From an uncultured Clostridia bacterium (lineage in GTDB: Bacteria; Bacillota; Clostridia; Oscillospirales; Acutalibacteraceae): a stretch of 64,000 nucleotides of DNA. Below the pieces are notes generated by a model. The model was not told where the DNA came from, did not search any database, and saw only the letters and a list, made by a program, of their open reading frames with translations. Positions within the stretch are counted from its first letter, which is position 1, and the number at the start of each line of letters is the position of its first letter. Shown here piece after piece: positions 1 through 64,000 of this stretch. The DNA lies in the NCBI GenBank assembly GCA_947589575.1, contig CANQBM010000005.1, positions 1 through 64,000 of the forward strand, written 5' to 3'. The translations under genes and the position numbers were made by a program.

Positions 1-138
1 AGGGACAAAATCTACACCGTCTCGCAAACGCACCGCAGGTGTTTGCCTGTCGTCCGGACGGAATATCCGGCTACACAGTGCACCGTATGCCACGCCGCCG
101 CCCACAAGCAACAGCAAACCGATAATAAATGTAACCAT
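1..138 (-). CDS. cstA: CstA-family peptide transporter, N-terminal fragment
   Basis: The first 46 codons of a gene that runs off the left edge. The peptide opens with a hydrophobic helix (VTFIIGLLLLVGGGVAYG), then a C-x-x-x-F-x-PDDR-x-TPA segment and DGVDFVP, the conserved start of carbon-starvation/peptide-import CstA transporters of Clostridia. The ATG at 138 has a GAAGGG ribosome site about 9 bases upstream. An in-frame ATG at 162 lacks one, so 138 is preferred. Family members are integral membrane proteins that take up peptides or pyruvate. Only the first helix is visible, so the exact substrate cannot be judged. Confidence 0.72.
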   Translation of the reverse strand, partial: MVTFIIGLLLLVGGGVAYGALCSRIFRPDDRQTPAVRLRDGVDFVP

Positions 139-199
139 ACCAAAAATCCCTTCTTTCCGCATTTTCCTAGTTGCGCAGGTAGCCTGCTACGATATAATT

Positions 200-228
200 A
201 TTTTATCACATTAGACGCATCATAGCAA
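200..228 (-). promoter_or_regulatory. Sigma-A-type promoter of the cstA-like gene
   Basis: Read on the minus strand, TTGCTA (223-228), a 17-base spacer and TAAAAT (200-205) lie about 60 bases upstream of the transporter start. Spacing is ideal; the -35 matches the consensus at four of six bases. No operator is evident. Confidence 0.5.
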
Positions 229-334
229 GTATTTACTTGTAGAAATAGAATGGATGAGTTACGGTAAGTGGTAAAAAGAAGTGCCGAAACGAAGAACCTG
301 TGTTACAGTAAAGTAATCCTCCGTAAAGCAAAGT

Positions 335-511
335 GAACGCTGGATCAATGAAATCTTTACTGCGTTCGAGGCTTTGAAAAATCACCTGGTTGAGTGTGAT
401 AATCAAGCGGTGCGTCAGATTATTGAATGCATCAAAGCAATAGCAGCAGAGCAGATACTCATCGTCTTAAAGGGCGGACCAAAAAGAACGGTGCAGTTCA
501 CGGCAGAATAA
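335..511 (+). pseudogene. Remnant of a large serine recombinase, C-terminal end
   Basis: An open frame of 58 codons ending in TAA. It reads ERWINEIF, then ECDNQAVRQIIECIKAI, then a short beta segment ILIVLKGG and ends GPKRTVQFTAE. The pattern (Y/C)D(D/N)-x-x-VRQ(L/I)IE-x-I-K-V followed by a (L/I)-x-(V/I)-x-(F/L)-K-G-G strand is typical of the C terminus of large serine recombinases of Clostridial transposons and integrative elements. In-frame stops occur just upstream (314), there is no start codon or ribosome site, and the catalytic domain is absent. It is best read as the scar of a lost mobile element. Apart from it, 139-744 holds only the cstA promoter and AT-rich leader. Confidence 0.5.
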
Positions 512-744
512 GAAAACTGTTTTTCTGAATGCTCTGAAGAGTATCTGTCAGAAAGGCAGTAATTTTTCGACTTTGAATTGTCAGTCAACTTGAAACCTGT
601 ACATCTTTTTCGTAGTACCTTTCCAAGAAGTCGCTAAAGTATTAATTTTAGCGGCTTTTCTCTTTTTTTTCACTTATTTTAATCACTTTGAACAATAATA
701 TTTAAAAAATAAATATTATTGTTACAATAAAGATGGTGATTATA

Positions 745-3675
745 ATGAAAAAAATAATATCAATATTACTGTCGGCAACAATTATAATAGGCGGCAGCAT
801 AGCGATTCTTAACAACACTGATTTATCAGTAAGTAAAAAAGAATTAACCCGTGAATATGTCAGCAAAGCCGAGGCTGTGCAATTTGCCGATGAGGTTAAG
901 CAATTAGAAAATACAAAGGAGGCTGCTGATTGCAGACTAATTGTCAGCGCGGATAAGGAGATTGACAGTCAAAATGCAGTTCAGACGGCAACGGGAATTA
1001 ATGGACTTTATGTTATGCAGTACAGCAGTGAAAATGAAGCTAAAAAGGCTTATGATTATTACAATTCTCTTTCATATGTCAATTATGTTGATTACGATTG
1101 CTTTCAGGAAAACGCTATTTTGGAGTATTATAATGATGAAGAGCAGGATAATTTTGATTATAAAACACTATGCGCAAGTACGGCAAACTGTAATATTGAC
1201 GACGCAATAAAGCTTGTGCATCAAGAATATCCTGACCTGCCTGAAATGAAAGTTGCTGTATGCGATTCAATTGCATTTGTAAATAAATTTACTAGGGACA
1301 GAATTAAAGGAAGATATTCATTTTTTACAGACACATCGGGTGAAAATTCAACAGAAACGTATACACACGGAACATCCGTTTCAAGCACAATTATTCTAAA
1401 CACAATGGACAATGTTAAGTTATATACTTATGAACTAATAGATAAAAATAATAACACAAGTATTACGTATTGTATCTCTGCAATTTATCTTGCTGTCAGC
1501 GAGGGCTGCAGAGTTATAAATATGAGTTTAAAATATATTACTACCGTTACCAGTAACGCTGATGCGTTAAAAGAAGCAGTCAATTATGCAACAGAGCAGG
1601 GAACTGTTGTAGTATGTGCAGCAGGCAACGACTCCAAAGATTTAAGTACATATCACATGTATCCCGCTATTATTCCTAACGCAATCACTGTCGGTGCCCT
1701 TGACAGATCAAATAAGACATGTGATTTCAGTAATTACGGTAAAGTTGTTGATATATATTCAACCGGCTATGGTCTCACCCAGTATACAACATCAGGAGAC
1801 GACCTTTTTATGTGCTGGGCGGGAACTTCAGCGTCAACTCCGGTTGTTTCATCAATTGTCGCGTTATTACTTTCCATAAAACCGGATTTAACAGCGCAAG
1901 AAATTGAAAAGTTATTTCTTGAAACAGGTGATTCAACCAATGATTCCAACGAGTCAGAAGCCAACAAATTAATTTCGGATGCCTATGAGGCAGTAAAATT
2001 TTTGACAGGTAAAGAGCTTAAAGCGGTTTCTATTGAATATACATTAAATATAGATCCGGATAAAAATTCTTATGATTTATCCTTTTCAAGTGACGATGAT
2101 GCCACGATTTATTACAATACTGATTTTCAACGTCAAAGGCCTTGCAGACCGTTTAAGGATTATCAAAGACCTGCTGAATATGATTATTTATATGAAAAAG
2201 GTACAACCCTTAATTTTGGCGGATATCGTTCTTTGGCTCTATGCGCATATGCACCCGGTAAAGCAAAAAGTCATACAGAATTTATAATGGTGCCTAATCA
2301 AAACAAAAGCAGCGGTTTTACACTAACTAAATCCGATGATTCACAAGATTATAATACCGTTTCCTATTGCAACTTAAATAGCAAAATAATTGAAGTTCCG
2401 GAAGAAATTAATTATTTTGGAATTAATTATGAAATACAGGAAATCGGTGAATTTTGCTTTATGGGAAACCAAACGGTGGAAACAATTATTATACCTGAAA
2501 GCATTAAAAAAATTAACGCATATGCCTTTGCAAACTGTCCAAACCTGAAAAATGTTATTGCGCTTGGGGTAACAGAATGCGATAAATACGCTTTTTATGA
2601 CTGCGAAAATCTCACCGAGGTTAATATTCCTTATCTGACAACCGCAAATACCGGTTTATTTAAAAATTGCAAATCACTTGAAACGGCAAAACTCGGAGTG
2701 CTTACTCAAATCTGCAATCACGCCTTTTTCGGCTGTGAAAAATTAAAGTCAATTAAAACCACTAATGATGATATTTCATTTGCTTCAAGGACATTTTATA
2801 ACTGTAATCATTTAACAATTACTGCTCCTGACGGAAGCTCTATGGCAAATTGGGCAATTGAAAACAATATTCCTCTTATCACAACAGAGGAATCGGTATG
2901 CGAACATCCAAATATAGAAATTATAAAAAATATAGACAGTACCTGTACAAAGCAAGGTCTTGTTGTTTATCAATGCCCTGACTGCTATTACACGTATAAA
3001 GAATATCCTTCTATTTTGCCGCACCAATATATCTGCACATTCTACAGCGCAACCTGCACTGCATATGAACACAAGGTATTCACCTGTGAAAAATGCGGTT
3101 ATACATATACGGATATAACGGGCGACACATTACAACCTCACGAATTCAGTTATAGGATAACACGTTATCCTACATTAACAAGAACGGGGCGAAAGGGTGT
3201 TACCTGTTTGAACTGTAGTACAAAATTCCCCGATATAATTCTTCCCGCATTAGCTCCTAATACTGTTACAGGCAGAATTATCACGGCTGAAGACAGTGAG
3301 TACAACGCTCCTAATTCTTATCCGTTGGCAAATGCGAATATCACGATAAATAACGATTTGGTTGCTGTAACAGATGAAACAGGTATTTTTTCAGCTAATC
3401 TTGTAAACGGTGAATATACTGCGTATATCACTCATCCTAACGGAATTGACAGAAGCTTTACTTTCACTATTAACGACGGGTCTATATCAGTTGACGATAT
3501 TGCGGTAATTGCATGCGACTGGCACAAAGACGGCGTTATTAATGCCAAAGATTATGCAATGCTGTCAAAAAATTATATTGACAATATAAAAATATATGAC
3601 CTAAATCATGACGGAATAATAAACGAAATAGAGAAAAATATATTTATAAATACAATTACTAAAGAGCAACAGTAA
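745..3675 (+). CDS. Secreted S8 subtilisin-like protease with LRR, CxxC modules and dockerin
   Basis: Multidomain exoprotein of 976 residues. A signal peptide (MKKIISILLSATIIIGGSIA) starts at the ATG at 745, which has GGTGAT in front; an upstream in-frame ATG at 733 overlaps that site. The subtilase triad is visible: Asp174 in AVCDSIAF, His208 in THGTSVSST and Ser362 in GTSASTPV, with the oxyanion Asn in AAGND. Next come BspA-type leucine-rich repeats (about 520-710), two CxxC zinc-ribbon-like modules (about 719-835), a carboxypeptidase-regulatory-like beta domain (about 840-905) and a type I dockerin (about 915-972) with two calcium loops, DWHKDGVINAKD and DLNHDGIINEIE. Family knowledge suggests attachment to a cohesin scaffold outside the cell. 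No cohesin lies in the window. The gene is monocistronic and ends at a terminator. Confidence 0.9.
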   Translation: MKKIISILLSATIIIGGSIAILNNTDLSVSKKELTREYVSKAEAVQFADEVKQLENTKEAADCRLIVSADKEIDSQNAVQTATGINGLYVMQYSSENEAKKAYDYYNSLSYVNYVDYDCFQENAILEYYNDEEQDNFDYKTLCASTANCNIDDAIKLVHQEYPDLPEMKVAVCDSIAFVNKFTRDRIKGRYSFFTDTSGENSTETYTHGTSVSSTIILNTMDNVKLYTYELIDKNNNTSITYCISAIYLAVSEGCRVINMSLKYITTVTSNADALKEAVNYATEQGTVVVCAAGNDSKDLSTYHMYPAIIPNAITVGALDRSNKTCDFSNYGKVVDIYSTGYGLTQYTTSGDDLFMCWAGTSASTPVVSSIVALLLSIKPDLTAQEIEKLFLETGDSTNDSNESEANKLISDAYEAVKFLTGKELKAVSIEYTLNIDPDKNSYDLSFSSDDDATIYYNTDFQRQRPCRPFKDYQRPAEYDYLYEKGTTLNFGGYRSLALCAYAPGKAKSHTEFIMVPNQNKSSGFTLTKSDDSQDYNTVSYCNLNSKIIEVPEEINYFGINYEIQEIGEFCFMGNQTVETIIIPESIKKINAYAFANCPNLKNVIALGVTECDKYAFYDCENLTEVNIPYLTTANTGLFKNCKSLETAKLGVLTQICNHAFFGCEKLKSIKTTNDDISFASRTFYNCNHLTITAPDGSSMANWAIENNIPLITTEESVCEHPNIEIIKNIDSTCTKQGLVVYQCPDCYYTYKEYPSILPHQYICTFYSATCTAYEHKVFTCEKCGYTYTDITGDTLQPHEFSYRITRYPTLTRTGRKGVTCLNCSTKFPDIILPALAPNTVTGRIITAEDSEYNAPNSYPLANANITINNDLVAVTDETGIFSANLVNGEYTAYITHPNGIDRSFTFTINDGSISVDDIAVIACDWHKDGVINAKDYAMLSKNYIDNIKIYDLNHDGIINEIEKNIFINTITKEQQ

Positions 3676-3740
3676 TATAAATCCACCGTTTACAGCGCAA
3701 ATTCTCATTATTTAGTAATAAAAAACCGAACATTTACTCA

Positions 3741-3780
3741 AAAAGAGCAGGGATGCCATAAAAGCAACCCCGCTCTTTTT
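3741..3780. terminator. Bidirectional terminator between converging genes
   Basis: An inverted repeat AAAAGAGC-GGG ... CCC-GCTCTTTT with A-rich and T-rich flanks. It serves both the protease gene (plus) and the PepSY gene (minus), whose stop codons lie on either side. Confidence 0.8.
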
Positions 3781-3792
3781 ATATATTAAACT

Positions 3793-4686
3793 TTAATCAT
3801 AAACAGGTTCTGAGCTGTATTTAAGGATTTTTCCGTTAAGTGCGTTTACCTCATAATCATATTCGGTCCGCGACACAACAAATTCAATATCATAAACCCA
3901 TTGTCCGTCATCTTTTTCAAGTTTTACTTTTGTAAATAACGCATCACTTTTCTTTACCTTGCTGTGTGAAAGGGCAGCGTCTTTTGCTTTGTCTTCACCG
4001 ATATATTGTGGATTTTCGTTCTGTGTTGAAGCGGTTTTAGATGAAGTGTTTTCGTTAGTTTTGATTTTATCCGCGCTCCATGAGAGAATTGTTGCGTCAG
4101 CGCCTATTTCATAATCATACTTGTATCCGTTTGCGGTGAAATCTATTTCATATTGAAATACGCCGTTATCATAGTCCTGAACGGCTTTTGTAAATGCCGC
4201 GTCATTACTGTTTACTTTTGCATGCTCAAGAGCTATTGCCTTAGCCTTATCTAAAGATATTGCATTTTCGGGCGGTGTCGCGCCCTGTGTATTTGCTTCG
4301 GTTGTCAGATTATTATTTTGCTGACTTGTTGTCATATTTCTTGTTTCGGGAGCCGGTTCGGTAACGGCGCTATATTCACCGTCAATGTCTTTTTTTATTA
4401 CAGTTCCGTCTGAAGCCTTAATTTCATATTCAAATTCCGCCATATTAACATTAAATTCAACATCATATACAAGAACACCGTCCTCCAACGATAAATGCGC
4501 TCTTTGGCGGCTCGCTTTATCATTAGAAACGCCTGCGTCTGCAAGTGCGATTTCAAGCGCCTTGTCCTCGCCTATTGAGTTTCTTTCGGCAATATTTATC
4601 GCATATGCGGCAGCCCCGCCTCCTATCACGGCAACAGCGGCAATAATACATACGATTAAAATTATAAGTTTTTTAGTTTTGTTCAC
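3793..4686 (-). CDS. PepSY-domain membrane-anchored protein
   Basis: A 297-residue protein with a GTG start and a strong AAGGAGG site 8 bases upstream. Residues 7-29 form an uncleaved-looking signal anchor (LIILIVCIIAAVAVIGGGAAAYA). Three PepSY repeats follow (about 35-105, 140-210 and 228-295), each with the pattern I(G/S)-x-(D/E)KA-x-x-(I/A)AL-x-x-(A/S) and ending in V(Y/F)(D/Y)(V/I)-(E/D)F and YDYE(V/I). They are joined by Ser/Thr/Asn-rich linkers. PepSY domains are thought to restrain extracytoplasmic peptidases, so this may modulate an exported protease. The convergent subtilase next door is a tempting but unproven partner. The gene stands alone. Confidence 0.85.
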   Translation of the reverse strand: MNKTKKLIILIVCIIAAVAVIGGGAAAYAINIAERNSIGEDKALEIALADAGVSNDKASRQRAHLSLEDGVLVYDVEFNVNMAEFEYEIKASDGTVIKKDIDGEYSAVTEPAPETRNMTTSQQNNNLTTEANTQGATPPENAISLDKAKAIALEHAKVNSNDAAFTKAVQDYDNGVFQYEIDFTANGYKYDYEIGADATILSWSADKIKTNENTSSKTASTQNENPQYIGEDKAKDAALSHSKVKKSDALFTKVKLEKDDGQWVYDIEFVVSRTEYDYEVNALNGKILKYSSEPVYD

Positions 4687-4762
4687 TGTAAAACCTCCTT
4701 AATAACTAATAGTTTTATTGTTTACAAAAAAATAAAATATATAATTTTCTGAATTTTAATTC

Positions 4763-5401
4763 TTAATACCCTAAGTTTTCATTAACAATTATGACTTTTA
4801 TTCTGTCCTTATGACGCTGTTTTGCCGATATAACATAATTACAGCAAATACGCTGAGGACTCATACAGCCGTCACATATAAGCGGATTGTCATTCTTAAG
4901 GCTTATACATTTGCCTGTTGCCTCACACGGCGTCTTACAGGAAAGCCGTTTTGTATTCAAAGGAGCGGATTTTTCCTTTACACGCGTAACAGCTTCGTCT
5001 ATATCTCTGACAATTTTATTGATACCCACTATCATAATAACCTGCCTTGGTCCGTAAACAATACAAGCAACACGGTTTGAATTGCCGTCTACATTATAAA
5101 GCTCACCGTTTTCCGTAACAGCATTTGATGAACAGAAAAATGTATCGCATCCGAAAGCGCGAATATATGACTGCCTCAGCGCCTCACCCTCAAGTCCTGT
5201 TCTGTCTATAAAATCATAGTCGCCGGATTTCAAAAGGTCCGAAACACCTGTTTCTTTCAGAGTCTCTGAACCGCCGTTTGACACACTTTCGCCCTTATGA
5301 ATAAGAGTTTTAACAAGCGGAACTACATCATCCTTTGTTTCAACAAAATACGGCTTAATTCCATTTTTATCCAAATTTTCCATTACCTTATTAATGTTCA
5401 T
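4763..5401 (-). CDS. LUD-domain protein (lactate utilisation/LutC-like)
   Basis: A 212-residue LUD (DUF162) domain protein. The family hallmarks are SVSNGGSETLKE near residue 40, a DRTG motif, SSNAVTENGELYNVDG in the middle and a conserved GPRQVIMIVG strand. The C-terminal third carries a cluster of cysteines (KTPCEATGKC, ICDGCMSPQRICC), as in the short stand-alone LUD proteins of Clostridia; the Cys pattern suggests a metal or Fe-S site. The start is set at the ATG at 5401, which has GGAG 8 bases upstream. A GTG nine bases earlier overlaps that ribosome site. It lies 18 bases downstream of the ComM-like gene, probably in one transcript. The precise reaction is unknown. Confidence 0.85.
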   Translation of the reverse strand: MNINKVMENLDKNGIKPYFVETKDDVVPLVKTLIHKGESVSNGGSETLKETGVSDLLKSGDYDFIDRTGLEGEALRQSYIRAFGCDTFFCSSNAVTENGELYNVDGNSNRVACIVYGPRQVIMIVGINKIVRDIDEAVTRVKEKSAPLNTKRLSCKTPCEATGKCISLKNDNPLICDGCMSPQRICCNYVISAKQRHKDRIKVIIVNENLGY

Positions 5402-5419
5402 AAAACCCACTCCTTATGA

Positions 5420-6955
5420 TTATGTTTCGTCATTATTCCAGTACTTCCTGTCAAGAGAACGATACTGAAGCGCTTCAGCGATATGACCAGCCCCAATATC
5501 CTTGCTTGCGTCCAAATCGGCAATAGTTCTTGCTATTCGCAATATCTTGTCATATGCTCTGGCGGACAAGCCGAGATTTTCAAAGCTCATTTTAAGAAGG
5601 GAATCAGCCTCTTCTGTAAGCAGGCAGAATTCTTTAGTCATTCTCGGAGTCATCTTTGCATTACATCGAACACCTGTACCCTTAAACCTTTCAAGCTGAA
5701 CTGCTCTTGCCTTGTCAACGCGTTTCTTGATTTCGCGGGAGGACTCCTCAGGTTTTCTGCAGGAAAGGCTTTCATATTCAACAGGCGCCACTTCAATATG
5801 TATATCAATCCTGTCGAGTATCGGACCAGATACCTTATCCATATACCGTTTTCGTGCTGCGGGGGTACATTTGCACTCCTTTGTCGGATGACCGTAAAAA
5901 CCGCAGGGACAGGGATTCATTGACGCAACAAGCATGATGTTTGAAGGATATGTAACCGAACCCGATGTTCTTGAAATGTTCACAATCCCATCCTCAAGAG
6001 GTTGACGCAATGCTTCTTTGCATCGTCTGTCAAATTCGGGAAATTCGTCCATAAACATAACGCCGTTATGGGACAGGCTGATTTCGCCGGGTCTGATAGT
6101 TACTCCTCCGCCTGTAAGCGCCTGAGCAGAAACGGTATGATGAGGCGATCGAAAAGGTCTTTTATCAATAACCGCCTTATCTTTCGGAATGGCTCCCGCT
6201 ATTGAATATAGTTTTGTAGTTTCAAGCTTTTCGTCAAAGGTCATATCAGGAAGAATTGTCGGCAGACGCTTTGCAAGCATTGATTTTCCCGCGCCAGGAG
6301 GACCTATCATAATACAGTTGTGACCGCCTGCCGCCGCAATCTCCAAAGCACGCTTTGCCTCTGCCTGCCCCTTAACATCTGAAAAATCAACACTGTAATT
6401 GACCTTTGTTTCCGTCAAAGCGTCATTATAGCAAGAACTGATCTTTTCAGAACCCGATATATGTTTCATAACCTCAATAACATTTTTGACAGGCAGAACA
6501 TCTATTCCGTCCAAAACACTGCCTTCAAGCATGTTGTCATAAGGTATAAACACTGCGGATATACCTTCCTCCCTTGCCTTTAAAAGCATGGGAAGAACTC
6601 CGTTGACACGCCTGATATAACCGTCAAGCGACAACTCGCCGATAAAGGCGAAATTGTCAACATCACCGTTTAACTGTCCGCTTGCCTTAAGTATGGCAAT
6701 GAATACAGGCAGGTCATATAGCGAACCTTCTTTTTTTATATCAGCGGGAGCGATATTGACTGTAATCCTTGATACAGGGAAATCAAAATGACAATTTTTA
6801 ATTGATGCACGCACACGCTCACGGCTCTCTTTAACAACTGCATCGGGAAGTCCGACTAAATCAAAACGCGGTAAGCCGCGGCTTATATCACATTCAACGG
6901 TAACGCTGAAGGAATCCAAGCCGAAAATGCCGAGACTTTTCACCTTTGCATACAT
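5420..6955 (-). CDS. comM: ComM/YifB family Mg-chelatase-like AAA+ ATPase
   Basis: A 511-residue protein of the YifB/ComM family, helicase-like AAA+ ATPases involved in branch migration during natural transformation. It has an N-terminal Lon-like fold (residues 1-165), Walker A GPPGAGKS at about 218-225, Walker B MFMDEF, a cysteine cluster NPCPCGFYGHPTKECKC typical of the family, and the C-terminal Mg_chelatase_C region (LSARAYDKILRIARTIADL). Three ATG/GTG codons cluster at the start; 6955 (MYAKVKSLGIFGLDSF) matches the family's usual N terminus and follows AGGTGAT. No dprA neighbour is present. It is transcribed divergently from the phosphomutase gene. Confidence 0.92.
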   Translation of the reverse strand: MYAKVKSLGIFGLDSFSVTVECDISRGLPRFDLVGLPDAVVKESRERVRASIKNCHFDFPVSRITVNIAPADIKKEGSLYDLPVFIAILKASGQLNGDVDNFAFIGELSLDGYIRRVNGVLPMLLKAREEGISAVFIPYDNMLEGSVLDGIDVLPVKNVIEVMKHISGSEKISSCYNDALTETKVNYSVDFSDVKGQAEAKRALEIAAAGGHNCIMIGPPGAGKSMLAKRLPTILPDMTFDEKLETTKLYSIAGAIPKDKAVIDKRPFRSPHHTVSAQALTGGGVTIRPGEISLSHNGVMFMDEFPEFDRRCKEALRQPLEDGIVNISRTSGSVTYPSNIMLVASMNPCPCGFYGHPTKECKCTPAARKRYMDKVSGPILDRIDIHIEVAPVEYESLSCRKPEESSREIKKRVDKARAVQLERFKGTGVRCNAKMTPRMTKEFCLLTEEADSLLKMSFENLGLSARAYDKILRIARTIADLDASKDIGAGHIAEALQYRSLDRKYWNNDET

Positions 6956-6971
6956 AATCATCACCTACCTT

Positions 6972-7022
6972 ATTATAACATTTAAGGTCATTATTGACAA
7001 TATTTTTTAATAGGTTTAAAAT
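6972..7022. promoter_or_regulatory. Divergent promoters with overlapping -35 boxes
   Basis: Plus strand: TTGACA (6994-6999), 17-base spacer, TAAAAT (7017-7022), facing the phosphomutase. Minus strand: TTGTCA (complement of 6995-7000), 17-base spacer, TATAAT (complement of 6972-6977), facing comM. The two -35 hexamers share five bases, so RNA polymerase can probably occupy only one at a time. Confidence 0.65.
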
Positions 7023-7061
7023 GATAGGTGTATGAAATTAGCTGTTAAAGGATGTGTTTTT

Positions 7062-8780
7062 ATGAATGATATTAATACACTCTACAATGAATGGCTTGAA
7101 AAAGCCGTAATAGATCCCAGCATAAAAGAGGAGCTTGAAAGCATAAAGGGAAACGACGACGAAATTCTCGACAGATTTTATCGTTCTCTTGAATTCGGCA
7201 CGGCAGGTCTCAGAGGAGTTATAGGAGCAGGTACAAACAGAATGAATTATTACACCGTATGCCGTGCAACACAGGGACTCTCAGATTTTCTCAATAAGCA
7301 TTTTAAAAATCCTTCCATCGCAATAGGATACGATTCACGAATTAAATCGGACTATTTTTCAGTTGAGGCTGCGAAAGTTCTTGCAGCAAACGGAATTAAG
7401 GTTTATCTTTACAGAGAGCTTCAGCCGACGCCATGCCTTTCGTTTGCAATCAGACGTTTTAAAACCTCAAGCGGTATTATTCTTACTGCATCTCACAATC
7501 CGGCAAAATATAACGGTTACAAATGCTATAATTCAAACGGTTATCAGATGACTGATGAGGAGGCAGGCGAAACCTATGAATACATAAAAAAGGTCGACTA
7601 TTTCACAGGGATAAAGACAATGGATTTTGATGAGGCTGTGTCAAACGGTCTTATTGAATATATGGGGGACGAGGTAATCGACGAATTTCTTGACGAGGTT
7701 ATCAAGCAGTGCGTTAATCCTGACGCTGTTAAAAAAGCAGGTCTTAAGGTCATTTACACTCCGCTTAACGGAACAGGCAACAAGCCTGTAAGAAAAATTC
7801 TTGACAGAATAGGCGTTAAAGACGTTTTTGTTGTACCCGAACAGGAAATGCCCGACGGCAATTTCCCGACTTGCCCCTTCCCTAATCCGGAAATCAAGCA
7901 GGCATTTGAATGCGCGCTTAAAATGGCGGAAGAAATTAAACCCGACTTGCTTCTTGCAACAGATCCCGACTGCGACCGTGTAGGCATCGCGGTTAAAGAC
8001 GGCAATGGCGGCTACAAGCTTATGAGTGGCAACGAAGTCGGCGCTATGATGCTAAACTATCTCCTTTCGCAAAAGCAGGAAAAGGGTACTCTCTCTGAAA
8101 GCAGTATTGCTGTTAAATCTTTTGTTTCGACCGATCTTGCAGAGGTTATCGCAAAAAAATACAACTGCACCTTTAAAAATCTTCTTACGGGCTTTAAGTA
8201 CATAGGCGAGCTTATTACACAACTTGAGGCAAAGGGAAGAGCTAACGACTTTGTAATGGGATTTGAGGAATCGTACGGATACCTCGCCGGCACACACGCA
8301 AGAGATAAGGATGCGGTTGTTGCGTCGATGCTCATATGTGAAATGGCGGCTTATTACAAGTCACAGGGTAAAAGCCTTGCGGATGTTATGGACGATATAT
8401 ATGATGAGTTTGGATATTATTTCAATACTGTTTCAAGCTACACGTTTGAGGGCGCGTCGGGCATGGAAAAAATGGCAGACATTATGAACGGACTGAGAGA
8501 AAATACCCCCAAAAGCTTTGGCGGTATGGAAATCACCGTAATTGACGATTACAAAACGTCCGTTTCAACAAATACGGCAGACGGCAGTACAAGTCAAATT
8601 GAACTTCCTAAATCAAATGTGCTTGCTTACACGTTGACAGACGGAAATAAAATTATAGTCAGACCGTCAGGTACTGAGCCGAAAATTAAGGCATACATCA
8701 CAGCTATCGGGAAAACCCGATCAGATGCAGAATTAATTGCCGACAAACTGATGGCTGACGCAGATTTAATTATGAAATAA
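7062..8780 (+). CDS. Phosphoglucomutase/phosphomannomutase (alpha-D-phosphohexomutase)
   Basis: A 572-residue enzyme interconverting hexose 1- and 6-phosphates, cytosolic. All four family signatures are visible: the phosphoserine loop TASHNPAKYNGYK, the Mg-binding DPDCDRVG, the sugar-binding loop GFEESYGYL and the phosphate-binding RPSGTEPKIKAY near the C terminus. The N terminus (FGTAGLRG) is of the PgcA type found in Firmicutes. The start at 7062 has AAAGG upstream; an in-frame ATG at 7032 lies too near the predicted transcription start and lacks a ribosome site. Length is normal. A 31-codon membrane-peptide gene follows 10 bases later. Confidence 0.93.
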   Translation: MNDINTLYNEWLEKAVIDPSIKEELESIKGNDDEILDRFYRSLEFGTAGLRGVIGAGTNRMNYYTVCRATQGLSDFLNKHFKNPSIAIGYDSRIKSDYFSVEAAKVLAANGIKVYLYRELQPTPCLSFAIRRFKTSSGIILTASHNPAKYNGYKCYNSNGYQMTDEEAGETYEYIKKVDYFTGIKTMDFDEAVSNGLIEYMGDEVIDEFLDEVIKQCVNPDAVKKAGLKVIYTPLNGTGNKPVRKILDRIGVKDVFVVPEQEMPDGNFPTCPFPNPEIKQAFECALKMAEEIKPDLLLATDPDCDRVGIAVKDGNGGYKLMSGNEVGAMMLNYLLSQKQEKGTLSESSIAVKSFVSTDLAEVIAKKYNCTFKNLLTGFKYIGELITQLEAKGRANDFVMGFEESYGYLAGTHARDKDAVVASMLICEMAAYYKSQGKSLADVMDDIYDEFGYYFNTVSSYTFEGASGMEKMADIMNGLRENTPKSFGGMEITVIDDYKTSVSTNTADGSTSQIELPKSNVLAYTLTDGNKIIVRPSGTEPKIKAYITAIGKTRSDAELIADKLMADADLIMK

Positions 8781-8790
8781 AGGAGAAAAA

Positions 8791-8886
8791 ATGGACAGGA
8801 AATGGGTTAAAATCACCGCTATTATTCTTGCGGTGCTTATGGCGGTAAGCGGCCTCAGCGTCGGAATAATAGGCTTTTTGAATTAA
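8791..8886 (+). CDS. Small single-pass membrane peptide (31 aa)
   Basis: An ATG with AAAGGAGA five bases upstream opens a 31-codon frame: a short basic start (MDRKWVK), one hydrophobic helix (ITAIILAVLMAVSGLSVGIIG) and FLN. Charge distribution predicts the N terminus inside. It lies 10 bases after the phosphomutase stop and just before a strong terminator, so it is the last gene of that transcript. Size and layout resemble the tiny tail proteins of the Prli42/DUF4044 kind in Firmicutes, but homology cannot be asserted. The function is unknown. Confidence 0.7.
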   Translation: MDRKWVKITAIILAVLMAVSGLSVGIIGFLN

Positions 8887-8892
8887 TTGTAA

Positions 8893-8927
8893 AATAACTC
8901 CCCGCAAAAATGCAGGGAGTTATTTTT
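8893..8927 (+). terminator. Intrinsic terminator after the phosphomutase operon
   Basis: The stem ATAACTCCC / GGGAGTTAT around a 12-base loop is followed by a run of T. It ends the phosphomutase-small peptide transcript. Confidence 0.85.
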
Positions 8928-8940
8928 TGCCTTAATATGA

Positions 8941-9013
8941 AGAAATCCGCACAAAGTCAAACTCTTCTTTAATCGTACATTGTCTTTTTATCATATCTGC
9001 TAAAACACAGAAA
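8941..9013. repeat. Left copy of a diverged direct repeat flanking the redox cassette
   Basis: The segment CTCTTCTTTAATCGTACAT ... ATATCTGCTAAAA (8963-9005) recurs with small gaps at 14126-14169 in the same orientation. Weaker similarity extends into the adjoining 20-30 bases on both sides. Read on the minus strand, both copies contain an ATG and a short lysine-rich frame, but indels shift the frame between copies. The rest of 8928-9149 shows no gene I can support. Confidence 0.55.
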
Positions 9014-9149
9014 AATAAATTTAAGCTAATACAGGAATGGATAATTGAATTTTTCCTTATGCTCTTCGTCTGTATACAAATTTGCAATTTCAAAAAAATA
9101 CGTGTTGTAAGATGCCCGTACCGCATAAACAAATCATATTACTTGTTGT

Positions 9150-9812
9150 TTAACTTATTTCAAGTCCGTTTGCCCACGCAATTATATCGTCCGCGGAAGC
9201 GCCGGCGGAAAAGCGGTGTCCCGAAAGCCACTCGGCGCCGCTTGCGGCTGATTTCAAAGCCGAATCGCTGCTGCCGAATCCGCTGCTTGCGGAGGTACAA
9301 AACGGGGCTATTGTTTTTCCTGAGAAATCATAGCTTTCAATAAAGGTGCTCATAATCCGCGGAGCTTCACCCCACCAAATAGGATAACCGATGAACACAA
9401 CATCGTACTGCTCCATATTTTCCACAGAGCCTGAAATTTCAGGTCGGGCATCGGGATCTTTCATCTCCACCGATGTGCGGCTTTTGGAATTGCCGTATTC
9501 CAAATCTTTGTCCGTATACGGCTGCTTTGGCGTTATTTCATAGAGGTCAGCGCCAAGTCCTTCGGCTAACTTCTGCGCCACGCCCTCGGTGTTGTTTGTG
9601 GCGGAAAAATATGCCACAAGAATCTTGATGTCATTCGTCTCATTGTTCGGTTCGGAGTCAGAAGCCTCCTGCGTTTGAGATTCTTTCGTATTACTTTGAG
9701 AAGAATTGCTGTTGCCGCTATTTTCAGCCGTTTCATTGTTTACGGCACAGGCACAAAAAGACAGCGCCATAACGACCGCCAGCAAAAGCGCTGCAATCTT
9801 TTTTATTTTCAT
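9150..9812 (-). CDS. Flavodoxin-domain lipoprotein
   Basis: A 220-residue protein with a lipoprotein signal (basic start, hydrophobic helix, FCAC with Cys22 as likely lipidated residue), a Ser/Asn/Gln/Glu-rich linker to about residue 62, and a flavodoxin domain. The FMN phosphate loop reads SATNNTEGVA, followed by the family landmarks YTDKDLEY, IGYPIWWGEAPR and the Phe/Ser-rich TSASSGFGSS. It would carry FMN on the outer face of the membrane. It overlaps the upstream CMD-cupin gene by four bases (ATGA), so translation is coupled. It is the last gene of the TetR-controlled operon and a paralogue of the cytosolic flavodoxin at 12.1-12.6 kb. Confidence 0.85.
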   Translation of the reverse strand: MKIKKIAALLLAVVMALSFCACAVNNETAENSGNSNSSQSNTKESQTQEASDSEPNNETNDIKILVAYFSATNNTEGVAQKLAEGLGADLYEITPKQPYTDKDLEYGNSKSRTSVEMKDPDARPEISGSVENMEQYDVVFIGYPIWWGEAPRIMSTFIESYDFSGKTIAPFCTSASSGFGSSDSALKSAASGAEWLSGHRFSAGASADDIIAWANGLEIS

Positions 9813-10564
9813 TTCAGACCTCCGTATTGTTCATCACTGACCGGCTCCAGCCACTCATTAGATCCGTTTTCCCCCGGTACTTCAACAGCCAAATGACTGA
9901 ACCAGCTGTCCGGTGCGGCGCCGTGCCAGTGCTTTACGCCTTCAGGGATATTGATACAGTCGCCCGGTTTCATTTCCACGGGCTCTTTGCCCCACTCCTG
10001 ATAATATCCGCGTCCGCCGACACAAATCAGTATTTGTCCTCCGCCTTTGTCGGCATGGTGTATGTGCCAGTTGTTCCGGCAACCTGGTTCAAAGGTCACG
10101 TTGAAAATGCCGACTTGCTCTTTTGATACGGGAGCAAGGTAGCTTTGCCCGATAAAATACTGCTTAAAACTGTCGTTCGGCGCGCCGATTTGGAAAAGAA
10201 TTGTATTCTGATACCTGTCCTTTTCTGTCAATACCTGCTCTTTCTCGTTCCACACGTCCTTTGCAAGACGGAACACCGCCCACGCCTTCGGCCATCCGAC
10301 GTAGAAACCGACATGTGTCACAATGGCGGCGATCTCCGCTTTTGTCACACCGTGAGCCTTTGCATTTTCCAAATGATAAACCAGCGATGAATCGGTAATC
10401 CCTGATGACATCAGTGCCACCACGGTGATAATGCACCGGGTCTTTAAGTCGATGTCCTGATTATTCCAGTTCTCGCCAAAGAGAATGTCGTCGTTGAAAT
10501 GAGCGAAATCCGGCGCAAAATCGCCGAGCTGATTTCTGCCCGCTGTTTGAGTAATTTTTTCCAT
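9809..10564 (-). CDS. Carboxymuconolactone decarboxylase-cupin fusion
   Basis: A 251-residue two-domain protein. Residues 1-110 are CMD/AhpD-like (LKTRCIITVVALMSSG, then HLENAKAHGVTKAEI and THVGFYVGWPKAW). Unlike AhpD there is no C-x-x-C pair in the active-site helix. Residues about 125-235 are a cupin with the metal-binding motif WHIHHADKGGGQI, a GDCINIPEGVKHWHGA second motif and Trp-rich strands. Such fusions appear beside flavodoxin and aldo/keto reductase genes and are presumed to act on small electrophiles or quinone-like compounds, substrate unknown. AGGAGGA precedes the start. It lies within the operon, upstream of and coupled to the flavodoxin lipoprotein. Confidence 0.87.
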   Translation of the reverse strand: MEKITQTAGRNQLGDFAPDFAHFNDDILFGENWNNQDIDLKTRCIITVVALMSSGITDSSLVYHLENAKAHGVTKAEIAAIVTHVGFYVGWPKAWAVFRLAKDVWNEKEQVLTEKDRYQNTILFQIGAPNDSFKQYFIGQSYLAPVSKEQVGIFNVTFEPGCRNNWHIHHADKGGGQILICVGGRGYYQEWGKEPVEMKPGDCINIPEGVKHWHGAAPDSWFSHLAVEVPGENGSNEWLEPVSDEQYGGLK

Positions 10565-10583
10565 GGTATAATCCTCCTTGTTT

Positions 10584-11036
10584 TTAATCCTTTAATGTTT
10601 TTACAAAAAGCTGGTCTGTTGTACCGTATATCGTTTCGTAATTCCCAAGCTTCTTAAAACCGTATTTTTCATATAATCCGATTTCCCCGCTCATAATGTA
10701 TATACTTTTATACCCCAATTCGCGTGCATAAGAAGCCGCGTTATCTACCAATAGTTGCGATAATCTTTTACCTCGATATTGCTCGTCAACAAAAACAAAA
10801 CCTATAAACGGTGTAAAATTATATGTTATCGGAAGCTCGTCATTTTCCGATAAAGTGCAAAAGCCAGCCACTTTTTCGTTTTCAACGGCGCAAAATACTC
10901 TTTCCCATTCGTTAAATTCATTTTTTGCCATTTTTTGAGATAAGTAAGTCCCTGCTCTCCATGAGCATTTTGCCGCTGATAACATAGTTTTTTCCCAATA
11001 TTTATGTCCATAGGACATGGCGTATATTTCCGTCAT
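10584..11036 (-). CDS. GNAT family N-acetyltransferase
   Basis: A 150-residue acetyltransferase with central strands VFCAVENEKVAGFCTL, GFVFVDEQYRGKRLSQLL (acetyl-CoA pyrophosphate loop) and the closing YEKYGFKKLG. The ATG at 11036 follows GAGGA by five bases. An upstream in-frame ATG (11066) gives an unlikely Cys/Met-rich start without a ribosome site. It sits in the operon between the aldo/keto reductase (31 bases from its stop) and the CMD-cupin gene. By eye it is clearly more A+T-rich than both neighbours, so it may be a later insertion. The substrate is unknown. Confidence 0.82.
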   Translation of the reverse strand: MTEIYAMSYGHKYWEKTMLSAAKCSWRAGTYLSQKMAKNEFNEWERVFCAVENEKVAGFCTLSENDELPITYNFTPFIGFVFVDEQYRGKRLSQLLVDNAASYARELGYKSIYIMSGEIGLYEKYGFKKLGNYETIYGTTDQLFVKTLKD

Positions 11037-11067
11037 ACAGTTCCTCATCATATCGCAGTGCGGCAAT

Positions 11068-12078
11068 TTATACTACATTTCCTGCCTTCTGTTTGCCGTT
11101 CTGCGCCATAACGCCCACGAGAGCGTGGGGCACATACAGTTCCTCCAGATAGTCGATTTCTTCGTGCGTCAGCTCCAAATCAACCGCTTTGACAGCGCCG
11201 TCAACATGGGAAATTTTCGTTGCGCCCACCACCGGAGCGGTTACTTTTTTCATCAGCCACGCAAGGGAAATTTCCGTCATGGAAATGCCGCGCTTATCAG
11301 CCAGCTCTGCGACGCGGGCGATAATTTTTCCGTCTGCCTCTGCCGTGGCGTCATATTTGAATTTGGCGTAGGCGTCCTGCTCCAGCCGACGTGAAGTCTC
11401 GCCGGGGTGTTTCGCAAGTCGCCCGCCGGCAAGGGCGCTATATGGCGTCATGGCGATATTCTGATCTTTGCAGAAAGGAGCCATCTCGCGTTCTTCCTCG
11501 CGGGCAATCAGGTTATAATGTCCCTGAATGGACACAAACTCTGTCAGGCCGTTTTCCCTCGCGTAGAAATTTGCCTTGGCAAGCTGCCACGCGAAACAGT
11601 TGGATATGCCGATATACCGGGTTTTACCGGATTTAACGGCATTGTGCAGTCCCTCCATGATTTCCTCCATCGGTGTGTGATAGTCCCACATATGATAGAT
11701 ATATAGATCAACATAGTCCATGCCGAGATTTTTAAGGCTCTTGTTCAGATAATTTTCAACGTGTTTCTGCCCGCTGACGCCTGCATCAATTTCGTCCTGC
11801 GTTCGCGGGGTAAACTTTGTGGCAATCACATAATCGTCCCGCTTGGCAAAATCTCTGAGTGCCTTGCCGACATACTGCTCGCTTGTTCCGTTCTGATAAA
11901 CGACAGCGGTGTCGTAGAAATTGATACCCAGATTAATGCCGTGTTTGATAATTTCGCGTGTCTGCGCCTCGTCCACCGTCCAACTGTGCTGACCGCTCGC
12001 GGCGTTGCCGAAACCCATACAGCCCATGCAGATGCGTGAAACCGTCAAATCCGACTTCCCGAGTTTAGTGTACTTCAT
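11068..12078 (-). CDS. Aldo/keto reductase
   Basis: A 336-residue NADPH-dependent aldo/keto reductase of the YghZ/Tas-like kind, a TIM barrel. The catalytic tetrad can be placed: Asp and Tyr in NFYDTAVVYQNG, Lys in VIATKFTPR and His in DLYIYHMWD. NADPH-binding residues appear in VVGATKISHVD near the C terminus. Family members reduce aldehydes and small carbonyls. In this operon, with flavodoxins and a flavin reductase, detoxification of reactive carbonyls or quinones is a reasonable inference. GAGG lies 8 bases before the ATG; the gap to the preceding flavodoxin stop is 13 bases. Its G+C is visibly higher than the surrounding chromosome. Confidence 0.92.
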   Translation of the reverse strand: MKYTKLGKSDLTVSRICMGCMGFGNAASGQHSWTVDEAQTREIIKHGINLGINFYDTAVVYQNGTSEQYVGKALRDFAKRDDYVIATKFTPRTQDEIDAGVSGQKHVENYLNKSLKNLGMDYVDLYIYHMWDYHTPMEEIMEGLHNAVKSGKTRYIGISNCFAWQLAKANFYARENGLTEFVSIQGHYNLIAREEEREMAPFCKDQNIAMTPYSALAGGRLAKHPGETSRRLEQDAYAKFKYDATAEADGKIIARVAELADKRGISMTEISLAWLMKKVTAPVVGATKISHVDGAVKAVDLELTHEEIDYLEELYVPHALVGVMAQNGKQKAGNVV

Positions 12079-12091
12079 CCTACGTGCCTCA

Positions 12092-12571
12092 CTAAATAAC
12101 AGTCTGAACCCAGGCTTTTAGACTTGACGCCGTATGTCTGCCGTTGAGCATTTTTCCTTCGATGATAACGGTATCCGCCGCAACGGAAGGTTTCAATCCG
12201 TCCACAGTTTTTCCGAATCCGCTGCCGCCTGAGGTGGCAAACAGCACGATCTTTTTGCCGGAAAAATCATAGCTTTCCAAAAAACTGTTGATAATCGTCG
12301 GCGCGACATACCACCATATAGGGAAACCAAGCAGGATTGTATCATACGCCGCAATATCGGCGGTTTGATCCGCCAGTGCGGGACGGCTGCTCCTGTCGTT
12401 CATTTCGATAGAACTGCGGGATTTTTTATCCATCCAGTTTAGGTCTGCTTTCGTGTACGGTACTGCGGGTCTGATCTCATAGAGGTCTGCTTCCGCCGCC
12501 TGCGCCAGTTCTTTTGCCGTACGCGCTGTTGTTCCGCCGGCGCTGAAATATGCCACTAATGTTTTACTCAT
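12092..12571 (-). CDS. Flavodoxin
   Basis: A 159-residue single-domain flavodoxin binding FMN in the cytosol. The phosphate loop is SAGGTTARTA, followed by YTKADLNWMDKKSRSS, LGFPIWWYVAPTI and FATSGGSGFGKTVDGL, all shared with the lipoprotein paralogue at 9.2-9.8 kb. The start is set at 12571 because AAAGGAG precedes it by 8 bases; a frame extending to 12613 has no ribosome site. Flavodoxins of this kind in Clostridia occur with aldo/keto reductases and are presumed one-electron carriers or quinone reductases. The electron donor could be the flavin reductase of the same operon; this is inference. Confidence 0.9.
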   Translation of the reverse strand: MSKTLVAYFSAGGTTARTAKELAQAAEADLYEIRPAVPYTKADLNWMDKKSRSSIEMNDRSSRPALADQTADIAAYDTILLGFPIWWYVAPTIINSFLESYDFSGKKIVLFATSGGSGFGKTVDGLKPSVAADTVIIEGKMLNGRHTASSLKAWVQTVI

Positions 12572-12628
12572 ATTTTTTACTCCTTTATAAAAATTTTCCG
12601 AGCCGATAGGCATCGATTATATTATGAC

Positions 12629-12718
12629 TTATGACTGCCTTTTGTCATATACAAAGTTCCATGCGGTGTCAAACACCGCCGTATCCTCAGAGAGCAGTAC
12701 ACCTCTGATTTGCTGCAT
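12629..12718 (-). other. Possible 29-codon peptide or gene remnant between tetR and flavodoxin
   Basis: Between tetR and the flavodoxin gene an open frame runs from inside the 3' end of tetR (another frame, through KIAIVNDSHTQKEG) to a TAA at 12629. An ATG at 12718 is preceded by AGGAGG only two bases away, too close for a good site. The translated part reads MQQIRGVLLSEDTAVFD, then TAWNFVYDKRQS. It could be a degraded downstream gene or a leader peptide. I do not recognise it, and it may not be expressed. Confidence 0.25.
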
Positions 12719-12765
12719 ACCCTCCTTTTGCGTGTGACTGTCATTGACGATTGCGATTTTTATTT

Positions 12766-13389
12766 TCAGTCTTCTAAGAGCTTTCTCACGCAGTTAAAAG
12801 TAATCTCATAAATGGACATAAACACATAATTGACTCCCGCTTTTTCCATTGCTGTCCGCTGCTTTTCGGTAACGAAGGTATAGGGATAGATACCGAACAT
12901 AAACGGAAAAAACGTGTAAATAAAATTCTGTTTCTGTTTTACAGACATATCCGGGAAGTATTTGTTAAGACCGAACAGCACCGCGCGGATGGATTCGCCA
13001 TACGCGACCTTAAAATCTTTCAGGTGCTCCGCACGGCTGCCGCTTTCCATGTCGTAGTGATTCATGGACATAATTTTCAAAAGCTGCGCCCGTTTTTCCA
13101 AAGAGTGCGCCAGCATATCGGCAAATTCGTCCCTTGTCATTGTGCCGGTCTGCTCCATTGTCCGTTTCAATGATGCGCTCCACAGCTCATACTCACGTTT
13201 CAGCAGAGCCAAAAAGATTTCTTCTTTCGTCTGAAAGTAGTTGTAAATTGATGTTCTTGTAAAGCTGGTTATATTACCGATTTCCTTAATGGTGATTTCC
13301 TTAAAACTCATCGTCTGATAAAGCTTTTCGCAGGCATTGATGATTTCCTCCCTGCGTGCCTCTGTCAGCTCAGGTGATCCTTTTGGCAT
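12766..13389 (-). CDS. TetR family transcriptional regulator
   Basis: A 207-residue repressor. The N-terminal helix-turn-helix covers about residues 8-55, with IKEIGNITSFTRTSIYNYFQTKEEIF as the family signature; the remainder is a helical ligand domain (DUF-type TetR_C with FLALLKREYELW and a Tyr/Phe-rich C terminus). AGGAG lies 7 bases before the ATG. It is the second gene of the operon it probably controls, 11 bases after the flavin reductase stop. Two 13-base palindromes at the operon promoter are the likely operators. The inducer is unknown but probably a small electrophile, flavin ligand or aromatic. Confidence 0.92.
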   Translation of the reverse strand: MPKGSPELTEARREEIINACEKLYQTMSFKEITIKEIGNITSFTRTSIYNYFQTKEEIFLALLKREYELWSASLKRTMEQTGTMTRDEFADMLAHSLEKRAQLLKIMSMNHYDMESGSRAEHLKDFKVAYGESIRAVLFGLNKYFPDMSVKQKQNFIYTFFPFMFGIYPYTFVTEKQRTAMEKAGVNYVFMSIYEITFNCVRKLLED

Positions 13390-13400
13390 TTATGTTCTCC

Positions 13401-13952
13401 TCATTTTCCGACTTTTTTGAAAGACAGGCATTTACCGACTACGGCGCCGGTTTTCAGATATTGATAGGTAGGAAACTCAAACAGCACCGGTTTCAAAGTA
13501 TCATAGTCAACCTTACCCTTTTCATTCAAATGTTCCTCCGCAACATAGGTGTTGTCAATTGTGCAAATGAAACTCTCAAAATTCGGGGTATTGTAAATAT
13601 CCGCAACGCTGCACTCTATCGTCAGGGGAGATTTGCGGATAATCGGTGCTCCCGCATCTCCAAGGTCAAATTCAAAAACAGCAGACTTGTCTGCCTTCGC
13701 ACTGCTGACCGAGCCTACATAGTCGGCTTCCGGCAGCATAGCCTCATTCACGAGGTTGATTGAAAGTTTTTTCGTTTCCTTGATGCAGCCGTTGATAAAG
13801 TGCGTAGTGGCAAGGCTAACCAATACCCGATCATGACCGATAATGCCGATATGGGCGGCTAAAGTCCATGTAGGTTTATCGCCGTTCATAGCACCAATTA
13901 CCGTTACCGGCGTTGGATAAAGCGCGAGCAATGATCCGACATTTTTCTTCAT
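13401..13952 (-). CDS. Flavin reductase family protein (FMN-binding split barrel)
   Basis: A 183-residue flavoprotein of the flavin reductase-like/FlRed family: a split beta-barrel starting ALYPTPVTVIGAMNGDKPTWTLA, the FMN phosphate site around RVLVSLATTHFINGCIKE, and SINLVNEAMLPEADYVG. It probably uses FMN, possibly passing electrons to the flavodoxins downstream. It is the first gene of the seven-gene operon, with AAGGAGG upstream of the ATG and the operator-bearing promoter about 40-80 bases further. A distant paralogue with the same ADYVG/ADYFG pattern occurs at 23.1 kb. Confidence 0.88.
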   Translation of the reverse strand: MKKNVGSLLALYPTPVTVIGAMNGDKPTWTLAAHIGIIGHDRVLVSLATTHFINGCIKETKKLSINLVNEAMLPEADYVGSVSSAKADKSAVFEFDLGDAGAPIIRKSPLTIECSVADIYNTPNFESFICTIDNTYVAEEHLNEKGKVDYDTLKPVLFEFPTYQYLKTGAVVGKCLSFKKVGK

Positions 13953-13984
13953 GGTTCCATTACCTCCTTACTTGCTAATTATTC

Positions 13985-14035
13985 TGACACCGTGTCATCA
14001 TATATTAGTATATTACCATTCTGACACTATGTCAA
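13985..14035 (-). promoter_or_regulatory. Promoter of the redox operon with two palindromic TetR-type operators
   Basis: On the minus strand, TTGACA (14030-14035), a 17-base spacer and TATACT (14007-14012) form a near-consensus sigma-A promoter. Two 13-base palindromes sharing the TGACA-N3-TGTCA core flank it: TGACACTATGTCA (14022-14034), overlapping the -35 box, and TGACACCGTGTCA (13985-13997), about 10 bases past the expected start site. Centres are 37 bases apart. This placement fits repression by the TetR protein encoded downstream. Confidence 0.82.
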
Positions 14036-14099
14036 TACTGTTCTAAAAAAATTTTCATTTCTCTCCCGTTCCATTTAAAAATATTTGAAATACGGTATT

Positions 14100-14185
14100 T
14101 TTAAGAGTTCCACGCAGCGTGGAACTCTTCCTTTAAGCGTACATTGTCTTTTTTCGCCATATCTGCTAAAATAAAATACAGAGAA
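14100..14185. repeat. Right copy of the cassette-flanking repeat, with a perfect palindrome
   Basis: This is the counterpart of 8941-9013 (shared CGTACATTGTC and ATATCTGCTAAAA blocks). It carries a perfect inverted repeat, AAGAGTTCCACGC and its complement about one central base (14103-14129). No T-run follows on either strand, so it is not a normal terminator. On the minus strand it can be read as a 19-codon frame starting MAKKDNVRLKEEFH, which may be chance. Confidence 0.55.
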
Positions 14186-14241
14186 AAAGCAATTTCAAAC
14201 TGATTTAATATAATTAAATATTTCCGTTAAGGAGGATGCTT

Positions 14242-14934
14242 ATGGACGCAAAGCTAACAGGAAAAATCATCAGCTCAGCGCGCAAAGAAAAGGGACTTAC
14301 TCAAATACAGCTTGCAGAAATGTTGAATGTCAGCAACCGTGCTGTTTCAAAATGGGAAAACGGCGACGGCTTTCCCGATATAACTCTTTTGCCTGAAATA
14401 TCGAAATCACTCGAATTAACAATCGACGAGCTTTTGACCGGAGTAAAACCTGAACCTGTTATAATGGAAGTTGAAAAAACACCAAACATAAATGAAGAAA
14501 AAAAGAGCAGGGCAAAATTTTTAATATCAGAGATAATCGCTTTTTCCCTTGCTCTCGCGTCAAACATAATAGGCGGTGTGCTTGAACTGAAGCTGTTTAG
14601 TGTAAGACCGTTTTATGTTTTTATTGAGGTTTATCTTTTAGTGTTGTGCCTTATTCTTTTTACAGTTTCCCTGATTATCTTTTTCACGGGCTTTGTAAAA
14701 TATTCCTCTGAGATTGATGAGATAAAAAATTCACATCTGTCTGAGGTTTATTTATTCACCGTGTTTTCAATTATAATGCCTTTCTTTGCTCTTTTCAGAA
14801 TTCTTCACTGGTACAGTCTGCCGGCTTTTTATATTTACATACTTTCTTGTATCATCATACTCGTGTCGTTTACTATATTTATCTATAAAAAAAGGAAACA
14901 TAAAAATGGAAAAAACAAAGAAATTTCATTTTAA
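14242..14934 (+). CDS. XRE family regulator with membrane domain
   Basis: A 230-residue protein with an N-terminal Cro/C1-type helix-turn-helix (residues 4-60, LTQIQLAEMLNVSNRAVSKWENGDGFPD, then LTIDELLTG) followed by four hydrophobic helices. This is a common layout in Firmicutes for a membrane-tethered regulator. GGAGG is six bases from the ATG at 14242; an earlier ATG at 14236 overlaps that site. The 3' end overlaps the next gene by 29 bases, suggesting coupled expression with the DUF218 protein. The signal sensed is unknown. Confidence 0.88.
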   Translation: MDAKLTGKIISSARKEKGLTQIQLAEMLNVSNRAVSKWENGDGFPDITLLPEISKSLELTIDELLTGVKPEPVIMEVEKTPNINEEKKSRAKFLISEIIAFSLALASNIIGGVLELKLFSVRPFYVFIEVYLLVLCLILFTVSLIIFFTGFVKYSSEIDEIKNSHLSEVYLFTVFSIIMPFFALFRILHWYSLPAFYIYILSCIIILVSFTIFIYKKRKHKNGKNKEISF

Positions 14935-15709
14935 AACTTTAATAAGAATACTGATACAGCTTTTACTTATCATTGCGGGCAGCTATTATATGTATATGTT
15001 TGTAGCGCCTGTATTCGGAGTTATATTTAATATCGGCACTATTATCGGGGCATTGCTGTCGCTTATTGCTATACTTGCCGGAATTTTTCTCAAGCAAATA
15101 ATCACCTTTTGCAAAAAGCATTACAAAACAAAAAAGGGTAAAACCGTATTAAACATTATATTTACTGTTTTTGGCATCGGTATAATCTGTTTTTCCTTAA
15201 CCTTGGGAAGTATGCTTTCAGCCTCAAAAACAAATGCAACAAATCAGAATACCGTAATCGTTCTCGGCTGTGCGGTACGCGGTACAGCACCAAGCTATAC
15301 GTTAAAAAGAAGAATAAACACCGCATATAATTATATGACTGCAAACCCCAAAAGCGTAGCCGTCCTTTCAGGCGGACAGGGAAACGGTGAAAGCATCACC
15401 GAGGCTCAATGTATGTTTGATATTTTAACCGAAAAAGGTATTGACCCTGCAAGGCTTTATCTTGAGGAAAACAGTAAAAACACAAGCGAAAACATTGCTT
15501 ATTCAAAACAGATTATTGAAAAAAATAATCTTGGCACGGATATTGCAGTCGTATCCTCAGATTATCATTTGAAAAGGGCGACAATGATTTGCAAAAAGAA
15601 CGGATTTAAAAATGTCCGAAGAATCAGCGCGCGCTCCACGCGCTTTGAGAAGCCTACCTTTTATTTAAGGGATATGCTCGGCGTGGTAAAGGAATTTATA
15701 ATAAGATAG
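14906..15709 (+). CDS. DUF218/YdcF-family membrane protein
   Basis: A 267-residue protein with three membrane helices in the first 105 residues and a C-terminal DUF218 domain: VIVLGCAVRG, then AVLSGGQGNGE, EENSKNTSENI and VVSSDYHLKRA. These match the ElyC/SanA/YdcF fold implicated in envelope polysaccharide metabolism. The ATG at 14906 has AAAGGAAA upstream and lies inside the last codons of the XRE gene. The domain is expected outside the membrane. No substrate can be stated. Confidence 0.88.
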   Translation: MEKTKKFHFKTLIRILIQLLLIIAGSYYMYMFVAPVFGVIFNIGTIIGALLSLIAILAGIFLKQIITFCKKHYKTKKGKTVLNIIFTVFGIGIICFSLTLGSMLSASKTNATNQNTVIVLGCAVRGTAPSYTLKRRINTAYNYMTANPKSVAVLSGGQGNGESITEAQCMFDILTEKGIDPARLYLEENSKNTSENIAYSKQIIEKNNLGTDIAVVSSDYHLKRATMICKKNGFKNVRRISARSTRFEKPTFYLRDMLGVVKEFIIR

Positions 15710-15723
15710 GAGGACTATGAGTA

Positions 15724-16221
15724 TTGAAGTATAAAATTTCTAATTTTTTATTAGTATTATTTTACACTTGCCTGTTTTTTCCCGCATTATCACTCGCAAA
15801 CTCCTCATGGCACTGGCTGACTGATGCAAGACCGATTTATATACTGCCTATAGCTTGCGTTGCTACAATCGCTATAGAAACAATAATGATTTTAAAATGT
15901 GCTAAAATTAAAAATTCACCAAAGGTACTGACATGTGTGCTGCTTGCAAATTTATTGTCATTTGCTGTTCCATATATTTTGATGTTCTGCTTTGGTACGC
16001 CTTATGACTTTAAAGGAATGATTGAAAATACACCTTCATACACTATTTGCGCCTCATATCTTGTGATGACACTGCTTGCAGAAATTCCTGTCGTATATTT
16101 TATGCTGAAGAATGATACCGATAACAAATTAAAATTAGTCTGTATAATAATTTTATGTAATGCTATCACAACATTACTTGTAACGATAATGGAAAGGAGC
16201 GTATGTGTTGGGAGCTGGTAA
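15724..16221 (+). CDS. Four-helix membrane protein of unknown function
   Basis: A 165-residue, mostly hydrophobic protein with four predicted helices (about 5-25, 38-58, 66-86 and 103-123) and a fifth near the C terminus. No recognised motif. The start is a TTG at 15724, ten bases after AGGAGG; the only nearby ATG (15717) runs into a stop after five codons. It lies 14 bases after the DUF218 gene and so belongs to the XRE-DUF218 operon. The TTG choice is moderately supported. Confidence 0.6.
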   Translation: MKYKISNFLLVLFYTCLFFPALSLANSSWHWLTDARPIYILPIACVATIAIETIMILKCAKIKNSPKVLTCVLLANLLSFAVPYILMFCFGTPYDFKGMIENTPSYTICASYLVMTLLAEIPVVYFMLKNDTDNKLKLVCIIILCNAITTLLVTIMERSVCVGSW

Positions 16222-16496
16222 AATAAAAATTGACCATAAAACCACAATAACTCTTGCAGCTTTGTCAGTAATATTGTTTATCTTTTTTTCATTATTTTTT
16301 TCAAATTAAATTTGGAAGTATTAATATACCTCGTATTATTTATGCTACTATTGCTGTAAATAATAGTGTAAATGAGTATTTTATTATTAAAGATGTTAAC
16401 TCGAATAAAAAATCAAGTAATAGTAATAGTAATAGTAAAGAAATATTTTTTGCAAGTCCCCAAAAAGTAATAATTGCAACACCAAATAGCAATTAA
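16205..16496 (+). pseudogene. Small membrane-protein gene interrupted by a frameshift in a T7 tract
   Basis: GTG at 16205, with AAGGAG six bases upstream, opens a frame that reads LGAGKIKIDHKTTITLAAL, then a hydrophobic helix and a stop at 16307 just after seven consecutive T (16295-16301). With one T fewer the frame continues FQIKFGSINIPRIIYATIAV, an (Asn-Ser)3 stretch encoded by tandem AGTAAT units, and ends PNSN at 16494-16496, directly before a terminator. The restored product would be 96 residues: one membrane helix and an exported Asn/Ser-rich tail. It may be decay, slippage-controlled expression or a sequencing slip. The family is unknown. Confidence 0.5.
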
Positions 16497-16499
16497 AAT

Positions 16500-16534
16500 A
16501 AAAAAGTAAAGCATATTTTTGCTTTACTTTTTTA
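16500..16534. terminator. Bidirectional terminator
   Basis: The stem GTAAAGC / GCTTTAC around an AT-rich loop, with A-run before and T-run after. It separates the XRE operon (plus) from birA (minus). Confidence 0.85.
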
Positions 16535-16545
16535 TTATAACAAAT

Positions 16546-17487
16546 TTATATTTTTCTTATACTTATTTCTCCGCTTCTAAGGACTGTATGCCCGCCGTTT
16601 TCAAGTTCTACTTCAAGTCCCCCGGTTTTATCAATCGCAACTGCGGTCGCGGGCGTTATTCTGCCGTTTTGAATAAACTTGATTTTCTGCCCGATTACAA
16701 GCGAATGACTGCGGTAATAATCAATAAAACTACCGTAATCGCCTACCGCGATATTAATAAGCTCATTTGTGACCTCAGCAATAAGACGGCTCCTGCTGAT
16801 TCCTGCGCCGAGACAGCCCGCGTCCTCAACATCATCCGGAAAATTTTCGGTCCTTATATTAATCCCTATTCCGATAATAACGCTTTCAACGGTTCCCTCT
16901 TCAAAATTTGTAATTGCCTCCGTTAAAATCCCGCAAATCTTTTTTCCGTCAAGGTAAACGTCGTTTACCCATTTGATTTTCGGCTTTTTATCCGTCATCC
17001 GTTCGACAGCTCTGCAAACCGCAACCGCCGCTGCCGTTGTGGCGGTAACGGCATTTTGCAGACTCGAATGAGGTCTTATAACTAAACTGAAATAAACGCC
17101 TGTAAGCGCAGGTGAATAAAAGCTTTTTCCCTGTCTGCCCCTGCCTTGCGTCTGTCTGTCGGCAGTTACCAAAAACGCTCCCTGCTTTCCGTCGGCAATC
17201 ATCCGCTTACAGCAATTATTTGTTGAGTCAACAGACGGATAATAAAAGACATCAATCTGTTGACTGAGATTAGTCTTTATTTTACGCGCGGAAATCTTAT
17301 CGTTATTATCCGTAAGTCTGTAACCCCTGTTAGTAACTGCATCAATTTCATATCCGTCTCTAATAAGATTATTTACTGCTTTCCACACAGCAGCACGACT
17401 TTTGCCGAATTTTACGGCAAGCTGCTGTCCGCTTATGTAATCATCACTTTTAAGAAGTTCAATCAAAATATCATTTTTCAGACTCAT
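16546..17487 (-). CDS. birA: Biotin-protein ligase/biotin operon repressor
   Basis: A 313-residue bifunctional BirA. Residues 1-65 form a winged helix (YISGQQLAVKFGKSRAAVWKAVNNL) for repression of biotin genes. The ligase domain has the biotinyl-AMP loop GRGRQGKSFYSP, a KWVNDVYLDGKKICGIL segment with the catalytic Lys region, and GIGINI; a small SH3-like C-terminal domain follows. It attaches biotin to carboxylase carrier proteins. AGAGGT precedes the ATG by about five bases. No biotin biosynthesis gene is in the window. Confidence 0.94.
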   Translation of the reverse strand: MSLKNDILIELLKSDDYISGQQLAVKFGKSRAAVWKAVNNLIRDGYEIDAVTNRGYRLTDNNDKISARKIKTNLSQQIDVFYYPSVDSTNNCCKRMIADGKQGAFLVTADRQTQGRGRQGKSFYSPALTGVYFSLVIRPHSSLQNAVTATTAAAVAVCRAVERMTDKKPKIKWVNDVYLDGKKICGILTEAITNFEEGTVESVIIGIGINIRTENFPDDVEDAGCLGAGISRSRLIAEVTNELINIAVGDYGSFIDYYRSHSLVIGQKIKFIQNGRITPATAVAIDKTGGLEVELENGGHTVLRSGEISIRKI

Positions 17488-17524
17488 TGTTTACCTCTTT
17501 TCTTTTTATGGTTTACAATTTGTA

Positions 17525-17560
17525 TAAAGCAAAAGCGCCCGAAGTACAAGGCGCTTTGAT
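17525..17560 (-). terminator. Terminator after degV
   Basis: AAAGCGCC (17532-17539) and GGCGCTTT (17550-17557) pair around a 10-base loop. On the minus strand the stem is followed by a modest T-rich run just after the degV stop. Confidence 0.65.
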
Positions 17561-17561
17561 T

Positions 17562-18416
17562 TTATTTTCTGATATAAAAAACAGCAAGCGTTTTTGGACC
17601 GCAGTGAGAAGAAATGGTACATTTTGCATCCGCGAGGATAACCTCGCCGAAATCCGCCTTTCCCTCGATAACGCCCTTTGCAAAACTGATAATATCGGGG
17701 CTGATACCGCCGCTGTTCGCAATAACAATCCTCGATGTGTCTATTTTATTTATATCCTTTAAGGTGTCGTTTATATACTGCTTATAAACAACATCCATTT
17801 TACCTCTGTATTTTTTTGCGACATCAAGCTTTCCTGTCTTTGGGTCAACGGCTATACTCGGCTTGATACCGAGAACATTCGCGCTGAATTTCGCGACGCC
17901 GGAGCATCTTCCGCCTTTGTGAAGATACTCGAGATTATCAAGAACAAAAGTTGTGCTTACCTTCGGAACAAGTGAATTAACTCTGTTTGCGATTTTTTTT
18001 GCGTCAAAGCCCTTTGCCCTGAAGTCACACGCCTTTAAAACCAAAAGCCCCATGCCTGTGCAAAGGCTTTTTGAATCAACGCAGTAAATATTATCAAATT
18101 CCGACGCGGCAATGCACGCATTCTGGTAACTTGAGGAAATAGCAGATGAAAGACCGATATGAACAACAGACTTTCCCTCCTTAGCCGCCTTTTCAAACAC
18201 CTCATAATACTGCGCGGGAGTAACCGCTGATGTTTTGGGAAGTATACCTGTCCTTTCCACATATTCATAAATATCCTTAGGGAAAACGTCTACACCGTCA
18301 AGATATGTTTTATCACCTAAAAGCACGGAAAGAGGAGTTATAATAATATTATTTTTTTCAATAATATGAGACGGCAAATCACATGTTGAATCCGCCGTAA
18401 TTACAACTTCTTTCAC
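17562..18416 (-). CDS. DegV family fatty-acid-binding protein
   Basis: A 284-residue DegV protein. It begins with VITADSTCDLP, then PLSVLLGDKTYLDGVD, HIGLSSAISSSYQNA (a fatty-acid carboxylate-binding segment), VDSKSLCTGMGLLV, LEYLHKGGRCSG and the closing CTISSHCGPKTLAVF. DegV proteins (FakB) bind a fatty acid so that FakA can phosphorylate it; no FakA is adjacent. The start is a GTG with GGGAGG nine bases upstream. It appears monocistronic between birA and a long lipoprotein-like gene. Confidence 0.93.
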   Translation of the reverse strand: MKEVVITADSTCDLPSHIIEKNNIIITPLSVLLGDKTYLDGVDVFPKDIYEYVERTGILPKTSAVTPAQYYEVFEKAAKEGKSVVHIGLSSAISSSYQNACIAASEFDNIYCVDSKSLCTGMGLLVLKACDFRAKGFDAKKIANRVNSLVPKVSTTFVLDNLEYLHKGGRCSGVAKFSANVLGIKPSIAVDPKTGKLDVAKKYRGKMDVVYKQYINDTLKDINKIDTSRIVIANSGGISPDIISFAKGVIEGKADFGEVILADAKCTISSHCGPKTLAVFYIRK

Positions 18417-18510
18417 TTTACTAATCCTCCCATTCTTTTATTGAAGTATGATAGCATACGAAAGCTCAATAATCAACTTTAATTAATTAAGTTTAGAAAT
18501 TGTTTATAAG

Positions 18511-19830
18511 CTATACGCCGAATTTAATAAAAACCTTGTCAAAATCCTCTTTGTCATAAGTTTTGTCAAAATTAATTATAAGTTTACTGCTCTTATTGTC
18601 GTTCTTAACACTACAAGTATATGCAATATTTACCTCATTCTTTTCGCCATAGTTAAATAAAACCGAAAAAACACCGGAATTGACCATATTTTGTGAAAAT
18701 GTATAACCATCCTTCGCTGTAAACTCAACTGAGCTTTGAGTAAATTTTACAGTATCAACACACTTGATTTTACTCGGCAGTGTTTCAAAATACTGTGTAC
18801 TGCTGCTTGACGTATTACTTAATGAAAACTCTGTTTCAATCCAGTCAATGTCGGTGCTGACAAAATTAGTGTTTTTGCTCGCGTTGCTTATAACACAGCT
18901 CCATTTGCTTTTGGCGGTATCTCTCGGATCATTGACTCTGTAATCCGGATTTGCTTTAAAAACGATTGTTTTAGGCACAATACTAAAACTTTTATCAAAT
19001 ATATCCAAATCGCAGTGAATATCGCCTATATATTGTTTGCCCGCAAATTCGTCATAATCAGCAAGCACCTGAATATCAAGTGAAATATCTCCGTTTTTCT
19101 CATTAAGATTATAGATTCCGGCACCCATGCTCCAGCTCTTCAACGTATAATATTTATTCTTTACATCAGTTAACGCCTGCGCGTATCCGACATGTTTATT
19201 TGTTGTAATTCCGGTGTTTTTGTTATATGATATTTCTTCATTAATATCATCCATAGTAAACTGCAAAAACTTTTTACAATTCTTAAGCTGTGTCAGTTCA
19301 CATTTAATTGACTCGTCAAAAGGAACTTTCCACGTATTGGTTGAAGCAATTATAGATGAAAAAGTTTTTTCTCCCGTTCTCTGTGTTACAGGTTTAAACA
19401 TATAAAGGGCATACGTATACTTTGCTTTTTTTTCGTTATCCTTTTTTTCCTGCAGACCGTTGACTATTTTAATCAGCAGTTCGTTTTCGCCGTCGTCATC
19501 ATAATCTTTGCAAAAAATTTTAGGGGTTTCACATTTTACAGAATATGACCATGATTCAAATTCTCTCTTGTATTCCCCATGAACAACCGTAACTTTTTTC
19601 CCGTCATAGTAAAGCTGATAATCGTTTTTCTTGTCCTCAACAAGAAGTTGCCTTTCTCCCTCTTTTTTTTCGGGCGTCTGTGAGGTTTCTTCTTTTTCGG
19701 TTGTCCTGAAAGCCGTAGATATTTCGGAGGATTGATTTTCAATCTTTCGATTTCTGTACTGATATGAAAAAGCAAATACACCTGATACAGCAATCAGCAG
19801 TGTGAAAATTATTATAATCTGTTTCTTCAT
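18511..19830 (-). CDS. Exported or membrane-anchored protein of unknown function
   Basis: A 439-residue protein with one N-terminal hydrophobic segment (IIIIFTLLIAVSGVFAFSY), a Lys/Glu/Thr-rich linker to about residue 65 and a large beta-rich remainder. Residues 110-118 (DYDDDGENE) look like a calcium-binding FG-GAP/EF-like loop, as in many clostridial exported proteins of unknown role. No catalytic motif is evident. It is the last gene of the lexA-mrp-comEB-HAD cluster, 15 bases after the HAD gene, but its role need not be linked to it. Confidence 0.75.
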   Translation of the reverse strand: MKKQIIIIFTLLIAVSGVFAFSYQYRNRKIENQSSEISTAFRTTEKEETSQTPEKKEGERQLLVEDKKNDYQLYYDGKKVTVVHGEYKREFESWSYSVKCETPKIFCKDYDDDGENELLIKIVNGLQEKKDNEKKAKYTYALYMFKPVTQRTGEKTFSSIIASTNTWKVPFDESIKCELTQLKNCKKFLQFTMDDINEEISYNKNTGITTNKHVGYAQALTDVKNKYYTLKSWSMGAGIYNLNEKNGDISLDIQVLADYDEFAGKQYIGDIHCDLDIFDKSFSIVPKTIVFKANPDYRVNDPRDTAKSKWSCVISNASKNTNFVSTDIDWIETEFSLSNTSSSSTQYFETLPSKIKCVDTVKFTQSSVEFTAKDGYTFSQNMVNSGVFSVLFNYGEKNEVNIAYTCSVKNDNKSSKLIINFDKTYDKEDFDKVFIKFGV

Positions 19831-19845
19831 CGCTATCCCTCAAAA

Positions 19846-20445
19846 TTAATCTTTATATACCTCGTTAAATTTAAACGGCACCCTTTCACCATTTACAATA
19901 TGATAACAGCTTTGCCCCAAGGAAAAAATCGGTCTGTCGTGACAAATTGAATCTGAGTAAACATCAATAACTCTTATGCTGTCTTTGTCAAACTCCTGAT
20001 AAAGTCTTTTTACCTTTTCTTCATTTCGGCAGTTTTCACCTATAATCGCGCCCGTTTTTCTGTTATGTCTTGTGCATATAAGCTTGTCAAATCCGAGCCT
20101 TTTGCGGATTTCGTCAAGTAGGAAATCAGGAGACGCGCTTATGACAACCGAATATCTTTTTCTGTTATAAAACCATTTATGTACCTCGCCCTCATGTTTG
20201 TCCCAAAAACCTTTCACCGCTTTTTCAAGCGGAATAAAAGGGACAAACATAAAGCATATCTTTTTAAATGAGGTAAAACTTATGATGTGGGAAAGCATAA
20301 GCAAAATGGCAATTAATAAAAGAGGCAGGGCTAACGGCAGAAGCAGAAAAAGATAAGGATAATGCAAAAGACAGTATCCGCAAAAAAGCGAACCGCTGTC
20401 AAAAGGAACAATGGTTTTGTCAAAATCGTAAATATCAATATCCAT
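19846..20445 (-). CDS. HAD-IB family phosphatase-like hydrolase
   Basis: A 199-residue HAD superfamily protein. Motif I is DFDKTIVPFDS (nucleophile Asp at about residue 7, general acid Asp9), motif II VVISASPDFLL, and motif III/IV lies around RVIDVYSDSICHDRPIF. A hydrophobic hairpin (about residues 30-55, YLFLLLPLALPLLLIAILLML) replaces the usual cap, suggesting membrane association. HAD-IB proteins include phosphoserine phosphatases and lipid-phosphate phosphatases; with the membrane hairpin the latter seems more likely. It lies five bases downstream of the dCMP deaminase gene. Confidence 0.82.
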   Translation of the reverse strand: MDIDIYDFDKTIVPFDSGSLFCGYCLLHYPYLFLLLPLALPLLLIAILLMLSHIISFTSFKKICFMFVPFIPLEKAVKGFWDKHEGEVHKWFYNRKRYSVVISASPDFLLDEIRKRLGFDKLICTRHNRKTGAIIGENCRNEEKVKRLYQEFDKDSIRVIDVYSDSICHDRPIFSLGQSCYHIVNGERVPFKFNEVYKD

Positions 20446-20450
20446 ATATA

Positions 20451-20948
20451 TTATATTCCCTCGCTGTTAAAATCTATTGTCAGCGATTTATCCGATTCAA
20501 AATGGGTAAGCTTTATACCGGCGCAGTTAAGCATCCTTTTGCTCGCCTGCACCAAGTCTGTATCCTTATACTTATCGCTTATGTAAATAACCTCTTTGAT
20601 TCCGCTTTGGATAATTGCCTTAGCGCACTCATTACACGGAAAAAGAGCCACATAAATCCGGCAATCCTTAAGACTGTTTCCTCCGGCGTTTAAAATCGCG
20701 TTCAGCTCCGCATGGCAGACGTACGGATATTTTGTACTACTCTCTCTGTCGCCGCTGCGCTCCCACGGAAATTCATCATCACTGCAGCCGCGCGGGAAAC
20801 CGTTGTAGCCTACCGACATTATCTTGTTATCATCGTTTACAATACACGCGCCCACCTGTGTGCTCGGGTCCTTACTCCTCTGCGAGGCAAGAATTGCCAC
20901 GCCCATAAAGTATTCGTCCCAGTTTATATACCCTTCTCTTTTAGCCAT
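20451..20948 (-). CDS. comEB: dCMP deaminase (ComEB-like)
   Basis: A 165-residue zinc deaminase converting dCMP to dUMP for dTTP synthesis. The zinc and catalytic motifs are CHAELNAIL (His and catalytic Glu) and PCNECAKAI. The allosteric-type dCMP deaminase pattern STQVGACIVNDDNKIMSVGYNGFPRG is present near the N terminus. Gene spacing is six bases to mrp and five to the HAD gene, so it is part of a tight operon. Cytosolic. Confidence 0.93.
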   Translation of the reverse strand: MAKREGYINWDEYFMGVAILASQRSKDPSTQVGACIVNDDNKIMSVGYNGFPRGCSDDEFPWERSGDRESSTKYPYVCHAELNAILNAGGNSLKDCRIYVALFPCNECAKAIIQSGIKEVIYISDKYKDTDLVQASKRMLNCAGIKLTHFESDKSLTIDFNSEGI

Positions 20949-20954
20949 ATTTGT

Positions 20955-21782
20955 TTATTCTCCCTTTAACACAGAAACAAATTCGTTAAGCTCCTCACAG
21001 CAGGCATCATAAATTCTGCCTTTATCAACCAAATTGTTTATTTCAGGATTAATAGGCAGCTTTGCCAGAACAGGCACACCTAGTTCATCAGCCGTTTCAT
21101 CAATCTTTGACTCACCGAAAATATTTATTTTTCTTTTACATTCATCACATATATAGTAACTCATATTTTCAATCAGACCGAGAACGGGAACATCCATCAT
21201 CTTAGCCATATTGTACGCCTTATTAACTATCATTTTAACCAAATCCTGAGGAGTTGATACAATAATTATTCCGTCAACCGGAAGACTCTGGAAAACGGTT
21301 AGCGCAACATCGCCTGTTCCCGGAGGCATATCAACAAAAAGATAATCAAGCTCTCCCCAGCGAACATCGCTCCAAAACTGCTCTATAACTCCGCTGATAA
21401 CGGGGCCTCGCCATACAACGGGAGAATTTACATCCTCAAGCAAAAGGTTAATGCTCATTACTTTAATTCCGCCGTCGGTAACAGCGGGGAGCAAACATTC
21501 CTCATCCTGCATAGCGCGTGATGTAATACCAAAGGATTTGGGAACGGACGGTCCTGTAACATCAGCGTCAAGTATGCCTGTTTTCAATCCTGCTTTTGCG
21601 CACATTGACGCAAGCAGACAGGAAACAAGGCTTTTTCCTACACCGCCTTTACCGCTTACAATACCGATTACCTTTTTAATTTTTGAGTATTTGTTCATAG
21701 GTTTAAGAAAATCCTCTTTTGACGCCATTCTTGAAGAACAGTTTTCCTGACAGCTTGAACAATCATGTGAACATTCGCTCAT
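20955..21782 (-). CDS. mrp: Mrp/NBP35-type Fe-S cluster carrier ATPase
   Basis: A 275-residue P-loop protein. It has a deviant Walker A SGKGGVGKSLVS at about 42-53, VFVDMPPGTGD and the family's Cys motif CDECKRK (two Cys, about residue 215) used for cluster binding at the dimer interface. The N terminus carries an extra Cys/His cluster (CSHDCSSCQENC), common in clostridial Mrp proteins. It delivers Fe-S clusters to apoproteins. It lies 52 bases after lexA on the same strand and six bases before comEB. Confidence 0.93.
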   Translation of the reverse strand: MSECSHDCSSCQENCSSRMASKEDFLKPMNKYSKIKKVIGIVSGKGGVGKSLVSCLLASMCAKAGLKTGILDADVTGPSVPKSFGITSRAMQDEECLLPAVTDGGIKVMSINLLLEDVNSPVVWRGPVISGVIEQFWSDVRWGELDYLFVDMPPGTGDVALTVFQSLPVDGIIIVSTPQDLVKMIVNKAYNMAKMMDVPVLGLIENMSYYICDECKRKINIFGESKIDETADELGVPVLAKLPINPEINNLVDKGRIYDACCEELNEFVSVLKGE

Positions 21783-21834
21783 TTATATCACCATCCATAA
21801 TTTTTAATGATTTTATCATATTGAATTTAAAATA

Positions 21835-22422
21835 TCAATAGGAGCGCACCAGGGTTTTCACTCTGCCTAAAACAGCGCATTCATCAACAATAATCGGATC
21901 ATATTTATCATTCTCCGGCTGTAATCTGAAATGCCCGTTTTCCTTGTAAAACCGCTTTACCGTTGCCTCATTATCAATAAGCGCTACAACAATTTCTCCG
22001 TTATCCGCTACAGGCGTCTGCTCAACGACAACTATATCCCCGTCAAAAATACCTGCATTTACCATTGAGTCGCCCTTTACGTGCAACGCGAAAAGGTTAT
22101 TCCCGCTTATACCAGACAGCGCAATATAATCCTCAATCTGCTGAGTTGCAAGAATAGGAATACCTGCGGTTACAGTACCGACAAGCGGAATGTGTCTTAC
22201 ATTTGCGGCGCTCGCGCAGATACGGATTGTTCTTTTTAAATTGGAATCACGCTTAATATATCCGGCCGCCTCAAGCGCATTAAGATTATACTGAACAGAT
22301 GAAGTGGAGCGCAGCCGCACAGCCTCGCCTATTTCCCTTACGGAAGGAGCCACGCCTCTCTTTGATATTATTTCCTTTATGTAATTAAAAATTTCAATTT
22401 GTTTTTCATTTAAATTTTCCAT
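21835..22422 (-). CDS. lexA: LexA repressor
   Basis: A 195-residue SOS repressor. The winged-helix domain (about 1-65) reads VAPSVREIGEAVRLRSTSSVQYNLNALE in two blocks. The protease domain has the Ala-Gly self-cleavage site in TVTAGIPIL, the catalytic Ser in GDSMVNAG and the Lys in EATVKRF. The ATG at 22422 follows GGGAGG; a longer frame from 22458 has no ribosome site. A promoter with a degenerate SOS-like palindrome lies upstream, consistent with self-regulation. Confidence 0.95.
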   Translation of the reverse strand: MENLNEKQIEIFNYIKEIISKRGVAPSVREIGEAVRLRSTSSVQYNLNALEAAGYIKRDSNLKRTIRICASAANVRHIPLVGTVTAGIPILATQQIEDYIALSGISGNNLFALHVKGDSMVNAGIFDGDIVVVEQTPVADNGEIVVALIDNEATVKRFYKENGHFRLQPENDKYDPIIVDECAVLGRVKTLVRSY

Positions 22423-22448
22423 ACAAACCTCCCGGCAGTTCTTATAAT

Positions 22449-22487
22449 ATAATAACATTATATATAATGCCTGTCAAACATTTGTGC
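22449..22487 (-). promoter_or_regulatory. lexA promoter with possible SOS box
   Basis: Minus strand: TTGACA (22472-22477), 17-base spacer, TATTAT (22449-22454). Overlapping the -35 is CAAACATTTGTGC (22475-22487), which resembles the Firmicute LexA box CGAAC-N4-GTTCG with about four mismatches. The promoter is convincing; the operator is tentative. Confidence 0.6.
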
Positions 22488-22566
22488 ATTTTAAATTAAT
22501 GAATTGAAATAAGCTGTGTTTTTTATATTATCAACTTAATTACCTGATGTGCATATAAAAAAAGTG

Positions 22567-22595
22567 TTGACAAATAATGATTAATAAGATATAAT
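22567..22595 (+). promoter_or_regulatory. Perfect-consensus promoter of the tRNA cluster
   Basis: TTGACA (22567-22572), exactly 17 bases, TATAAT (22590-22595): a full consensus sigma-A promoter, 23 bases before the first tRNA. This suits a strongly expressed stable-RNA operon. Confidence 0.88.
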
Positions 22596-22618
22596 TTTGC
22601 TTGCACAAAAAACTGTAT

Positions 22619-22695
22619 GGCTTTATAGCTCAGTTGGCTAGAGCACGCGGTTCATACCCGCGGTGTCACTGGTTCGAATCCAGTTAAAGCCACCA
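22619..22695 (+). tRNA. tRNA-Met (CAT)
   Basis: A cloverleaf with acceptor GGCTTTA/TAAAGCC, D arm GCTC/GAGC, anticodon stem CGCGG/CCGCG with loop TTCATAC (anticodon CAT), and T arm CTGG-TTCGAAT-CCAG. CCA is encoded. A paired first base (G1-C72) argues for an elongator rather than an initiator. A tRNA-Ile with modified CAT is possible, but the loop and stem look like Met. Confidence 0.92.
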
Positions 22696-22697
22696 AC

Positions 22698-22772
22698 GGC
22701 CCGGTGGTCAAGAGGTTAAGACACCGCCCTTTCACGGCGGTAACACGGGTTCAATTCCCGTCCGGGTCACCA
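22698..22772 (+). tRNA. tRNA-Glu (TTC)
   Basis: Two bases after the Met gene. Acceptor GGCCCGG/CCGGGTC (one G-T pair), anticodon stem CCGCC/GGCGG with loop CTTTCAC (anticodon TTC), T loop TTCAATT, and encoded CCA. Confidence 0.93.
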
Positions 22773-22774
22773 TA

Positions 22775-22806
22775 AGACACCTGAAAAATTTCAGGTGTCT
22801 CTTTAT
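22775..22806 (+). terminator. Terminator-like hairpin between tRNA-Glu and tRNA-Arg
   Basis: The stem AGACACCTGAAA / TTTCAGGTGTCT is followed by CTTTATT. The T-run is short, so read-through to tRNA-Arg may occur. Confidence 0.65.
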
Positions 22807-22816
22807 TAATGAAGAT

Positions 22817-22893
22817 GTCTCCGTAGCTCAGCAGGATAGAGCGTTCGCCTCCTAAGCGAAAGGCCGTGGGTTCGAATCCCGCCGGGGACGCCA
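22817..22893 (+). tRNA. tRNA-Arg (CCT)
   Basis: Acceptor GTCTCCG/CGGGGAC (one T-G pair), D arm GCTC/GAGC, anticodon stem TTCGC/GCGAA with loop CTCCTAA (anticodon CCT, codon AGG), T arm GTGGG-TTCGAAT-CCCGC. CCA is encoded. Confidence 0.93.
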
Positions 22894-22927
22894 TATCAAA
22901 CCGGCAAAACAGATGCCGGCTTCTAAA

Positions 22928-22956
22928 GCCCCGGACATACCGGGGTTTTTATTTTT
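22928..22956 (+). terminator. Terminator of the tRNA cluster
   Basis: CCCCGG-acata-CCGGGG followed by TTTTTATTTTT. A second GC-rich hairpin (ACCGGC/GCCGGC) precedes it. Confidence 0.85.
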
Positions 22957-23126
22957 AAAGCGCAAAGTTTATATTCCGTTTCAAATACAAACAGCAATTA
23001 CCAAAAATTAATAGACAGGTTACAACCATAGTGATATAATATTTACAAAATAATGATTTTAAATCTTATTTGTATATTTTGATTGTAGAATTTATATTAT
23101 AAATAATGGAACGGAGGTAATGAAAA

Positions 23127-23681
23127 ATGAGAAAAAACATTAAAATTACAGAAGGAATATTCCCCATGCCGGTATTAATGGTGGCAACCTATAATGAGGA
23201 TGGAAGTGTTAACGTTATGAACGCGGCGTGGGGAACTATGATTGAAAGAGATCGTATTGTATTAAGCTTAACCGAAACACATAAAACAGTAAAAAATATA
23301 AAGGAAAGAAAAGCATTTACTGTTTCAATAGCCGACAGTAAACATATTGCGCAAGCCGATTATTTTGGTATAGTATCGGGTAACAATACACCCGATAAAT
23401 TTGAAAAGAGCAAATTAACCGCAATCAAATCGGAAAATGTTGACGCACCGATTATAAATGAGTTTCCTATTTGTATGGAATGTGAATTTATTGAATACGG
23501 CGATTGCGGAGTAATAGGAAAAGTAGTCAATACAAGTGTTGATGAAAACGTAATGAACGGAAATGATGTTGATATTTCAAAGGTATCGGCTGTTGCGTTT
23601 GATCCATATACACACGGATATTATAAAGTTACCGAACGTGTAGGTAATGCTTTTAAAGACGGATTGCAGATTAAACAGTAA
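23127..23681 (+). CDS. Flavin reductase family protein
   Basis: A 184-residue FMN-binding split-barrel protein. It has PMPVLMVATYNEDGSVNVMNAAW at the start, RIVLSLTETHKTVKNIKE for the flavin phosphate, and FTVSIADSKHIAQADYFG, the same fold and landmarks as the flavin reductase at 13.4-14.0 kb. GGAGG lies upstream of the ATG at a normal distance. It stands alone after the tRNA cluster. Electron acceptor and donor are unknown. Confidence 0.87.
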   Translation: MRKNIKITEGIFPMPVLMVATYNEDGSVNVMNAAWGTMIERDRIVLSLTETHKTVKNIKERKAFTVSIADSKHIAQADYFGIVSGNNTPDKFEKSKLTAIKSENVDAPIINEFPICMECEFIEYGDCGVIGKVVNTSVDENVMNGNDVDISKVSAVAFDPYTHGYYKVTERVGNAFKDGLQIKQ

Positions 23682-23756
23682 TGCGGATTTTTAAAATACG
23701 CTATGCTATAATAATAAAAACTATATTTAACAATCATAGTTTAAAAGGACAATACC

Positions 23757-24356
23757 ATGGATCTAACAAATTTCAAATGGACAAGACAGCCGAAAGACTA
23801 TCGCTTTTATGATAATAAAGCTGAGATTGTAACTGCGCCATACACTGATTTATGGCAAAGAACATATTATAATTTTCAAAATGATAATGCGCCTGTATTA
23901 CAAATCGAAACCGATAAAAAGTTTTTCAGTTTTATAGTTAAAACAGATTTTTCCGAAAGCTGTCAGAGGTTTGATCAGTGCGGAATTGTTATGTATCTTG
24001 ACAGCAATAATTGGCTTAAATGCTCTGTTGAATATGAAAATGAGGATTTTCAGCATTTAGGCAGTGTTGTAACTAACGGAGGATATTCTGACTGGGCAAC
24101 TACTGTTATTCCTGCGTCAATAAAAACTATGTGGTATCGTTTTAGTCGTCGTGAGGCAGATTACTGTATTGAATGTTCCGAAGACGGGGTAAATTTTAAC
24201 CAAATGCGTATTTGCCATATGAACAAAGGCAATGGTAAAATTCAATTCGGAATTTATGCCTGTTCACCTGAAAATTCTTCATTCAAAGCTGTCTTTACCG
24301 ATTTGAAATTAACCGATTGCCAATGGAAAGCCCACGATGGACAACAGCCGGACTAA
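23757..24356 (+). CDS. DUF1349 family protein
   Basis: A 199-residue beta-sandwich protein of the DUF1349 (concanavalin-like) family. Landmarks are FKWTRQPKDY, TDLWQRTYYNF, FDQCGIVMYLDSNNWLKCSVEYE, SDWATT, the WYRFSRREADYCIECSEDG block and FGIYACSPENSSFKAVF. Family members are cytosolic, often annotated as regulation-of-enolase-like; the biochemical role is unsettled. No signal peptide. AAAGGA precedes the ATG by a normal gap. Monocistronic, with a terminator downstream. Confidence 0.87.
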   Translation: MDLTNFKWTRQPKDYRFYDNKAEIVTAPYTDLWQRTYYNFQNDNAPVLQIETDKKFFSFIVKTDFSESCQRFDQCGIVMYLDSNNWLKCSVEYENEDFQHLGSVVTNGGYSDWATTVIPASIKTMWYRFSRREADYCIECSEDGVNFNQMRICHMNKGNGKIQFGIYACSPENSSFKAVFTDLKLTDCQWKAHDGQQPD

Positions 24357-24400
24357 AAGTAATTTATGATTTATTAATAAAAATCTGCATGAAATAATAT

Positions 24401-24440
24401 AAGGGGATGCCTCACGTGAGTAAGACATCCCCTTTTGTTG
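24401..24440 (+). terminator. Intrinsic terminator
   Basis: AAGGGGATG ... CATCCCCTT with a 16-base loop containing CTCACGTGAG, then TTGTTG. It ends the DUF1349 transcript. Confidence 0.75.
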
Positions 24441-24566
24441 TGTCGTATCCCCTTTTGAAATAAAAAATTCAAAATTATATTTATCTTGTTATATGAATTA
24501 TTTTATGATATTATTTAAGCGGAATTACACTTTTTCAAATTTTCAAATTACAATGGAGGTGAAAAA

Positions 24567-24692
24567 ATGAAAGAAACGTATTTAAAGCCTGTTGCAAAAC
24601 TTGATGAATTTAAAACCGTCGATGTAATTACAACAAGCTACGGCGACGGCGGTGAAGGTAATGTTGACGGCGGTGATGAAGATTTAGGTTAG
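24567..24692 (+). CDS. Small leader-type peptide A (41 aa), RiPP-precursor-like
   Basis: An ATG with GGAGGTG seven bases upstream opens a 41-codon frame. The N-terminal half reads MKETYLKPVAKLDEFKTVD, then VITTS; the C-terminal half is Gly/Asp/Glu-rich (YGDGGEGNVDGGDEDLG). The first half matches the second small peptide in this window (42.87-42.99 kb) at most positions (MKExYxKP, EFxTVDxI), while the tails differ. A conserved leader plus variable tail is what RiPP precursors show. No maturation enzyme is adjacent; the next gene is an esterase 130 bases on. The role is inferred, not shown. Confidence 0.6.
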   Translation: MKETYLKPVAKLDEFKTVDVITTSYGDGGEGNVDGGDEDLG

Positions 24693-24823
24693 CGGAAAAC
24701 AGTTTTAAAAAATATTATCTGATAATTCAGTATTTTGAAAAAATAAAAATTACTATTTTAAATTAACATTGAATAAATATTTATATAAACTTTAATTATT
24801 TGAATGAATACGGAGGAGTAATT

Positions 24824-25960
24824 ATGGCTGACGTTAAGGTCGAAGAAAAAAAGACGAAAAAACACAGAGTCTTAAAAATCCTCGCAATAATCGGCGCGGT
24901 TATAGTTGCTGTCGCGATTACCGCAGTTATTGTTATTAATGTAATGACAAAACCTGTTTCAGATACGCTTGAAAATGCGCCTTCGGTCGGCGGACTTCGT
25001 GTATCCGACACAATAAATTATAAGTCGGAAAGCGCAGAAGGTCTTGAAAACAACTTCGTCATTAAATTTATGCAGTTTGTCTGGAAATTCTGTGAAATAA
25101 GCGACGACAAGGTTCACGAAAAACAGACGCCGCCCGAAAATATTGTTAAGGTTAAGGATATTCCCTACATAGATGACGGAAACCCTTATCATCAGCTTGA
25201 TGTTCTTTACCCCGATAATCTTGAGCCGGGTGAAACACTGCCTGTAATTATTGATATTCACGGCGGAGGATGGATGTATTCAACAAAGGACCTGAATGAA
25301 AACTACTGCCTCAGCCTTGCTGACAGGGGTTTTGTTGTTTTCAACCTGAGCTACAGATTAGTGCCTGACGTAACGGTTAACGAGCAGATACAGGATATAG
25401 CATACGCTCTTAAATGGATTAGCGAGAATATGACAGATTATCCGTGTAATCCCGAAAATATTATGCTTACAGGCGATTCCGCAGGGGGTCAGCTGTCTGT
25501 CTATTCAGCAGTACTTCTGCAAAGCCCCGAACTTCGTGAAATCTTCAATACGGTTGATGCGGATATGGATTTAACGGCGCTTGTGCTTACATCACCTGTG
25601 CCGTATATGAACAGCAAAGAGCCTTTAAGTGTTTACACCAAAATTCTGTGGGGCAAAAATTATAAAGACAAGTCTACGTACAATTATATGAATCTTGATG
25701 AAATCATTGATTATGCACACGACCTGCCTCCCACGTATCTTATTACAAGCAGCGGTGATTCACTTGCCCATGACCAAACCGTTAAAGCTTACGAGCTGCT
25801 TGAAAGCAAAGGCGTAAAGTGCGAGCTTGCGGACTACGGAAAAGTTGACGGTAAAAAGCTTGCGCACGTATTCAGTGTTCTTAATCCATATGACGAGGCG
25901 GGAAAAACAGCAATTAACAAGGCGATTGAATTTTACAGAGACGCGATAGAAAATAAATAA
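24824..25960 (+). CDS. Membrane-anchored alpha/beta hydrolase (esterase)
   Basis: A 378-residue protein. A hydrophobic helix at about 18-40 (ILAIIGAVIVAVAITAVIVI) anchors it, and the hydrolase domain follows. The oxyanion motif HGGGWMY, nucleophile elbow GDSAGGQ and C-terminal Asp/His (SSGDSLAHDQ, KLAHVFS) place it in the hormone-sensitive-lipase/acetyl-esterase group. The ATG at 24824 follows CGGAGGAG; an in-frame TTG at 24800 lies before that site. Likely de-esterifies small acyl esters at the outer membrane face; substrate unknown. Monocistronic. Confidence 0.88.
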   Translation: MADVKVEEKKTKKHRVLKILAIIGAVIVAVAITAVIVINVMTKPVSDTLENAPSVGGLRVSDTINYKSESAEGLENNFVIKFMQFVWKFCEISDDKVHEKQTPPENIVKVKDIPYIDDGNPYHQLDVLYPDNLEPGETLPVIIDIHGGGWMYSTKDLNENYCLSLADRGFVVFNLSYRLVPDVTVNEQIQDIAYALKWISENMTDYPCNPENIMLTGDSAGGQLSVYSAVLLQSPELREIFNTVDADMDLTALVLTSPVPYMNSKEPLSVYTKILWGKNYKDKSTYNYMNLDEIIDYAHDLPPTYLITSSGDSLAHDQTVKAYELLESKGVKCELADYGKVDGKKLAHVFSVLNPYDEAGKTAINKAIEFYRDAIENK

Positions 25961-26020
25961 CTTTAAAAAGAACGCCGGTTTCCCCGCAAAATGTACCGGA
26001 CTGCTTTATCGTGATTGAGG

Positions 26021-26066
26021 CAAGATAAGATTGAAAATGTAAAATATTCTCAATCTTATCTTGTTT
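26021..26066 (+). terminator. Intrinsic terminator after the esterase
   Basis: CAAGATAAGATTGA and its complement around a 17-base AT-rich loop, followed by TTTTCATTT. Confidence 0.8.
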
Positions 26067-26131
26067 TCATTTAATCTTTGTTAAATTTTTATCAAATTGT
26101 TGTTATTTTCAACAAAGTTTTTAATCTGTCA

Positions 26132-26159
26132 TTGACAAAATAATAAACAATACTATAAT
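26132..26159 (+). promoter_or_regulatory. Promoter of serC-serA
   Basis: TTGACA (26132-26137), 16-base spacer, TATAAT (26154-26159), about 54 bases before the serC ATG. A TTGTTG ... CAACAA inverted repeat precedes it. Confidence 0.75.
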
Positions 26160-26212
26160 GAAATAGCACAATTTTTATAATGCAAAATTTTAGTATTTAT
26201 AGGAGAAAAATC

Positions 26213-27298
26213 ATGGCAAGAGTTTTTAATTTCAGCGCAGGTCCCTCAACCTTACCCGAAAAGGTGCTTGAGCAGGCTGCGGCAGAGATGATGGATTATC
26301 AGGGCAGCGGTCAGTCCGTTATGGAAATGAGCCATCGCTCAAAAGTATTTGACAAGATTATCAAGGATGCAGAAGCTCTTATGAGAGAGCTTTATAACAT
26401 TCCCGACAATTACAAAGTGCTCTTTTTACAGGGCGGAGCGTCAGCACAATTTTCCGCAATTCCGCTTAACTTTATGAACGGTTCGGGAAAGGCTGACTAT
26501 ATCATCACAGGTCAATGGGCTAAAAAGGCATATCAGGAGGCGCAGAAATACGGCGACGTTGTTGCCGCAGCTTCATCCGCTGACAAGACCTTCAGCTATA
26601 TCCCCAAGACAAAACCCGAGGATTTCCGTGAGGACGCGGATTATGTATATATCTGTATGAACAACACAATTTACGGTACTGTTTACAAAGAACTTCCTCC
26701 TGTAGGCGATAAGGTGCTTATTGCAGACGTATCCTCCTGCGCGCTCTCTGAGCCGCTTGACATCAGCAAGTTCGGCGTTGTTTATTTCGGCGCACAGAAA
26801 AATGTAGCTCCTGCGGGACTTGTTGTTGTAATTATCCGTGAGGATTTACTCGGAAACGCAAGGGATATTACACCTGTTATGATGAATTATCAGGTTCAGG
26901 CGGACGCTGATTCGCTTTACAACACTCCTCCATGCTGGACAATTTATATCTGCAAGCTTGTTCTTGAGTGGATTAAAAATGATATCGGCGGTCTTGAAAA
27001 GATGAAAGAGAGAAATGAAAAGAAGGCTGCAATCCTTTATAATTTCCTCGACAATTCAAAACTGTTTAAGGGTACTGTTGTCCCTGAGGACCGCTCGCTT
27101 ATGAATGTTCCGTTCGTTATCGGTGATGATGAGCTTGAAAAGAAATTCATCGCCGAAGCTACAGAAGCAGGCTTTGTAAACCTTAAAGGTCACAGAACAG
27201 TAGGCGGTATGAGAGCCTCTATCTACAATGCTATGCCGATTGAAGGCGTTGAAAAGCTTGTTGAATTTATGGCAGAATTTGAGAAAAACAACAAATAA
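26213..27298 (+). CDS. serC: Phosphoserine aminotransferase
   Basis: A 361-residue PLP enzyme, second step of serine synthesis (3-phosphohydroxypyruvate plus glutamate to phosphoserine). It opens RVFNFSAGPSTLPEKVLEQ, has QGGASAQFSAIP for cofactor phosphate binding, and carries the PLP lysine in YFGAQKNVAPAG. AGGAG precedes the ATG at 26213; a frame from 26180 lacks a ribosome site. serA follows after 17 bases, forming an operon. The expected third enzyme, SerB, is not in the cluster. Confidence 0.95.
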   Translation: MARVFNFSAGPSTLPEKVLEQAAAEMMDYQGSGQSVMEMSHRSKVFDKIIKDAEALMRELYNIPDNYKVLFLQGGASAQFSAIPLNFMNGSGKADYIITGQWAKKAYQEAQKYGDVVAAASSADKTFSYIPKTKPEDFREDADYVYICMNNTIYGTVYKELPPVGDKVLIADVSSCALSEPLDISKFGVVYFGAQKNVAPAGLVVVIIREDLLGNARDITPVMMNYQVQADADSLYNTPPCWTIYICKLVLEWIKNDIGGLEKMKERNEKKAAILYNFLDNSKLFKGTVVPEDRSLMNVPFVIGDDELEKKFIAEATEAGFVNLKGHRTVGGMRASIYNAMPIEGVEKLVEFMAEFEKNNK

Positions 27299-27315
27299 TT
27301 AATGGAGAAATAATT

Positions 27316-28476
27316 ATGTTTAATATTAAAACACTCAACAAAATTTCCGAAGTAGGCTTATCAAAGTTTGACACGGCAAAATATACTTACGGAAATGATA
27401 TTGAAAATCCTGATGCAATTATGGTAAGAAGCGCATCCATGCACGACATGGAAATGCCCAAATCTCTTCTTGCTATTGCAAGAGCGGGCGCAGGTGTAAA
27501 TAACATTCCCGTTGCCGACTGCGCGCAGAAAGGCATCGTTGTTTTTAATACTCCCGGTGCGAACGCTAATGCCGTTAAAGAGCTTGTTATCTGCGGACTC
27601 CTCCTTTCAAGCCGTAAGGTAACAAAAGCAATCGACTGGTGCAAAACAATTAAAGACGAGGGAGATAACGTAGGTAAAGCAGTCGAAAAGGGAAAGAGCG
27701 CTTTTGCTGGTCCCGAAATCAAGGGCAAAACACTCGGCGTTATCGGTCTCGGCGCTATCGGCAGGCTTGTTGCCGAGGCGGCAGTTGACCTTGGTATGAA
27801 TGTTATCGGATATGATCCGTTTCTTCCAAAGGATGCTGAACTTAAGGCAGGAATCACACTTAATAATAATCTTGACGAAATTTTCCCTGTTGCGGATTAT
27901 CTTACACTCCACGTTCCGCTTACTCCCGAAACAAAAGGACTTATTTGCGCCGACACAATCAATGTAATGAAGGATACAGTAAGAATTATGAACTTTGCAA
28001 GAGGCGATCTTGCTGTGTCGGGTGACATTGTTACCGCGCTTGAAAACGGCACAATGGCTGCATACGTTACAGACTTTCCGTCTGCCGACCTTATCGGTAT
28101 TGACGGCGTTATCGCAATCCCTCACCTTGGCGCTTCTACTCCTGAGAGTGAGGAGAACTGCGCGTCAATGGGCGCGCTTGAGCTTATTGATTTTCTTGAA
28201 AACGGAAACATCAAGAACTCTGTCAATATGCCTGCGGTTTCAGTAGCAAGAGCAGGCGTTGCAAGAATTACGGTTATACACAAAAATCAGCCTAATATGA
28301 TTGCAACAATTACCGACACAATCAGTAAGGACGGCATTAATATTGCTTCTTTTGAGGACAAAAACCGCGGTGAATACGCTTATTCAATTATTGATACAGA
28401 CAGTGAACTGTCTGAACAGGTAGTCAATGACATTACCTCCATAGACGGTGTAATCAAGGTCAGAGTAATCAAATAA
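27316..28476 (+). CDS. serA: D-3-phosphoglycerate dehydrogenase
   Basis: A 386-residue NAD-dependent enzyme, first step of serine synthesis. It has the nucleotide-binding GLGAIGRLVAEAA, the substrate-domain RAGAGVNNIPV, the catalytic Arg/Glu/His series (NFARGDL; HLGASTPESEENCA) and a C-terminal ACT domain (about 315-386, VIHKNQPNMIATITDTI) that usually senses serine. Short ACT-bearing SerA of this length is common in Clostridia. Second gene of serC-serA; a terminator follows. Confidence 0.95.
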   Translation: MFNIKTLNKISEVGLSKFDTAKYTYGNDIENPDAIMVRSASMHDMEMPKSLLAIARAGAGVNNIPVADCAQKGIVVFNTPGANANAVKELVICGLLLSSRKVTKAIDWCKTIKDEGDNVGKAVEKGKSAFAGPEIKGKTLGVIGLGAIGRLVAEAAVDLGMNVIGYDPFLPKDAELKAGITLNNNLDEIFPVADYLTLHVPLTPETKGLICADTINVMKDTVRIMNFARGDLAVSGDIVTALENGTMAAYVTDFPSADLIGIDGVIAIPHLGASTPESEENCASMGALELIDFLENGNIKNSVNMPAVSVARAGVARITVIHKNQPNMIATITDTISKDGINIASFEDKNRGEYAYSIIDTDSELSEQVVNDITSIDGVIKVRVIK

Positions 28477-28488
28477 GGTAAGCTTTTC

Positions 28489-28527
28489 AGGAGATGTACT
28501 TGCAAAGTGCATCTCCTTATTTTTTTG
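28489..28527 (+). terminator. Terminator of serC-serA
   Basis: AGGAGATG / CATCTCCT with a 13-base loop, then TATTTTTTT. Confidence 0.85.
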
Positions 28528-28537
28528 AAATTTGGTC

Positions 28538-28602
28538 TTGATTATTTGTTTTACGTCTGTTATAATATGTTAAGCTGCTTTAAAGCAACGTGGCTTTAAA
28601 GC
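28538..28602 (+). promoter_or_regulatory. Promoter with twin GCTTTAAAGC palindromes
   Basis: TTGATT (28538-28543), 17-base spacer, TATAAT (28561-28566). Downstream of the -10 the decamer palindrome GCTTTAAAGC occurs twice (28577-28586 and 28593-28602), six bases apart, with a partial third copy (GTTAAAG). They may be operators or form a hairpin in the 5' leader. Confidence 0.6.
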
Positions 28603-28632
28603 GTTAAAGTAATATTATCAAAGAGGTGCAAT

Positions 28633-29610
28633 ATGGACTCAAGAAAAGGAAATCTTATGTCTGTACGCACAGATGTCAAGGTGGTCGACGCAACTATACG
28701 CGACGGCGGTCTGTGCAATAATTTTGAATTTACGGACGAATTTGTAACTGAACTTTACAAAACAAATATCAAGTCAGGTGTTGACTATATGGAATTCGGT
28801 TACCGCGCGTCAAAAAAACTTTTTAATCCAAAAGATTTCGGCAAATGGAAATTCTGCGATGAGGCTGATATAAGAAACATCGTGGGCGATAATGTATCCG
28901 ATTTAAAAATTTCCGTTATGGCAGATGTCGGAAGATGTGACTTTAAAGAGGACTTCATTCCGAAAGCTGAATCGGTAATTGATATGGTGCGCGTTGCATG
29001 TTACATACATCAAATCCCTTCCGCAATAGAAATGATTGAGTATTTCCACAAACTCGGCTATGAAACCACCTGCAATATTATGGCTATCAGCCAGGCAAAC
29101 ACTGAACAGGTTGATGAGGCGCTGGAAATGCTGGGACAAAGCAATGTTGACGTCGTTTATCTTGTTGACTCTTATGGTTCGCTTTACCCGGAAACGGCAG
29201 GCAAGCTTGCGAAAAAATATCTTGAAATGGGCGAAAAATACAATAAGGCTATCGGCTTTCACGCGCATAACAACCAGAATCTCGCCTTTGCAAATACAAT
29301 CGAAACGCTTTCTTACGGTGTATCATATCTTGACGCAACAGCATCGGGTATGGGCAGAGGCGCAGGAAACTGTGCGATGGAACTGCTTTTAGGATTTCTT
29401 AAAAATCCAAAATATAATCTTTACAGCCTTCTCACATTTATTGAAAATTATATTCTTCCGCTTAAGGCGAGCGGGGTTGTCTGGGGCTACGACGTTCAGT
29501 ATATGCTGACTGGTCAGCTTAACCGTCATCCGCGCGAGGCAATGGCATTCACTGCCGAAAAAAGGCAGGATTACTGTGAATTTTATAAGAGCCTGCTTGA
29601 CAACTATTAA
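28633..29610 (+). CDS. DRE-TIM metallolyase family aldolase (HMGL-like)
   Basis: A 325-residue TIM-barrel protein of the HMG-CoA lyase/isopropylmalate synthase/hydroxy-oxovalerate aldolase superfamily. The DRE-type motif is DATIRDGGLCNN, where the usual Glu of DRE is Gly-Gly as in aldolase subfamilies, and the metal-binding HAHNNQN is present. GMGRGAGNCAMELLLGFL resembles the 4-hydroxy-2-oxovalerate aldolase end. No acetaldehyde dehydrogenase or leucine genes are nearby, so the substrate is open. AGAGGTG precedes the ATG. Monocistronic, with a palindrome-bearing promoter. Confidence 0.82.
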   Translation: MDSRKGNLMSVRTDVKVVDATIRDGGLCNNFEFTDEFVTELYKTNIKSGVDYMEFGYRASKKLFNPKDFGKWKFCDEADIRNIVGDNVSDLKISVMADVGRCDFKEDFIPKAESVIDMVRVACYIHQIPSAIEMIEYFHKLGYETTCNIMAISQANTEQVDEALEMLGQSNVDVVYLVDSYGSLYPETAGKLAKKYLEMGEKYNKAIGFHAHNNQNLAFANTIETLSYGVSYLDATASGMGRGAGNCAMELLLGFLKNPKYNLYSLLTFIENYILPLKASGVVWGYDVQYMLTGQLNRHPREAMAFTAEKRQDYCEFYKSLLDNY

Positions 29611-29643
29611 TTCACGTATTATAATAATTTCAACTTAATAAGT

Positions 29644-29767
29644 CAGGGGTGCTGAAGATGTTTTTTCGGCTGAGATTATACCCTTTGAACCGTACGTTAG
29701 CACGAACGGCAAAGACGATGTATTAATTTGTATTATTGCCCCATTCTTATGAATGGGGCTTTTCTTT
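29644..29767 (+). promoter_or_regulatory. TPP riboswitch (THI box) with terminator
   Basis: The conserved elements are in order: CAGGGGTGCTGA (29644-29655), CTGAGAT (29670-29676), ACCCTTTGAACC (29680-29691) and the closing stem to about 29723. A terminator follows: GCCCCATTC-TTAT-GAATGGGGC (29738-29759) with a T-rich run. The thiamine transporter start is 36 bases beyond, so thiamine pyrophosphate most likely stops transcription. Confidence 0.93.
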
Positions 29768-29802
29768 TGACTTGTTAGGAAATAATAAGAAAGGAGAAAG
29801 CT

Positions 29803-30396
29803 ATGTCTGAAACAGCATCAATTAAATCAACAAGAAGGCTTACGGAAACAGCAATAATGCTTGCTCTTGCGGTCGCTCTTTCCTATGTCCAGATTTTTTC
29901 TCTGCCTATGGGCGGTTCCGTTACTCTCTTCAGCCAGGTACCGATTATAATTGTTGGATACCGCTACGGCACAAAATGGGGTATCTCAACAGGTATAATT
30001 TACGGTATACTTGAAATGCTCCTTCAGGGTCTCGGCAACTTTGCTTACGTTAAAGGAATAGGCGCATATCTGGTTTTAATTCTTGCCGATTACGTTTTTG
30101 CTTTTATGGCGCTTGGTCTCGGCGGCGCAATGTTTAAAAAATCAGTGAAGAATCAATCTCTTGCTATTGGCTTAGGAGCTTTTGTCGGCTCGCTGATTCG
30201 CTTTATATGCCACTTTATTTCGGGCGTTACTATCTGGGGCGAATACGCAAACGGCTGGAAATCCGTTTGGGTATACAGTCTCGGTTACAACGGCTCATAT
30301 ATGGCGGTAGAGGCGGTTATTTCCGTTGTCGTCGTTGTATTGCTGAGCTTCGTTTTGGATTTCAACCAGGTTGATTTAAAGAAAAGAAAAGCATAA
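29803..30396 (+). CDS. thiT: Energy-coupled thiamine transporter ThiT
   Basis: A 197-residue S component of an ECF transporter with six helices. The family signature is visible: FSLPMGGSVTLFSQVPIIIVGYRYG, EMLLQG and the Trp/Tyr-rich ligand-binding helices near GVTIWGEYANGWKS and YNGSYM. It binds thiamine and works with shared EcfA/A'/T units encoded elsewhere. GGAGA lies before the ATG. The TPP riboswitch directly upstream confirms the assignment. Monocistronic. Confidence 0.95.
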   Translation: MSETASIKSTRRLTETAIMLALAVALSYVQIFSLPMGGSVTLFSQVPIIIVGYRYGTKWGISTGIIYGILEMLLQGLGNFAYVKGIGAYLVLILADYVFAFMALGLGGAMFKKSVKNQSLAIGLGAFVGSLIRFICHFISGVTIWGEYANGWKSVWVYSLGYNGSYMAVEAVISVVVVVLLSFVLDFNQVDLKKRKA

Positions 30397-30411
30397 ATAC
30401 TTACAAAAATT

Positions 30412-30449
30412 GACGGGGCTGCCTCACTTCCGTGAGACAGCCCCGTTTA
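30412..30449. terminator. Bidirectional terminator between thiT and the lysozyme gene
   Basis: GACGGGGCTGCCTCAC / GTGAGACAGCCCCGTT with a four-base loop, an unusually strong stem. Genes converge here. Confidence 0.8.
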
Positions 30450-31238
30450 TTATCTTTTTCCGTACCAGTAGTTAAGGTCAACATATCTGCTGCTGATTCC
30501 GTCTGCCTGTCCTGTTTTTGAATACTGCCAAATAGTATAATCAACGTCAAAGGTGACGCAGTCATTATAATCAGCCGCCCATATCACGGTATCGTGAATA
30601 TCGCTCAAATTAAAGTCATATTTGAGAACGCTTGACGACGCATAAAGACCCGAAATATACCCTTTATCCTCAACCCTGCCGCAAAAGGATTTAACAATTT
30701 CAGTATTCTCTTTTGCGCCGAGATGACTTTCAACAAGTCTCCCGACGCGGTTGCCTTCCTTATCAGCGGGGTATTCGAAGTCAATTACAACAGGCAGAAG
30801 CAAATCATAATGCTTTACAATATTGAGAACGAAGTCCGCCTCCTCTTTTGCCTCTTCGGCATTTACCGCTTGAGAATAAAAATACGCGCCGAAAGGAATT
30901 TTTGCCTTTTGGGCAGCTTTAAGATTTTCCCTTGCGTATTTATCCTCGTGTATTTCTCCGTTACTGTACCCGCGATAGCCTACGCGGATAAACGCAAAAT
31001 CAAAATTTTCGGAAACCGTTTTCCAGTCTATCTTGCCGTTGTGCTCGGAAACATCAATTCCCTGAGCAACATCCTTGCCGAAATCATAAGCGCTCTGCAA
31101 AGGATGCCTGTGAGAACGCGCAATAACGGTTAAAGATAAAATCATAGCCGCCAAAAAAACAAATACAACAGCGATTATAAGCGCATTAGGCTTTAAGAAT
31201 TTTGTTTTATTTCTCTTTTGATTTTTTCTTTCCGCCAT
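30450..31238 (-). CDS. Glycoside hydrolase family 25 lysozyme, membrane-anchored
   Basis: A 262-residue protein. A transmembrane anchor (about 18-42) leads to a GH25 muramidase domain with the motifs GIDVSEHNGKIDW, FAFIRVGYRG, PFGAYFYSQA, the catalytic pair in VVIDFEYP (Asp-x-Glu), IWAADYND and IWQYSKTG. It would cleave peptidoglycan between MurNAc and GlcNAc, probably in wall turnover. The start has AGGAGA upstream. Monocistronic. No choline-binding or SH3 repeats. Confidence 0.93.
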   Translation of the reverse strand: MAERKNQKRNKTKFLKPNALIIAVVFVFLAAMILSLTVIARSHRHPLQSAYDFGKDVAQGIDVSEHNGKIDWKTVSENFDFAFIRVGYRGYSNGEIHEDKYARENLKAAQKAKIPFGAYFYSQAVNAEEAKEEADFVLNIVKHYDLLLPVVIDFEYPADKEGNRVGRLVESHLGAKENTEIVKSFCGRVEDKGYISGLYASSSVLKYDFNLSDIHDTVIWAADYNDCVTFDVDYTIWQYSKTGQADGISSRYVDLNYWYGKR

Positions 31239-31322
31239 AATAAATCTCCTTTTCCAAACAAATTTATCTTACCATATATTAAAAATAAAATCCACCGAAA
31301 CGTAATAATTTAAAGTGTTTTA

Positions 31323-31350
31323 TTGACATATTTTTATTACGCTTTATAAT
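31323..31350 (+). promoter_or_regulatory. Promoter of the DAHP synthase gene
   Basis: TTGACA (31323-31328), 16-base spacer, TATAAT (31345-31350), 30 bases before the ATG. Confidence 0.75.
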
Positions 31351-31379
31351 AGTTTTAGAATGAATAAAGGTGATGCTAA

Positions 31380-32420
31380 ATGGACAATATGACTAATACA
31401 GTATTTAAAAGAAAGCTTCCTGTTCCTCAGGAAATAAAAAAGGAAATGCCCCTGTCAGTAGAGGCAGAGAAAATAAAAACAAAGCGGGATGCTCAAATTG
31501 CAGACGTTTTCACGGGCAAGAGCGATAAATTTCTGCTTATAATCGGTCCATGCTCTGCCGACAGAGCGGATTCCGTACTTGATTATATACACCGTCTTGC
31601 ATTGATTCAGACTGACGTTGAGGATAAAATAATTATTATTCCGAGAATTTATACGGGTAAGCCGAGAACAACAGGCGCGGGTTATAAGGGAATGCTCCAC
31701 CAGCCTGACCCTGACAAAAATCCCGATATGCTTGAGGGAATTAAAGCTATACGTCTGCTTCATAAAGATGCGATTGAACAAACAGGTCTTACCTGCGCCG
31801 ACGAAATGCTTTATCCTCAAAATTACAGATACCTCTCCGACTTGCTTTCATATATTGCGGTCGGCGCGCGCTCGGTGGAAAATCAAGAGCACAGGCTCGT
31901 TTCATCAGGCATTGATGTGCCCGTAGGTATGAAAAACCCGACAAGCGGAGACCTTTCAATTATGCTTAATTCAATAAAAGCCGCTCAGAGCGGCCACACT
32001 TTCCTTTACAGAGGCTGGGAAGTTGAATCCGCCGGAAATCCGCTTGCGCACGCTATTCTTAGAGGAAGCGTAAGCAAGCACGGAAATAACCACGCAAATT
32101 ATCATTATGAAGATTTAAAGCAGTTATTTGACATGTACTGTAACGGAGAATATGAAAACCCTGCTGTTATCGTTGATACAAACCATTCAAATTCAGGTAA
32201 AAAATATCTTGAACAGGTTAGAATTGCCAACGAGGTTCTCCATTCAATGCGCCACAGCAACGACGTAAAATCAATGGTAAAGGGTTTTATGATTGAGTCA
32301 TATATAGAGGACGGCTGTCAAAAAGTTGAAGAGGGTGTATACGGCAAATCAATTACCGACCCTTGTCTTGGCTGGGAAAAAACAAAAGAAATGATTTACA
32401 CTATCGCAGAACAATTATAA
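31380..32420 (+). CDS. 3-Deoxy-7-phosphoheptulonate (DAHP) synthase, type I-alpha
   Basis: A 346-residue enzyme condensing phosphoenolpyruvate and erythrose 4-phosphate, the entry to aromatic amino acids. Landmarks are IGPCSADR, IPRIYTGKPRTTGAGYKGML, GARSVENQEHR, GMKNPTSGD and DTNHSNSGKK (metal-binding His) near the C terminus. It is of the E. coli AroG/F/H type and lacks a fused chorismate mutase. AAAGGTGATG precedes the ATG; a second ATG nine bases later is possible. The N-terminal extension (about 40 residues) usually carries feedback sensitivity, effector unknown. Confidence 0.94.
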   Translation: MDNMTNTVFKRKLPVPQEIKKEMPLSVEAEKIKTKRDAQIADVFTGKSDKFLLIIGPCSADRADSVLDYIHRLALIQTDVEDKIIIIPRIYTGKPRTTGAGYKGMLHQPDPDKNPDMLEGIKAIRLLHKDAIEQTGLTCADEMLYPQNYRYLSDLLSYIAVGARSVENQEHRLVSSGIDVPVGMKNPTSGDLSIMLNSIKAAQSGHTFLYRGWEVESAGNPLAHAILRGSVSKHGNNHANYHYEDLKQLFDMYCNGEYENPAVIVDTNHSNSGKKYLEQVRIANEVLHSMRHSNDVKSMVKGFMIESYIEDGCQKVEEGVYGKSITDPCLGWEKTKEMIYTIAEQL

Positions 32421-32424
32421 TTTA

Positions 32425-32452
32425 TTGAAATATTTTTTAATAGTTGTATAAT
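32425..32452 (+). promoter_or_regulatory. Promoter of the LDH/MDH-family gene
   Basis: TTGAAA (32425-32430), 16 bases, TATAAT (32447-32452), 32 bases before the ATG. Confidence 0.65.
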
Positions 32453-32484
32453 ATTTAAAAATAAGATTTTAGTGAGGTATAGCT

Positions 32485-33435
32485 ATGCTTGATAAAAGAA
32501 AGGTTGTTATTATCGGCGCGGGCCATGTAGGATCACACGTAGCAATGGCGCTTTGTTTTCAGGGTACCTGTGATGAAATCGTGTTTATTGATAAGGATAA
32601 CGCAAAAGCAGTCAGCAACTGCTATGATGTTGCTGATGCCTGCCTGTTTTTAGGCTCGACAACAAAAATAAGCGTCGGAGATTACAACGACTGTAAGGAT
32701 GCCGATATTATAGTAATTTCAATCGGTATGCCGAGAAAGCCGGGGCAGACAAGACTTGAAATGCTTGATGATTCAATAATTATGCTTAAGGACGTTGTTG
32801 AAAACCTCAAGCCGGTTGATTTCAAAGGAATTATTGTTTCTATTACAAATCCTGCCGATATAATCGCGGATTATGCAAGAAGGCATTTAGGTCTACCGAG
32901 GGAGAGATGTTTTTCAACAGGCACCTCGCTTGATACGGCAAGGTTAAAAAGAACGGTAAGCGAGCTTGCAAACGTGGACAGAAGAAGCGTCACCACCTGC
33001 GCAATCGGTGAACACGGCGATTCCTCCTTTGTTCCGTTCTCAACTCTTACCCTCGGCGGAAAGCACTATAAAGAGCTTCAAAAGGAAAAGCCTGACAAAT
33101 ACGGCAATCTTACAGAAGAATTTGTACTTGAGAGAACACGCTATATCGGATATGATATTATTAACGGCAAAGGCTCGACGGAATTCGGTATAGGCGCTGC
33201 CTGCGCGGACATATGCAAAGCAATATTCCACGATGAAAAGAGAGTTATACCTGCATCCGTTCTTCTTGAGGGCGAATACGGTATGCGCGATGTTGCCTGC
33301 GGTGTTCCCTGCGTTATCGGCAGAAACGGTATTGAGGATATTATAGAATTACCGCTTACAGACAGCGAAAAGGAACAGCTTGAGTACACCTGCAAGGTAA
33401 TAAGAGAAAATATTGAAAGAGCGGAAAAAATATAA
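32485..33435 (+). CDS. Lactate/malate dehydrogenase family protein
   Basis: A 316-residue NAD-dependent 2-hydroxyacid dehydrogenase. It has the dinucleotide-binding GAGHVGSHVAMAL, Asp/Arg in TSLDTARLKR and the catalytic His in IGEHGDSSF. The substrate-specificity loop reads GMPRKPGQTRLE. L-lactate dehydrogenases normally have Gln where this has the first Arg (xQKPGxTR), while malate dehydrogenases have Arg (PRKPGMTR). So a dicarboxylate such as oxaloacetate/malate is at least as likely as pyruvate/lactate. GTGAGG precedes the ATG. Monocistronic with a terminator. Confidence 0.88.
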   Translation: MLDKRKVVIIGAGHVGSHVAMALCFQGTCDEIVFIDKDNAKAVSNCYDVADACLFLGSTTKISVGDYNDCKDADIIVISIGMPRKPGQTRLEMLDDSIIMLKDVVENLKPVDFKGIIVSITNPADIIADYARRHLGLPRERCFSTGTSLDTARLKRTVSELANVDRRSVTTCAIGEHGDSSFVPFSTLTLGGKHYKELQKEKPDKYGNLTEEFVLERTRYIGYDIINGKGSTEFGIGAACADICKAIFHDEKRVIPASVLLEGEYGMRDVACGVPCVIGRNGIEDIIELPLTDSEKEQLEYTCKVIRENIERAEKI

Positions 33436-33455
33436 TAATCCGTATAATCACTGTA

Positions 33456-33493
33456 AAAACCGTGTCACTAATATGACGCGGTTTTGTTTTTTT
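33456..33493 (+). terminator. Intrinsic terminator
   Basis: AAAACCGTGTCA / TGACGCGGTTTT around CTAATA, then a long T-run. Confidence 0.88.
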
Positions 33494-33539
33494 GTATAAA
33501 TACACAAAAAACAGGGTAAAATCTTATTGCTTTTCACCA

Positions 33540-33568
33540 TTGATTTTAACACTTTTATGTGCTAAAAT
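33540..33568 (+). promoter_or_regulatory. Promoter of the ABC transporter operon
   Basis: TTGATT (33540-33545), 17 bases, TAAAAT (33563-33568), 46 bases before the ATG. Confidence 0.6.
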
Positions 33569-33613
33569 GTATTTACTAAAATTAACCAATCATATAAAGA
33601 AAGGGTATTTTTT

Positions 33614-34657
33614 ATGAACAAGTTATTCAAAAAGGTAACGGCAATCGCTCTTTCGGGTGTACTCATCGCATCCGCATTTGCGGGCTGTTCATCAGGAAAC
33701 GCAGCAAAAGACGACAGTACTTCAGGCAATACCGATACCGCTAAAACATCATTCAAGGTTGGTATCTGCCAGCTTGTACAGCATGACGCACTTGATGCGG
33801 CAACAAAGGGATTTCAGGATAAACTCACTGAACTTGCCAAGGAAAAGGGTATAACAATTGAGTATGATTATCAGAACGCTTCAAACGACGTTCCCGCCTG
33901 CACAACAATCGCTAATCAGTTTGTTTCTGACGGTGTAGATCTTATTATGGCAAACGCTACGCCTGCCCTTCAGGCTTGCGCGACAGCAACAGCATCATCA
34001 AAAATTCCTGTAGTTGCTACTTCAGTTACAGATTTCGGCGTTGCGCTTGATATTGATATGGGTTCTACAGACGCTACGGGAATTAATGTTACAGGAACAA
34101 ACGACCTCGCTCCTCTCGCAACACAGGCACAGCAGATTCTTGATTTGTTCCCCGATACTAAGGTTGTAGGCTGCATCTACTGCTCGGCAGAGGCTAACTC
34201 ACAGTTCCAGGTTGACGGAGTTAAGGAAGCGCTTGACGCAAAGGGTATTAAATGCAACTTCTACTCATTCTCCGACTCAAACGATATTCAGGCGGTAGCT
34301 ACAAAGGCAGCTCAGGAATCGGATGTTATTTATATTCCTACAGACAATACAGCAGCTTCAAACGGCAACATTATCTCCACGGTATGCGAGGAAGCTAAAA
34401 CTCCTATTATCGCCGGTGAAGAGGGCATTTTTAATAACACAAACGCTGTTGCGACACTTTCAATCTCCTTCTATGAAATCGGTCAGAAGGCAGGCGAAAT
34501 GGCATTTGATATTCTCGCAAACGGCTCAGACCCTGCAACAATGAATGTTTGGCAGACAAGTAATCTCACATATTATTATAACGAAGAAAAAGCTAAGGAA
34601 TATAATGTAAAAATCCCTGACGGCTATAAAGCATATAAAGCCGAAGTTTCTAAATAA
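33614..34657 (+). CDS. ABC transporter substrate-binding lipoprotein (TrpX-like)
   Basis: A 347-residue lipoprotein with signal peptide and lipobox FAGC (Cys25). The binding domain belongs to the ABC_sub_bind (TrpX/YtfQ-fold) family: VGICQLVQHDALDAATKGF, QNASNDVPACTTIANQFVSDGVDLIMANATPALQA, PVVATSVTDF and YIPTDNTAASN. Members import tryptophan or related aromatic amino acids, but others take different small molecules. GAAAGGG precedes the ATG. A hairpin separates it from the permease gene, which usually makes the binding protein most abundant. Confidence 0.9.
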   Translation: MNKLFKKVTAIALSGVLIASAFAGCSSGNAAKDDSTSGNTDTAKTSFKVGICQLVQHDALDAATKGFQDKLTELAKEKGITIEYDYQNASNDVPACTTIANQFVSDGVDLIMANATPALQACATATASSKIPVVATSVTDFGVALDIDMGSTDATGINVTGTNDLAPLATQAQQILDLFPDTKVVGCIYCSAEANSQFQVDGVKEALDAKGIKCNFYSFSDSNDIQAVATKAAQESDVIYIPTDNTAASNGNIISTVCEEAKTPIIAGEEGIFNNTNAVATLSISFYEIGQKAGEMAFDILANGSDPATMNVWQTSNLTYYYNEEKAKEYNVKIPDGYKAYKAEVSK

Positions 34658-34709
34658 TTATTGACTATCAAATAATTATATTTTATAATATTAAATAGCT
34701 TAAATTTTA

Positions 34710-34746
34710 AAGAGCAATAAGGTAATACTTATTGCTCTTACTTTTA
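34710..34746 (+). terminator. Intercistronic hairpin between binding protein and permease
   Basis: AAGAGCAATAAG / CTTATTGCTCTT around six bases, followed by ACTTTT. The T-run is short, so it probably attenuates rather than ends transcription, or stabilises the upstream message. Confidence 0.65.
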
Positions 34747-34763
34747 GAAAAGAGGTTCATTCT

Positions 34764-35669
34764 ATGAGCGCATTTATTAATGCCATACCCGGCGCAATAG
34801 GTCTCGGACTTATTTGGGGTATTATGGCAATAGGTGTTTACATAACCTTCCGTGTGCTTGACTTCGCGGATTTAACGGTTGATGGCACTCTTTCAACAGG
34901 CGGCGCGGTTCTCGTTATGTCAATGATGTCAGGTGTAAATGTTTATGTTGCCTTAATACTCGCATTTTTAGCAGGCTGTATAGCGGGATTTATAACCGGA
35001 ATTTTAAATACCGCTTTTGGAATACCTCCGATATTAGCAGGTATTTTAACTCAGTTGGCGCTTTATTCAATAAATCTGAGAATACTCGGTAAATCAAATC
35101 AGGCGCTCTCGGTACATAAATATAATGTTATCGCAAGTATGACTAATGTTACAAAGGCGCTTATTGCGGTTGCAATTATTGCTGTGGCTATTATCGCGGT
35201 TCTTTACTGGTTCTTTGATACAGAAATCGGTCATTCAATCCGCGCGACAGGCTCTAATCAGAATATGGCAAGGGCAAACGGAATTAATATCGGCACGGCA
35301 AAAATTATTGCCCTTATTCTTTCAAACGGTCTTGTAGCCCTTGCAGGCGGACTTCTTGCGCAGTATCAGGGCTTTGCCGATGTTAATATGGGCAGAGGCG
35401 CAATCGTTGTCGGTCTCGCCGCTGTTATTATCGGTGAAGTGGTTTTCGGCAAAATTTTCAAGAATTTCGCTCTTAAATTACTCAGCGTTCTGTTCGGTGG
35501 AATAATATATTATATTGTAATGCAGTTTGTAATCAGCCTTGGTCTGAATACAGATGATTTAAAACTTTTAACCGCTGTAATTGTTGCAGTTTTCCTCGGT
35601 ATCCCATACCTGAAAAGCAGATACGCACAGACACACGTTAAGACAAAGGAGGTCAAGGATAATGCTTGA
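34764..35669 (+). CDS. ABC transporter permease (TrpY-like)
   Basis: A 301-residue permease of the branched-chain/ribose type (BPD_transp_2) with eight or nine helices. It begins INAIPGAIGLGLIWGIMAIGVYITFRVLDFADLTVDG, typical of TrpX-associated permeases, and carries the coupling-loop region TGSNQNMARANGINIG. AGAGG precedes the ATG. The last codons overlap the ATPase start by eight bases. Confidence 0.92.
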   Translation: MSAFINAIPGAIGLGLIWGIMAIGVYITFRVLDFADLTVDGTLSTGGAVLVMSMMSGVNVYVALILAFLAGCIAGFITGILNTAFGIPPILAGILTQLALYSINLRILGKSNQALSVHKYNVIASMTNVTKALIAVAIIAVAIIAVLYWFFDTEIGHSIRATGSNQNMARANGINIGTAKIIALILSNGLVALAGGLLAQYQGFADVNMGRGAIVVGLAAVIIGEVVFGKIFKNFALKLLSVLFGGIIYYIVMQFVISLGLNTDDLKLLTAVIVAVFLGIPYLKSRYAQTHVKTKEVKDNA

Positions 35670-36471
35670 AATCAAGAATGTTCACAAGACCTTTAACCCG
35701 GGAACAATTAATGAAAAGAAAGCGCTTAAAGGCATTGACCTTGTTCTTAACGAAGGCGATTTTGTAACTGTTATAGGCGGCAACGGCGCGGGTAAATCAA
35801 CCATCCTTAATATGATTGCCGGAGTATATCCTGTTGACTGCGGAACAATCAAAATAGACGGAAACGATGTAACGAGACTGCCTGAACATAAAAGGGCAAA
35901 ATATATCGGAAGAGTCTTTCAGGACCCTATGAACGGTACTGCGGCAGATATGCAGATTGACGAAAACCTTGCGCTTGCGTCAAGACGCGGACAGAAAAGG
36001 GGGCTTAAATTCGGCGTCAGCCGAAAGGAAAGAGCAGAATACGTTAAAATTCTTGAAGACCTTGATCTCGGTCTTGAAAGCAGACTTACATCAAAGGTAG
36101 GACTCCTTTCAGGCGGTCAGAGGCAGGCGGTAACATTACTTATGGCAACACTTAAAAAGCCGAAACTTCTGCTTCTTGACGAGCACACAGCAGCCCTTGA
36201 CCCGAAAACCGCAAAAAAGGTTCTGGAGCTTACCGAGAAAATCGTCGCGAGAGATAATCTCACAACAATTATGATTACTCATAATATGAAAGACGCTATT
36301 GCAATCGGCAACCGCCTTATTATGATGAATGACGGAAAGATTATCTATGACGTTTCCGGTGAGGAAAAGAAAAACTTAACAACAAAAGACCTACTTGATA
36401 AGTTTAAAATTACATCGGGCGAAGAATTTGATAACGACAGAATTCTCCTCTCAACCGAAGCGGACGAATAA
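35662..36471 (+). CDS. ABC transporter ATP-binding protein (TrpZ-like)
   Basis: A 269-residue ATPase. Walker A GGNGAGKST, the signature LSGGQRQAVTLLMATL, Walker B LLLLDEHTAALD (Asp-Glu-His rather than Asp-Glu-Pro, as usual for this subgroup) and the switch His in MITHNMKD. AAGGAGG lies inside the permease 3' end. It energises import of the ligand bound by the lipoprotein. Last gene of the transporter operon. Confidence 0.94.
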   Translation: MLEIKNVHKTFNPGTINEKKALKGIDLVLNEGDFVTVIGGNGAGKSTILNMIAGVYPVDCGTIKIDGNDVTRLPEHKRAKYIGRVFQDPMNGTAADMQIDENLALASRRGQKRGLKFGVSRKERAEYVKILEDLDLGLESRLTSKVGLLSGGQRQAVTLLMATLKKPKLLLLDEHTAALDPKTAKKVLELTEKIVARDNLTTIMITHNMKDAIAIGNRLIMMNDGKIIYDVSGEEKKNLTTKDLLDKFKITSGEEFDNDRILLSTEADE

Positions 36472-36485
36472 AAAAAACACTAAAT

Positions 36486-36530
36486 AAAAAAGGTTTGATT
36501 TCCGATTAAGAAAATCAAACCTTTTTTATT
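36486..36530. terminator. Bidirectional terminator
   Basis: AAAAAAGGTTTGATTT and complement, with A- and T-runs. It ends both the ABC operon (plus) and the two-component operon (minus). Confidence 0.88.
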
Positions 36531-37217
36531 TTACTTAAATCTGTAACCCCTGCCCCATACTGTTTTTATATAGTCTGTGTTCGGATCAGCTTCCTTAAGC
36601 TTATCACGAAGGCGGTTAATATGCACGGTCAGGGTGGATGTATCTCCAAGCGAATCATACCCCCATACCTTCTCAAACAATTCGTTTTTACCGAACACCG
36701 TATCGGGATTTGACGCCATATGATACAAAACCTCAAACTCCTTTTTTGTCAGATTAATTTTAATATTGTTAAGGCTCACATCGCCTGATTCCTTATTTAG
36801 ACTCATACCGTCAATCTTAATAGTAGAATCGCTTTGGGGCTGTGAATTTGTAAGTCGCTGATACCTGCTGATATGCGCTTTAACACGCGCTACAAGCTCA
36901 CCCGGTGAAAACGGCTTTACAATATAATCATCCGCTCCGAATCCGAGCCCGTTAATTTTATCAAGATCCTCTTTTTTCGCACTTACAAGTAAAATGGGAA
37001 TATCCTTTACAGCCCTTATCGCTTTGCACACCTTAAAGCCGTCAACTCCGGGAAGCATTATATCAAGCAGTACAAGTGAAAAATCGCCTTTATACGCTTT
37101 TTCAATACCTGTTTTACCGTCAAGCGCAAAATCCGTTTCAAAGCCGTTTGCCTCAAGATAATCACGCTCAAGCTGGAGAATATTATTGTCATCTTCAATT
37201 ATCAGAATTTTGCTCAT
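36531..37217 (-). CDS. OmpR/PhoB-family response regulator
   Basis: A 228-residue regulator. The receiver domain has acidic residues in IIEDD, the phospho-Asp in LLDIMLPG (about residue 52), Thr/Ser in LLVSAKK and Lys in VKPFSPGE. The C-terminal winged helix has NLTKKEFEVLYHMASN and DTSTLTVHINRLRDKL ... VWGRGYRF. It is co-transcribed with the histidine kinase, whose stop lies 14 bases upstream. Target genes are unknown; the adjacent convergent ABC operon could be one. Confidence 0.95.
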   Translation of the reverse strand: MSKILIIEDDNNILQLERDYLEANGFETDFALDGKTGIEKAYKGDFSLVLLDIMLPGVDGFKVCKAIRAVKDIPILLVSAKKEDLDKINGLGFGADDYIVKPFSPGELVARVKAHISRYQRLTNSQPQSDSTIKIDGMSLNKESGDVSLNNIKINLTKKEFEVLYHMASNPDTVFGKNELFEKVWGYDSLGDTSTLTVHINRLRDKLKEADPNTDYIKTVWGRGYRFK

Positions 37218-37231
37218 ATCAGTTTACTCCA

Positions 37232-38758
37232 TCAAATAATTTTATATTCCGACTTGGGAAGAGAAATAAATATTGAAAGGCCCTCCCCCTCTTCACTTCT
37301 CGCCCAGATTGAGCCTGAATGAAGTTCAACGATCTGCTTGCAGACCGAAAGCCCCAGACCGGAGCCTTCAAAAACACGTGTTCTCGCGGGGTCCGCGCGG
37401 TACATTGTATCAAAGATTTTTGACAGACTTTCCTTGTCAACGCCTATTCCGTTATCTGAAATTTCAATAATAACAGAACGCTCATATTCATCAATAACAA
37501 TACTGACTTTTCCATCTGTATCTTCTTTTTTGTACTTAATACTGTTTGAAATAATATTTCTGATTACACGTGAAAATCTGTCAACATCAATGCAGATTAC
37601 AGTATCGTCCGAACACTTGTTTTCATATTCAAAGCTAAATCCCGCATCATCTAAAATCCGCTTTATTTCCTCTGCGCCGTCGCCGAAAAATTCTTTTACG
37701 CTGACGTCTGTTTTGTTAAGTTCATATCCGCTTAACTCAAGCCTTGAAATTGTAAGCAAATCGTCAAGAATTTTTTGAGTATCGTTGATTGAATCACAAA
37801 TGGTTTTTATATAATGCTCCTGTTTTTCGGGTGTGTCGGCAATACCGTCAGCGAGTCCCTGCGCATATCCCTTAACCGACGTCAGCGGTGTACGCAAATC
37901 GTGGGCAATTCCCGCCACTAAAATTTTACGCTCCTCCTCCGCTTTGTTCTGCTTTTCTAAAGACTCTTTGAGTCTTTTCCTCATTTCATTAAAGCTATCA
38001 ACCGTCTGCCCAAGCTCATTTGTTGATTTGTAATCGATTTCATAATCAAGATTACCCCTTGAAATTTCATCGGCTCCCCTGGAAATTTTTTTAATCGGTT
38101 TAACAATAGTTTGTGTTGTTATAAATGAAATTACTGTTATTGCGATAACAAAAAGCAAAACAATTATCAGAACAATCAAGCCCGTTCTCCCCAAAAGCAA
38201 ACTTGTAAACCTTTGAGCGCTCAGCCTTTGTGATGCGTCATTTACAATGTAATCATCGTTTACAATAACAATTTTGTAATAAGGCGAGCTGTCATTTTTC
38301 TGCGCGTGGCTGACGATTAAAAGTCCGTCGCTGCCGAAATAATTTAGATTTTTCTTACCGCTTATATCGACAAGCTTCTCCGCTTTTGCGAGAATATCAC
38401 CGCCGTCTTTTGTAGAATAGAACACCTCGCCGTCACGCTCAATATAGATAAGCGAATTAAATTTCTCAAGCGGAGAAACAAAATCGCTCAGATTTTTCAG
38501 CTTTTGACTGTCGTCATTATTCTCTGTCAGCTCATTGGTTATACCTGACATCGTCTGCGACCACTGAAGCTGATTGATTGCGCTGTAAGAATTTGTAGTT
38601 ACGGATGCAAAATTAAAATATGATGAAATTGTATTTATAAATACTGTTGAAAAAGACGCAATAATTATAAGAGGAATAATGATTGCAAGTACAGATGTCA
38701 GAACAATCCTTGTATTTATTCTCAGATTTTTTGAACTTCTCTTTTTCTTTTTTTTCAT
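37232..38758 (-). CDS. Sensor histidine kinase
   Basis: A 508-residue membrane kinase. It has a Lys/Arg-rich N terminus, a first helix at about 20-45, an extracytoplasmic sensor region of about 150 residues, a second helix (about 205-228), a HAMP domain (IVKPIKKISRGADEI), the HisKA H-box GIAHDLRTPLTSVKGYA and HATPase motifs NIISNSIKY, ISDNGIGVD and GSGLGLSVCK. AAGGAT precedes the ATG at 38758; a frame from 38788 has no such site. First gene of the two-component operon. The sensed signal is unknown. Confidence 0.93.
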   Translation of the reverse strand: MKKKKKRSSKNLRINTRIVLTSVLAIIIPLIIIASFSTVFINTISSYFNFASVTTNSYSAINQLQWSQTMSGITNELTENNDDSQKLKNLSDFVSPLEKFNSLIYIERDGEVFYSTKDGGDILAKAEKLVDISGKKNLNYFGSDGLLIVSHAQKNDSSPYYKIVIVNDDYIVNDASQRLSAQRFTSLLLGRTGLIVLIIVLLFVIAITVISFITTQTIVKPIKKISRGADEISRGNLDYEIDYKSTNELGQTVDSFNEMRKRLKESLEKQNKAEEERKILVAGIAHDLRTPLTSVKGYAQGLADGIADTPEKQEHYIKTICDSINDTQKILDDLLTISRLELSGYELNKTDVSVKEFFGDGAEEIKRILDDAGFSFEYENKCSDDTVICIDVDRFSRVIRNIISNSIKYKKEDTDGKVSIVIDEYERSVIIEISDNGIGVDKESLSKIFDTMYRADPARTRVFEGSGLGLSVCKQIVELHSGSIWARSEEGEGLSIFISLPKSEYKII

Positions 38759-39041
38759 ACTTATAATCCTTTTTAAGTCTGTAACCAACTGTCAACTGTT
38801 TTTATATAATATCACCTTTTTATTAAATATTCAATCACATAGCCGTTATTGTAGACAAAAAGCGACAAATAATATAAAATATCCGCTTAATTATAATGTA
38901 TTAACCGATTTTATTTCATAAGCATATAACAGAAATAAATTTAAAATTTCTGCTTTTAATAGAAAAAATGTATTAAATATGACGGTTAAAACAAATCTTT
39001 AATAATTTGATTAACCGTAAAATACGAATTTATATACATAT
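38759..39041. other. AT-rich intergenic stretch without a gene
   Basis: No frame with a ribosome site and plausible composition is visible on either strand. It presumably contains the histidine kinase promoter. Nothing else is supported. Confidence 0.5.
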
Positions 39042-39081
39042 AAAAAATCCCGAACGATATTATCTCAACTACTGTTCGGGA
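39042..39081 (-). terminator. Terminator after the mmcQ-like gene
   Basis: Minus strand: TCCCGAAC / GTTCGGGA around an 18-base loop, followed by TTTTTTA. It ends the six-gene operon at 39.1-42.3 kb. Confidence 0.8.
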
Positions 39082-39121
39082 CTGCTTTTATAATTTCATT
39101 TTTAATTTTATAAAGGTCATA

Positions 39122-39550
39122 TCATTTACCTGCTGTCAGCTCATAACTTAAATCAATAAGATAAGTTATGTCTTCCTTCGCAACAGAGCCGTCAAGTAAA
39201 ACACTAATCCAACTTGACTTGTTCATATGATAAGCCGGAATATAACCCTTCCTGCCGAGAAGCGAGCCGATTAAAACCTTGTCGCATTTTACATCAAGAA
39301 TATCCACCATGCCGGTGCCGTCAACTTTGAACTTGTTTCTTTCAACATTCATTATTACGGCATACCACTTTGAATTATCCTTATTCCTTAATACGGCATA
39401 ACCGGGATATTTGGGCCAAAGATATTCCGGCTCACTTGAATATTTTTTATTAACGTAATCAAATATATATTTTCTTAAATCTTTCTTGCCAATAGATTTC
39501 TTATTCTTAACTTTATCCCGCAATTTTTCTTCCATACTATTTAAAATCAT
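39122..39550 (-). CDS. MmcQ/YjbR family protein
   Basis: A 142-residue YjbR-fold protein (MmcQ/YjbR, DUF419 type): YPGYAVLRNKDNSKWYAVIMNV, DGTGMVDILDVKCD, YIPAYHMNKSSWISVLLDG and TYLIDLSYELT. Members bind DNA weakly or are of unknown function. The ATG at 39550 overlaps the TGA of the upstream DUF3795 frame (ATGA), supporting this start even though no strong ribosome site is present. It is the last gene of a tight operon. Confidence 0.87.
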   Translation of the reverse strand: MILNSMEEKLRDKVKNKKSIGKKDLRKYIFDYVNKKYSSEPEYLWPKYPGYAVLRNKDNSKWYAVIMNVERNKFKVDGTGMVDILDVKCDKVLIGSLLGRKGYIPAYHMNKSSWISVLLDGSVAKEDITYLIDLSYELTAGK

Positions 39551-39934
39551 TTTATATTTTTTCCACTTTCAAATATTTCTAAAACCTTATCAACATCATT
39601 AATATCTTTAAATTCCTTTGGGTATTTATATCCTTTATTAATCAATTCTAAAATAGTTTTCGTGTATTTCTCAATGCCATATTTTTTATGTATATAGAGT
39701 ATGCCTTCGCATCATTTTCACCAGAATTGAAAAAGCCAATATTGCAATCAGTTACTTTATCGCATTGCCAACAGCCATTAATATTCTTGCTTTGACAACA
39801 AACAACATTAGGACATTTTTTATCATCAAATAAATTTGCATAGGAATCACTTGGATTTTTACTTTTGCAACCATCACATTCCATAAAAAACAGTATTCAC
39901 AATGATTTCCGCAATAGCCTATTTCTCTACCCAT
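39547..39934 (-). pseudogene. DUF3795-like Cys-rich protein with two frameshifts
   Basis: The start MGREIGYCGNHCEYCF (GGGGAA upstream) breaks at a run of six T, where one extra T would continue into FMECDGCKSKNPSDSYANLF. That frame holds CPNVVCCQSKNINGCWQCDKV and breaks again at a run of six A after AYSIYIK. One extra A would continue KYGIEKYTKTILELINKGYK to a TGA overlapping the next gene's ATG. Restored, it is a typical DUF3795 protein of about 130 residues with a zinc-binding Cys pattern. Both lesions are one-base losses in homopolymers: decay, or sequencing slips. Confidence 0.7.
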
Positions 39935-39935
39935 A

Positions 39936-40466
39936 TTATAATTCCCCTACTATTTCAACAACCTCAATGTCACCGTCAACAAGCATTTCCATAATTGAAG
40001 AATCGTCAGAATCCTTATTCTCCCAATATTTTTCGGCAAGAATAAGATTTTCTTTTTCTGTTAATTTACCGTCAAAGCATTTTTCTGCATTGCCGTAAAA
40101 CACATTACCGTTGACCTTTAATTTTACAATCTGAAATGTCGGTCTGCCTAAACTGACAAAATAGTCAAACCATTTTTCCGCCTCTTTCAATGTTTTTGAT
40201 ACATAAAGACAAGCCATTCTTGACGGATAGTTTGGATATTTATTAGCCCTTACTTTTTCCAACGCAAGTTCTCTGAGTGCCACAGATGTGTGATGTTCAA
40301 GAGTAGTATTTTTGTATTTATCGGGATTTTTATAAATGTCATTCACAATGTCAAGTTTTTCATTTACTCTTTGCCAAACACCGTTATGATGATTTTCGTC
40401 AAAAACTATATGCTGACCTATGTGCATAGGCTTTTCCGTTACCACATGATAAGCAGACAATTTCAT
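39936..40466 (-). CDS. DUF2441 family protein
   Basis: A 176-residue protein opening AYHVVTEKPMHIGQHIVFDE and HHNGVWQRV, the DUF2441 signature, with RELALEKVRANKYPNYPSRMACLYVSKTL in two blocks and EKYWENKDSD near the C terminus. It resembles ADP-ribosyltransferase-fold proteins of unknown role. The start follows the end of the GNAT frame by one base and the stop precedes the DUF3795 start by one, so it is in the operon. Confidence 0.82.
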   Translation of the reverse strand: MKLSAYHVVTEKPMHIGQHIVFDENHHNGVWQRVNEKLDIVNDIYKNPDKYKNTTLEHHTSVALRELALEKVRANKYPNYPSRMACLYVSKTLKEAEKWFDYFVSLGRPTFQIVKLKVNGNVFYGNAEKCFDGKLTEKENLILAEKYWENKDSDDSSIMEMLVDGDIEVVEIVGEL

Positions 40467-40467
40467 T

Positions 40468-40874
40468 TTATAATTCCTTTGTAAAAATAATCTCTAAATC
40501 ATTGCTGAATGGGAAAAAACTGCCTGCATCCTGATAGCCAAGTTTTCTGTAAAAATGCTGTGCAAATTCATTAGCCTGTGATGAAGTCATTATCTTATTA
40601 TAACCTAATTTAACATTTCGTTTTCCCAAAACTTAACCATTTGCGTACCGTAGCCCTTGCCACGATACTCTTCGAGAAAATACAGCATATTCATAAAAGG
40701 AATTTCATCCCAAAATAAATTCCATCTCAACCAACCCGCAAATACACCATCAACAATCATAATAATTTCACGGTTACTTTTAATTGATTCTTCCCAAATA
40801 TTTTCCTTAATATGACTGTCCCTGCTCAAAAGCATTTCCTTATCTGCCATAGTCGCATATCTTATCTCAATCAT
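40468..40874 (-). pseudogene. GNAT acetyltransferase with a frameshift
   Basis: The frame from 40874 reads MIEIRYATMADKEMLL ... LYFLEEYRGKGYGTQMVKFW and stops after NEMLN at 40605. With one extra A in TTAAATTAGG the frame continues LKLGYNKIMTSSQANEF, then AQHFYRKLGYQDAG, to a TAA at 40468. This supplies the missing C-terminal strand and YRKLGY motif of a GNAT fold (about 136 residues). The acetyl-CoA loop EYRGKGYG is intact. The gene lies two bases after the DUF4037 stop. Confidence 0.72.
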
Positions 40875-40876
40875 AA

Positions 40877-41965
40877 TTAAACTCCATAAATTTTCTTTAT
40901 CTGCTCATAGTAAACTTTTTCGTCTGCAAAATCGGATAATCCGCCGAATTGGCTCATTGTTCCTATAAGCGGTATGTTTTCAAATACTGTACCTTTTAGT
41001 TTCTCAACGGTTGCGTCAACGAACTTATCTGCAAAGATAACCTTTATATCTCTGCGAAAATAAGATTCAACACTATACTCAACCTTGTCCGTGAGTCCGC
41101 TTGCATTATGCAAATCCGCAACAAGTGCCTGCGCTTCAACAAGGTTGTTTTCTCGTTCCGTCAAATCATTTGCTTTTAGAGCGGAATTGATTTTTTCCTT
41201 AATGTTTTCATCAATGTCTAATTTATTGAAAGCTGTTCCAAACCATTTACTGTATGGCGCGTATGTATCTTTATACAAGAAACACAATCTCATTAATCTT
41301 TCGGCAATTCTTGCGCAAATAATTTGTGAGCCAATTTCATCACCGACCTCACCGCAACGCTTAACAAAGGCTTGTTCAGATGCGATTATGTTCCATTGTG
41401 ACGCGATAAGATATAATTTAACCTCATCAGGATAAAACTTTATTTTATCTGTATGTTTTCTGATATTCAGCCTGTCCACAAACAACTTGCCAGATACCAA
41501 CGATAATAACCTATGCTCCGAAAACGCAAGCCAATCCATAGGTGATATATTATCTAAATCAGCAGTGCCGATTTCATCAATAAGAAATTCATTAAATGTC
41601 TGAATGAATATCAATGGATTAACTTTGCCATTGTTAATAAACTTCGGATGCTGAACACCGTTGTCATTCGGATCAGGATCAGTAAAATTTACACTGTAGC
41701 CCATATATTCATAAGGGAGATTTTCCGCAAACTTGTTGAATATTTCGTCTTTTTCATCTATATCTTTATCGCACAGGAACATATAGAAACGAGGTCCCCA
41801 CATATGGTCACGGGAAATCTTGTCATCATAGCCGAGAACGTCAGAACCGTAACCAATTAACCCTGCTGAATATTGAAGATTCGGAAAATATTTATCAATA
41901 ATAGGCTTTGCGCATTCATTAAAAAATTTCTCGCACAATTCCAACCCTTTTATAAATTTAGTCAT
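40877..41965 (-). CDS. DUF4037 nucleotidyltransferase-like protein
   Basis: A 362-residue protein with a nucleotidyltransferase-like N-terminal part: AGLIGYGSDVLGYDDKISRDH, then MWGPRFYMFL, which places the Gly-Ser and downstream acidic residues of the fold. The helical C-terminal half includes LDNISPMDWLAFSEHRLLSL. DUF4037 proteins occur widely in Clostridia beside small regulators; the transferred group is unknown. It overlaps the upstream 119-residue gene by eight bases and is two bases from the GNAT frame, so translation is coupled. Confidence 0.86.
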   Translation of the reverse strand: MTKFIKGLELCEKFFNECAKPIIDKYFPNLQYSAGLIGYGSDVLGYDDKISRDHMWGPRFYMFLCDKDIDEKDEIFNKFAENLPYEYMGYSVNFTDPDPNDNGVQHPKFINNGKVNPLIFIQTFNEFLIDEIGTADLDNISPMDWLAFSEHRLLSLVSGKLFVDRLNIRKHTDKIKFYPDEVKLYLIASQWNIIASEQAFVKRCGEVGDEIGSQIICARIAERLMRLCFLYKDTYAPYSKWFGTAFNKLDIDENIKEKINSALKANDLTERENNLVEAQALVADLHNASGLTDKVEYSVESYFRRDIKVIFADKFVDATVEKLKGTVFENIPLIGTMSQFGGLSDFADEKVYYEQIKKIYGV

Positions 41966-42317
41966 TTTTACCTCTGAATTTTAAAAACATTTCTTTATTG
42001 TCTATCAACCGCTTTGCCGCTGTACATGCAGAGCAATCGCAATATTTAACACCGTTTTCAATTAAACTTTCGTGATAGATACGCAGACGTTCAGCATTTT
42101 CGTTACCTAAAATCTTTTTACCATTTTTGGAAGAGAAAAATTTTATAACCTCTTCATTAGTCATAAGATCCTCCTCTGCCTCGGCAATCAACGCCTTTGC
42201 ATAATTGGATTCCTTATCTGTGTTGACAGATTTCAAATAATTTTCCGCCGCCGTTTTTAGTTCGGGGCAGGTTATATCGGCATATATAATTGCCTTAACC
42301 ATGTCTTCTTTTGTCAT
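41958..42317 (-). CDS. Small conserved protein with CxCxxC motif, partner of DUF4037
   Basis: A 119-residue, mostly helical acidic protein ending in a CDCSACTAAKRLIDNKE segment that could bind a metal. Such proteins often precede DUF4037 genes in Firmicutes and are annotated inconsistently. I do not assign a function. First gene of the six-gene operon: downstream genes overlap or abut it all the way to 39122. A hairpin lies just upstream of its start. Confidence 0.7.
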   Translation of the reverse strand: MTKEDMVKAIIYADITCPELKTAAENYLKSVNTDKESNYAKALIAEAEEDLMTNEEVIKFFSSKNGKKILGNENAERLRIYHESLIENGVKYCDCSACTAAKRLIDNKEMFLKFRGKND

Positions 42318-42361
42318 TAACGTTTCACCAACCTATCACCTTGCCGGCTATGTATACGAAA

Positions 42362-42405
42362 TAACCCCGCATAATAAACTGCGGGAGAAATTATGCGGGG
42401 AGTTA
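42362..42405 (-). terminator. Hairpin after the pqqD-like gene
   Basis: ACCCCGCATAAT and its complement around an 18-base loop. On the minus strand a weak TTATTT follows. Probable terminator of the PqqD-like gene. Confidence 0.6.
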
Positions 42406-42423
42406 TCTTGTTTTTATTACAAA

Positions 42424-42690
42424 TCACTCAACAATAAGGTTGTTATCTCTAAGCATTTTAACAAAGTTCAAAATATCTTTTCGTGCCGTTTCCTCATCAA
42501 CCTCATATTCATCAGTTACCATTTTTACGGCGTCATCAATCGTAATATCGTTGCAAAAACAATCCCAAAAAAATGCCCCGCTTTCATTAAGCGTAATCAT
42601 TCCGTTAAATTCCCTGACGGCTTTTCCCACAGGGACGACTATTTCTTCGCCTGCTATATTTCTTTTTGCAAATCCGTCTTTTATTTTCAT
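42424..42690 (-). CDS. PqqD family protein (stand-alone RiPP recognition element)
   Basis: An 88-residue PqqD-like protein: MKIKDGFAKRNIAGEEIVVPVG (strands 1-2), NGMITLNESGAFFWDCF (the conserved LN-x-(S/T)(G/A)-x-x-(L/F)W block) and a helical DAVKMVTDEYEVDEETARKDI with the closing LRDNNLIVE. PqqD domains bind leader peptides of ribosomally made peptides and present them to modifying enzymes. GAGG lies nine bases before the ATG at 42690. It has its own promoter. The nearest peptide gene is 180 bases upstream on the same strand (42.87 kb). No radical SAM or other maturase is in the window. Confidence 0.88.
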   Translation of the reverse strand: MKIKDGFAKRNIAGEEIVVPVGKAVREFNGMITLNESGAFFWDCFCNDITIDDAVKMVTDEYEVDEETARKDILNFVKMLRDNNLIVE

Positions 42691-42720
42691 TAGCATTAAC
42701 CTCACTGATTATTTATATAG

Positions 42721-42749
42721 ATTTTACCAAAAAACTTTATAAATTTCAA
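42721..42749 (-). promoter_or_regulatory. Promoter of the pqqD-like gene
   Basis: Minus strand: TTGAAA (42744-42749), 17 bases, TAAAAT (42721-42726), about 30 bases before the start. Confidence 0.6.
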
Positions 42750-42836
42750 TAGCTGTTCTGCACCAAGAGCGGTATTACAATTCTGTGTGCAATCATTCAA
42801 ATTATTCTTTTTATTTTTATTATTACATCCTTAACT

Positions 42837-42866
42837 AAAAAAGAGCGGCATTTCTGCCGCTCTTTT
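42837..42866. terminator. Terminator behind the small peptide B gene
   Basis: AAAAGAGCGGCA-tttc-TGCCGCTCTTTT, strong in both orientations, seven bases after the peptide stop. Confidence 0.88.
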
Positions 42867-42872
42867 CAATTA

Positions 42873-42986
42873 TTATTGTTCATCCGGTGGAACAATATTC
42901 TCAATTTCACCGCTTGTTGTTGCAATAATATCAACTGTATTAAACTCTTGTATCTCAGTTGACGGCTTTGTATAAAACTCTTTCAT
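42873..42986 (-). CDS. Small leader-type peptide B (37 aa), RiPP-precursor-like
   Basis: An ATG with AAGGAGA upstream opens a 37-codon frame: MKEFYTKPSTEIQEFNTVDI, then IATTS and the tail GEIENIVPPDEQ. It shares MKE-x-Y-x-KP, EF-x-TVD-x-I and a Thr/Ser pair with peptide A at 24.57 kb, while the tails are unrelated apart from acidity. It starts 29 bases after the stop of the giant surface-protein gene and is followed by a terminator, so both are on one transcript. The PqqD-like gene lies next downstream. A modified-peptide precursor is a reasonable inference; a plain small protein is the alternative. Confidence 0.62.
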   Translation of the reverse strand: MKEFYTKPSTEIQEFNTVDIIATTSGEIENIVPPDEQ

Positions 42987-43015
42987 TATATTTGTGTTCT
43001 CCTTTTTTAATATAA

Positions 43016-46000
43016 TTATAATGCGTCGTAATCAAACGGTTCAAAGTCGGTATAAACAATTTCTGTTACACCTGAATTTGACTGATCAACGTAAGCAAGG
43101 AATGCTCTTGCATAAATCTTACCTGCCTGTGATGTACGACCTAAGTTCAACGCAAATTGCTCTACCTCTGTTGTACAATAGCAGGCTTTGATTGACGACC
43201 TGTCTACGTTGCCAAGGGTAAGCTCGCCGGTGTCAGCGCTGGTACTGTATATGAAACCGGCATTTACATATGTATAACCCTCTACCATTGTACGTGTAGC
43301 AAGGAAAGATGCCTTGATATTACCATCCGCGCCGATTTGGGTTGTAGAAACAGCGGCCACCGCAGGGGTTTCTGTTACACTTTCAGTTTCAAATGTGAGT
43401 GTAACATCGGCGCCTAAATAGAAGGTGTATGACTCGCCGTAAGCAACGATTGTGTCGCCTATCTTCCAAGCCTTTGCACCGGGCGCTGTTACCGTTACCA
43501 GAGCACTGTAAATGATTCCGTCAAGCTCATCCTGAGCTTCACTGTCAGGAGTTGAAATGGTTGCTCCGACTGCGGTCACTTTATATGTTTGGTCGGCATT
43601 TATCTCATAATTAGCATAAATCGTTGCGGCTGATGTAAGAGCATGAATCTGCTCATCTGTTAATGACCATCCGGTAAATGTTTGGCCTGCTACAACGGGA
43701 CCATCGGGAATTACAATTTCATCGCCGCTTGTTACAGTCTGCGTATTAAAAACATTACCATACTTATCCGCAAATACAACTGTAAACTCTGAAAATTCAT
43801 CCTCCTGGAATATAGGCTCATATGTAATATCGGCAAGAACTGTGGCACTATGAGGATTATTGTTTTTTCCGCCGCCTAAAATCGCGTTGTTAACCATCCA
43901 GCCAATAAATGAGGAACCGTCAATAGGTGTAGCCGTAAGAACAATCTGTGTATCATAATCAGCATGAATATTCAAGTTTGCTGTGCCGTACTCGGCTGCC
44001 GGAACACTTTCTGTGGTAAGAACGCCGTTTTTGTAGTACTGAACTTCCGTTGAACCAAGCGGATTGGAAACTATTGTTACATTCGGATTAAGGGCCGGAA
44101 TTTCACTGCCTCCCTTTGTCTGACCGCAAACAGTACACTGGTAAATGGCCTCCTGACCCGGTACACCGACTTTCGGAGGAAATCCTGAATCTATCTCATC
44201 CCATGTGCATGGAACTTCCGTTGTGCTGTCGCATCTTGTACACTGTACTGTATGGTTCTCACCGTCAGTACCCTGTGTAACTGAACCCTTGTAATCGTGA
44301 CCGAGTGCGGGAGCTGATTTATCAGGAGTAATCACCTCCGAAACAAGAGCCTCGCAAAGTGAACAATAAACTCTCATTATATCAGAAGCTCCCTCTTCAC
44401 AATTCGGCTCTATTCTGTCGTAAACAGGCTCACCGGGTTTGTGATAAGATAAATCAAATGAGTACGTTTTCTTAGCGTCGTTAACTGTTACAGTTGTCAC
44501 TGCAGACTCATCATCAAGTGAATATCCTTCAGGAGCGGTAACAGCTATTGAATAATCACCAAACGGAACTGTAACCGATACTCCATCCTCGTTAAGTTCA
44601 ATCTCATTTCCCTGTGAATCAGTAACAGTGTATTGAACATTATCTATCGCGTTGCCTTTACAATCAGCTATATTAATATCAATATTAACAAAATATCTTG
44701 TGTCTATATAACGGAAATCTTCATTTATATCCTGAGATATAGCGTTGTTTACTTCCGTAACAAGTCCGCCGATTGCGTCTGCAAGATTTTCATATCTGTT
44801 ATAATAACCGTCTAAATTATTTCTGATATTATCAAGAACATTTGAAACCTGATTATCCTCTCCGAATATTTCACCGACGAAATCAATAACATTTCCAAGT
44901 ACATAATCAGCATATTCATTAAAATCAGTAAAGGCATTTCCGATTTGCTCTTTGTACTGTTCAAACTGCTCCTCTGTAACAATGAATTCGGTTATATCAA
45001 CATCAAAACGATTGTTAAGAGCGTCAACAATTACAGGGAAGATAACACCTGTGCTTACATATGCCGTTCCGTCATTATTGAGCGTAAATGTAAGAATTGT
45101 AGAATTTCTATCATATCCAAAAGGAGCCGAAGTCTCAATCATAATATATGAGCCTGCTTTAAAGCCTGTTGTAACATTAATATTATCGCTCATTTCAGCA
45201 AGCTTAGTAAGCAGCGGTAAATATTCTTCCGGAATAACATTGCCGAAAACTGACTCAATCACCTGTGCAAGCTGCTCACCTGAAACAACGCCGCTGTCCA
45301 GAACAGTACCAAGTGTATTTAACATATTTTTGGAATTGTTCAGCTCAACAAGACCGGTTTCGTCAGAGGTTGACGTTAAAATTGCCGGTATTGTAATTTC
45401 GGGAAGAAGTGAAGGATTTATAGTCGCAATCGAAAGAATAAGTCCGATAATCGTTCCGACATCAATGTTGGACCAGTCTGTGCCCGAAAGCTGCTCAAGA
45501 ATGCTGTTAAAATCCAATCCGCCAACGATGTCAGGCGCCGCTCCTGCCAAATCTTTTACAAACTGAATAAGTCCGTCTCTGTCAATCAGCAAGAAATCCG
45601 CGCCCGCTACCGGCTCGTCATTCTGGTCAACCTTATGGAAGCTGATTGAGATGCTGTTGTTTTTAAATACCTTAAAGGTTGCCCCAAAGCTGTAGGTATT
45701 ATTTGTTAACGCTGTGTAAGAGCCAAAACTGGATTTTGCAAATTTATCACCTGTTACAGCTCCGTCCTCTCTTGCGACGTTAAACTCGTACGCTGTCTTA
45801 TCAACTACAAATCCATCTTCACTGGAAGTCTGCTGAATTGTGTATGTACCGTACTTCAATCCGGAAAATACATACTTTGTAAATCCGATAGAACCTAAAA
45901 TCGGTATACTGTAGCTGTCATTTTTTACTTCAAAAGTATAATCTCCAAGTCCAGTCTCCTCATCAACAGGAGTAAGAAGCTTTCCGTTGCTGTCACGAAT

Positions 46001-47158
46001 TTCAAAGTTCGCGCCGTCATAAGCTACGGGAAGAGCTCCGTCATAAAGCATAAAATCAACTGTAAAGCTGCCTGTAGGAGCAGGGGCAAACACGGCGTCA
46101 AAAGCTATATCCTTGAGAGCCGAAACAGATTCGGACTCATAAACGTATGTATGCTCTGTAACCTCTTTAAAACCGTGCGCCTTTGCTGTGTATGTAAGGG
46201 TTTCCGTGTCATCGCTCCACATGCTCTGGTCAGGAAGCATAGAAGTAACATCAGTATCCAGAACAGCCGTTTTGCCTGTTAAAGTCTTAATATTCTCAGT
46301 AAGAACTCTGTACGCAAGCCTTATCATACTTGTCTTAACATTGTTAATAATAGCTTCCCTTGCAGTTTTCTTTGTTGTGCTGTTGCCGTCTGCCGGTTTA
46401 TTGCTTGTTTCAACATCCGCACCAAGCTCATAACCTTCAATTCCGATTGTAACATTGGCGCTGAATATATTAAAAATACTCTTTTTATTATAACTCTTAT
46501 CAATACTGTAAGTTATATCATATTCTTCAAGAGAATCGGTTACATAGGTAAATTCCTTTTCCTCAACAGAATATTCGTTATTACCAAGAGCATTCTTTGT
46601 CTGAACCGCATCCCAAGCCTTAACAGATGTAAGCTTATCTTCATCATATGCCTTGCCGTCTTCATCCTGGTAAAGCGTAACGGTTTTATCCTCACCGCCT
46701 GTTGCCGCATTATATTCAGCCGAAGTGATTCGCTGTCTTTCACCGCCGTCAACAGTTACGAAATATTCCTTATTTGAAAATTCGCCCTCCTGAGGATCGG
46801 TTTCCTTAATAAGAGCATACTTGTCATTGTCGTACGCGAGTCTCTTAACGCTATAATATGCGCCGTCAGGAATGTCGCTGATAACAGCGCTTACGTTGTA
46901 CGGCATTGTGAGATAGCCGTCAGTAACGTCATAAGTTTCAGCGTCGCTGCCAACCGCAGTTCCGTTGTACGGCTGACCGTCAATTTCAATATAGTATGTA
47001 AATTCTATACCGCTGTCTATTTCAACATCCGATACACTGACATTTGAAGAAATTTTAATTCCATCATTCTCTGCCGCAAATGATACAAAAGGTAAATTAC
47101 ATGTCAACATTAGGACAGATAAAATCAGTGCTATACTTCTCTTAAAAGACTTTTTCAT
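43016..47158 (-). CDS. Large secreted surface protein with prealbumin-like and CxxC modules
   Basis: A 1380-residue exported protein with signal peptide MKKSFKRSIALILSVLMLTC followed by NLPFVSFA. Beta-rich SpaA/Cna-B-like modules fill the first half (for example ISFHKVDQNDEPVAGADFLL near residue 500). A Cna-B-like module lies at about 820-900. CxxC modules lie at about 919-1020 (YCSLCEALV, VQCTRCDSTT, YQCTVCGQTK). Bacterial repeat regions follow at about 1040-1180, including an InlB-like VFNTQTVTSGDE ... FTGWSL. The C-terminal 170 residues are unassigned. No LPxTG, SLH or dockerin is seen, so the anchor is unclear. GGGG lies unusually far (13 bases) from the ATG. Co-transcribed with small peptide B. 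Confidence 0.85.
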   Translation of the reverse strand: MKKSFKRSIALILSVLMLTCNLPFVSFAAENDGIKISSNVSVSDVEIDSGIEFTYYIEIDGQPYNGTAVGSDAETYDVTDGYLTMPYNVSAVISDIPDGAYYSVKRLAYDNDKYALIKETDPQEGEFSNKEYFVTVDGGERQRITSAEYNAATGGEDKTVTLYQDEDGKAYDEDKLTSVKAWDAVQTKNALGNNEYSVEEKEFTYVTDSLEEYDITYSIDKSYNKKSIFNIFSANVTIGIEGYELGADVETSNKPADGNSTTKKTAREAIINNVKTSMIRLAYRVLTENIKTLTGKTAVLDTDVTSMLPDQSMWSDDTETLTYTAKAHGFKEVTEHTYVYESESVSALKDIAFDAVFAPAPTGSFTVDFMLYDGALPVAYDGANFEIRDSNGKLLTPVDEETGLGDYTFEVKNDSYSIPILGSIGFTKYVFSGLKYGTYTIQQTSSEDGFVVDKTAYEFNVAREDGAVTGDKFAKSSFGSYTALTNNTYSFGATFKVFKNNSISISFHKVDQNDEPVAGADFLLIDRDGLIQFVKDLAGAAPDIVGGLDFNSILEQLSGTDWSNIDVGTIIGLILSIATINPSLLPEITIPAILTSTSDETGLVELNNSKNMLNTLGTVLDSGVVSGEQLAQVIESVFGNVIPEEYLPLLTKLAEMSDNINVTTGFKAGSYIMIETSAPFGYDRNSTILTFTLNNDGTAYVSTGVIFPVIVDALNNRFDVDITEFIVTEEQFEQYKEQIGNAFTDFNEYADYVLGNVIDFVGEIFGEDNQVSNVLDNIRNNLDGYYNRYENLADAIGGLVTEVNNAISQDINEDFRYIDTRYFVNIDINIADCKGNAIDNVQYTVTDSQGNEIELNEDGVSVTVPFGDYSIAVTAPEGYSLDDESAVTTVTVNDAKKTYSFDLSYHKPGEPVYDRIEPNCEEGASDIMRVYCSLCEALVSEVITPDKSAPALGHDYKGSVTQGTDGENHTVQCTRCDSTTEVPCTWDEIDSGFPPKVGVPGQEAIYQCTVCGQTKGGSEIPALNPNVTIVSNPLGSTEVQYYKNGVLTTESVPAAEYGTANLNIHADYDTQIVLTATPIDGSSFIGWMVNNAILGGGKNNNPHSATVLADITYEPIFQEDEFSEFTVVFADKYGNVFNTQTVTSGDEIVIPDGPVVAGQTFTGWSLTDEQIHALTSAATIYANYEINADQTYKVTAVGATISTPDSEAQDELDGIIYSALVTVTAPGAKAWKIGDTIVAYGESYTFYLGADVTLTFETESVTETPAVAAVSTTQIGADGNIKASFLATRTMVEGYTYVNAGFIYSTSADTGELTLGNVDRSSIKACYCTTEVEQFALNLGRTSQAGKIYARAFLAYVDQSNSGVTEIVYTDFEPFDYDAL

Positions 47159-47351
47159 GAATAAGACTTATCCCCTTTCTTTAGCGTAAAATAATATTGT
47201 CTAATATATTATATTTACTAATATACAGTTAGTGTAATAATAACGACTAAAAATTTATAAAAATTTAATAATTATTTTAGTTAAAAGCACGAAGTTTTTA
47301 TATAACTAAAAACAAAATGTGTTAAAATATGTCAAAAATATCTTTTTGCTC
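47159..47351. other. AT-rich divergent intergenic region
   Basis: Between the surface-protein gene (minus) and the NifU-like gene (plus). It contains a TAGTTA ... TAACTA inverted repeat (about 47278-47309) that could be regulatory. No convincing minus-strand promoter could be chosen among several A/T-rich candidates. No gene. Confidence 0.4.
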
Positions 47352-47442
47352 TTGAAGATGTATCTTAAATTGGTTATAATATTTCTAATAATTTTTATAA
47401 TTATATATTGACTTGCAAAAGCGGTTGATTTCTCTTTTGCAA
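47352..47442 (+). promoter_or_regulatory. Promoter and leader hairpin of the NifU-like/GGGtGRT operon
   Basis: TTGAAG (47352-47357), 17 bases, TATAAT (47375-47380). In the leader, TTGCAAAAG (47413-47421) and CTTTTGCAA (47434-47442) form a perfect 9-bp inverted repeat just before the ribosome site. No T-run follows; it could be an operator or a leader hairpin. Confidence 0.6.
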
Positions 47443-47464
47443 ATCTATTGGAAGGAGTAAACAT

Positions 47465-48157
47465 ATGGTCTATTCAAATGAAGTTGAGCAGATGTGCACC
47501 GTAAAAAAAGGTCCGCATCACGGCCCGGCGCCCATTCCTGAAGAAGGCAAGTGGGTAAAATCTTATCAAATTTCAGACATCAGCGGTTTTTCGCACGGTA
47601 TCGGCTGGTGCGCGCCTCAGCAGGGCGCCTGCAAAATCAGCCTCAATGTTAAAAACGGTATCGTTGAAGAGGCTCTTGTTGAAACAATCGGTTGCTCAGG
47701 TATGACTCATTCAGCTGCTATGGCTGCCGAAATTCTTCCCGGTAAAACTCTCCTTGAGTGTCTTAATACCGACCTTGTTTGCGATGCTATCAATGTCGCT
47801 ATGAGAGAAATCTTTAAGCAACTTGCTTACGGACGCTCACAATCGGCTTTCTCAGAGGACGGTCTTGTAATCGGCGCGGCGCTTGAGGATCTCGGTAAGG
47901 GACTTCGCTCACAGGTTGGTACAATGTTCTCAACAAAGCTCAAGGGTGTTCGTTATATGGAAATGGCAGAGGGCTATGTTACACGTATGGCGCTTGACGA
48001 GGACGGCGAGGTTATCGGATACGAATTTGTTAAACTTGGTAAAATGCTTGAGGATATCCGTCACGGTAAAACTCCCGATGAAGCTTATAAAGCAAATATC
48101 GGTAACTACGGTCGCTTTGCTAATGCTGCAAAGTATATTGACCCGAGAGAAGAATAA
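47465..48157 (+). CDS. NifU-like iron-sulfur cluster assembly scaffold protein
   Basis: A 230-residue protein with an IscU/NifU-N-like fold: KISLNVKNGIVEEALVETIGCSGM, AAEILPGKTLLECLNTD and CDAIN. Cysteines lie at WCAPQQGAC, GCSGM, ECLN and CDA. The cluster-site spacing is unlike classical IscU, but this is the typical partner of GGGtGRT proteins in Clostridia. AAGGAG precedes the ATG. It is 18 bases upstream of the GGGtGRT gene. Presumed Fe-S scaffold or specialised maturation factor; the client is unknown. Confidence 0.87.
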   Translation: MVYSNEVEQMCTVKKGPHHGPAPIPEEGKWVKSYQISDISGFSHGIGWCAPQQGACKISLNVKNGIVEEALVETIGCSGMTHSAAMAAEILPGKTLLECLNTDLVCDAINVAMREIFKQLAYGRSQSAFSEDGLVIGAALEDLGKGLRSQVGTMFSTKLKGVRYMEMAEGYVTRMALDEDGEVIGYEFVKLGKMLEDIRHGKTPDEAYKANIGNYGRFANAAKYIDPREE

Positions 48158-48175
48158 GATAAGGAGGACAATAAA

Positions 48176-49183
48176 ATGGCAAATGATGTAAAATTTGAAG
48201 GCAAGGAAAGAAGACTTGCCAAAATTGAAAAATGTCTTGCTGAATATGGTCTTTCAAGTCTTGAAGAAGCAAGAGATTTATGTTCATCAAAGGGCATTGA
48301 CGTTGACGCTATTGTAAAAGGCGTTCAACCGATAGCCTTTGAAAACGCAAGCTGGGCATATACACTCGGTGTTGCCGTTGCAATTCAAAAAGGTGTTAAA
48401 ACGGCATCTGAAGCTGCCGCCGCAATCGGTATCGGTCTTCAGGCATTCTGTATTCCCGGCTCGGTTGCAGAGCAGAGAAATGTTGGTTTAGGCCACGGTA
48501 ATCTCGGCGCTAAGCTCCTCAGTGAGGAAACAAAATGCTTTGCGTTTCTTGCGGGTCATGAATCCTTTGCCGCCGCTGAGGGAGCAATCGGTATTGCAAG
48601 AACAGCTAATAAGGTTCGTAAGGAACCGCTCAAGGTTATCCTTAACGGTCTCGGCAAGGACGCGGCCTATATCATTTCACGTATCAACGGTTTCACCTAT
48701 GTAAAAACCGATTATGATTTTTATACAGGCGAACTTAAGATTGAGTCCGAAAAAGCTTTTTCCGAAGGTGAAAGAGCGGCTGTAAAATGCTACGGCGCTA
48801 ACGACGTTCTTGAAGGCGTTGCTATTATGAAGCATGAGGGCGTTGACGTTTCCATTACAGGTAACTCAACTAACCCTACACGTTTTCAGCATCTTGTAGC
48901 AGGCACATATAAAAAGTGGGCTCTTGAAAACGGCAAAACCTATTTCTCGGTTGCATCGGGCGGAGGCACAGGACGCACGCTTCACCCTGATAATATGGCT
49001 GCCGGCCCTGCATCATACGGACTTACAGACTCAATGGGAAGAATGCACGGCGACGCTCAGTTTGCCGGTTCTTCTTCAGTTCCCGCGCACGTTGAGATGA
49101 TGGGACTTATCGGTATGGGCAACAACCCGATGGTAGGCGCAACGGTTGCCTGCGCGGTTGCTGTTGAGGAAGCATTAAAATAA
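48176..49183 (+). CDS. GGGtGRT protein
   Basis: A 335-residue protein named for its ASGGGTGRTLHPDN motif. Other conserved blocks are IGLQAFCIPGSVAEQRNVGLGH (in part), AGHESFAAAEGAIGIARTANKVRKEP, GNSTNPTRFQHL and MHGDAQFAGSSSVPAHVEMMG. The glycine-rich motif and HPDN suggest a nucleotide or anionic ligand. The function is not established; consistent pairing with a NifU-like gene links it to Fe-S biology. AAGGAGG precedes the ATG. A terminator lies downstream. Confidence 0.92.
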   Translation: MANDVKFEGKERRLAKIEKCLAEYGLSSLEEARDLCSSKGIDVDAIVKGVQPIAFENASWAYTLGVAVAIQKGVKTASEAAAAIGIGLQAFCIPGSVAEQRNVGLGHGNLGAKLLSEETKCFAFLAGHESFAAAEGAIGIARTANKVRKEPLKVILNGLGKDAAYIISRINGFTYVKTDYDFYTGELKIESEKAFSEGERAAVKCYGANDVLEGVAIMKHEGVDVSITGNSTNPTRFQHLVAGTYKKWALENGKTYFSVASGGGTGRTLHPDNMAAGPASYGLTDSMGRMHGDAQFAGSSSVPAHVEMMGLIGMGNNPMVGATVACAVAVEEALK

Positions 49184-49275
49184 AAACGTGTATTCAGAGT
49201 TTTAATGTGTGTTAATTATCTGTATTATAAAGCCTTAATTTAAGGCGTTTACTGACAGTTAAATAAATCATAGTT

Positions 49276-49325
49276 GAACACATCATTTTAGTTATTTACT
49301 ATCATGATGTGTTCTTTTTATTTTA
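49276..49325 (+). terminator. Terminator of the GGGtGRT operon
   Basis: GAACACATCAT / ATGATGTGTTC (49276-49286 and 49304-49314), followed by TTTTTATTTT. Confidence 0.82.
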
Positions 49326-49346
49326 CTAAAAAGGATGTTAAACTTG

Positions 49347-49380
49347 CCGGATATGAACAGGCTATCCTGCTCATATCCGG
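49347..49380. other. Near-perfect hairpin without T-run
   Basis: CCGGATATGA / TCATATCCGG plus, inside one A-C mismatch, CAGG / CCTG around loop CTAT: a 15-position stem in a 34-base palindrome. It stands in a 400-base gene-free stretch (49326-49725). It is not a normal terminator. It may be a structured RNA, protein-binding site or mobile-element end. Confidence 0.5.
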
Positions 49381-49674
49381 ATACGTCAATTACTGCAATA
49401 ACTTCATATTTAAACTAAAACAAAACCGACACCTATTGAAAAAAGCCAGTATTTTGCTTGTCAATTTATTTTTTACCATAGTATGATGTTTTTGCACTGC
49501 CCGCATAATCCGGGGCGGTTTAATATTTCCTGCCGCCGCATTATTGTTTCTACTTATAGTAAAGCGTGTAATTATATGCTATAATAAATTATGCAAAGCT
49601 ATGTAACATTAACGGTCTGATTTTGTGCCGATAAATCAAAAAATAATTAATTTGAAAATATATGAAGAAAATTA

Positions 49675-49705
49675 TTGACTTTTACCTTGGGTAAAAATTT
49701 AAAAT
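49675..49705 (+). promoter_or_regulatory. MerR-type promoter with 19-base spacer and palindrome
   Basis: TTGACT (49675-49680), 19-base spacer, TAAAAT (49700-49705). The spacer holds TTTACC-TTG-GGTAAA (49681-49695). An over-long spacer containing a dyad is the hallmark of MerR-activated promoters, and the gene downstream encodes a MerR protein. Confidence 0.8.
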
Positions 49706-49725
49706 GACACTTGAGGTGATAATAA

Positions 49726-50262
49726 ATGCGCATAAAAGAGGCTTGCAAGAAAACAGGATTAACAGACAAGGCAATCAGACTCTATATTGCAAACCGACTT
49801 ATCAACCCTGCTTTTACCGAAAATTATTCCGGCCGAAAAAATTACAGCTTTAGCGACGATGACGTTGATGTCCTTAACAAAATAGCCTTACTTCGCAGGT
49901 ATGACTTTTCTGTAAATGATATAAGAGAAATGCTGATTAATAAAGATAATGTTTTGTCTATACTTGAAAAGCACCTCAATAACACAAAACAAAATGTTGA
50001 AGAATCATCTATGGTGTTGGCTAATTTAACTAATGCTTATGACAAATCTGTCTCAGATGTTGATGAGCTGTGTATTATTCTGAACGAAAATCTTGAGCCG
50101 AACAATTTTGAAATAATGAATTTTATAAATTCAGTTTGGGAAAAGATAAAAAGAAAAATGCCGGCACTGCTCGTTATTTGTATAGTCGGATTTATTGTTT
50201 CAATATTACTGCTTATTGCCGTAACAATTTTATTATCAAAACTATTTTTACTATTGGATTGA
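49726..50262 (+). CDS. MerR family regulator with C-terminal membrane helix
   Basis: A 178-residue protein. The N-terminal MerR helix-turn-helix and wing (residues 1-70, RIKEACKKTGLTDKAIRLYI, NYSFSDDDVDVLNKIALLRRYDFSV) lead to a coiled coil (about 80-120) and one strong transmembrane helix (about 148-172). MerR proteins tethered to the membrane are unusual. GAGGTGAT lies before the ATG. It is followed directly by two membrane-protein genes, probably one operon under its own dyad-containing promoter. Confidence 0.87.
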   Translation: MRIKEACKKTGLTDKAIRLYIANRLINPAFTENYSGRKNYSFSDDDVDVLNKIALLRRYDFSVNDIREMLINKDNVLSILEKHLNNTKQNVEESSMVLANLTNAYDKSVSDVDELCIILNENLEPNNFEIMNFINSVWEKIKRKMPALLVICIVGFIVSILLLIAVTILLSKLFLLLD

Positions 50263-50272
50263 TGTGAGTAAA

Positions 50273-50971
50273 ATGAAATTACATAATAAAACAATATATA
50301 ATTATAAAGCCATAATAAACGGTACGGAATATTACTTTAACAAAGGCGATATTATTAATTTTGAATATTCGGAAAAAACCAAGGTTGAATTGAAATGCCT
50401 GAAAAAGCCGTCTGTTCATCTTGATTGGCTGACTATAATTTTTTTGCAAATGTTTTTTGGCTCAACAACAATAACAAATATCTATGCTGATTACTCATTT
50501 GTGATAAGCAGTGATGAATGCGAAATTATAGAAATAAAGTATAATGACTGGACTCCAAGGGAACAAATCAATATAAATACATGCTATGCGGATGCCGATG
50601 TAACTGACGAAGAATACAAATTGCCGTTGCTTGAGAAAGTAAGGAAAAAGCATAAAAATCTTCATTTGTTTATATCAAATGCATTACCGCTTGGCATTGC
50701 CTGTCTTGTGCTTTGCTTTTTTATGGACCCGCCAACACTTTTTATCATTCTTTTTATAGTCTGGCTGTTATTGTTTGAACTTCCGGGGCTTAAGGAAATT
50801 AAACGGTTTAAGCAGATTATGAAACCCGATTTACTTAATGAGAAGCTATGCGAATATGCTGTAAACAGGAGAAAACACAATTATGAATTCAATGAGGATT
50901 TATCAAGAACAGGAAAATTTGTGCAAAAAATAATTAATAAAATGTTTAAGTTTGACGAGGACAAAAAATGA
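50273..50971 (+). CDS. Membrane protein of unknown function in the MerR operon
   Basis: A 232-residue protein. The N-terminal 120 residues are beta-rich and soluble-looking (IYNYKAIINGTEYYFNKGD), including one hydrophobic stretch near 50-65; two helices follow at about 135-170, then a basic C terminus. No family recognised. The ATG at 50273 is preferred; a GTG at 50264 would add three residues. It follows the MerR gene by ten bases and overlaps the next start by four. Confidence 0.65.
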   Translation: MKLHNKTIYNYKAIINGTEYYFNKGDIINFEYSEKTKVELKCLKKPSVHLDWLTIIFLQMFFGSTTITNIYADYSFVISSDECEIIEIKYNDWTPREQININTCYADADVTDEEYKLPLLEKVRKKHKNLHLFISNALPLGIACLVLCFFMDPPTLFIILFIVWLLLFELPGLKEIKRFKQIMKPDLLNEKLCEYAVNRRKHNYEFNEDLSRTGKFVQKIINKMFKFDEDKK

Positions 50972-51333
50972 ATACAATAGAAACTATATACGCGTCGGGC
51001 AGAATAGTTCAGTTGATTTTAGTTCCTGTTTTTAGAGAACTTGCTGCTGTTTTATTGGCTGTCGCCATATCAAAGGACTGTAAAGCAAGAAACAACGGCA
51101 GCGGCGCGCTTTGGGGAATTTTCACTCTTTTATTCCCCGTCCTTTCGGGAATTATTTACGGCTTTTACAGCAGAACTCTTGTTGACAGAAAAGGCAAAAC
51201 AGCAAAGGACATAAAAAATATTAAAACTTCCCGCAAATTAACATTTACTGCCATATGTATATATGGCATGTCCTTGATTGTTGCATTGATTGCTGTAATA
51301 ACAAGTATTGCTTCCGGTATAGCATTGTCATAA
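50968..51333 (+). CDS. Small membrane protein in the MerR operon
   Basis: A 121-residue protein with helices at about 12-34, 44-63 and 90-115, joined by a basic loop with KDCKARNNGSGALWGIF. This resembles small phospholipase-D-nuclease-N-like or DUF-type membrane proteins, but no confident family can be given. The start overlaps the stop of the preceding gene (ATGA). Last gene of the operon. Confidence 0.65.
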   Translation: MNTIETIYASGRIVQLILVPVFRELAAVLLAVAISKDCKARNNGSGALWGIFTLLFPVLSGIIYGFYSRTLVDRKGKTAKDIKNIKTSRKLTFTAICIYGMSLIVALIAVITSIASGIALS

Positions 51334-51417
51334 AAAACAGTTACATTCATCCATAAAATATTTTTGTTGTACTATTTATGTTGTTTACAAAAAGCAATAA
51401 ACTTATAAAAGATATAT

Positions 51418-51936
51418 ATGAAAAGTAAAGATATTAAAATCAGAAAAGCCAAACATAGTGATATAGTAGCTATTGCAAAAATAAAGGTAATGGGTTGGAA
51501 AACCGCATATAAAGGAATAATAGACGATAAATATTTAAATTCCATGTCTTTATCCGATCAAATAAATAACTACAAAAACGTATATTCTTTAAATACAGTA
51601 TTTGTCGCAGAAACAGAAAATGAAATCGTAGGTTTTTGCAGATTCTATGATTATGACAACGCGGTTTATGAAGATGAAAAAATTGACTGTGAAATCAGGG
51701 AAATTTATGTAAGACCAAATATGAAAAGAATGGGTATAGGCAGTCACTTATTTAAACATACATATTTGTATTTGAAACAAAAAGGAAAAAAGAAATTATA
51801 TGTGGGATGTTTTAAAGAAAATGTCAGCGCAATATGCTTCTACGAAAAAATGGGTGGTGTTTCCACGGATGAAAATACTCTTAATATAGCAGGAATAAAT
51901 TATCAAATAAAATCATTTATTTATCAATTAATTTAA
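51418..51936 (+). CDS. GNAT family N-acetyltransferase
   Basis: A 172-residue acetyltransferase: IRKAKHSDIVAIAKIKVMGW, KTAYKGII, FVAETENEIVGFCRF, EIREIYVRPNMKRMGIGSHLF (acetyl-CoA loop RMGIGS) and NVSAICFYEKMGG. Complete fold. No clear ribosome site precedes the ATG, and A+T is high. Alone between the MerR operon and the stalked surface protein. Substrate unknown. Confidence 0.88.
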   Translation: MKSKDIKIRKAKHSDIVAIAKIKVMGWKTAYKGIIDDKYLNSMSLSDQINNYKNVYSLNTVFVAETENEIVGFCRFYDYDNAVYEDEKIDCEIREIYVRPNMKRMGIGSHLFKHTYLYLKQKGKKKLYVGCFKENVSAICFYEKMGGVSTDENTLNIAGINYQIKSFIYQLI

Positions 51937-52111
51937 TAAATACGTAACGCAGAAGAAATTTCTTGCTCACATTGTGGCAAATGGACCGGTAATTTCAAAT
52001 ATAGGTAAATTTTCTATATTGACAAATAAAAATAAGCACTTGACAAAATTCACAAAATAAATATAATTAAGTATAGAATATTTGTAGAAATTTGTCGAAG
52101 GGAATGATTTG

Positions 52112-53107
52112 ATGAAAAGCAAAATGGAGCGATTCCGCGCCGGGCTTTTCGGAAAAATCACTCCTTTTATTATTTTCCTGTTAATAATTTCGGTTCCTGT
52201 ATCCGCGTTTGCTGTTAATACTGATTTGGTTGAGGATGAGCTTTACTGGATAAACAAGGGAAATATAATTCAGTATAATAAAGACGATTATTTTGAAGGA
52301 TTTTTGAAATATATAACAGACGAGGATGAAGGCTGTTTTTACCTGTTTATAAGATTTACGGATCACAGAATAGATGTGGACTGCAAGGAAAATATCGCCC
52401 TTGGGTTCACCGTAAAAAATGAGGAAAATACATATTCCTTTCAGGTTGACAAAGACGGAGTAATAAACAGTCCGAGTAAGAACTCACTTGACGCGTTTGA
52501 TGTTTACTATAACTTTAACGAGGCATCGTGCAAAAAGCAGGGCGGAGGTGTTTACGTTGCTCTGAAACTGAAAAACGCTGATGACAGACGTCTCAACAAT
52601 TCAATAAGCTGTGAATACTATTGCGGTCTTAGCTGGAATTATAATTTGTTTGACGGAATAAATCTTGATATGTATGTTCCTGTTACTGCAAAGGCATCAA
52701 CGCAAAAAACTGAAAAGAAAACCACAACCGAAAAAGAAACAACGAAAAAGAAAACGACCGTAAAATCAAAAACCGAAAAAGCTGTAAAGGAAAGCAGTAC
52801 GAAATTTTCAGGTACAGGGAAATCATACGGCACATCACGAAATGAAACGACTAAATATTCCGGCTCACAGGATTACACAAAAGAAAAGGAATTTGAAAGT
52901 GTTAACGCCGAGGATGCTGCTGAAAGCAACATAATTAACGAATCTCATGAAGAATATAAAGCAGAAAGTACAGCCGCAGTAAAACAGGGTATGTCACAGC
53001 AGTCAAAGCTCCTGCTTATTATATTCGGAGTGTTATTTACAGTCGGGGTAATCTGTGTGATTATCGGTTCAGCAAACGGTAATAAGAAGAAAAAAGAAAA
53101 TGAATAG
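52112..53107 (+). CDS. Surface protein with Lys/Thr-rich stalk and C-terminal membrane anchor
   Basis: A 331-residue protein. Signal peptide (ITPFIIFLLIISVPVSAFA), a globular beta-rich head (about 35-185, with YLFIRFTDHRIDVDCKEN), a Lys/Thr/Glu/Ser-rich stalk (about 188-275), and a membrane helix (LLLIIFGVLFTVGVICVIIG) with a Lys-rich cytoplasmic tail. The head resembles no family I can name; the layout suggests display on the cell surface. AAGGGA lies eight bases before the ATG; a TTG directly upstream is less likely. A TTGACA-16-TATAAT promoter lies near 52041-52068. Monocistronic. Confidence 0.75.
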   Translation: MKSKMERFRAGLFGKITPFIIFLLIISVPVSAFAVNTDLVEDELYWINKGNIIQYNKDDYFEGFLKYITDEDEGCFYLFIRFTDHRIDVDCKENIALGFTVKNEENTYSFQVDKDGVINSPSKNSLDAFDVYYNFNEASCKKQGGGVYVALKLKNADDRRLNNSISCEYYCGLSWNYNLFDGINLDMYVPVTAKASTQKTEKKTTTEKETTKKKTTVKSKTEKAVKESSTKFSGTGKSYGTSRNETTKYSGSQDYTKEKEFESVNAEDAAESNIINESHEEYKAESTAAVKQGMSQQSKLLLIIFGVLFTVGVICVIIGSANGNKKKKENE

Positions 53108-53112
53108 TATAA

Positions 53113-53160
53113 AAAAACAGGCTGTTTTCGTATAAAACGTACGGACAGCCTGTTTTAATT
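53113..53160 (+). terminator. Intrinsic terminator
   Basis: AAAACAGGCTGT / ACAGCCTGTTTT followed by AATTT. A perfect TTAAGAAAA-A-TTTTCTTAA palindrome (53160-53178) adjoins it. Confidence 0.7.
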
Positions 53161-53215
53161 TAAGAAAAATTTTCTTAAACCGAATTAAAGGAAATATTTA
53201 GTTAAGACTATTATA

Positions 53216-53376
53216 ATGGAAAATATCGAGCGGATGGTAAAATCTCTAATTTTTGATTCACTATGCAGCAAATTTGTAAATCAAACTATACTCACAAAAT
53301 ATAAAATCGTTGATTTTTCCAGCACCGATACGGAGTTACTTTCCGTCAATTTTCAGAAAATAAGGAGTTATTATAA
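53216..53376 (+). other. Degraded 3' end of a gene upstream of the first TSCPD copy
   Basis: The last codons before the TSCPD start can be read HRYGVTFRQFSENKELL and stop at the same place as the intact frame before the second copy (ERYGSSVTPEKIESKIKELL). Similarity also occurs at GGAAAATATCGAGCGG. This suggests the duplication included part of the upstream gene, which decayed here. Weak evidence. Confidence 0.3.
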
Positions 53377-53637
53377 ATGGATTACACATACAAAACATCC
53401 TCTGTATGCGCTACGGAAATTAAATTTCATATTGAGGGAAATGTTATTACAAACATTAGGTTTGTCGGAGGTTGCAACGGAAATCTGAAAGCAATCGCAA
53501 AGCTGCTTGAGGGATGCACTGTTCAGGAAATAGAGGAAAAGCTCGCGGGAAACACCTGCGGTCCCCGTCCTACCTCCTGCGCCGACCAGCTTGCAAAAGC
53601 GGTAAGAGAAGCCTACGATAAAATTCACAAAGTGTAA
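53377..53637 (+). CDS. TSCPD-domain protein, copy 1
   Basis: An 86-residue protein, TIGR03905-type TSCPD domain named after its TSCADQLAK segment: FHIEGNVITNIRFVGGCNGN, LKAIAKLLEGCTVQEI and NTCGPRPTSCADQL. The conserved cysteines suggest metal or redox chemistry; related domains occur in ribonucleotide reductase tails. AAGGAG precedes the ATG. It is nearly identical to the inverted copy at 63.7-63.9 kb, including the ribosome site. No operon partner here. Confidence 0.9.
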   Translation: MDYTYKTSSVCATEIKFHIEGNVITNIRFVGGCNGNLKAIAKLLEGCTVQEIEEKLAGNTCGPRPTSCADQLAKAVREAYDKIHKV

Positions 53638-53697
53638 AAATACAGATATAAAAGCTTTTAATTGTACACGTCATTACACGTTATAATTTCGTTAAAA

Positions 53698-53726
53698 TTG
53701 ACATTTATTTTCCTTTGGTATATACT
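53698..53726 (+). promoter_or_regulatory. Promoter of the membrane protein gene at 53.75 kb
   Basis: TTGACA (53698-53703), 17 bases, TATACT (53721-53726). Confidence 0.7.
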
Positions 53727-53751
53727 TGAAGTATGTTAGGGGGAAATTAAT

Positions 53752-54504
53752 GTGCGTAAAAAAATATCTTCGGGAAAAATTGATTGTATTATATCTGTAG
53801 CAATAATTTTCGGTTCGTATATAATCCAAAAAATTTTAAACATTTGCCTTAACATAACAAGAGAATTTGCAATAGTTGAAGCAGTTGTTTTCAGCCTTGC
53901 AACCTTAATAGTATTCTTTCTTGTAACAAAATCCAAAGAGACTTTTTACGGAATACTTACGGCAATATTCGGTCTGAGAATGATGCCGCCTGTTATAAAT
54001 ATGCTGGAATATCTCAGTCCTGAGGCGCATATCGTTTATTTTCTTGTGCAAAAATTTTCAATCATTATTTTTGCCTTAACTGTGCTTTGGCTTTATGAGC
54101 AGCAGGAAAAACCGAGAAAGATTACGGCGTTTCCCATACTCTGTACAATATGTGTTGTGCCTTTTTTCACAGATATTCAGGGGGAAATTTCCGTATACAT
54201 AAATTCAATAGCCAACGGTAATATGATTTACAGTTATTTTTCCGCTTTCATTTTCTACTCTCTCTCAATGATAATTTTGCTTTTTGTCGCGGCAAATTCA
54301 AATTATGCAAGCGCAAAACTTGTTATTGATTTTCAGTTAACGGCTTTACTTCTGAATTTTGGAAGACGTATTTGCGCTATTATCATTAATCTTGCACAGG
54401 GAAATCATATAAGCCGCAGCTATTACTGCTGGGTTGCCATTTATGTTTTCTTCTTCACGGCGTTTTTCATTTTGAAAAATAAAAAAACCGAAAAAGTAAA
54501 ATAA
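53752..54504 (+). CDS. Seven-helix membrane protein of unknown function
   Basis: A 250-residue, strongly hydrophobic protein with about seven helices and a Lys-rich C terminus. No motif recognised. The start is a GTG at 53752 with AGGGGGAA about nine bases upstream; an ATG two bases earlier is in another frame and soon stops. Monocistronic, ended by a TGCCTGACAG hairpin shared with the converging XRE gene. Confidence 0.65.
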   Translation: MRKKISSGKIDCIISVAIIFGSYIIQKILNICLNITREFAIVEAVVFSLATLIVFFLVTKSKETFYGILTAIFGLRMMPPVINMLEYLSPEAHIVYFLVQKFSIIIFALTVLWLYEQQEKPRKITAFPILCTICVVPFFTDIQGEISVYINSIANGNMIYSYFSAFIFYSLSMIILLFVAANSNYASAKLVIDFQLTALLLNFGRRICAIIINLAQGNHISRSYYCWVAIYVFFFTAFFILKNKKTEKVK

Positions 54505-54519
54505 TATATTCCATAAGGA

Positions 54520-54551
54520 TGCCTGACAGTAAACTGTCAGGCATTATTTAA
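54520..54551. terminator. Terminator between converging genes
   Basis: TGCCTGACAG-taaa-CTGTCAGGCA followed by TTATTTAATTT. Confidence 0.8.
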
Positions 54552-54784
54552 TTTAAACGGTTTTCAATCAATTTTACAATATCGCTCATTTTCATTCCCA
54601 GCGCACACGAAATCCGGTAAAGCGTTTCAAGAGTAGGCTTACGCTCACCCCTTTCAATCGCTGAAAGATGTGTCCTGCCTATGTCCGCAAGACCGCTTAG
54701 TACCTCCTGGGATATTCCCTTTTCGTTTCTTATATCCGCAATTACTTTTCCCACAATTTTCGCGTCAAGTGTTGGTATAAACAT
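54548..54784 (-). CDS. XRE family transcriptional regulator
   Basis: A 78-residue Cro/C1-type regulator: IVGKVIADIRNEKGISQEVL, DIGRTHLSAIERGERKPTLET and ISCALGMKMSDIVKLI, a single HTH without ligand domain. The ATG at 54784 follows GGGGTG by six bases; a frame from 54856 would cross the promoter region. It diverges from the DUF5067 gene, whose promoter spacer contains a palindrome, so it probably regulates that gene and itself. Confidence 0.88.
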   Translation of the reverse strand: MFIPTLDAKIVGKVIADIRNEKGISQEVLSGLADIGRTHLSAIERGERKPTLETLYRISCALGMKMSDIVKLIENRLN

Positions 54785-54840
54785 TAACATCACCCCGTAA
54801 TTAGTGTATGCTAAAAAATTTACGCCAATGAATACATATG

Positions 54841-54870
54841 TTGACAATTTGAACACTTATGTGTTAATAT
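54841..54870 (+). promoter_or_regulatory. Promoter with palindromic operator, divergent from the XRE gene
   Basis: TTGACA (54841-54846), 18 bases, TAATAT (54865-54870). AACAC-TTAT-GTGTT (54852-54865) sits inside the spacer. A related ACATATGT dyad lies just upstream. Likely the operator of the adjacent XRE regulator. Confidence 0.65.
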
Positions 54871-54901
54871 AGAGTCATAATAATTTAAGGAGGTTTGCAA
54901 A

Positions 54902-55654
54902 ATGGCAGACGAAAATAATAATCAGTATTACACTTCACCACAGGATAATCAGACTTATCCTCCACAGCCGCCTCAGGGATTCAATCAGTTTAACGGCAAT
55001 ATGCCTCCTCAGGAGGAAAAGGCAAGCGTAGGACTTGCTATACTCTCATTTATTATTCCGCTTGTTGGTTTGATTTTATTCCTTGTAAAAAAGGATAAAA
55101 AACCGAAAACCGCAAAAGCGTGCGGAATATGCGCGTTGGTCAGCTTTATTATAAATATCGTTTTAACTGTTATAATTACTGCAACATCGGGAGCATTGTT
55201 CGGTAAAGCTGTAGATGAAACAATAAACGATTCATCATATTCTGAAGAATATGATGATAAGGTTGACGCAAAAGCAGAAGGTGGTTCATCCGCTAAATCT
55301 GATAATGTTATAGGTGATTACAAATGCGTTGTTAAAGAGGCAAAGCTTTGCAAGGATTATGCGGGTAAGGACGCTGTTCTTATCACATATGAGTTTACAA
55401 ATAATTCAAGCAACGCCACCAGCTTTGATCTTGCATTAAGCGACTCAGTTTATCAGGAAGGCGTAGGGCTTGAAACAGCAATCCTTGATGAAGATACAGA
55501 TTGGTTAGTTGATGTTGAAATCAAACCCGGTGTTACAAAGGACGTCAAAAAGGCTTATGTTTTAAGAGACACATCAAACCCGTTAGAAGTTGAAATCAGC
55601 GAATTAATTTCTTTAAGCGATGATAAGATTGTAACAAATGTAAACATAAAATAA
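54902..55654 (+). CDS. DUF5067 domain membrane protein
   Basis: A 250-residue protein. A Pro/Gln/Asn-rich cytoplasmic start (about 1-40), two helices (about 45-60 and 75-100, DUF4190-like), an acidic linker and an exported DUF5067 domain (about 140-250): GDYKCVVKEAKLCKDYAGKD, VLITYEFTNNSSNATSF and the closing strands. Such proteins are common in Clostridia with unknown role. AAGGAGG precedes the ATG. Probably controlled by the divergent XRE regulator. Confidence 0.88.
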   Translation: MADENNNQYYTSPQDNQTYPPQPPQGFNQFNGNMPPQEEKASVGLAILSFIIPLVGLILFLVKKDKKPKTAKACGICALVSFIINIVLTVIITATSGALFGKAVDETINDSSYSEEYDDKVDAKAEGGSSAKSDNVIGDYKCVVKEAKLCKDYAGKDAVLITYEFTNNSSNATSFDLALSDSVYQEGVGLETAILDEDTDWLVDVEIKPGVTKDVKKAYVLRDTSNPLEVEISELISLSDDKIVTNVNIK

Positions 55655-55656
55655 CA

Positions 55657-55687
55657 TAAAAAAAGGGGCTGTAAAAGCCCCTTTTTT
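55657..55687. terminator. Bidirectional terminator
   Basis: AAAAAAAGGGGCT-gtaaa-AGCCCCTTTTTT between the DUF5067 gene and the SecB-like gene. Confidence 0.9.
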
Positions 55688-55691
55688 ATAT

Positions 55692-56096
55692 TCAGTTGAG
55701 CGGTGATGATTCGTTTTTATTAGGCTCGTTGACGCGTACCGTATCCTTATTAAGCCTCATAATCGGAATCATAAGTCCCGGCATACCCGTAAATGATGTC
55801 GCAGTATTAACAATCTGCCTTACAAACGGAAAAAGCTGGTCAAATGATGTTGTATGAATATCTGCCTTTTCGTCCTCTGTGCCGTATGTGAATTGCGCAA
55901 CCATTTCAATTTTAATCTCAAACGGATTAAGATCCGCGTCCATTATTCTAAGCTCCATCATTCCGACACAGGTTTTATTGTCATCCATATAATTTACATT
56001 GTACTTAAGCTGATTTTGCAGTTTTAACTGAGTACCGGGCTTTGCCCTGTTTTCAATTTCAAGCTTGTTTACCTTATAGCCCTTAAGCTCTACCAT
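55692..56096 (-). CDS. SecB-like chaperone family protein
   Basis: A 134-residue protein with the SecB-fold ending FPFVRQIVNTATSFTGMPGL followed by MIPIMRL, where SecB has LFPYAR ... GGFPQLLL, and a beta-rich first half (LKYNVNYMDDNKTCVGMMEL). SecB-like proteins in Firmicutes are chaperones of export or of toxin-antitoxin systems; no toxin gene is adjacent. It starts two bases after the GH28 stop, so they form an operon. Confidence 0.68.
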   Translation of the reverse strand: MVELKGYKVNKLEIENRAKPGTQLKLQNQLKYNVNYMDDNKTCVGMMELRIMDADLNPFEIKIEMVAQFTYGTEDEKADIHTTSFDQLFPFVRQIVNTATSFTGMPGLMIPIMRLNKDTVRVNEPNKNESSPLN

Positions 56097-56098
56097 AA

Positions 56099-57478
56099 TT
56101 ACACCTCTGTAAGTTTTACATTATTAAATTTATAGTCCTCAACACTCGGGTCAACCGCGTGCCCGCTGAAACGTACAAGCTCCAGATTTTCAACATTTTC
56201 AGCGTCAACAGCGTGTTTGTAGCTGTCGCAAATTCTGCCCCAGCGTGTCTTTGTTTTTTCAATTCTGATATTCTTTGCGTATCTTATAAAAAACGCGGAA
56301 TTGCTGTATTCCTCAACACCCCAGTCAAGACAAGGACGCAGGTCATAAAGTCCGCACTGCCACTTGCTTGTTTTTGTCAGCTCAATACGGCAGTTTTCAA
56401 AAGAAATATCTTCAATTATATTATCGGCGTTACCGTGAATAAGCACACCGTTTTCACCCTTAGCCGTGACATTAAAAAATCGTATATTTCTGATTGTTCC
56501 GCTTTTTGTATTCTCATCCCTGTTAAATGTAGTCATAACAATCGGCTCGGCGGTACCCCACCAGTCGGGGCAGAAACGGCGGGTTTCAATAATAATATTC
56601 TGATATGTCACATTTTCAACATTTCCGCCGTCGCGTATCTGAATTGAAAGTCCCCTGTTTGACTTACTGATAACGCAGTTTGAAACAATAACATTTTTGA
56701 AATCGCCTACCCCCTCAGTGCCTATTTTAACTGCTGCCGAGGTTGATACAAGCGTACATCCGTTAATAATAATATTCTCGCACGGACCGTATTCAGCGTT
56801 ACCCTTAGATGCTTTAAGACAAATGCAGTCATCAGCGCATGTAACGTGACATCCAAGTATTCTTACATTAGAGCAGTGATCGGGGTCAATACCGTCGCTG
56901 TTTGCGACATCAAGGTCATTTAAAATTCTTATTCTGTCAATAAGCACATCATCACAGCCGGCAGGATGAAGCGTCCAAAACGGCGCGTCAATTACAGTAA
57001 AATCCTTAAAAGTAATATGATTGCTCTTTTCAATATACATAACTGTCGGACGGGGATAAAAATCACCTGTCACATAGTATTGATTCTTGCGCTGAACAAA
57101 TGCGTGACCGTTGGCGTCTATTGTTCCCTCGCCGCTGATTGTGCAGTTGTCCGCCTCATAGCCGTAAATAAATACAAAGCTCGGCTTGCCTGTAACAGGA
57201 TTTCCGATAAGTGCTGTTTTAGGGTCATTTATCAGCTTATTAGGTCTTATATAACCGTCAATATTTCCTGTAGCCTTAATTACAGCACCTTTTTGAATAT
57301 GAAGATCAACATTCGCTCTGAGCCTTATTGACTCCGAATAAAAAATGTGGCCGCTTGTTAAAACGACCTGGCCGCCTCCGTTTTTCGCGCAGTCGTCAAT
57401 AGCGTGCTGAATTGCGAAAGCGTCATTTGTAATCCCGTCGCCCTTCGCGCCATATTGCATTACATTGTATATTTTCAT
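56099..57478 (-). CDS. Glycoside hydrolase family 28 (polygalacturonase-like)
   Basis: A 459-residue right-handed beta-helix enzyme. It opens YNVMQYGAKGDGITNDAFAI, typical of GH28, with GEGTIDANGHAF, the catalytic NSDGIDPDHC and CADDCICLKA (Asp series), and KIGTEG and SIQIRDGG in the place of the GHG and RIK motifs. No signal peptide: a cytosolic enzyme on imported oligogalacturonides or related glycans is likely. The ATG at 57478 follows GAGGTTGAG; a frame from 57517 is less likely. Upstream of the SecB-like gene. Confidence 0.9.
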   Translation of the reverse strand: MKIYNVMQYGAKGDGITNDAFAIQHAIDDCAKNGGGQVVLTSGHIFYSESIRLRANVDLHIQKGAVIKATGNIDGYIRPNKLINDPKTALIGNPVTGKPSFVFIYGYEADNCTISGEGTIDANGHAFVQRKNQYYVTGDFYPRPTVMYIEKSNHITFKDFTVIDAPFWTLHPAGCDDVLIDRIRILNDLDVANSDGIDPDHCSNVRILGCHVTCADDCICLKASKGNAEYGPCENIIINGCTLVSTSAAVKIGTEGVGDFKNVIVSNCVISKSNRGLSIQIRDGGNVENVTYQNIIIETRRFCPDWWGTAEPIVMTTFNRDENTKSGTIRNIRFFNVTAKGENGVLIHGNADNIIEDISFENCRIELTKTSKWQCGLYDLRPCLDWGVEEYSNSAFFIRYAKNIRIEKTKTRWGRICDSYKHAVDAENVENLELVRFSGHAVDPSVEDYKFNNVKLTEV

Positions 57479-57599
57479 ATTCTCAACCTCGTTATTTTGT
57501 CTTATTTTTAATATCATATCATAAAAAATATAGCTTTACAACCAAAATAATAACTAAAAATTACAGATGACGTTATAAAAGAGTTAAACAATAATTACA

Positions 57600-57680
57600 T
57601 TGACATTACCCGTACCTTATAATATAATTAATAAAGACAGCGGCGATTTTTATCTGCCGCGGCTTTTAGTTTTTTCTTTT
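57600..57680 (+). promoter_or_regulatory. purA promoter and attenuator-like leader
   Basis: TTGACA (57600-57605), 17 bases, TATAAT (57623-57628): perfect consensus. In the leader GCGGC (57640-57644) pairs with GCCGC (57656-57660), followed by TTTTAGTTTTTTCTTTT, a small terminator-like element before the ribosome site. It may limit transcription into purA. Confidence 0.65.
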
Positions 57681-57698
57681 ACGTAGGAGATTAAATCA

Positions 57699-58979
57699 AT
57701 GGTAAGAGCAATTGTAGGGGCGAACTGGGGCGATGAAGGCAAGGGTAAAATCACCGATATGTTTGCCGGACAAAGTGACATCGTTATTCGTTTTCAGGGC
57801 GGGGCAAATGCCGGCCACACTATCATTAACGAGCATGGCAGATTTGCATTCCACCTGATGCCGTCGGGGGTCTGCTATGACCATACTACCTGCATTATAG
57901 GCAACGGAGTAGCGCTTGACATCAACAAGTTTTTTAACGAGCTTGAGGATGTAAAAAAAGCAGGACTAAACCCAAAACTTTTAGTCAGCGAAAGAGCGCA
58001 AATACTCATGCCGTACCATATTCTTCTTGATGAATATGAGGAGGAGCGTCTCGGCAAAAACGCATTCGGCTCAACAAAATCGGGTATTGCTCCTTTCTTC
58101 AGCGATAAATACGCTAAAATCGGTATACAGGTAAACGAGCTTTTTGATGATGAAACACTTAGAGCAAAAATTAAAAATATATGCACGCTTAAAAATCTTA
58201 CCTTAAAATATGTCTATAACAAACCACTTCTTGATGAGGAAGAGCTTTATAAAACCTGCGTTGAATACAGAGAGAAGATTGCTCCGTATGTATGTGACAC
58301 TCATACATATCTTATGAATGCACTTAAGGAGGGCAAAAATATTCTTCTTGAGGGTCAGCTCGGTACGCTTAAGGACCCTGATTTCGGTATCTATCCGATG
58401 GTTACATCATCTTCCACGCTTGCCGGCTACGGAGCTGTGGGCGCAGGTCTTCCTCCGCACAGCATTGAGGATATTGTTGTTGTAACAAAGGCTTACTCAT
58501 CCGCTGTAGGCGCGGGCGAATTCGTGTCTGAAATTCTTGACGAAAACGAGGCGCAGGAGCTTCGTATTCACGGCGGTGACAAAGGCGAGTTCGGTGCAAC
58601 AACAGGCAGGCCGAGACGCGTAGGCTGGTTTGACTGCGTTGCGACCCGTTACGGCGTTGAATGTCAGGGCGCGACTCAGGTTGTTATGACAGCGCTTGAC
58701 TGTCTCTCATATCTTGAAGAAATCAAGATATGCACAGGATATGAAATTGACGGAAAAATTATTAAGGATTTCCCCACAACCCCTGCGCTGAAAAAATGCA
58801 AGCCCGTACTTAAAACAATGAAAGGCTGGCATTGCGATATACGCGGAATTAAAAATTATGATGAGCTTCCTCAGGAAACTAAGGATTATGTTGAGTTCAT
58901 TGAAAAGGAGATAGGCTATCCTATCACAATGGTTTCAAACGGTCCCGAACGGGAAGCAATTATTTACAGAAATAAATAA
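57699..58979 (+). CDS. purA: Adenylosuccinate synthetase
   Basis: A 426-residue GTP-dependent enzyme joining IMP and aspartate on the way to AMP. It has the N-terminal GANWGDEGKGKITD loop, the catalytic His in GGANAGHTI, LLEGQLGTLKDPDFGIYP, GVVTKAY-like VVVTKAYSSAVGAGEF and TTGRPRRVGWFD. TAGGAG precedes the ATG. Length is normal. Monocistronic, with an attenuator-like leader. Confidence 0.96.
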   Translation: MVRAIVGANWGDEGKGKITDMFAGQSDIVIRFQGGANAGHTIINEHGRFAFHLMPSGVCYDHTTCIIGNGVALDINKFFNELEDVKKAGLNPKLLVSERAQILMPYHILLDEYEEERLGKNAFGSTKSGIAPFFSDKYAKIGIQVNELFDDETLRAKIKNICTLKNLTLKYVYNKPLLDEEELYKTCVEYREKIAPYVCDTHTYLMNALKEGKNILLEGQLGTLKDPDFGIYPMVTSSSTLAGYGAVGAGLPPHSIEDIVVVTKAYSSAVGAGEFVSEILDENEAQELRIHGGDKGEFGATTGRPRRVGWFDCVATRYGVECQGATQVVMTALDCLSYLEEIKICTGYEIDGKIIKDFPTTPALKKCKPVLKTMKGWHCDIRGIKNYDELPQETKDYVEFIEKEIGYPITMVSNGPEREAIIYRNK

Positions 58980-58994
58980 CTTTAATTTTAAAAC

Positions 58995-59036
58995 GCCGAC
59001 TCGGTTTTTAAATCGAGCCGGCTATGTTCTTTTTAT
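58995..59036 (+). terminator. Terminator after purA
   Basis: GCCGACTCGG / CGAGCCGGC with AT-rich loop, then TTCTTTTT. Confidence 0.7.
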
Positions 59037-59261
59037 AGGTACAAGAATTTATTAAATAAACGATTATTGACTGAAAGCAGTACACAATTTTATGTATTTT
59101 TTGCATTATTAATTACTGTTATAATTGTTTATCGCTATGCTCCCGCTCGGTAAACAAGAACCGAATATTGTAATAACTGTCCTCAAGGGTATAAAATATA
59201 TTCCTGTTCACAATATAGAAAACGGACCGTAAACTTTAAATTTGACGGATAATAAGTTTAA
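59037..59261. other. Gene-free stretch between purA and pyrG
   Basis: A 31-codon frame (59136-59231) lacks a ribosome site and is not called. ATATTGT ... ACAATAT forms a loose inverted repeat around 59165-59215. Nothing else supported. Confidence 0.4.
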
Positions 59262-59302
59262 TATAAAAAGTAAAAGGGGCTGTTCACAAGCCCCTTTTAC
59301 TC
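59262..59302 (-). terminator. Terminator after pyrG
   Basis: GTAAAAGGGGCTTG / CAGCCCCTTTTAC with T-run on the minus strand. Confidence 0.82.
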
Positions 59303-59360
59303 TTATTGATTATTCATTTTAAGATTTTAAGCAGTTTCAAAAAAATATAAAGCTCAAAAA

Positions 59361-60992
59361 CTAATCTGCATTTTTTATCTTTTTACTCTTAAGCCTTTCA
59401 AACGCTGCTGTTACAAAACCCCTGAAAAGAGGGTGCGGTCTGTTAGGCCTTGATTTGAATTCGGGATGAAACTGACCTGCCACAAACCACGGATGGCTCG
59501 GAATTTCCATCATTTCAACAATATGATTGTCGGGTGATGTACCTGCAAAAATCATACCGCCGTTTAATAAATCGGTGCGGTAGTCGTTATTTACCTCATA
59601 TCTGTGTCTGTGGCGCTCGTAAATCATTGATGTACCATAAAGTTCATATGCTTTTGACTCGGGATTGAGCATGCATGGGTATTGACCGAGACGCATTGTA
59701 CCGCCCATATCGGTGACATTCTTTTGCTCCGGTAAGATGTCTATTACAGGATACGGCGTTTCGGGATTAATTTCAGCGGAATTAGCATCTTTAAGTCCAA
59801 GCACATTTCTTGCAAATTCAATAATGGCAATCTGCATACCAAGACATATACCGAGATACGGAATATTATGAGTTCTCGCGTATTCACAGGCCTTTATTTT
59901 ACCCTCGATACCGCGCGAGCCAAATCCTCCAGGTACAAGAATACCGTCCATATCTCCGAGAATTTCCTCAAGATTTATATTATCATCCTCAAGACTTTCG
60001 GAGTCAATCCACTGAATATCTACGGCGCTTTTTGTAGCAATTCCGCCGTGTTTCAGCGCTTCGTTTACAGATATGTATGAATCGTGAAGTTCAACATATT
60101 TTCCTACCATAGCGATTTTAACAGTCTGAACAGGATTTCTAAGCGCGTCAAGCATTGCACTCCAGTCGGCAAGGTCCGGCAAAGGACAGTCAAGACCGAG
60201 TTTTTTGACAACAACATCGTCCATTTTCTGCTCGTGAAGCATCATGGGTACTGCATAAAGAATATCACAGTTGTTATTTTCAATAACACATTCCTTTTCG
60301 ACATTACAAAACAAAGCAACCTTATTTTTTATATCGTCTGTAAGCGGGTGTTCAGTACGGCAGACAATAATATCGGGATGAATACCGATTGAAAGCATTT
60401 CTTTAACAGAGTGCTGGGTCGGCTTTGATTTAAGCTCGTCCGAGGCGGAAAGGTAAGGCACAAGCGTTACGTGAATAAAAAGACAGTTTTCCCTGCCGAC
60501 ATCAACCGAAAATTGGCGGATAGCCTCAAGAAACGGCTGTGATTCAATATCGCCTACAGTACCTCCGATTTCAACAAAGCAGACATCTGCTCCTGTATCA
60601 GCGTTTTTTAATATGGAACGCTTTATCTCATTAGTTACATGCGGAATAATCTGAATTGTTTGACCGCCGTATATTCCCTTACGCTCGTCGGTAATAACCT
60701 TCCAGTAAACTCTGCCGCTTGTCAGATTTGAATTTTGAGAAAGACTTTCGTCAATAAATCTTTCGTAGTGCCCGAGGTCGAGGTCTGTTTCAGCGCCGTC
60801 GTCCGTAACAAATACTTCGCCGTGCTGGACAGGATTCATCGTTCCCGGGTCAACATTAAGATACGGGTCGAGCTTTTGCGCCGTAATCTTAAGACCGCGT
60901 GCTTTTAAAAGCCTGCCGAGCGATGCCGCGGTAATTCCCTTACCCAGCCCGGATACAACTCCTCCTGTAATAAAAATGTATTTTGTGTCCAT
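59361..60992 (-). CDS. pyrG: CTP synthase
   Basis: A 543-residue enzyme aminating UTP with glutamine. The synthase domain (about 1-265) has [35 protein letters not shown] and [11 protein letters not shown]; the glutaminase domain has [10 protein letters not shown], the Cys nucleophile in YLGICLGMQ and the His/Glu pair in [11 protein letters not shown]. All key residues are present. GGAGG lies before the ATG. Converges on purA across a gene-free spacer. Confidence 0.96.
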
Positions 60993-61031
60993 TTTCAGTC
61001 CTCCTTACCTCCTGAATAAAACAGATATGTA

Positions 61032-62510
61032 TTAATAAATTTTCTTTTTGCTTGATACTGCCGAACAGGTGAGACGGATACCGAGCTTTTTAAGCACATT
61101 TTCATCAACCATTGAAAGCAGAACAGACGAGTGCATTTCGCAGTTTTTCAGCTTTGAAAGCTGGTCAAGCGCTTTTTTTGCGTTCTTGTCAGTAACTGCC
61201 GAAACTGAAAGAGCAAGCAGAATTTCATCTGTATGAAGTCTTGGATTTTTATTGCCGAGATGATTAACCTTAAGCTCCTGAATCGGCTTAATAACCTCCG
61301 GAACAATCAGCAGAATATCATCGTCAATATTTCCGAGAGCTTTCAGTGCATTGAGCATCATTGCCGATGCACAGCCGAGAAGCGCCGATGTTTTTCCCGT
61401 AATTATCTTCCCGTCGGAAAGTTGAATTGCTGCGGCGGGAGCCTGTGTTCTTTTTGCTAATTCCTCCGCCGCGCCTGCGCATGGTCTGTCCTCAACTGAA
61501 AGCTGTGCATTATTCATCAAAAGTTCCAGCTTATATATTTCATCCTTTTTGCCGCCGGTTCTGAGATTTTCGCAACATGCTGTGTAGTATCTTCTTATTA
61601 TCTCCTGCTTTGACGCGTCCCTGACAGCCTCGTCATCGAAAATGCAGTTTCCCGCCATATTAACTCCCATATCAGTCGGCGATTTATATGGACATTTGCC
61701 GTAAATTTTATCAAAGGTTGCTTTTAAAACGGGAAAAATCTCAACATCTCTGTTGTAGTTGACAGTAGTTTTTCCGTAAGCCTCAAGATGCCATGGGTCT
61801 ATCATATTAACATCGTTAAGGTCTGCGGTTGCCGCCTCATAGGCGATATTAACGGGATGGTTAAGAGGAATGTTCCAGATGGGGAAGGTTTCAAACTTAG
61901 CATAGCCCGCCTTGATACCGCGCTTATTTTCGTGATAAAGCTGTGAAAGACAAGTCGCCATTTTACCGCTGCCCGGACCGGGAGCAGTAATAATAACAAG
62001 CTCGCGTGTAGTTTCAATATAGTCGTTTTTGCCGTATCCCTCGTCACTTACAATCTGAGTAATATTCGCAGGGTAACCGTCAATAACATAATGATGATAA
62101 AATCTTATATTCGAGTTTTTTAGCTTTTGCTCAAAGGCATTCACTTTTGGAGTTGACACATATTTTGTAAGGACAACACTTCCTACCATCAGCCCTCTGC
62201 TTTTAAAAGCGTCAATCAGTCTGAACACATCGGTATCATATGTAATTCCGAGGTCGCCGCGTACTTTGTTTTTTTCAATATCCTCGGCGTTGATAACAAT
62301 TACAATTTCCGCCTGTTCTTTAAGCTGAAGCAGCATTTGCAATTTGCTGTCGGGCTGAAATCCGGGCAGTACGCGTGATGCGTGGTAATCGTCAAACAAC
62401 TTTCCGCCAAACTCAAGATAGAGCTTCCCGCCGAATTCATTAATCCTTTCCTTAATCCTGCTCGACTGCATCAGCAGATATTTCTCATTGTCAAAGCCTG
62501 TTTTAAACAT
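61032..62510 (-). CDS. DUF1846 family protein
   Basis: A 492-residue DUF1846 protein: GFDNEKYLLMQSSRIKERI, LYLEFGGKLFDDYHASRVLP, APGPGSGKMATCLSQLYH (P-loop-like), INTAYEAATADL-like NIAYEAATADLNDVNMIDP, and STDMGVN-like SPTDMGVNMAG. The family is widespread in Firmicutes with an ATP-dependent role not established. The ATG at 62510 follows GGAGAGGG; a frame from 62603 is unlikely. Monocistronic, 40 bases upstream of pyrG. Confidence 0.9.
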   Translation of the reverse strand: MFKTGFDNEKYLLMQSSRIKERINEFGGKLYLEFGGKLFDDYHASRVLPGFQPDSKLQMLLQLKEQAEIVIVINAEDIEKNKVRGDLGITYDTDVFRLIDAFKSRGLMVGSVVLTKYVSTPKVNAFEQKLKNSNIRFYHHYVIDGYPANITQIVSDEGYGKNDYIETTRELVIITAPGPGSGKMATCLSQLYHENKRGIKAGYAKFETFPIWNIPLNHPVNIAYEAATADLNDVNMIDPWHLEAYGKTTVNYNRDVEIFPVLKATFDKIYGKCPYKSPTDMGVNMAGNCIFDDEAVRDASKQEIIRRYYTACCENLRTGGKKDEIYKLELLMNNAQLSVEDRPCAGAAEELAKRTQAPAAAIQLSDGKIITGKTSALLGCASAMMLNALKALGNIDDDILLIVPEVIKPIQELKVNHLGNKNPRLHTDEILLALSVSAVTDKNAKKALDQLSKLKNCEMHSSVLLSMVDENVLKKLGIRLTCSAVSSKKKIY

Positions 62511-62711
62511 ATTCCCTCTCCAACCGACGCAGAAAGGGATTACCAAACGATCCCCGTTGACCGCGTCAAAAAACCTCTTTAAAAAAATATAAAACGGTTG
62601 CACTTATGTACAACCGTCTGTACTTACATATTATACAGTAAAATATCCGTTAAATCAATAGTCTGTGGAAATTTTTATAATTGCAATTTAAAATATATTA
62701 TCCAACCCTGT

Positions 62712-63155
62712 CTATTCGCCTTTTAATGTTTCAAGAACTTTATAAAGAAGCCGGTAAAGCTGTAACGCGTCATTTGAATCCAAGCTTACACAATTGTAAA
62801 TTTTTTGCGGAACGGATACCGCTTTTTCTTTTAATGCCTCACCTTCCTGAGTGATTTCCACAAGTAAAACCCTCTCATCCTCGGAAGAACGGTAACGGCG
62901 GACATATCCTTTTGCTTCAAGGCTTTTTAAGACGGGCGTAAGCGTTCCTGAGTCCAAAAACAGCTTTTTGCCAAGCTCCTTGACGTTAATCTTTTTTTCC
63001 TCCCAGAAGATCATCATTGTGATGTACTGTGTATAGGTAAGATTAAGCTTCTCCAAATAAGGTCTGTATTTTTTTATAATTTCTCTTGAACAGGCGTAGA
63101 GCGGAAAGCAAAGCTGATTTTCCAGTTTTAAACCGTCATATTCGGAATTGCTCAT
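62712..63155 (-). CDS. MarR family regulator, OhrR-like
   Basis: A 147-residue winged-helix regulator. It starts with a Cys near the N terminus in NQLCFPLYACSREI (as in organic-peroxide sensor OhrR, CFALYA), with LTYTQYITMMIFWEEKKINVKELGKKLFLDSGTLTP (in part) and the wing RRYRSSEDERVLLVEIT. The peroxidatic Cys suggests oxidation sensing. The ATG at 63155 follows AGGAG. It lies downstream of a flavodoxin gene on the same strand, its probable target. No Ohr gene is adjacent. Confidence 0.9.
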   Translation of the reverse strand: MSNSEYDGLKLENQLCFPLYACSREIIKKYRPYLEKLNLTYTQYITMMIFWEEKKINVKELGKKLFLDSGTLTPVLKSLEAKGYVRRYRSSEDERVLLVEITQEGEALKEKAVSVPQKIYNCVSLDSNDALQLYRLLYKVLETLKGE

Positions 63156-63217
63156 AGTTATTCTCCTCATAAAATAAATAATAAAATTATTTTATCACAA
63201 GCACTTTGAATATTCAA

Positions 63218-63646
63218 TTATTTTGAGCTTACCGATTGCTCTTTGCATATCTTTTTTGCGAAATCCGCTGCGTTTTTTAAATCCTTGCTGTCAGGATGAT
63301 TTTTATGCATAACGCCAAAGGAGCCGCGACAGTGAAATTCTTTATCTGCCATTTTAATTCCGTTGATTTCAGCCAGCTTTGAAACCTGCTTGTAGGTAGA
63401 GGAAAGTACGGCCGCTGTGCTGAAATTGACAACACATCCGATTGACTGTGCGTTGTCATTTAAAAACGCCTTAACAGCGCCGTCCACGCCGGCTGCGTAA
63501 ACTGAGCTGCCTAAAAACAAAATATCGGCTTTTTCGTTAAGAGGAACAGATACGTTCTCAGCTTTAACTCCGACTGCGCCTGCTATGGCGTCAGCAAGCT
63601 TTTTGGTGTTGCCTGACCTTGTAAAATATCGTACCGCAATATTCAA
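63218..63646 (-). CDS. Flavodoxin family protein
   Basis: A 142-residue flavodoxin-fold protein: AVRYFTRSGNTKKLADAIA (FMN phosphate loop), ADILFLGSSVYAAGVDG and FSTAAVLSSTYKQ. The start is a TTG at 63646, nine bases after AGGAGG; the TTG at 63655 abuts that site. It lies 18 bases after the second TSCPD gene and 62 bases before the MarR gene, forming a small redox operon, perhaps peroxide-controlled. Confidence 0.85.
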   Translation of the reverse strand: MNIAVRYFTRSGNTKKLADAIAGAVGVKAENVSVPLNEKADILFLGSSVYAAGVDGAVKAFLNDNAQSIGCVVNFSTAAVLSSTYKQVSKLAEINGIKMADKEFHCRGSFGVMHKNHPDSKDLKNAADFAKKICKEQSVSSK

Positions 63647-63664
63647 TATAATCAACCTCCTTTT

Positions 63665-63925
63665 CTATGCCGCGTTAATGGTATCGTAGGCTTTTCTTAC
63701 CGCTTTTGCAAGCTGGTCGGCGCAGGAGGTGGGGCGGCGACCGCAGGTGTTTCCCGCGAGCTTTTCCTCTATCTCCTGAACAGTACATCCTTCAAGCAGC
63801 TTTGCAATCGCTTTCAGATTTCCGTTACAGCCTCCGATAAACTGAATGTTTGTAATAACATTTCCCTCAATATGAAATTTAATTTCCGTAGCGCATACAG
63901 AGGATGTTTTGTAAGTGTAATCCAT
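63665..63925 (-). CDS. TSCPD-domain protein, copy 2
   Basis: An 86-residue protein differing from copy 1 (53.4 kb) at only about eight positions; DNA identity by eye exceeds 90 percent. It keeps all cysteines (GGCNGN, EGCTV, NTCGRRPTSCADQ). The start overlaps the region just after the upstream gene's TAA, and AAGGAG is inside that gene. Here it sits in an operon with a flavodoxin, unlike copy 1. Confidence 0.9.
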   Translation of the reverse strand: MDYTYKTSSVCATEIKFHIEGNVITNIQFIGGCNGNLKAIAKLLEGCTVQEIEEKLAGNTCGRRPTSCADQLAKAVRKAYDTINAA

Positions 63926-64000
63926 TTATAACAACTCCTTAATTTTAGATTCAATTTTTTCCGGTGTTACGGATGAACCGTAACGCTCAATAACATTTCC
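63926..64000 (-). CDS. C-terminal end of an unidentified gene
   Basis: The last 24 codons of a gene entering from the right: GNVIERYGSSVTPEKIESKI, then KELL and TAA directly before the TSCPD ATG. Too short to name; it ends in a helix. It is the first visible member of the TSCPD-flavodoxin-MarR operon. Confidence 0.6.
   Translation of the reverse strand, partial: GNVIERYGSSVTPEKIESKIKELL

Follow-up and report, generated by a model that had tools for sequence, protein, structure and literature searches.

The 37-residue open reading frame found behind the gene of a giant surface protein in an uncultured Clostridia bacterium is probably the precursor peptide of a RiPP pathway resembling that of the linear polyphosphorylated peptides (LPPs), with the genes of the pathway dispersed over the genome and the precursors hitched to surface-protein genes. 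The window, that is, the whole stretch of 64,000 nucleotides that was analysed, contains the features listed below; the last entry gives the homologues of the peptide in its own genome:

42873..42986, minus strand: 37-residue YxxP leader-type peptide (MKEFYTKP...DIIATTSGEIENIVPPDEQ), from the ORF, its homologues and dN/dS.
43016..47158, minus strand: 1380-residue exported surface protein (SpaA, InlB-type repeats), from a signal-like N terminus and Pfam.
43019..43408, minus strand: C-terminal domain of the 1380-residue protein, a predicted beta-sandwich (pLDDT 84.9), from a similarity group and structure prediction.
42836..42866, minus strand: hairpin AAAAGAGCGGCAGAAATGCCGCTCTTTT of 12 pairs with a T run, a likely terminator between the peptide and PqqD.
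42424..42690, minus strand: stand-alone PqqD, or RiPP recognition element (RRE), type I (Pfam E 3e-17).
24567..24692, plus strand: second family peptide MKETYLKPVAKLDEFKTVDVITTSYGDGG..., with no giant protein before it, from homology search and dN/dS.
C19:18119, C1:155972, C1:410998, C5:24567 (within the window) and C18:12848: clear own-genome homologues beyond the window ORF, from homology search.

The reading frame runs from 42986 to 42873 on the minus strand and encodes MKEFYTKPSTEIQEFNTVDIIATTSGEIENIVPPDEQ in 37 codons. The initial annotation had described it as a peptide with a strong ribosome site, co-transcribed with the 1380-residue protein and followed by a stand-alone PqqD, and both neighbours are indeed where it placed them, the surface protein 29 nt upstream and PqqD downstream. 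A GGAG does precede the ATG, at a rather long spacing of 12 nt. The short gap between the stop codon of the surface protein and the peptide start suggests that the two genes share a transcript; on the other side, the hairpin and T run between the peptide stop and PqqD (a terminator candidate that the hairpin scan entered on the plus strand, its T run being read from the minus-strand sequence) mean that PqqD is probably transcribed separately, and a single operon of peptide and PqqD is therefore unlikely. Behind PqqD, also on the minus strand, follow a 119-residue protein with a cysteine motif (41958-42317) and a DUF4037 protein (40877-41965); a very similar DUF4037-type protein also occurs in the sister genome G069 at locus L268, where the giant protein (1296-5439) lies in two frames with a gap.

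Searching Pfam and NCBIfam with the window peptide gave no match, and the case for a real gene comes from its relatives. Its own genome holds six clear copies, the window's included, and one divergent copy; the genus-wide search found matches in 34 of 41 genomes, and the peptide is present in 42 of the 51 genus genomes that are at least 90% complete, these two sets overlapping. In four of five peptide pairs compared with sister sequences dN is smaller than dS, the changes being few and one pair trimmed. A chance reading frame is ruled out by this family conservation. Outside the genus, seven genomes from other families of the order gave no peptide match with the smaller profile A1. One of the own-genome copies, C18:12848 (L036:1483-1605), has no ATG, GTG or TTG in frame and may thus be a relic.

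The family consensus reads MKExYxKPxxExxEFxTVDVITTS followed by an acidic tail, and the clear own-genome copies align as MKExYxKPxxEIEEFKTVDVITTS, again with a short acidic tail. Tyr and Pro are invariant across 23 aligned rows and YxxP is found in 35 of 35 named peptides, so that the leader-like N terminus proposed earlier can now be specified as a YxxP leader, of the kind bound by PqqD-type RREs; its YxKP segment matches leaders to which the RREs of lasso and LPP pathways bind. The segment (D/E)(V/I)(I/L)xTS is nearly fixed and its conserved Ser is present in all 35 named peptides, at position +19 from the Tyr, or +20 in the window copy; past this Ser, the tails measure 9–18 residues, and 15 of the 35 contain no further Ser or Thr. 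Judged by its sequence, the window copy is an atypical family member, with its best-conserved stretch one residue longer (DIIATTS against the family's DVITTS) and, as the sole exception among the five pairs, a dN of 0.165 above its dS of 0.092 against the sister sequence. Tandem peptide pairs follow a single giant protein at L013/L032, L014/L027 and L031/L037. Small lipoproteins adjoining peptides (L006:1627-2136 and L013:1520-2092) end in ...DSEGWINRWY and ...DKDGWITKWY, and the end of the L032 peptide, ...DDEGWIDKWY, resembles these tails, as if it were a common C-terminal tag.

The association with giant proteins extends well beyond the window, a family-wide coupling that the initial annotation had not noted. 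We examined 35 named loci from Clostridia MAGs, which come from related genomes and are thus not independent, and in 31 of them a large frame of at least 437 residues ends no more than 140 nt upstream of the peptide; at L067 and L072 the gap of 131–136 nt contains a tandem peptide. At L061 the upstream frame is cut by the contig end, with its last 44 residues visible, and the loci without a large upstream frame are L053, L056 and L059. Among the 28 complete frames of the 31, a hydrophobic N-terminal stretch scores at least 2.0 in 26, by a crude scan in which the three exceptions L053, L056 and L059 score 1.8–2.2. Compared over their last 130 residues, 29 of the 31 frames group by similarity with one another and with the window protein, and L063 and L064 make up a second group. 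None of the 31 carries LPxTG in its last 60 residues, and a fold search with the C-terminal domain brought up beta-sandwich structures as weak matches, all of them with E above 0.001. One weak match of this domain, at C1:306602 of the own genome (E 0.026), served as a forward test: AGGAGG stands a few bases past its stop, and then comes a YxxP peptide, MKKNYAEPEIEILFLNNSSESG..., which is divergent, lacks DVITTS and had been missed by the peptide profile. At L005, L017, L020, L026 and L031 a gene convergent to the giant protein–peptide pair encodes what we take to be a LytR-CpsA-Psr-like protein.

As for the link to PqqD, the presence of the peptide tracks that of a stand-alone PqqD across the genus: among the 51 genomes at least 90% complete, the peptide occurs in 42 of 43 with a stand-alone PqqD and in 0 of 8 without it (Fisher 1.4e-8, not corrected for kinship), and in the 41-genome set, where PqqD matches in frames of about 470–510 residues were left out, it occurs in 34 of 36 with PqqD, while the five lacking PqqD (G004, G022, G026, G029 and G042) are all peptide-less. 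The family is thus conserved in related genomes and co-occurs there with PqqD, and the connection suggested by the initial annotation stands at the level of the genome; the adjoining PqqD, on the other hand, need not be the partner. The own genome has two PqqDs, and one adjoins just one of the six clear peptide copies; PqqD mostly lies at other loci than the peptides, and we found at least seven peptide–PqqD pairs closer than 10 kb, chosen by eye among the matches listed. The close order giant protein–peptide–PqqD is seen in the window, in G069 and in G058; L294 has two genes in between, and at L141 a giant protein precedes PqqD with no peptide between them by eye. We rejected the neighbouring PqqD as a fixed partner. 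Of the genomes without a peptide match, G066 is 95% complete and has PqqD and, by position, NTP_transf_5, and G024 and G027 are 73% and 68% complete.

The residues of the PqqDs point the same way. In LppB, the recognition protein of the LPP pathway, the residues that hold YxxP by its Pro kink and its Tyr are N33 and D70, according to the available part of PMC13381572. With positions mapped through PDB chain 9x8z_B, and with PqqDs sorted into types in part from their gene neighbourhood, the N33 position is N in 59 of 59 type I–III PqqDs and the D70 position is D in 57 of 59, which supports a YxxP-binding role like that of the LppB residues.

The suggestion that a modifying enzyme acts from elsewhere in the genome has gained candidates: an NTP_transf_5 protein, an HprK-like kinase, an SpI-like peptidase and an ABC transporter. 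We examined 62 PqqD loci, in 61 of which the profile detected PqqD, the other being L183 with its fused copy. NTP_transf_5 comes directly after PqqD in 26 of the 61, adjoining LepA (one LepA being cut by the region end), and HprK-like kinase genes of one cluster are present in ten PqqD loci. An NTP_transf_5 orthologue (above 240 bits) is found in 35 of 41 genomes, the six without it all being peptide-less. A homologue of the HprK-like kinase, with a P-loop, is found in 34 of 41, and the own genome has a stand-alone one at C2:136936. The kinase label is based on likeness to the kinases of L191 and L192 and on a weak PEPCK match (E 0.13), and Pfam and NCBIfam returned nothing specific for these proteins, which makes it the weakest part of the pathway assignment. 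The SpI-like peptidase occurs in 35 of 41 genomes; the own one (G000:C3:38822-39223) shares 38% identity with the L191 SpI, which itself matches TIGR02228 at E 2.9e-7, below that family's cut-off. The SpI loci fetched, 20 of 20, have an ABC transporter after SpI, and these transporters all belong to one cluster. Counted over the 41 genomes as both peptide and component, component alone, peptide alone and neither, the figures are 34/1/0/6 for the NTP_transf_5 orthologue, 33/2/1/5 for the SpI-like peptidase and 32/2/2/5 for the HprK-like kinase of either kind; the genomes with the peptide and no match are G021 for SpI and G003 and G025 for the kinase. In the own genome, the pathway components are spread over contigs C1, C2, C3, C5, C18 and C19. 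Many precursors at scattered loci served by one trans-acting enzyme set are known from the prochlorosins, which differ in their lanthipeptide chemistry and are not known to have each precursor tied to a surface protein.

At a few loci these genes stand together. L192 (G036) carries on one strand NTP_transf_5, an ECF-like protein, a 992-residue exported protein, the peptide MTRYSDPEFKVVITPSEDILTAS..., a lipoprotein, an HprK-like kinase and PqqD. L191 (G039) has the precursor MRITNPEINVILFSNEDVIATSGIEP..., PqqD, an ABC transporter, an SpI-like peptidase, an HprK-like kinase and NTP_transf_5, and these are, as classified here and compared with the available part of the LPP report, the core LPP gene kinds. 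The L191 precursor has no Tyr before NP, and the L191 PqqD has A where others have D; this pairing of losses is fitting, as a single case. In L183 (G041:C4, 2337-13283), kinase and PqqD occupy one open frame of 398 codons, together with NTP_transf_5, an SpI-like protein, two ABC transporters, a radical SAM gene and a LanM-like gene (DUF4135 and LANC_like), so that the whole looks like a composite RiPP-like cluster. In L270 (G059:C33, 4752-6670), a radical SAM gene and then PqqD stand behind a Cys-containing YxxP peptide, MEKYVRPEMEIDFVEGCEILTTSFVGC..., which itself does not lie behind a giant protein. The contents of L183 and L270 suggest that the leader type is common to more than one kind of locus, and with radical SAM in L270 and radical SAM plus LanM-like in L183, its members need not all follow one chemistry.

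The initial annotation had envisaged an undescribed kind of locus, and this has to be scaled back, given that the kind of pathway is not wholly new: the LPPs were described by Popov et al. 2026 (PMC13381572), and the comparison that follows draws on the available part of that report. The LPP leader consensus is, in full, YxxPxVLxHQxIxFETxxS, in which the polyphosphorylated Ser stands 18 residues after the Tyr, and cleavage takes place after Thr-1; the biological role is unknown by the discoverers' own statement. Shared with the genus are the YxxP leader, the variable C terminus, the one or more precursors, a discrete RRE with N33/D70-type residues, an NTP transferase (NTP_transf_5) with an RRE, an archaeal-type SpI-like leader peptidase and an MsbA-like ABC transporter. 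LPP also has an HprK-like kinase, whereas the homologue here is assigned by likeness, a family-level match being absent. Several features differ: the genus leader EFxTVDVITTS has neither HQxI nor FET, the distance from Tyr to Ser is larger than in LPP by one residue (two in the window copy), the genes are dispersed singly or in pairs rather than held in one biosynthetic cluster, the cores are acidic and much shorter than that of LppA, which has 45 residues, and the precursors lie behind giant surface-protein genes instead of at capsule loci. As neither the full leader motif nor the clustering is found, we call the system LPP-like and not LPP. Paeninodin-type lasso systems share a PqqD-family RRE, an HprK-like kinase and an NTP transferase, and differ in their WxxP leader, ring-forming core, cyclase and B2 peptidase, as far as the available parts of PMC13381572 and PMC7533575 describe them; at the LppB N33/D70 positions the paeninodin RRE carries G and Q, against N and D here (PMC13381572). 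Within the portions of the literature available, our searches found no published report of this arrangement of precursor and surface protein, and a term search of the available part of PMC12710340 returned nothing on orphan or stand-alone genes, surface protein, nucleotidyltransferase or HprK.

Besides an LPP-like precursor, other readings of the peptide have to be weighed. It could be an unmodified small partner of the giant protein that helps in assembly, anchoring or folding, with the RRE, NTP_transf_5, kinase and SpI serving other precursors; the placement of peptides close behind giant proteins and of PqqD usually elsewhere would suit this, yet no signal peptide is seen by eye on the family peptides, and the YxxP motif, the fitting RRE residues, the co-occurrence of PqqD with the peptide and the linked locus L192 all speak against it, so that we consider this rather unlikely, while still the one to be taken most seriously. 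A by-product of lineage gene content, in which one clade lost or never had unrelated accessory genes, is improbable for the co-occurrence, and the LepA tree is what speaks for it. In this tree of 40 genomes (G004, with no LepA match, is absent), the four lacking genomes G022, G026, G029 and G042 form one clade with support 82/53, so a single event may account for what they lack together, and three changes are required on the tree for the six rows without a peptide; NTP_transf_5, the kinase and the peptidase are also absent from the peptide-less clade, and in G022 the methyltransferase gene lies 1.1 kb from LepA, with the orthologous NTP_transf_5 and PqqD absent there. PqqD and peptide loci are, besides, mostly unlinked. 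Nevertheless, the missing genes are of the kinds found in LPP clusters, they are physically together in L191, L192 and L183, and the RRE residues fit.

The peptides might also be RRE-dependent precursors undergoing other chemistry, for example by radical SAM enzymes, with the LPP-type genes serving something else. Radical SAM genes lie by PqqD at L270, L190 and L183, the one in L270 between the YxxP peptide and PqqD, and the own genome has a frame of radical-SAM-like appearance at a distance of 1.3 kb from its PqqD II. Nothing corresponding to this last frame is seen, however, at the other PqqD II loci used for comparison, and the L270 peptide has cysteines, whereas 28 of the 29 others listed, the window's included, have none or one (27 none, 2 one). 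A radical SAM protein, one of the enzymes for which the initial annotation had suggested looking, adjoins both the peptide and PqqD in only one of the genomes looked at (G059, at L270), and since the LPP-type genes co-occur with the peptide family, we give this chemistry little credit. A lasso peptide precursor would agree with the YxxP leader and with the PqqD matches to NCBIfam lasso_PqqD, all of them below cut-off; the tails are, however, too short and irregular, judged from sequence, for a ring of 7–9 residues plus a threaded tail, and this reading is very improbable.

The modification, cleavage and function of the LPP-like precursor that we favour are inferred by analogy. The RRE would bind YxKP, the HprK-like kinase would phosphorylate the conserved Ser, NTP_transf_5 would add a further group, the SpI-like peptidase would remove the leader and the ABC transporter would export the acidic core, the product of which may then work at the cell surface with the giant protein from the same transcript, a surface role to which the gene order points. 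More tentatively, and less likely than not, this could be a general surface-maturation system, in which every giant protein would be produced along with an RRE-recognised peptide of its own; shared trans-acting enzymes would phosphorylate or glycosylate this peptide, and after export it would become a part, bound or covalently joined, of that protein or of the means by which the protein is anchored in the wall.

If this surface-maturation proposal is true, the system would be a RiPP pathway that dresses adhesins rather than making a free natural product. LPP-like precursors coupled to giant surface proteins suggest a role in the cell envelope, with a testable partner. A pathway dispersed in this way would probably escape cluster-based RiPP mining, so that gut Clostridia may commonly have similar systems that go unnoticed.
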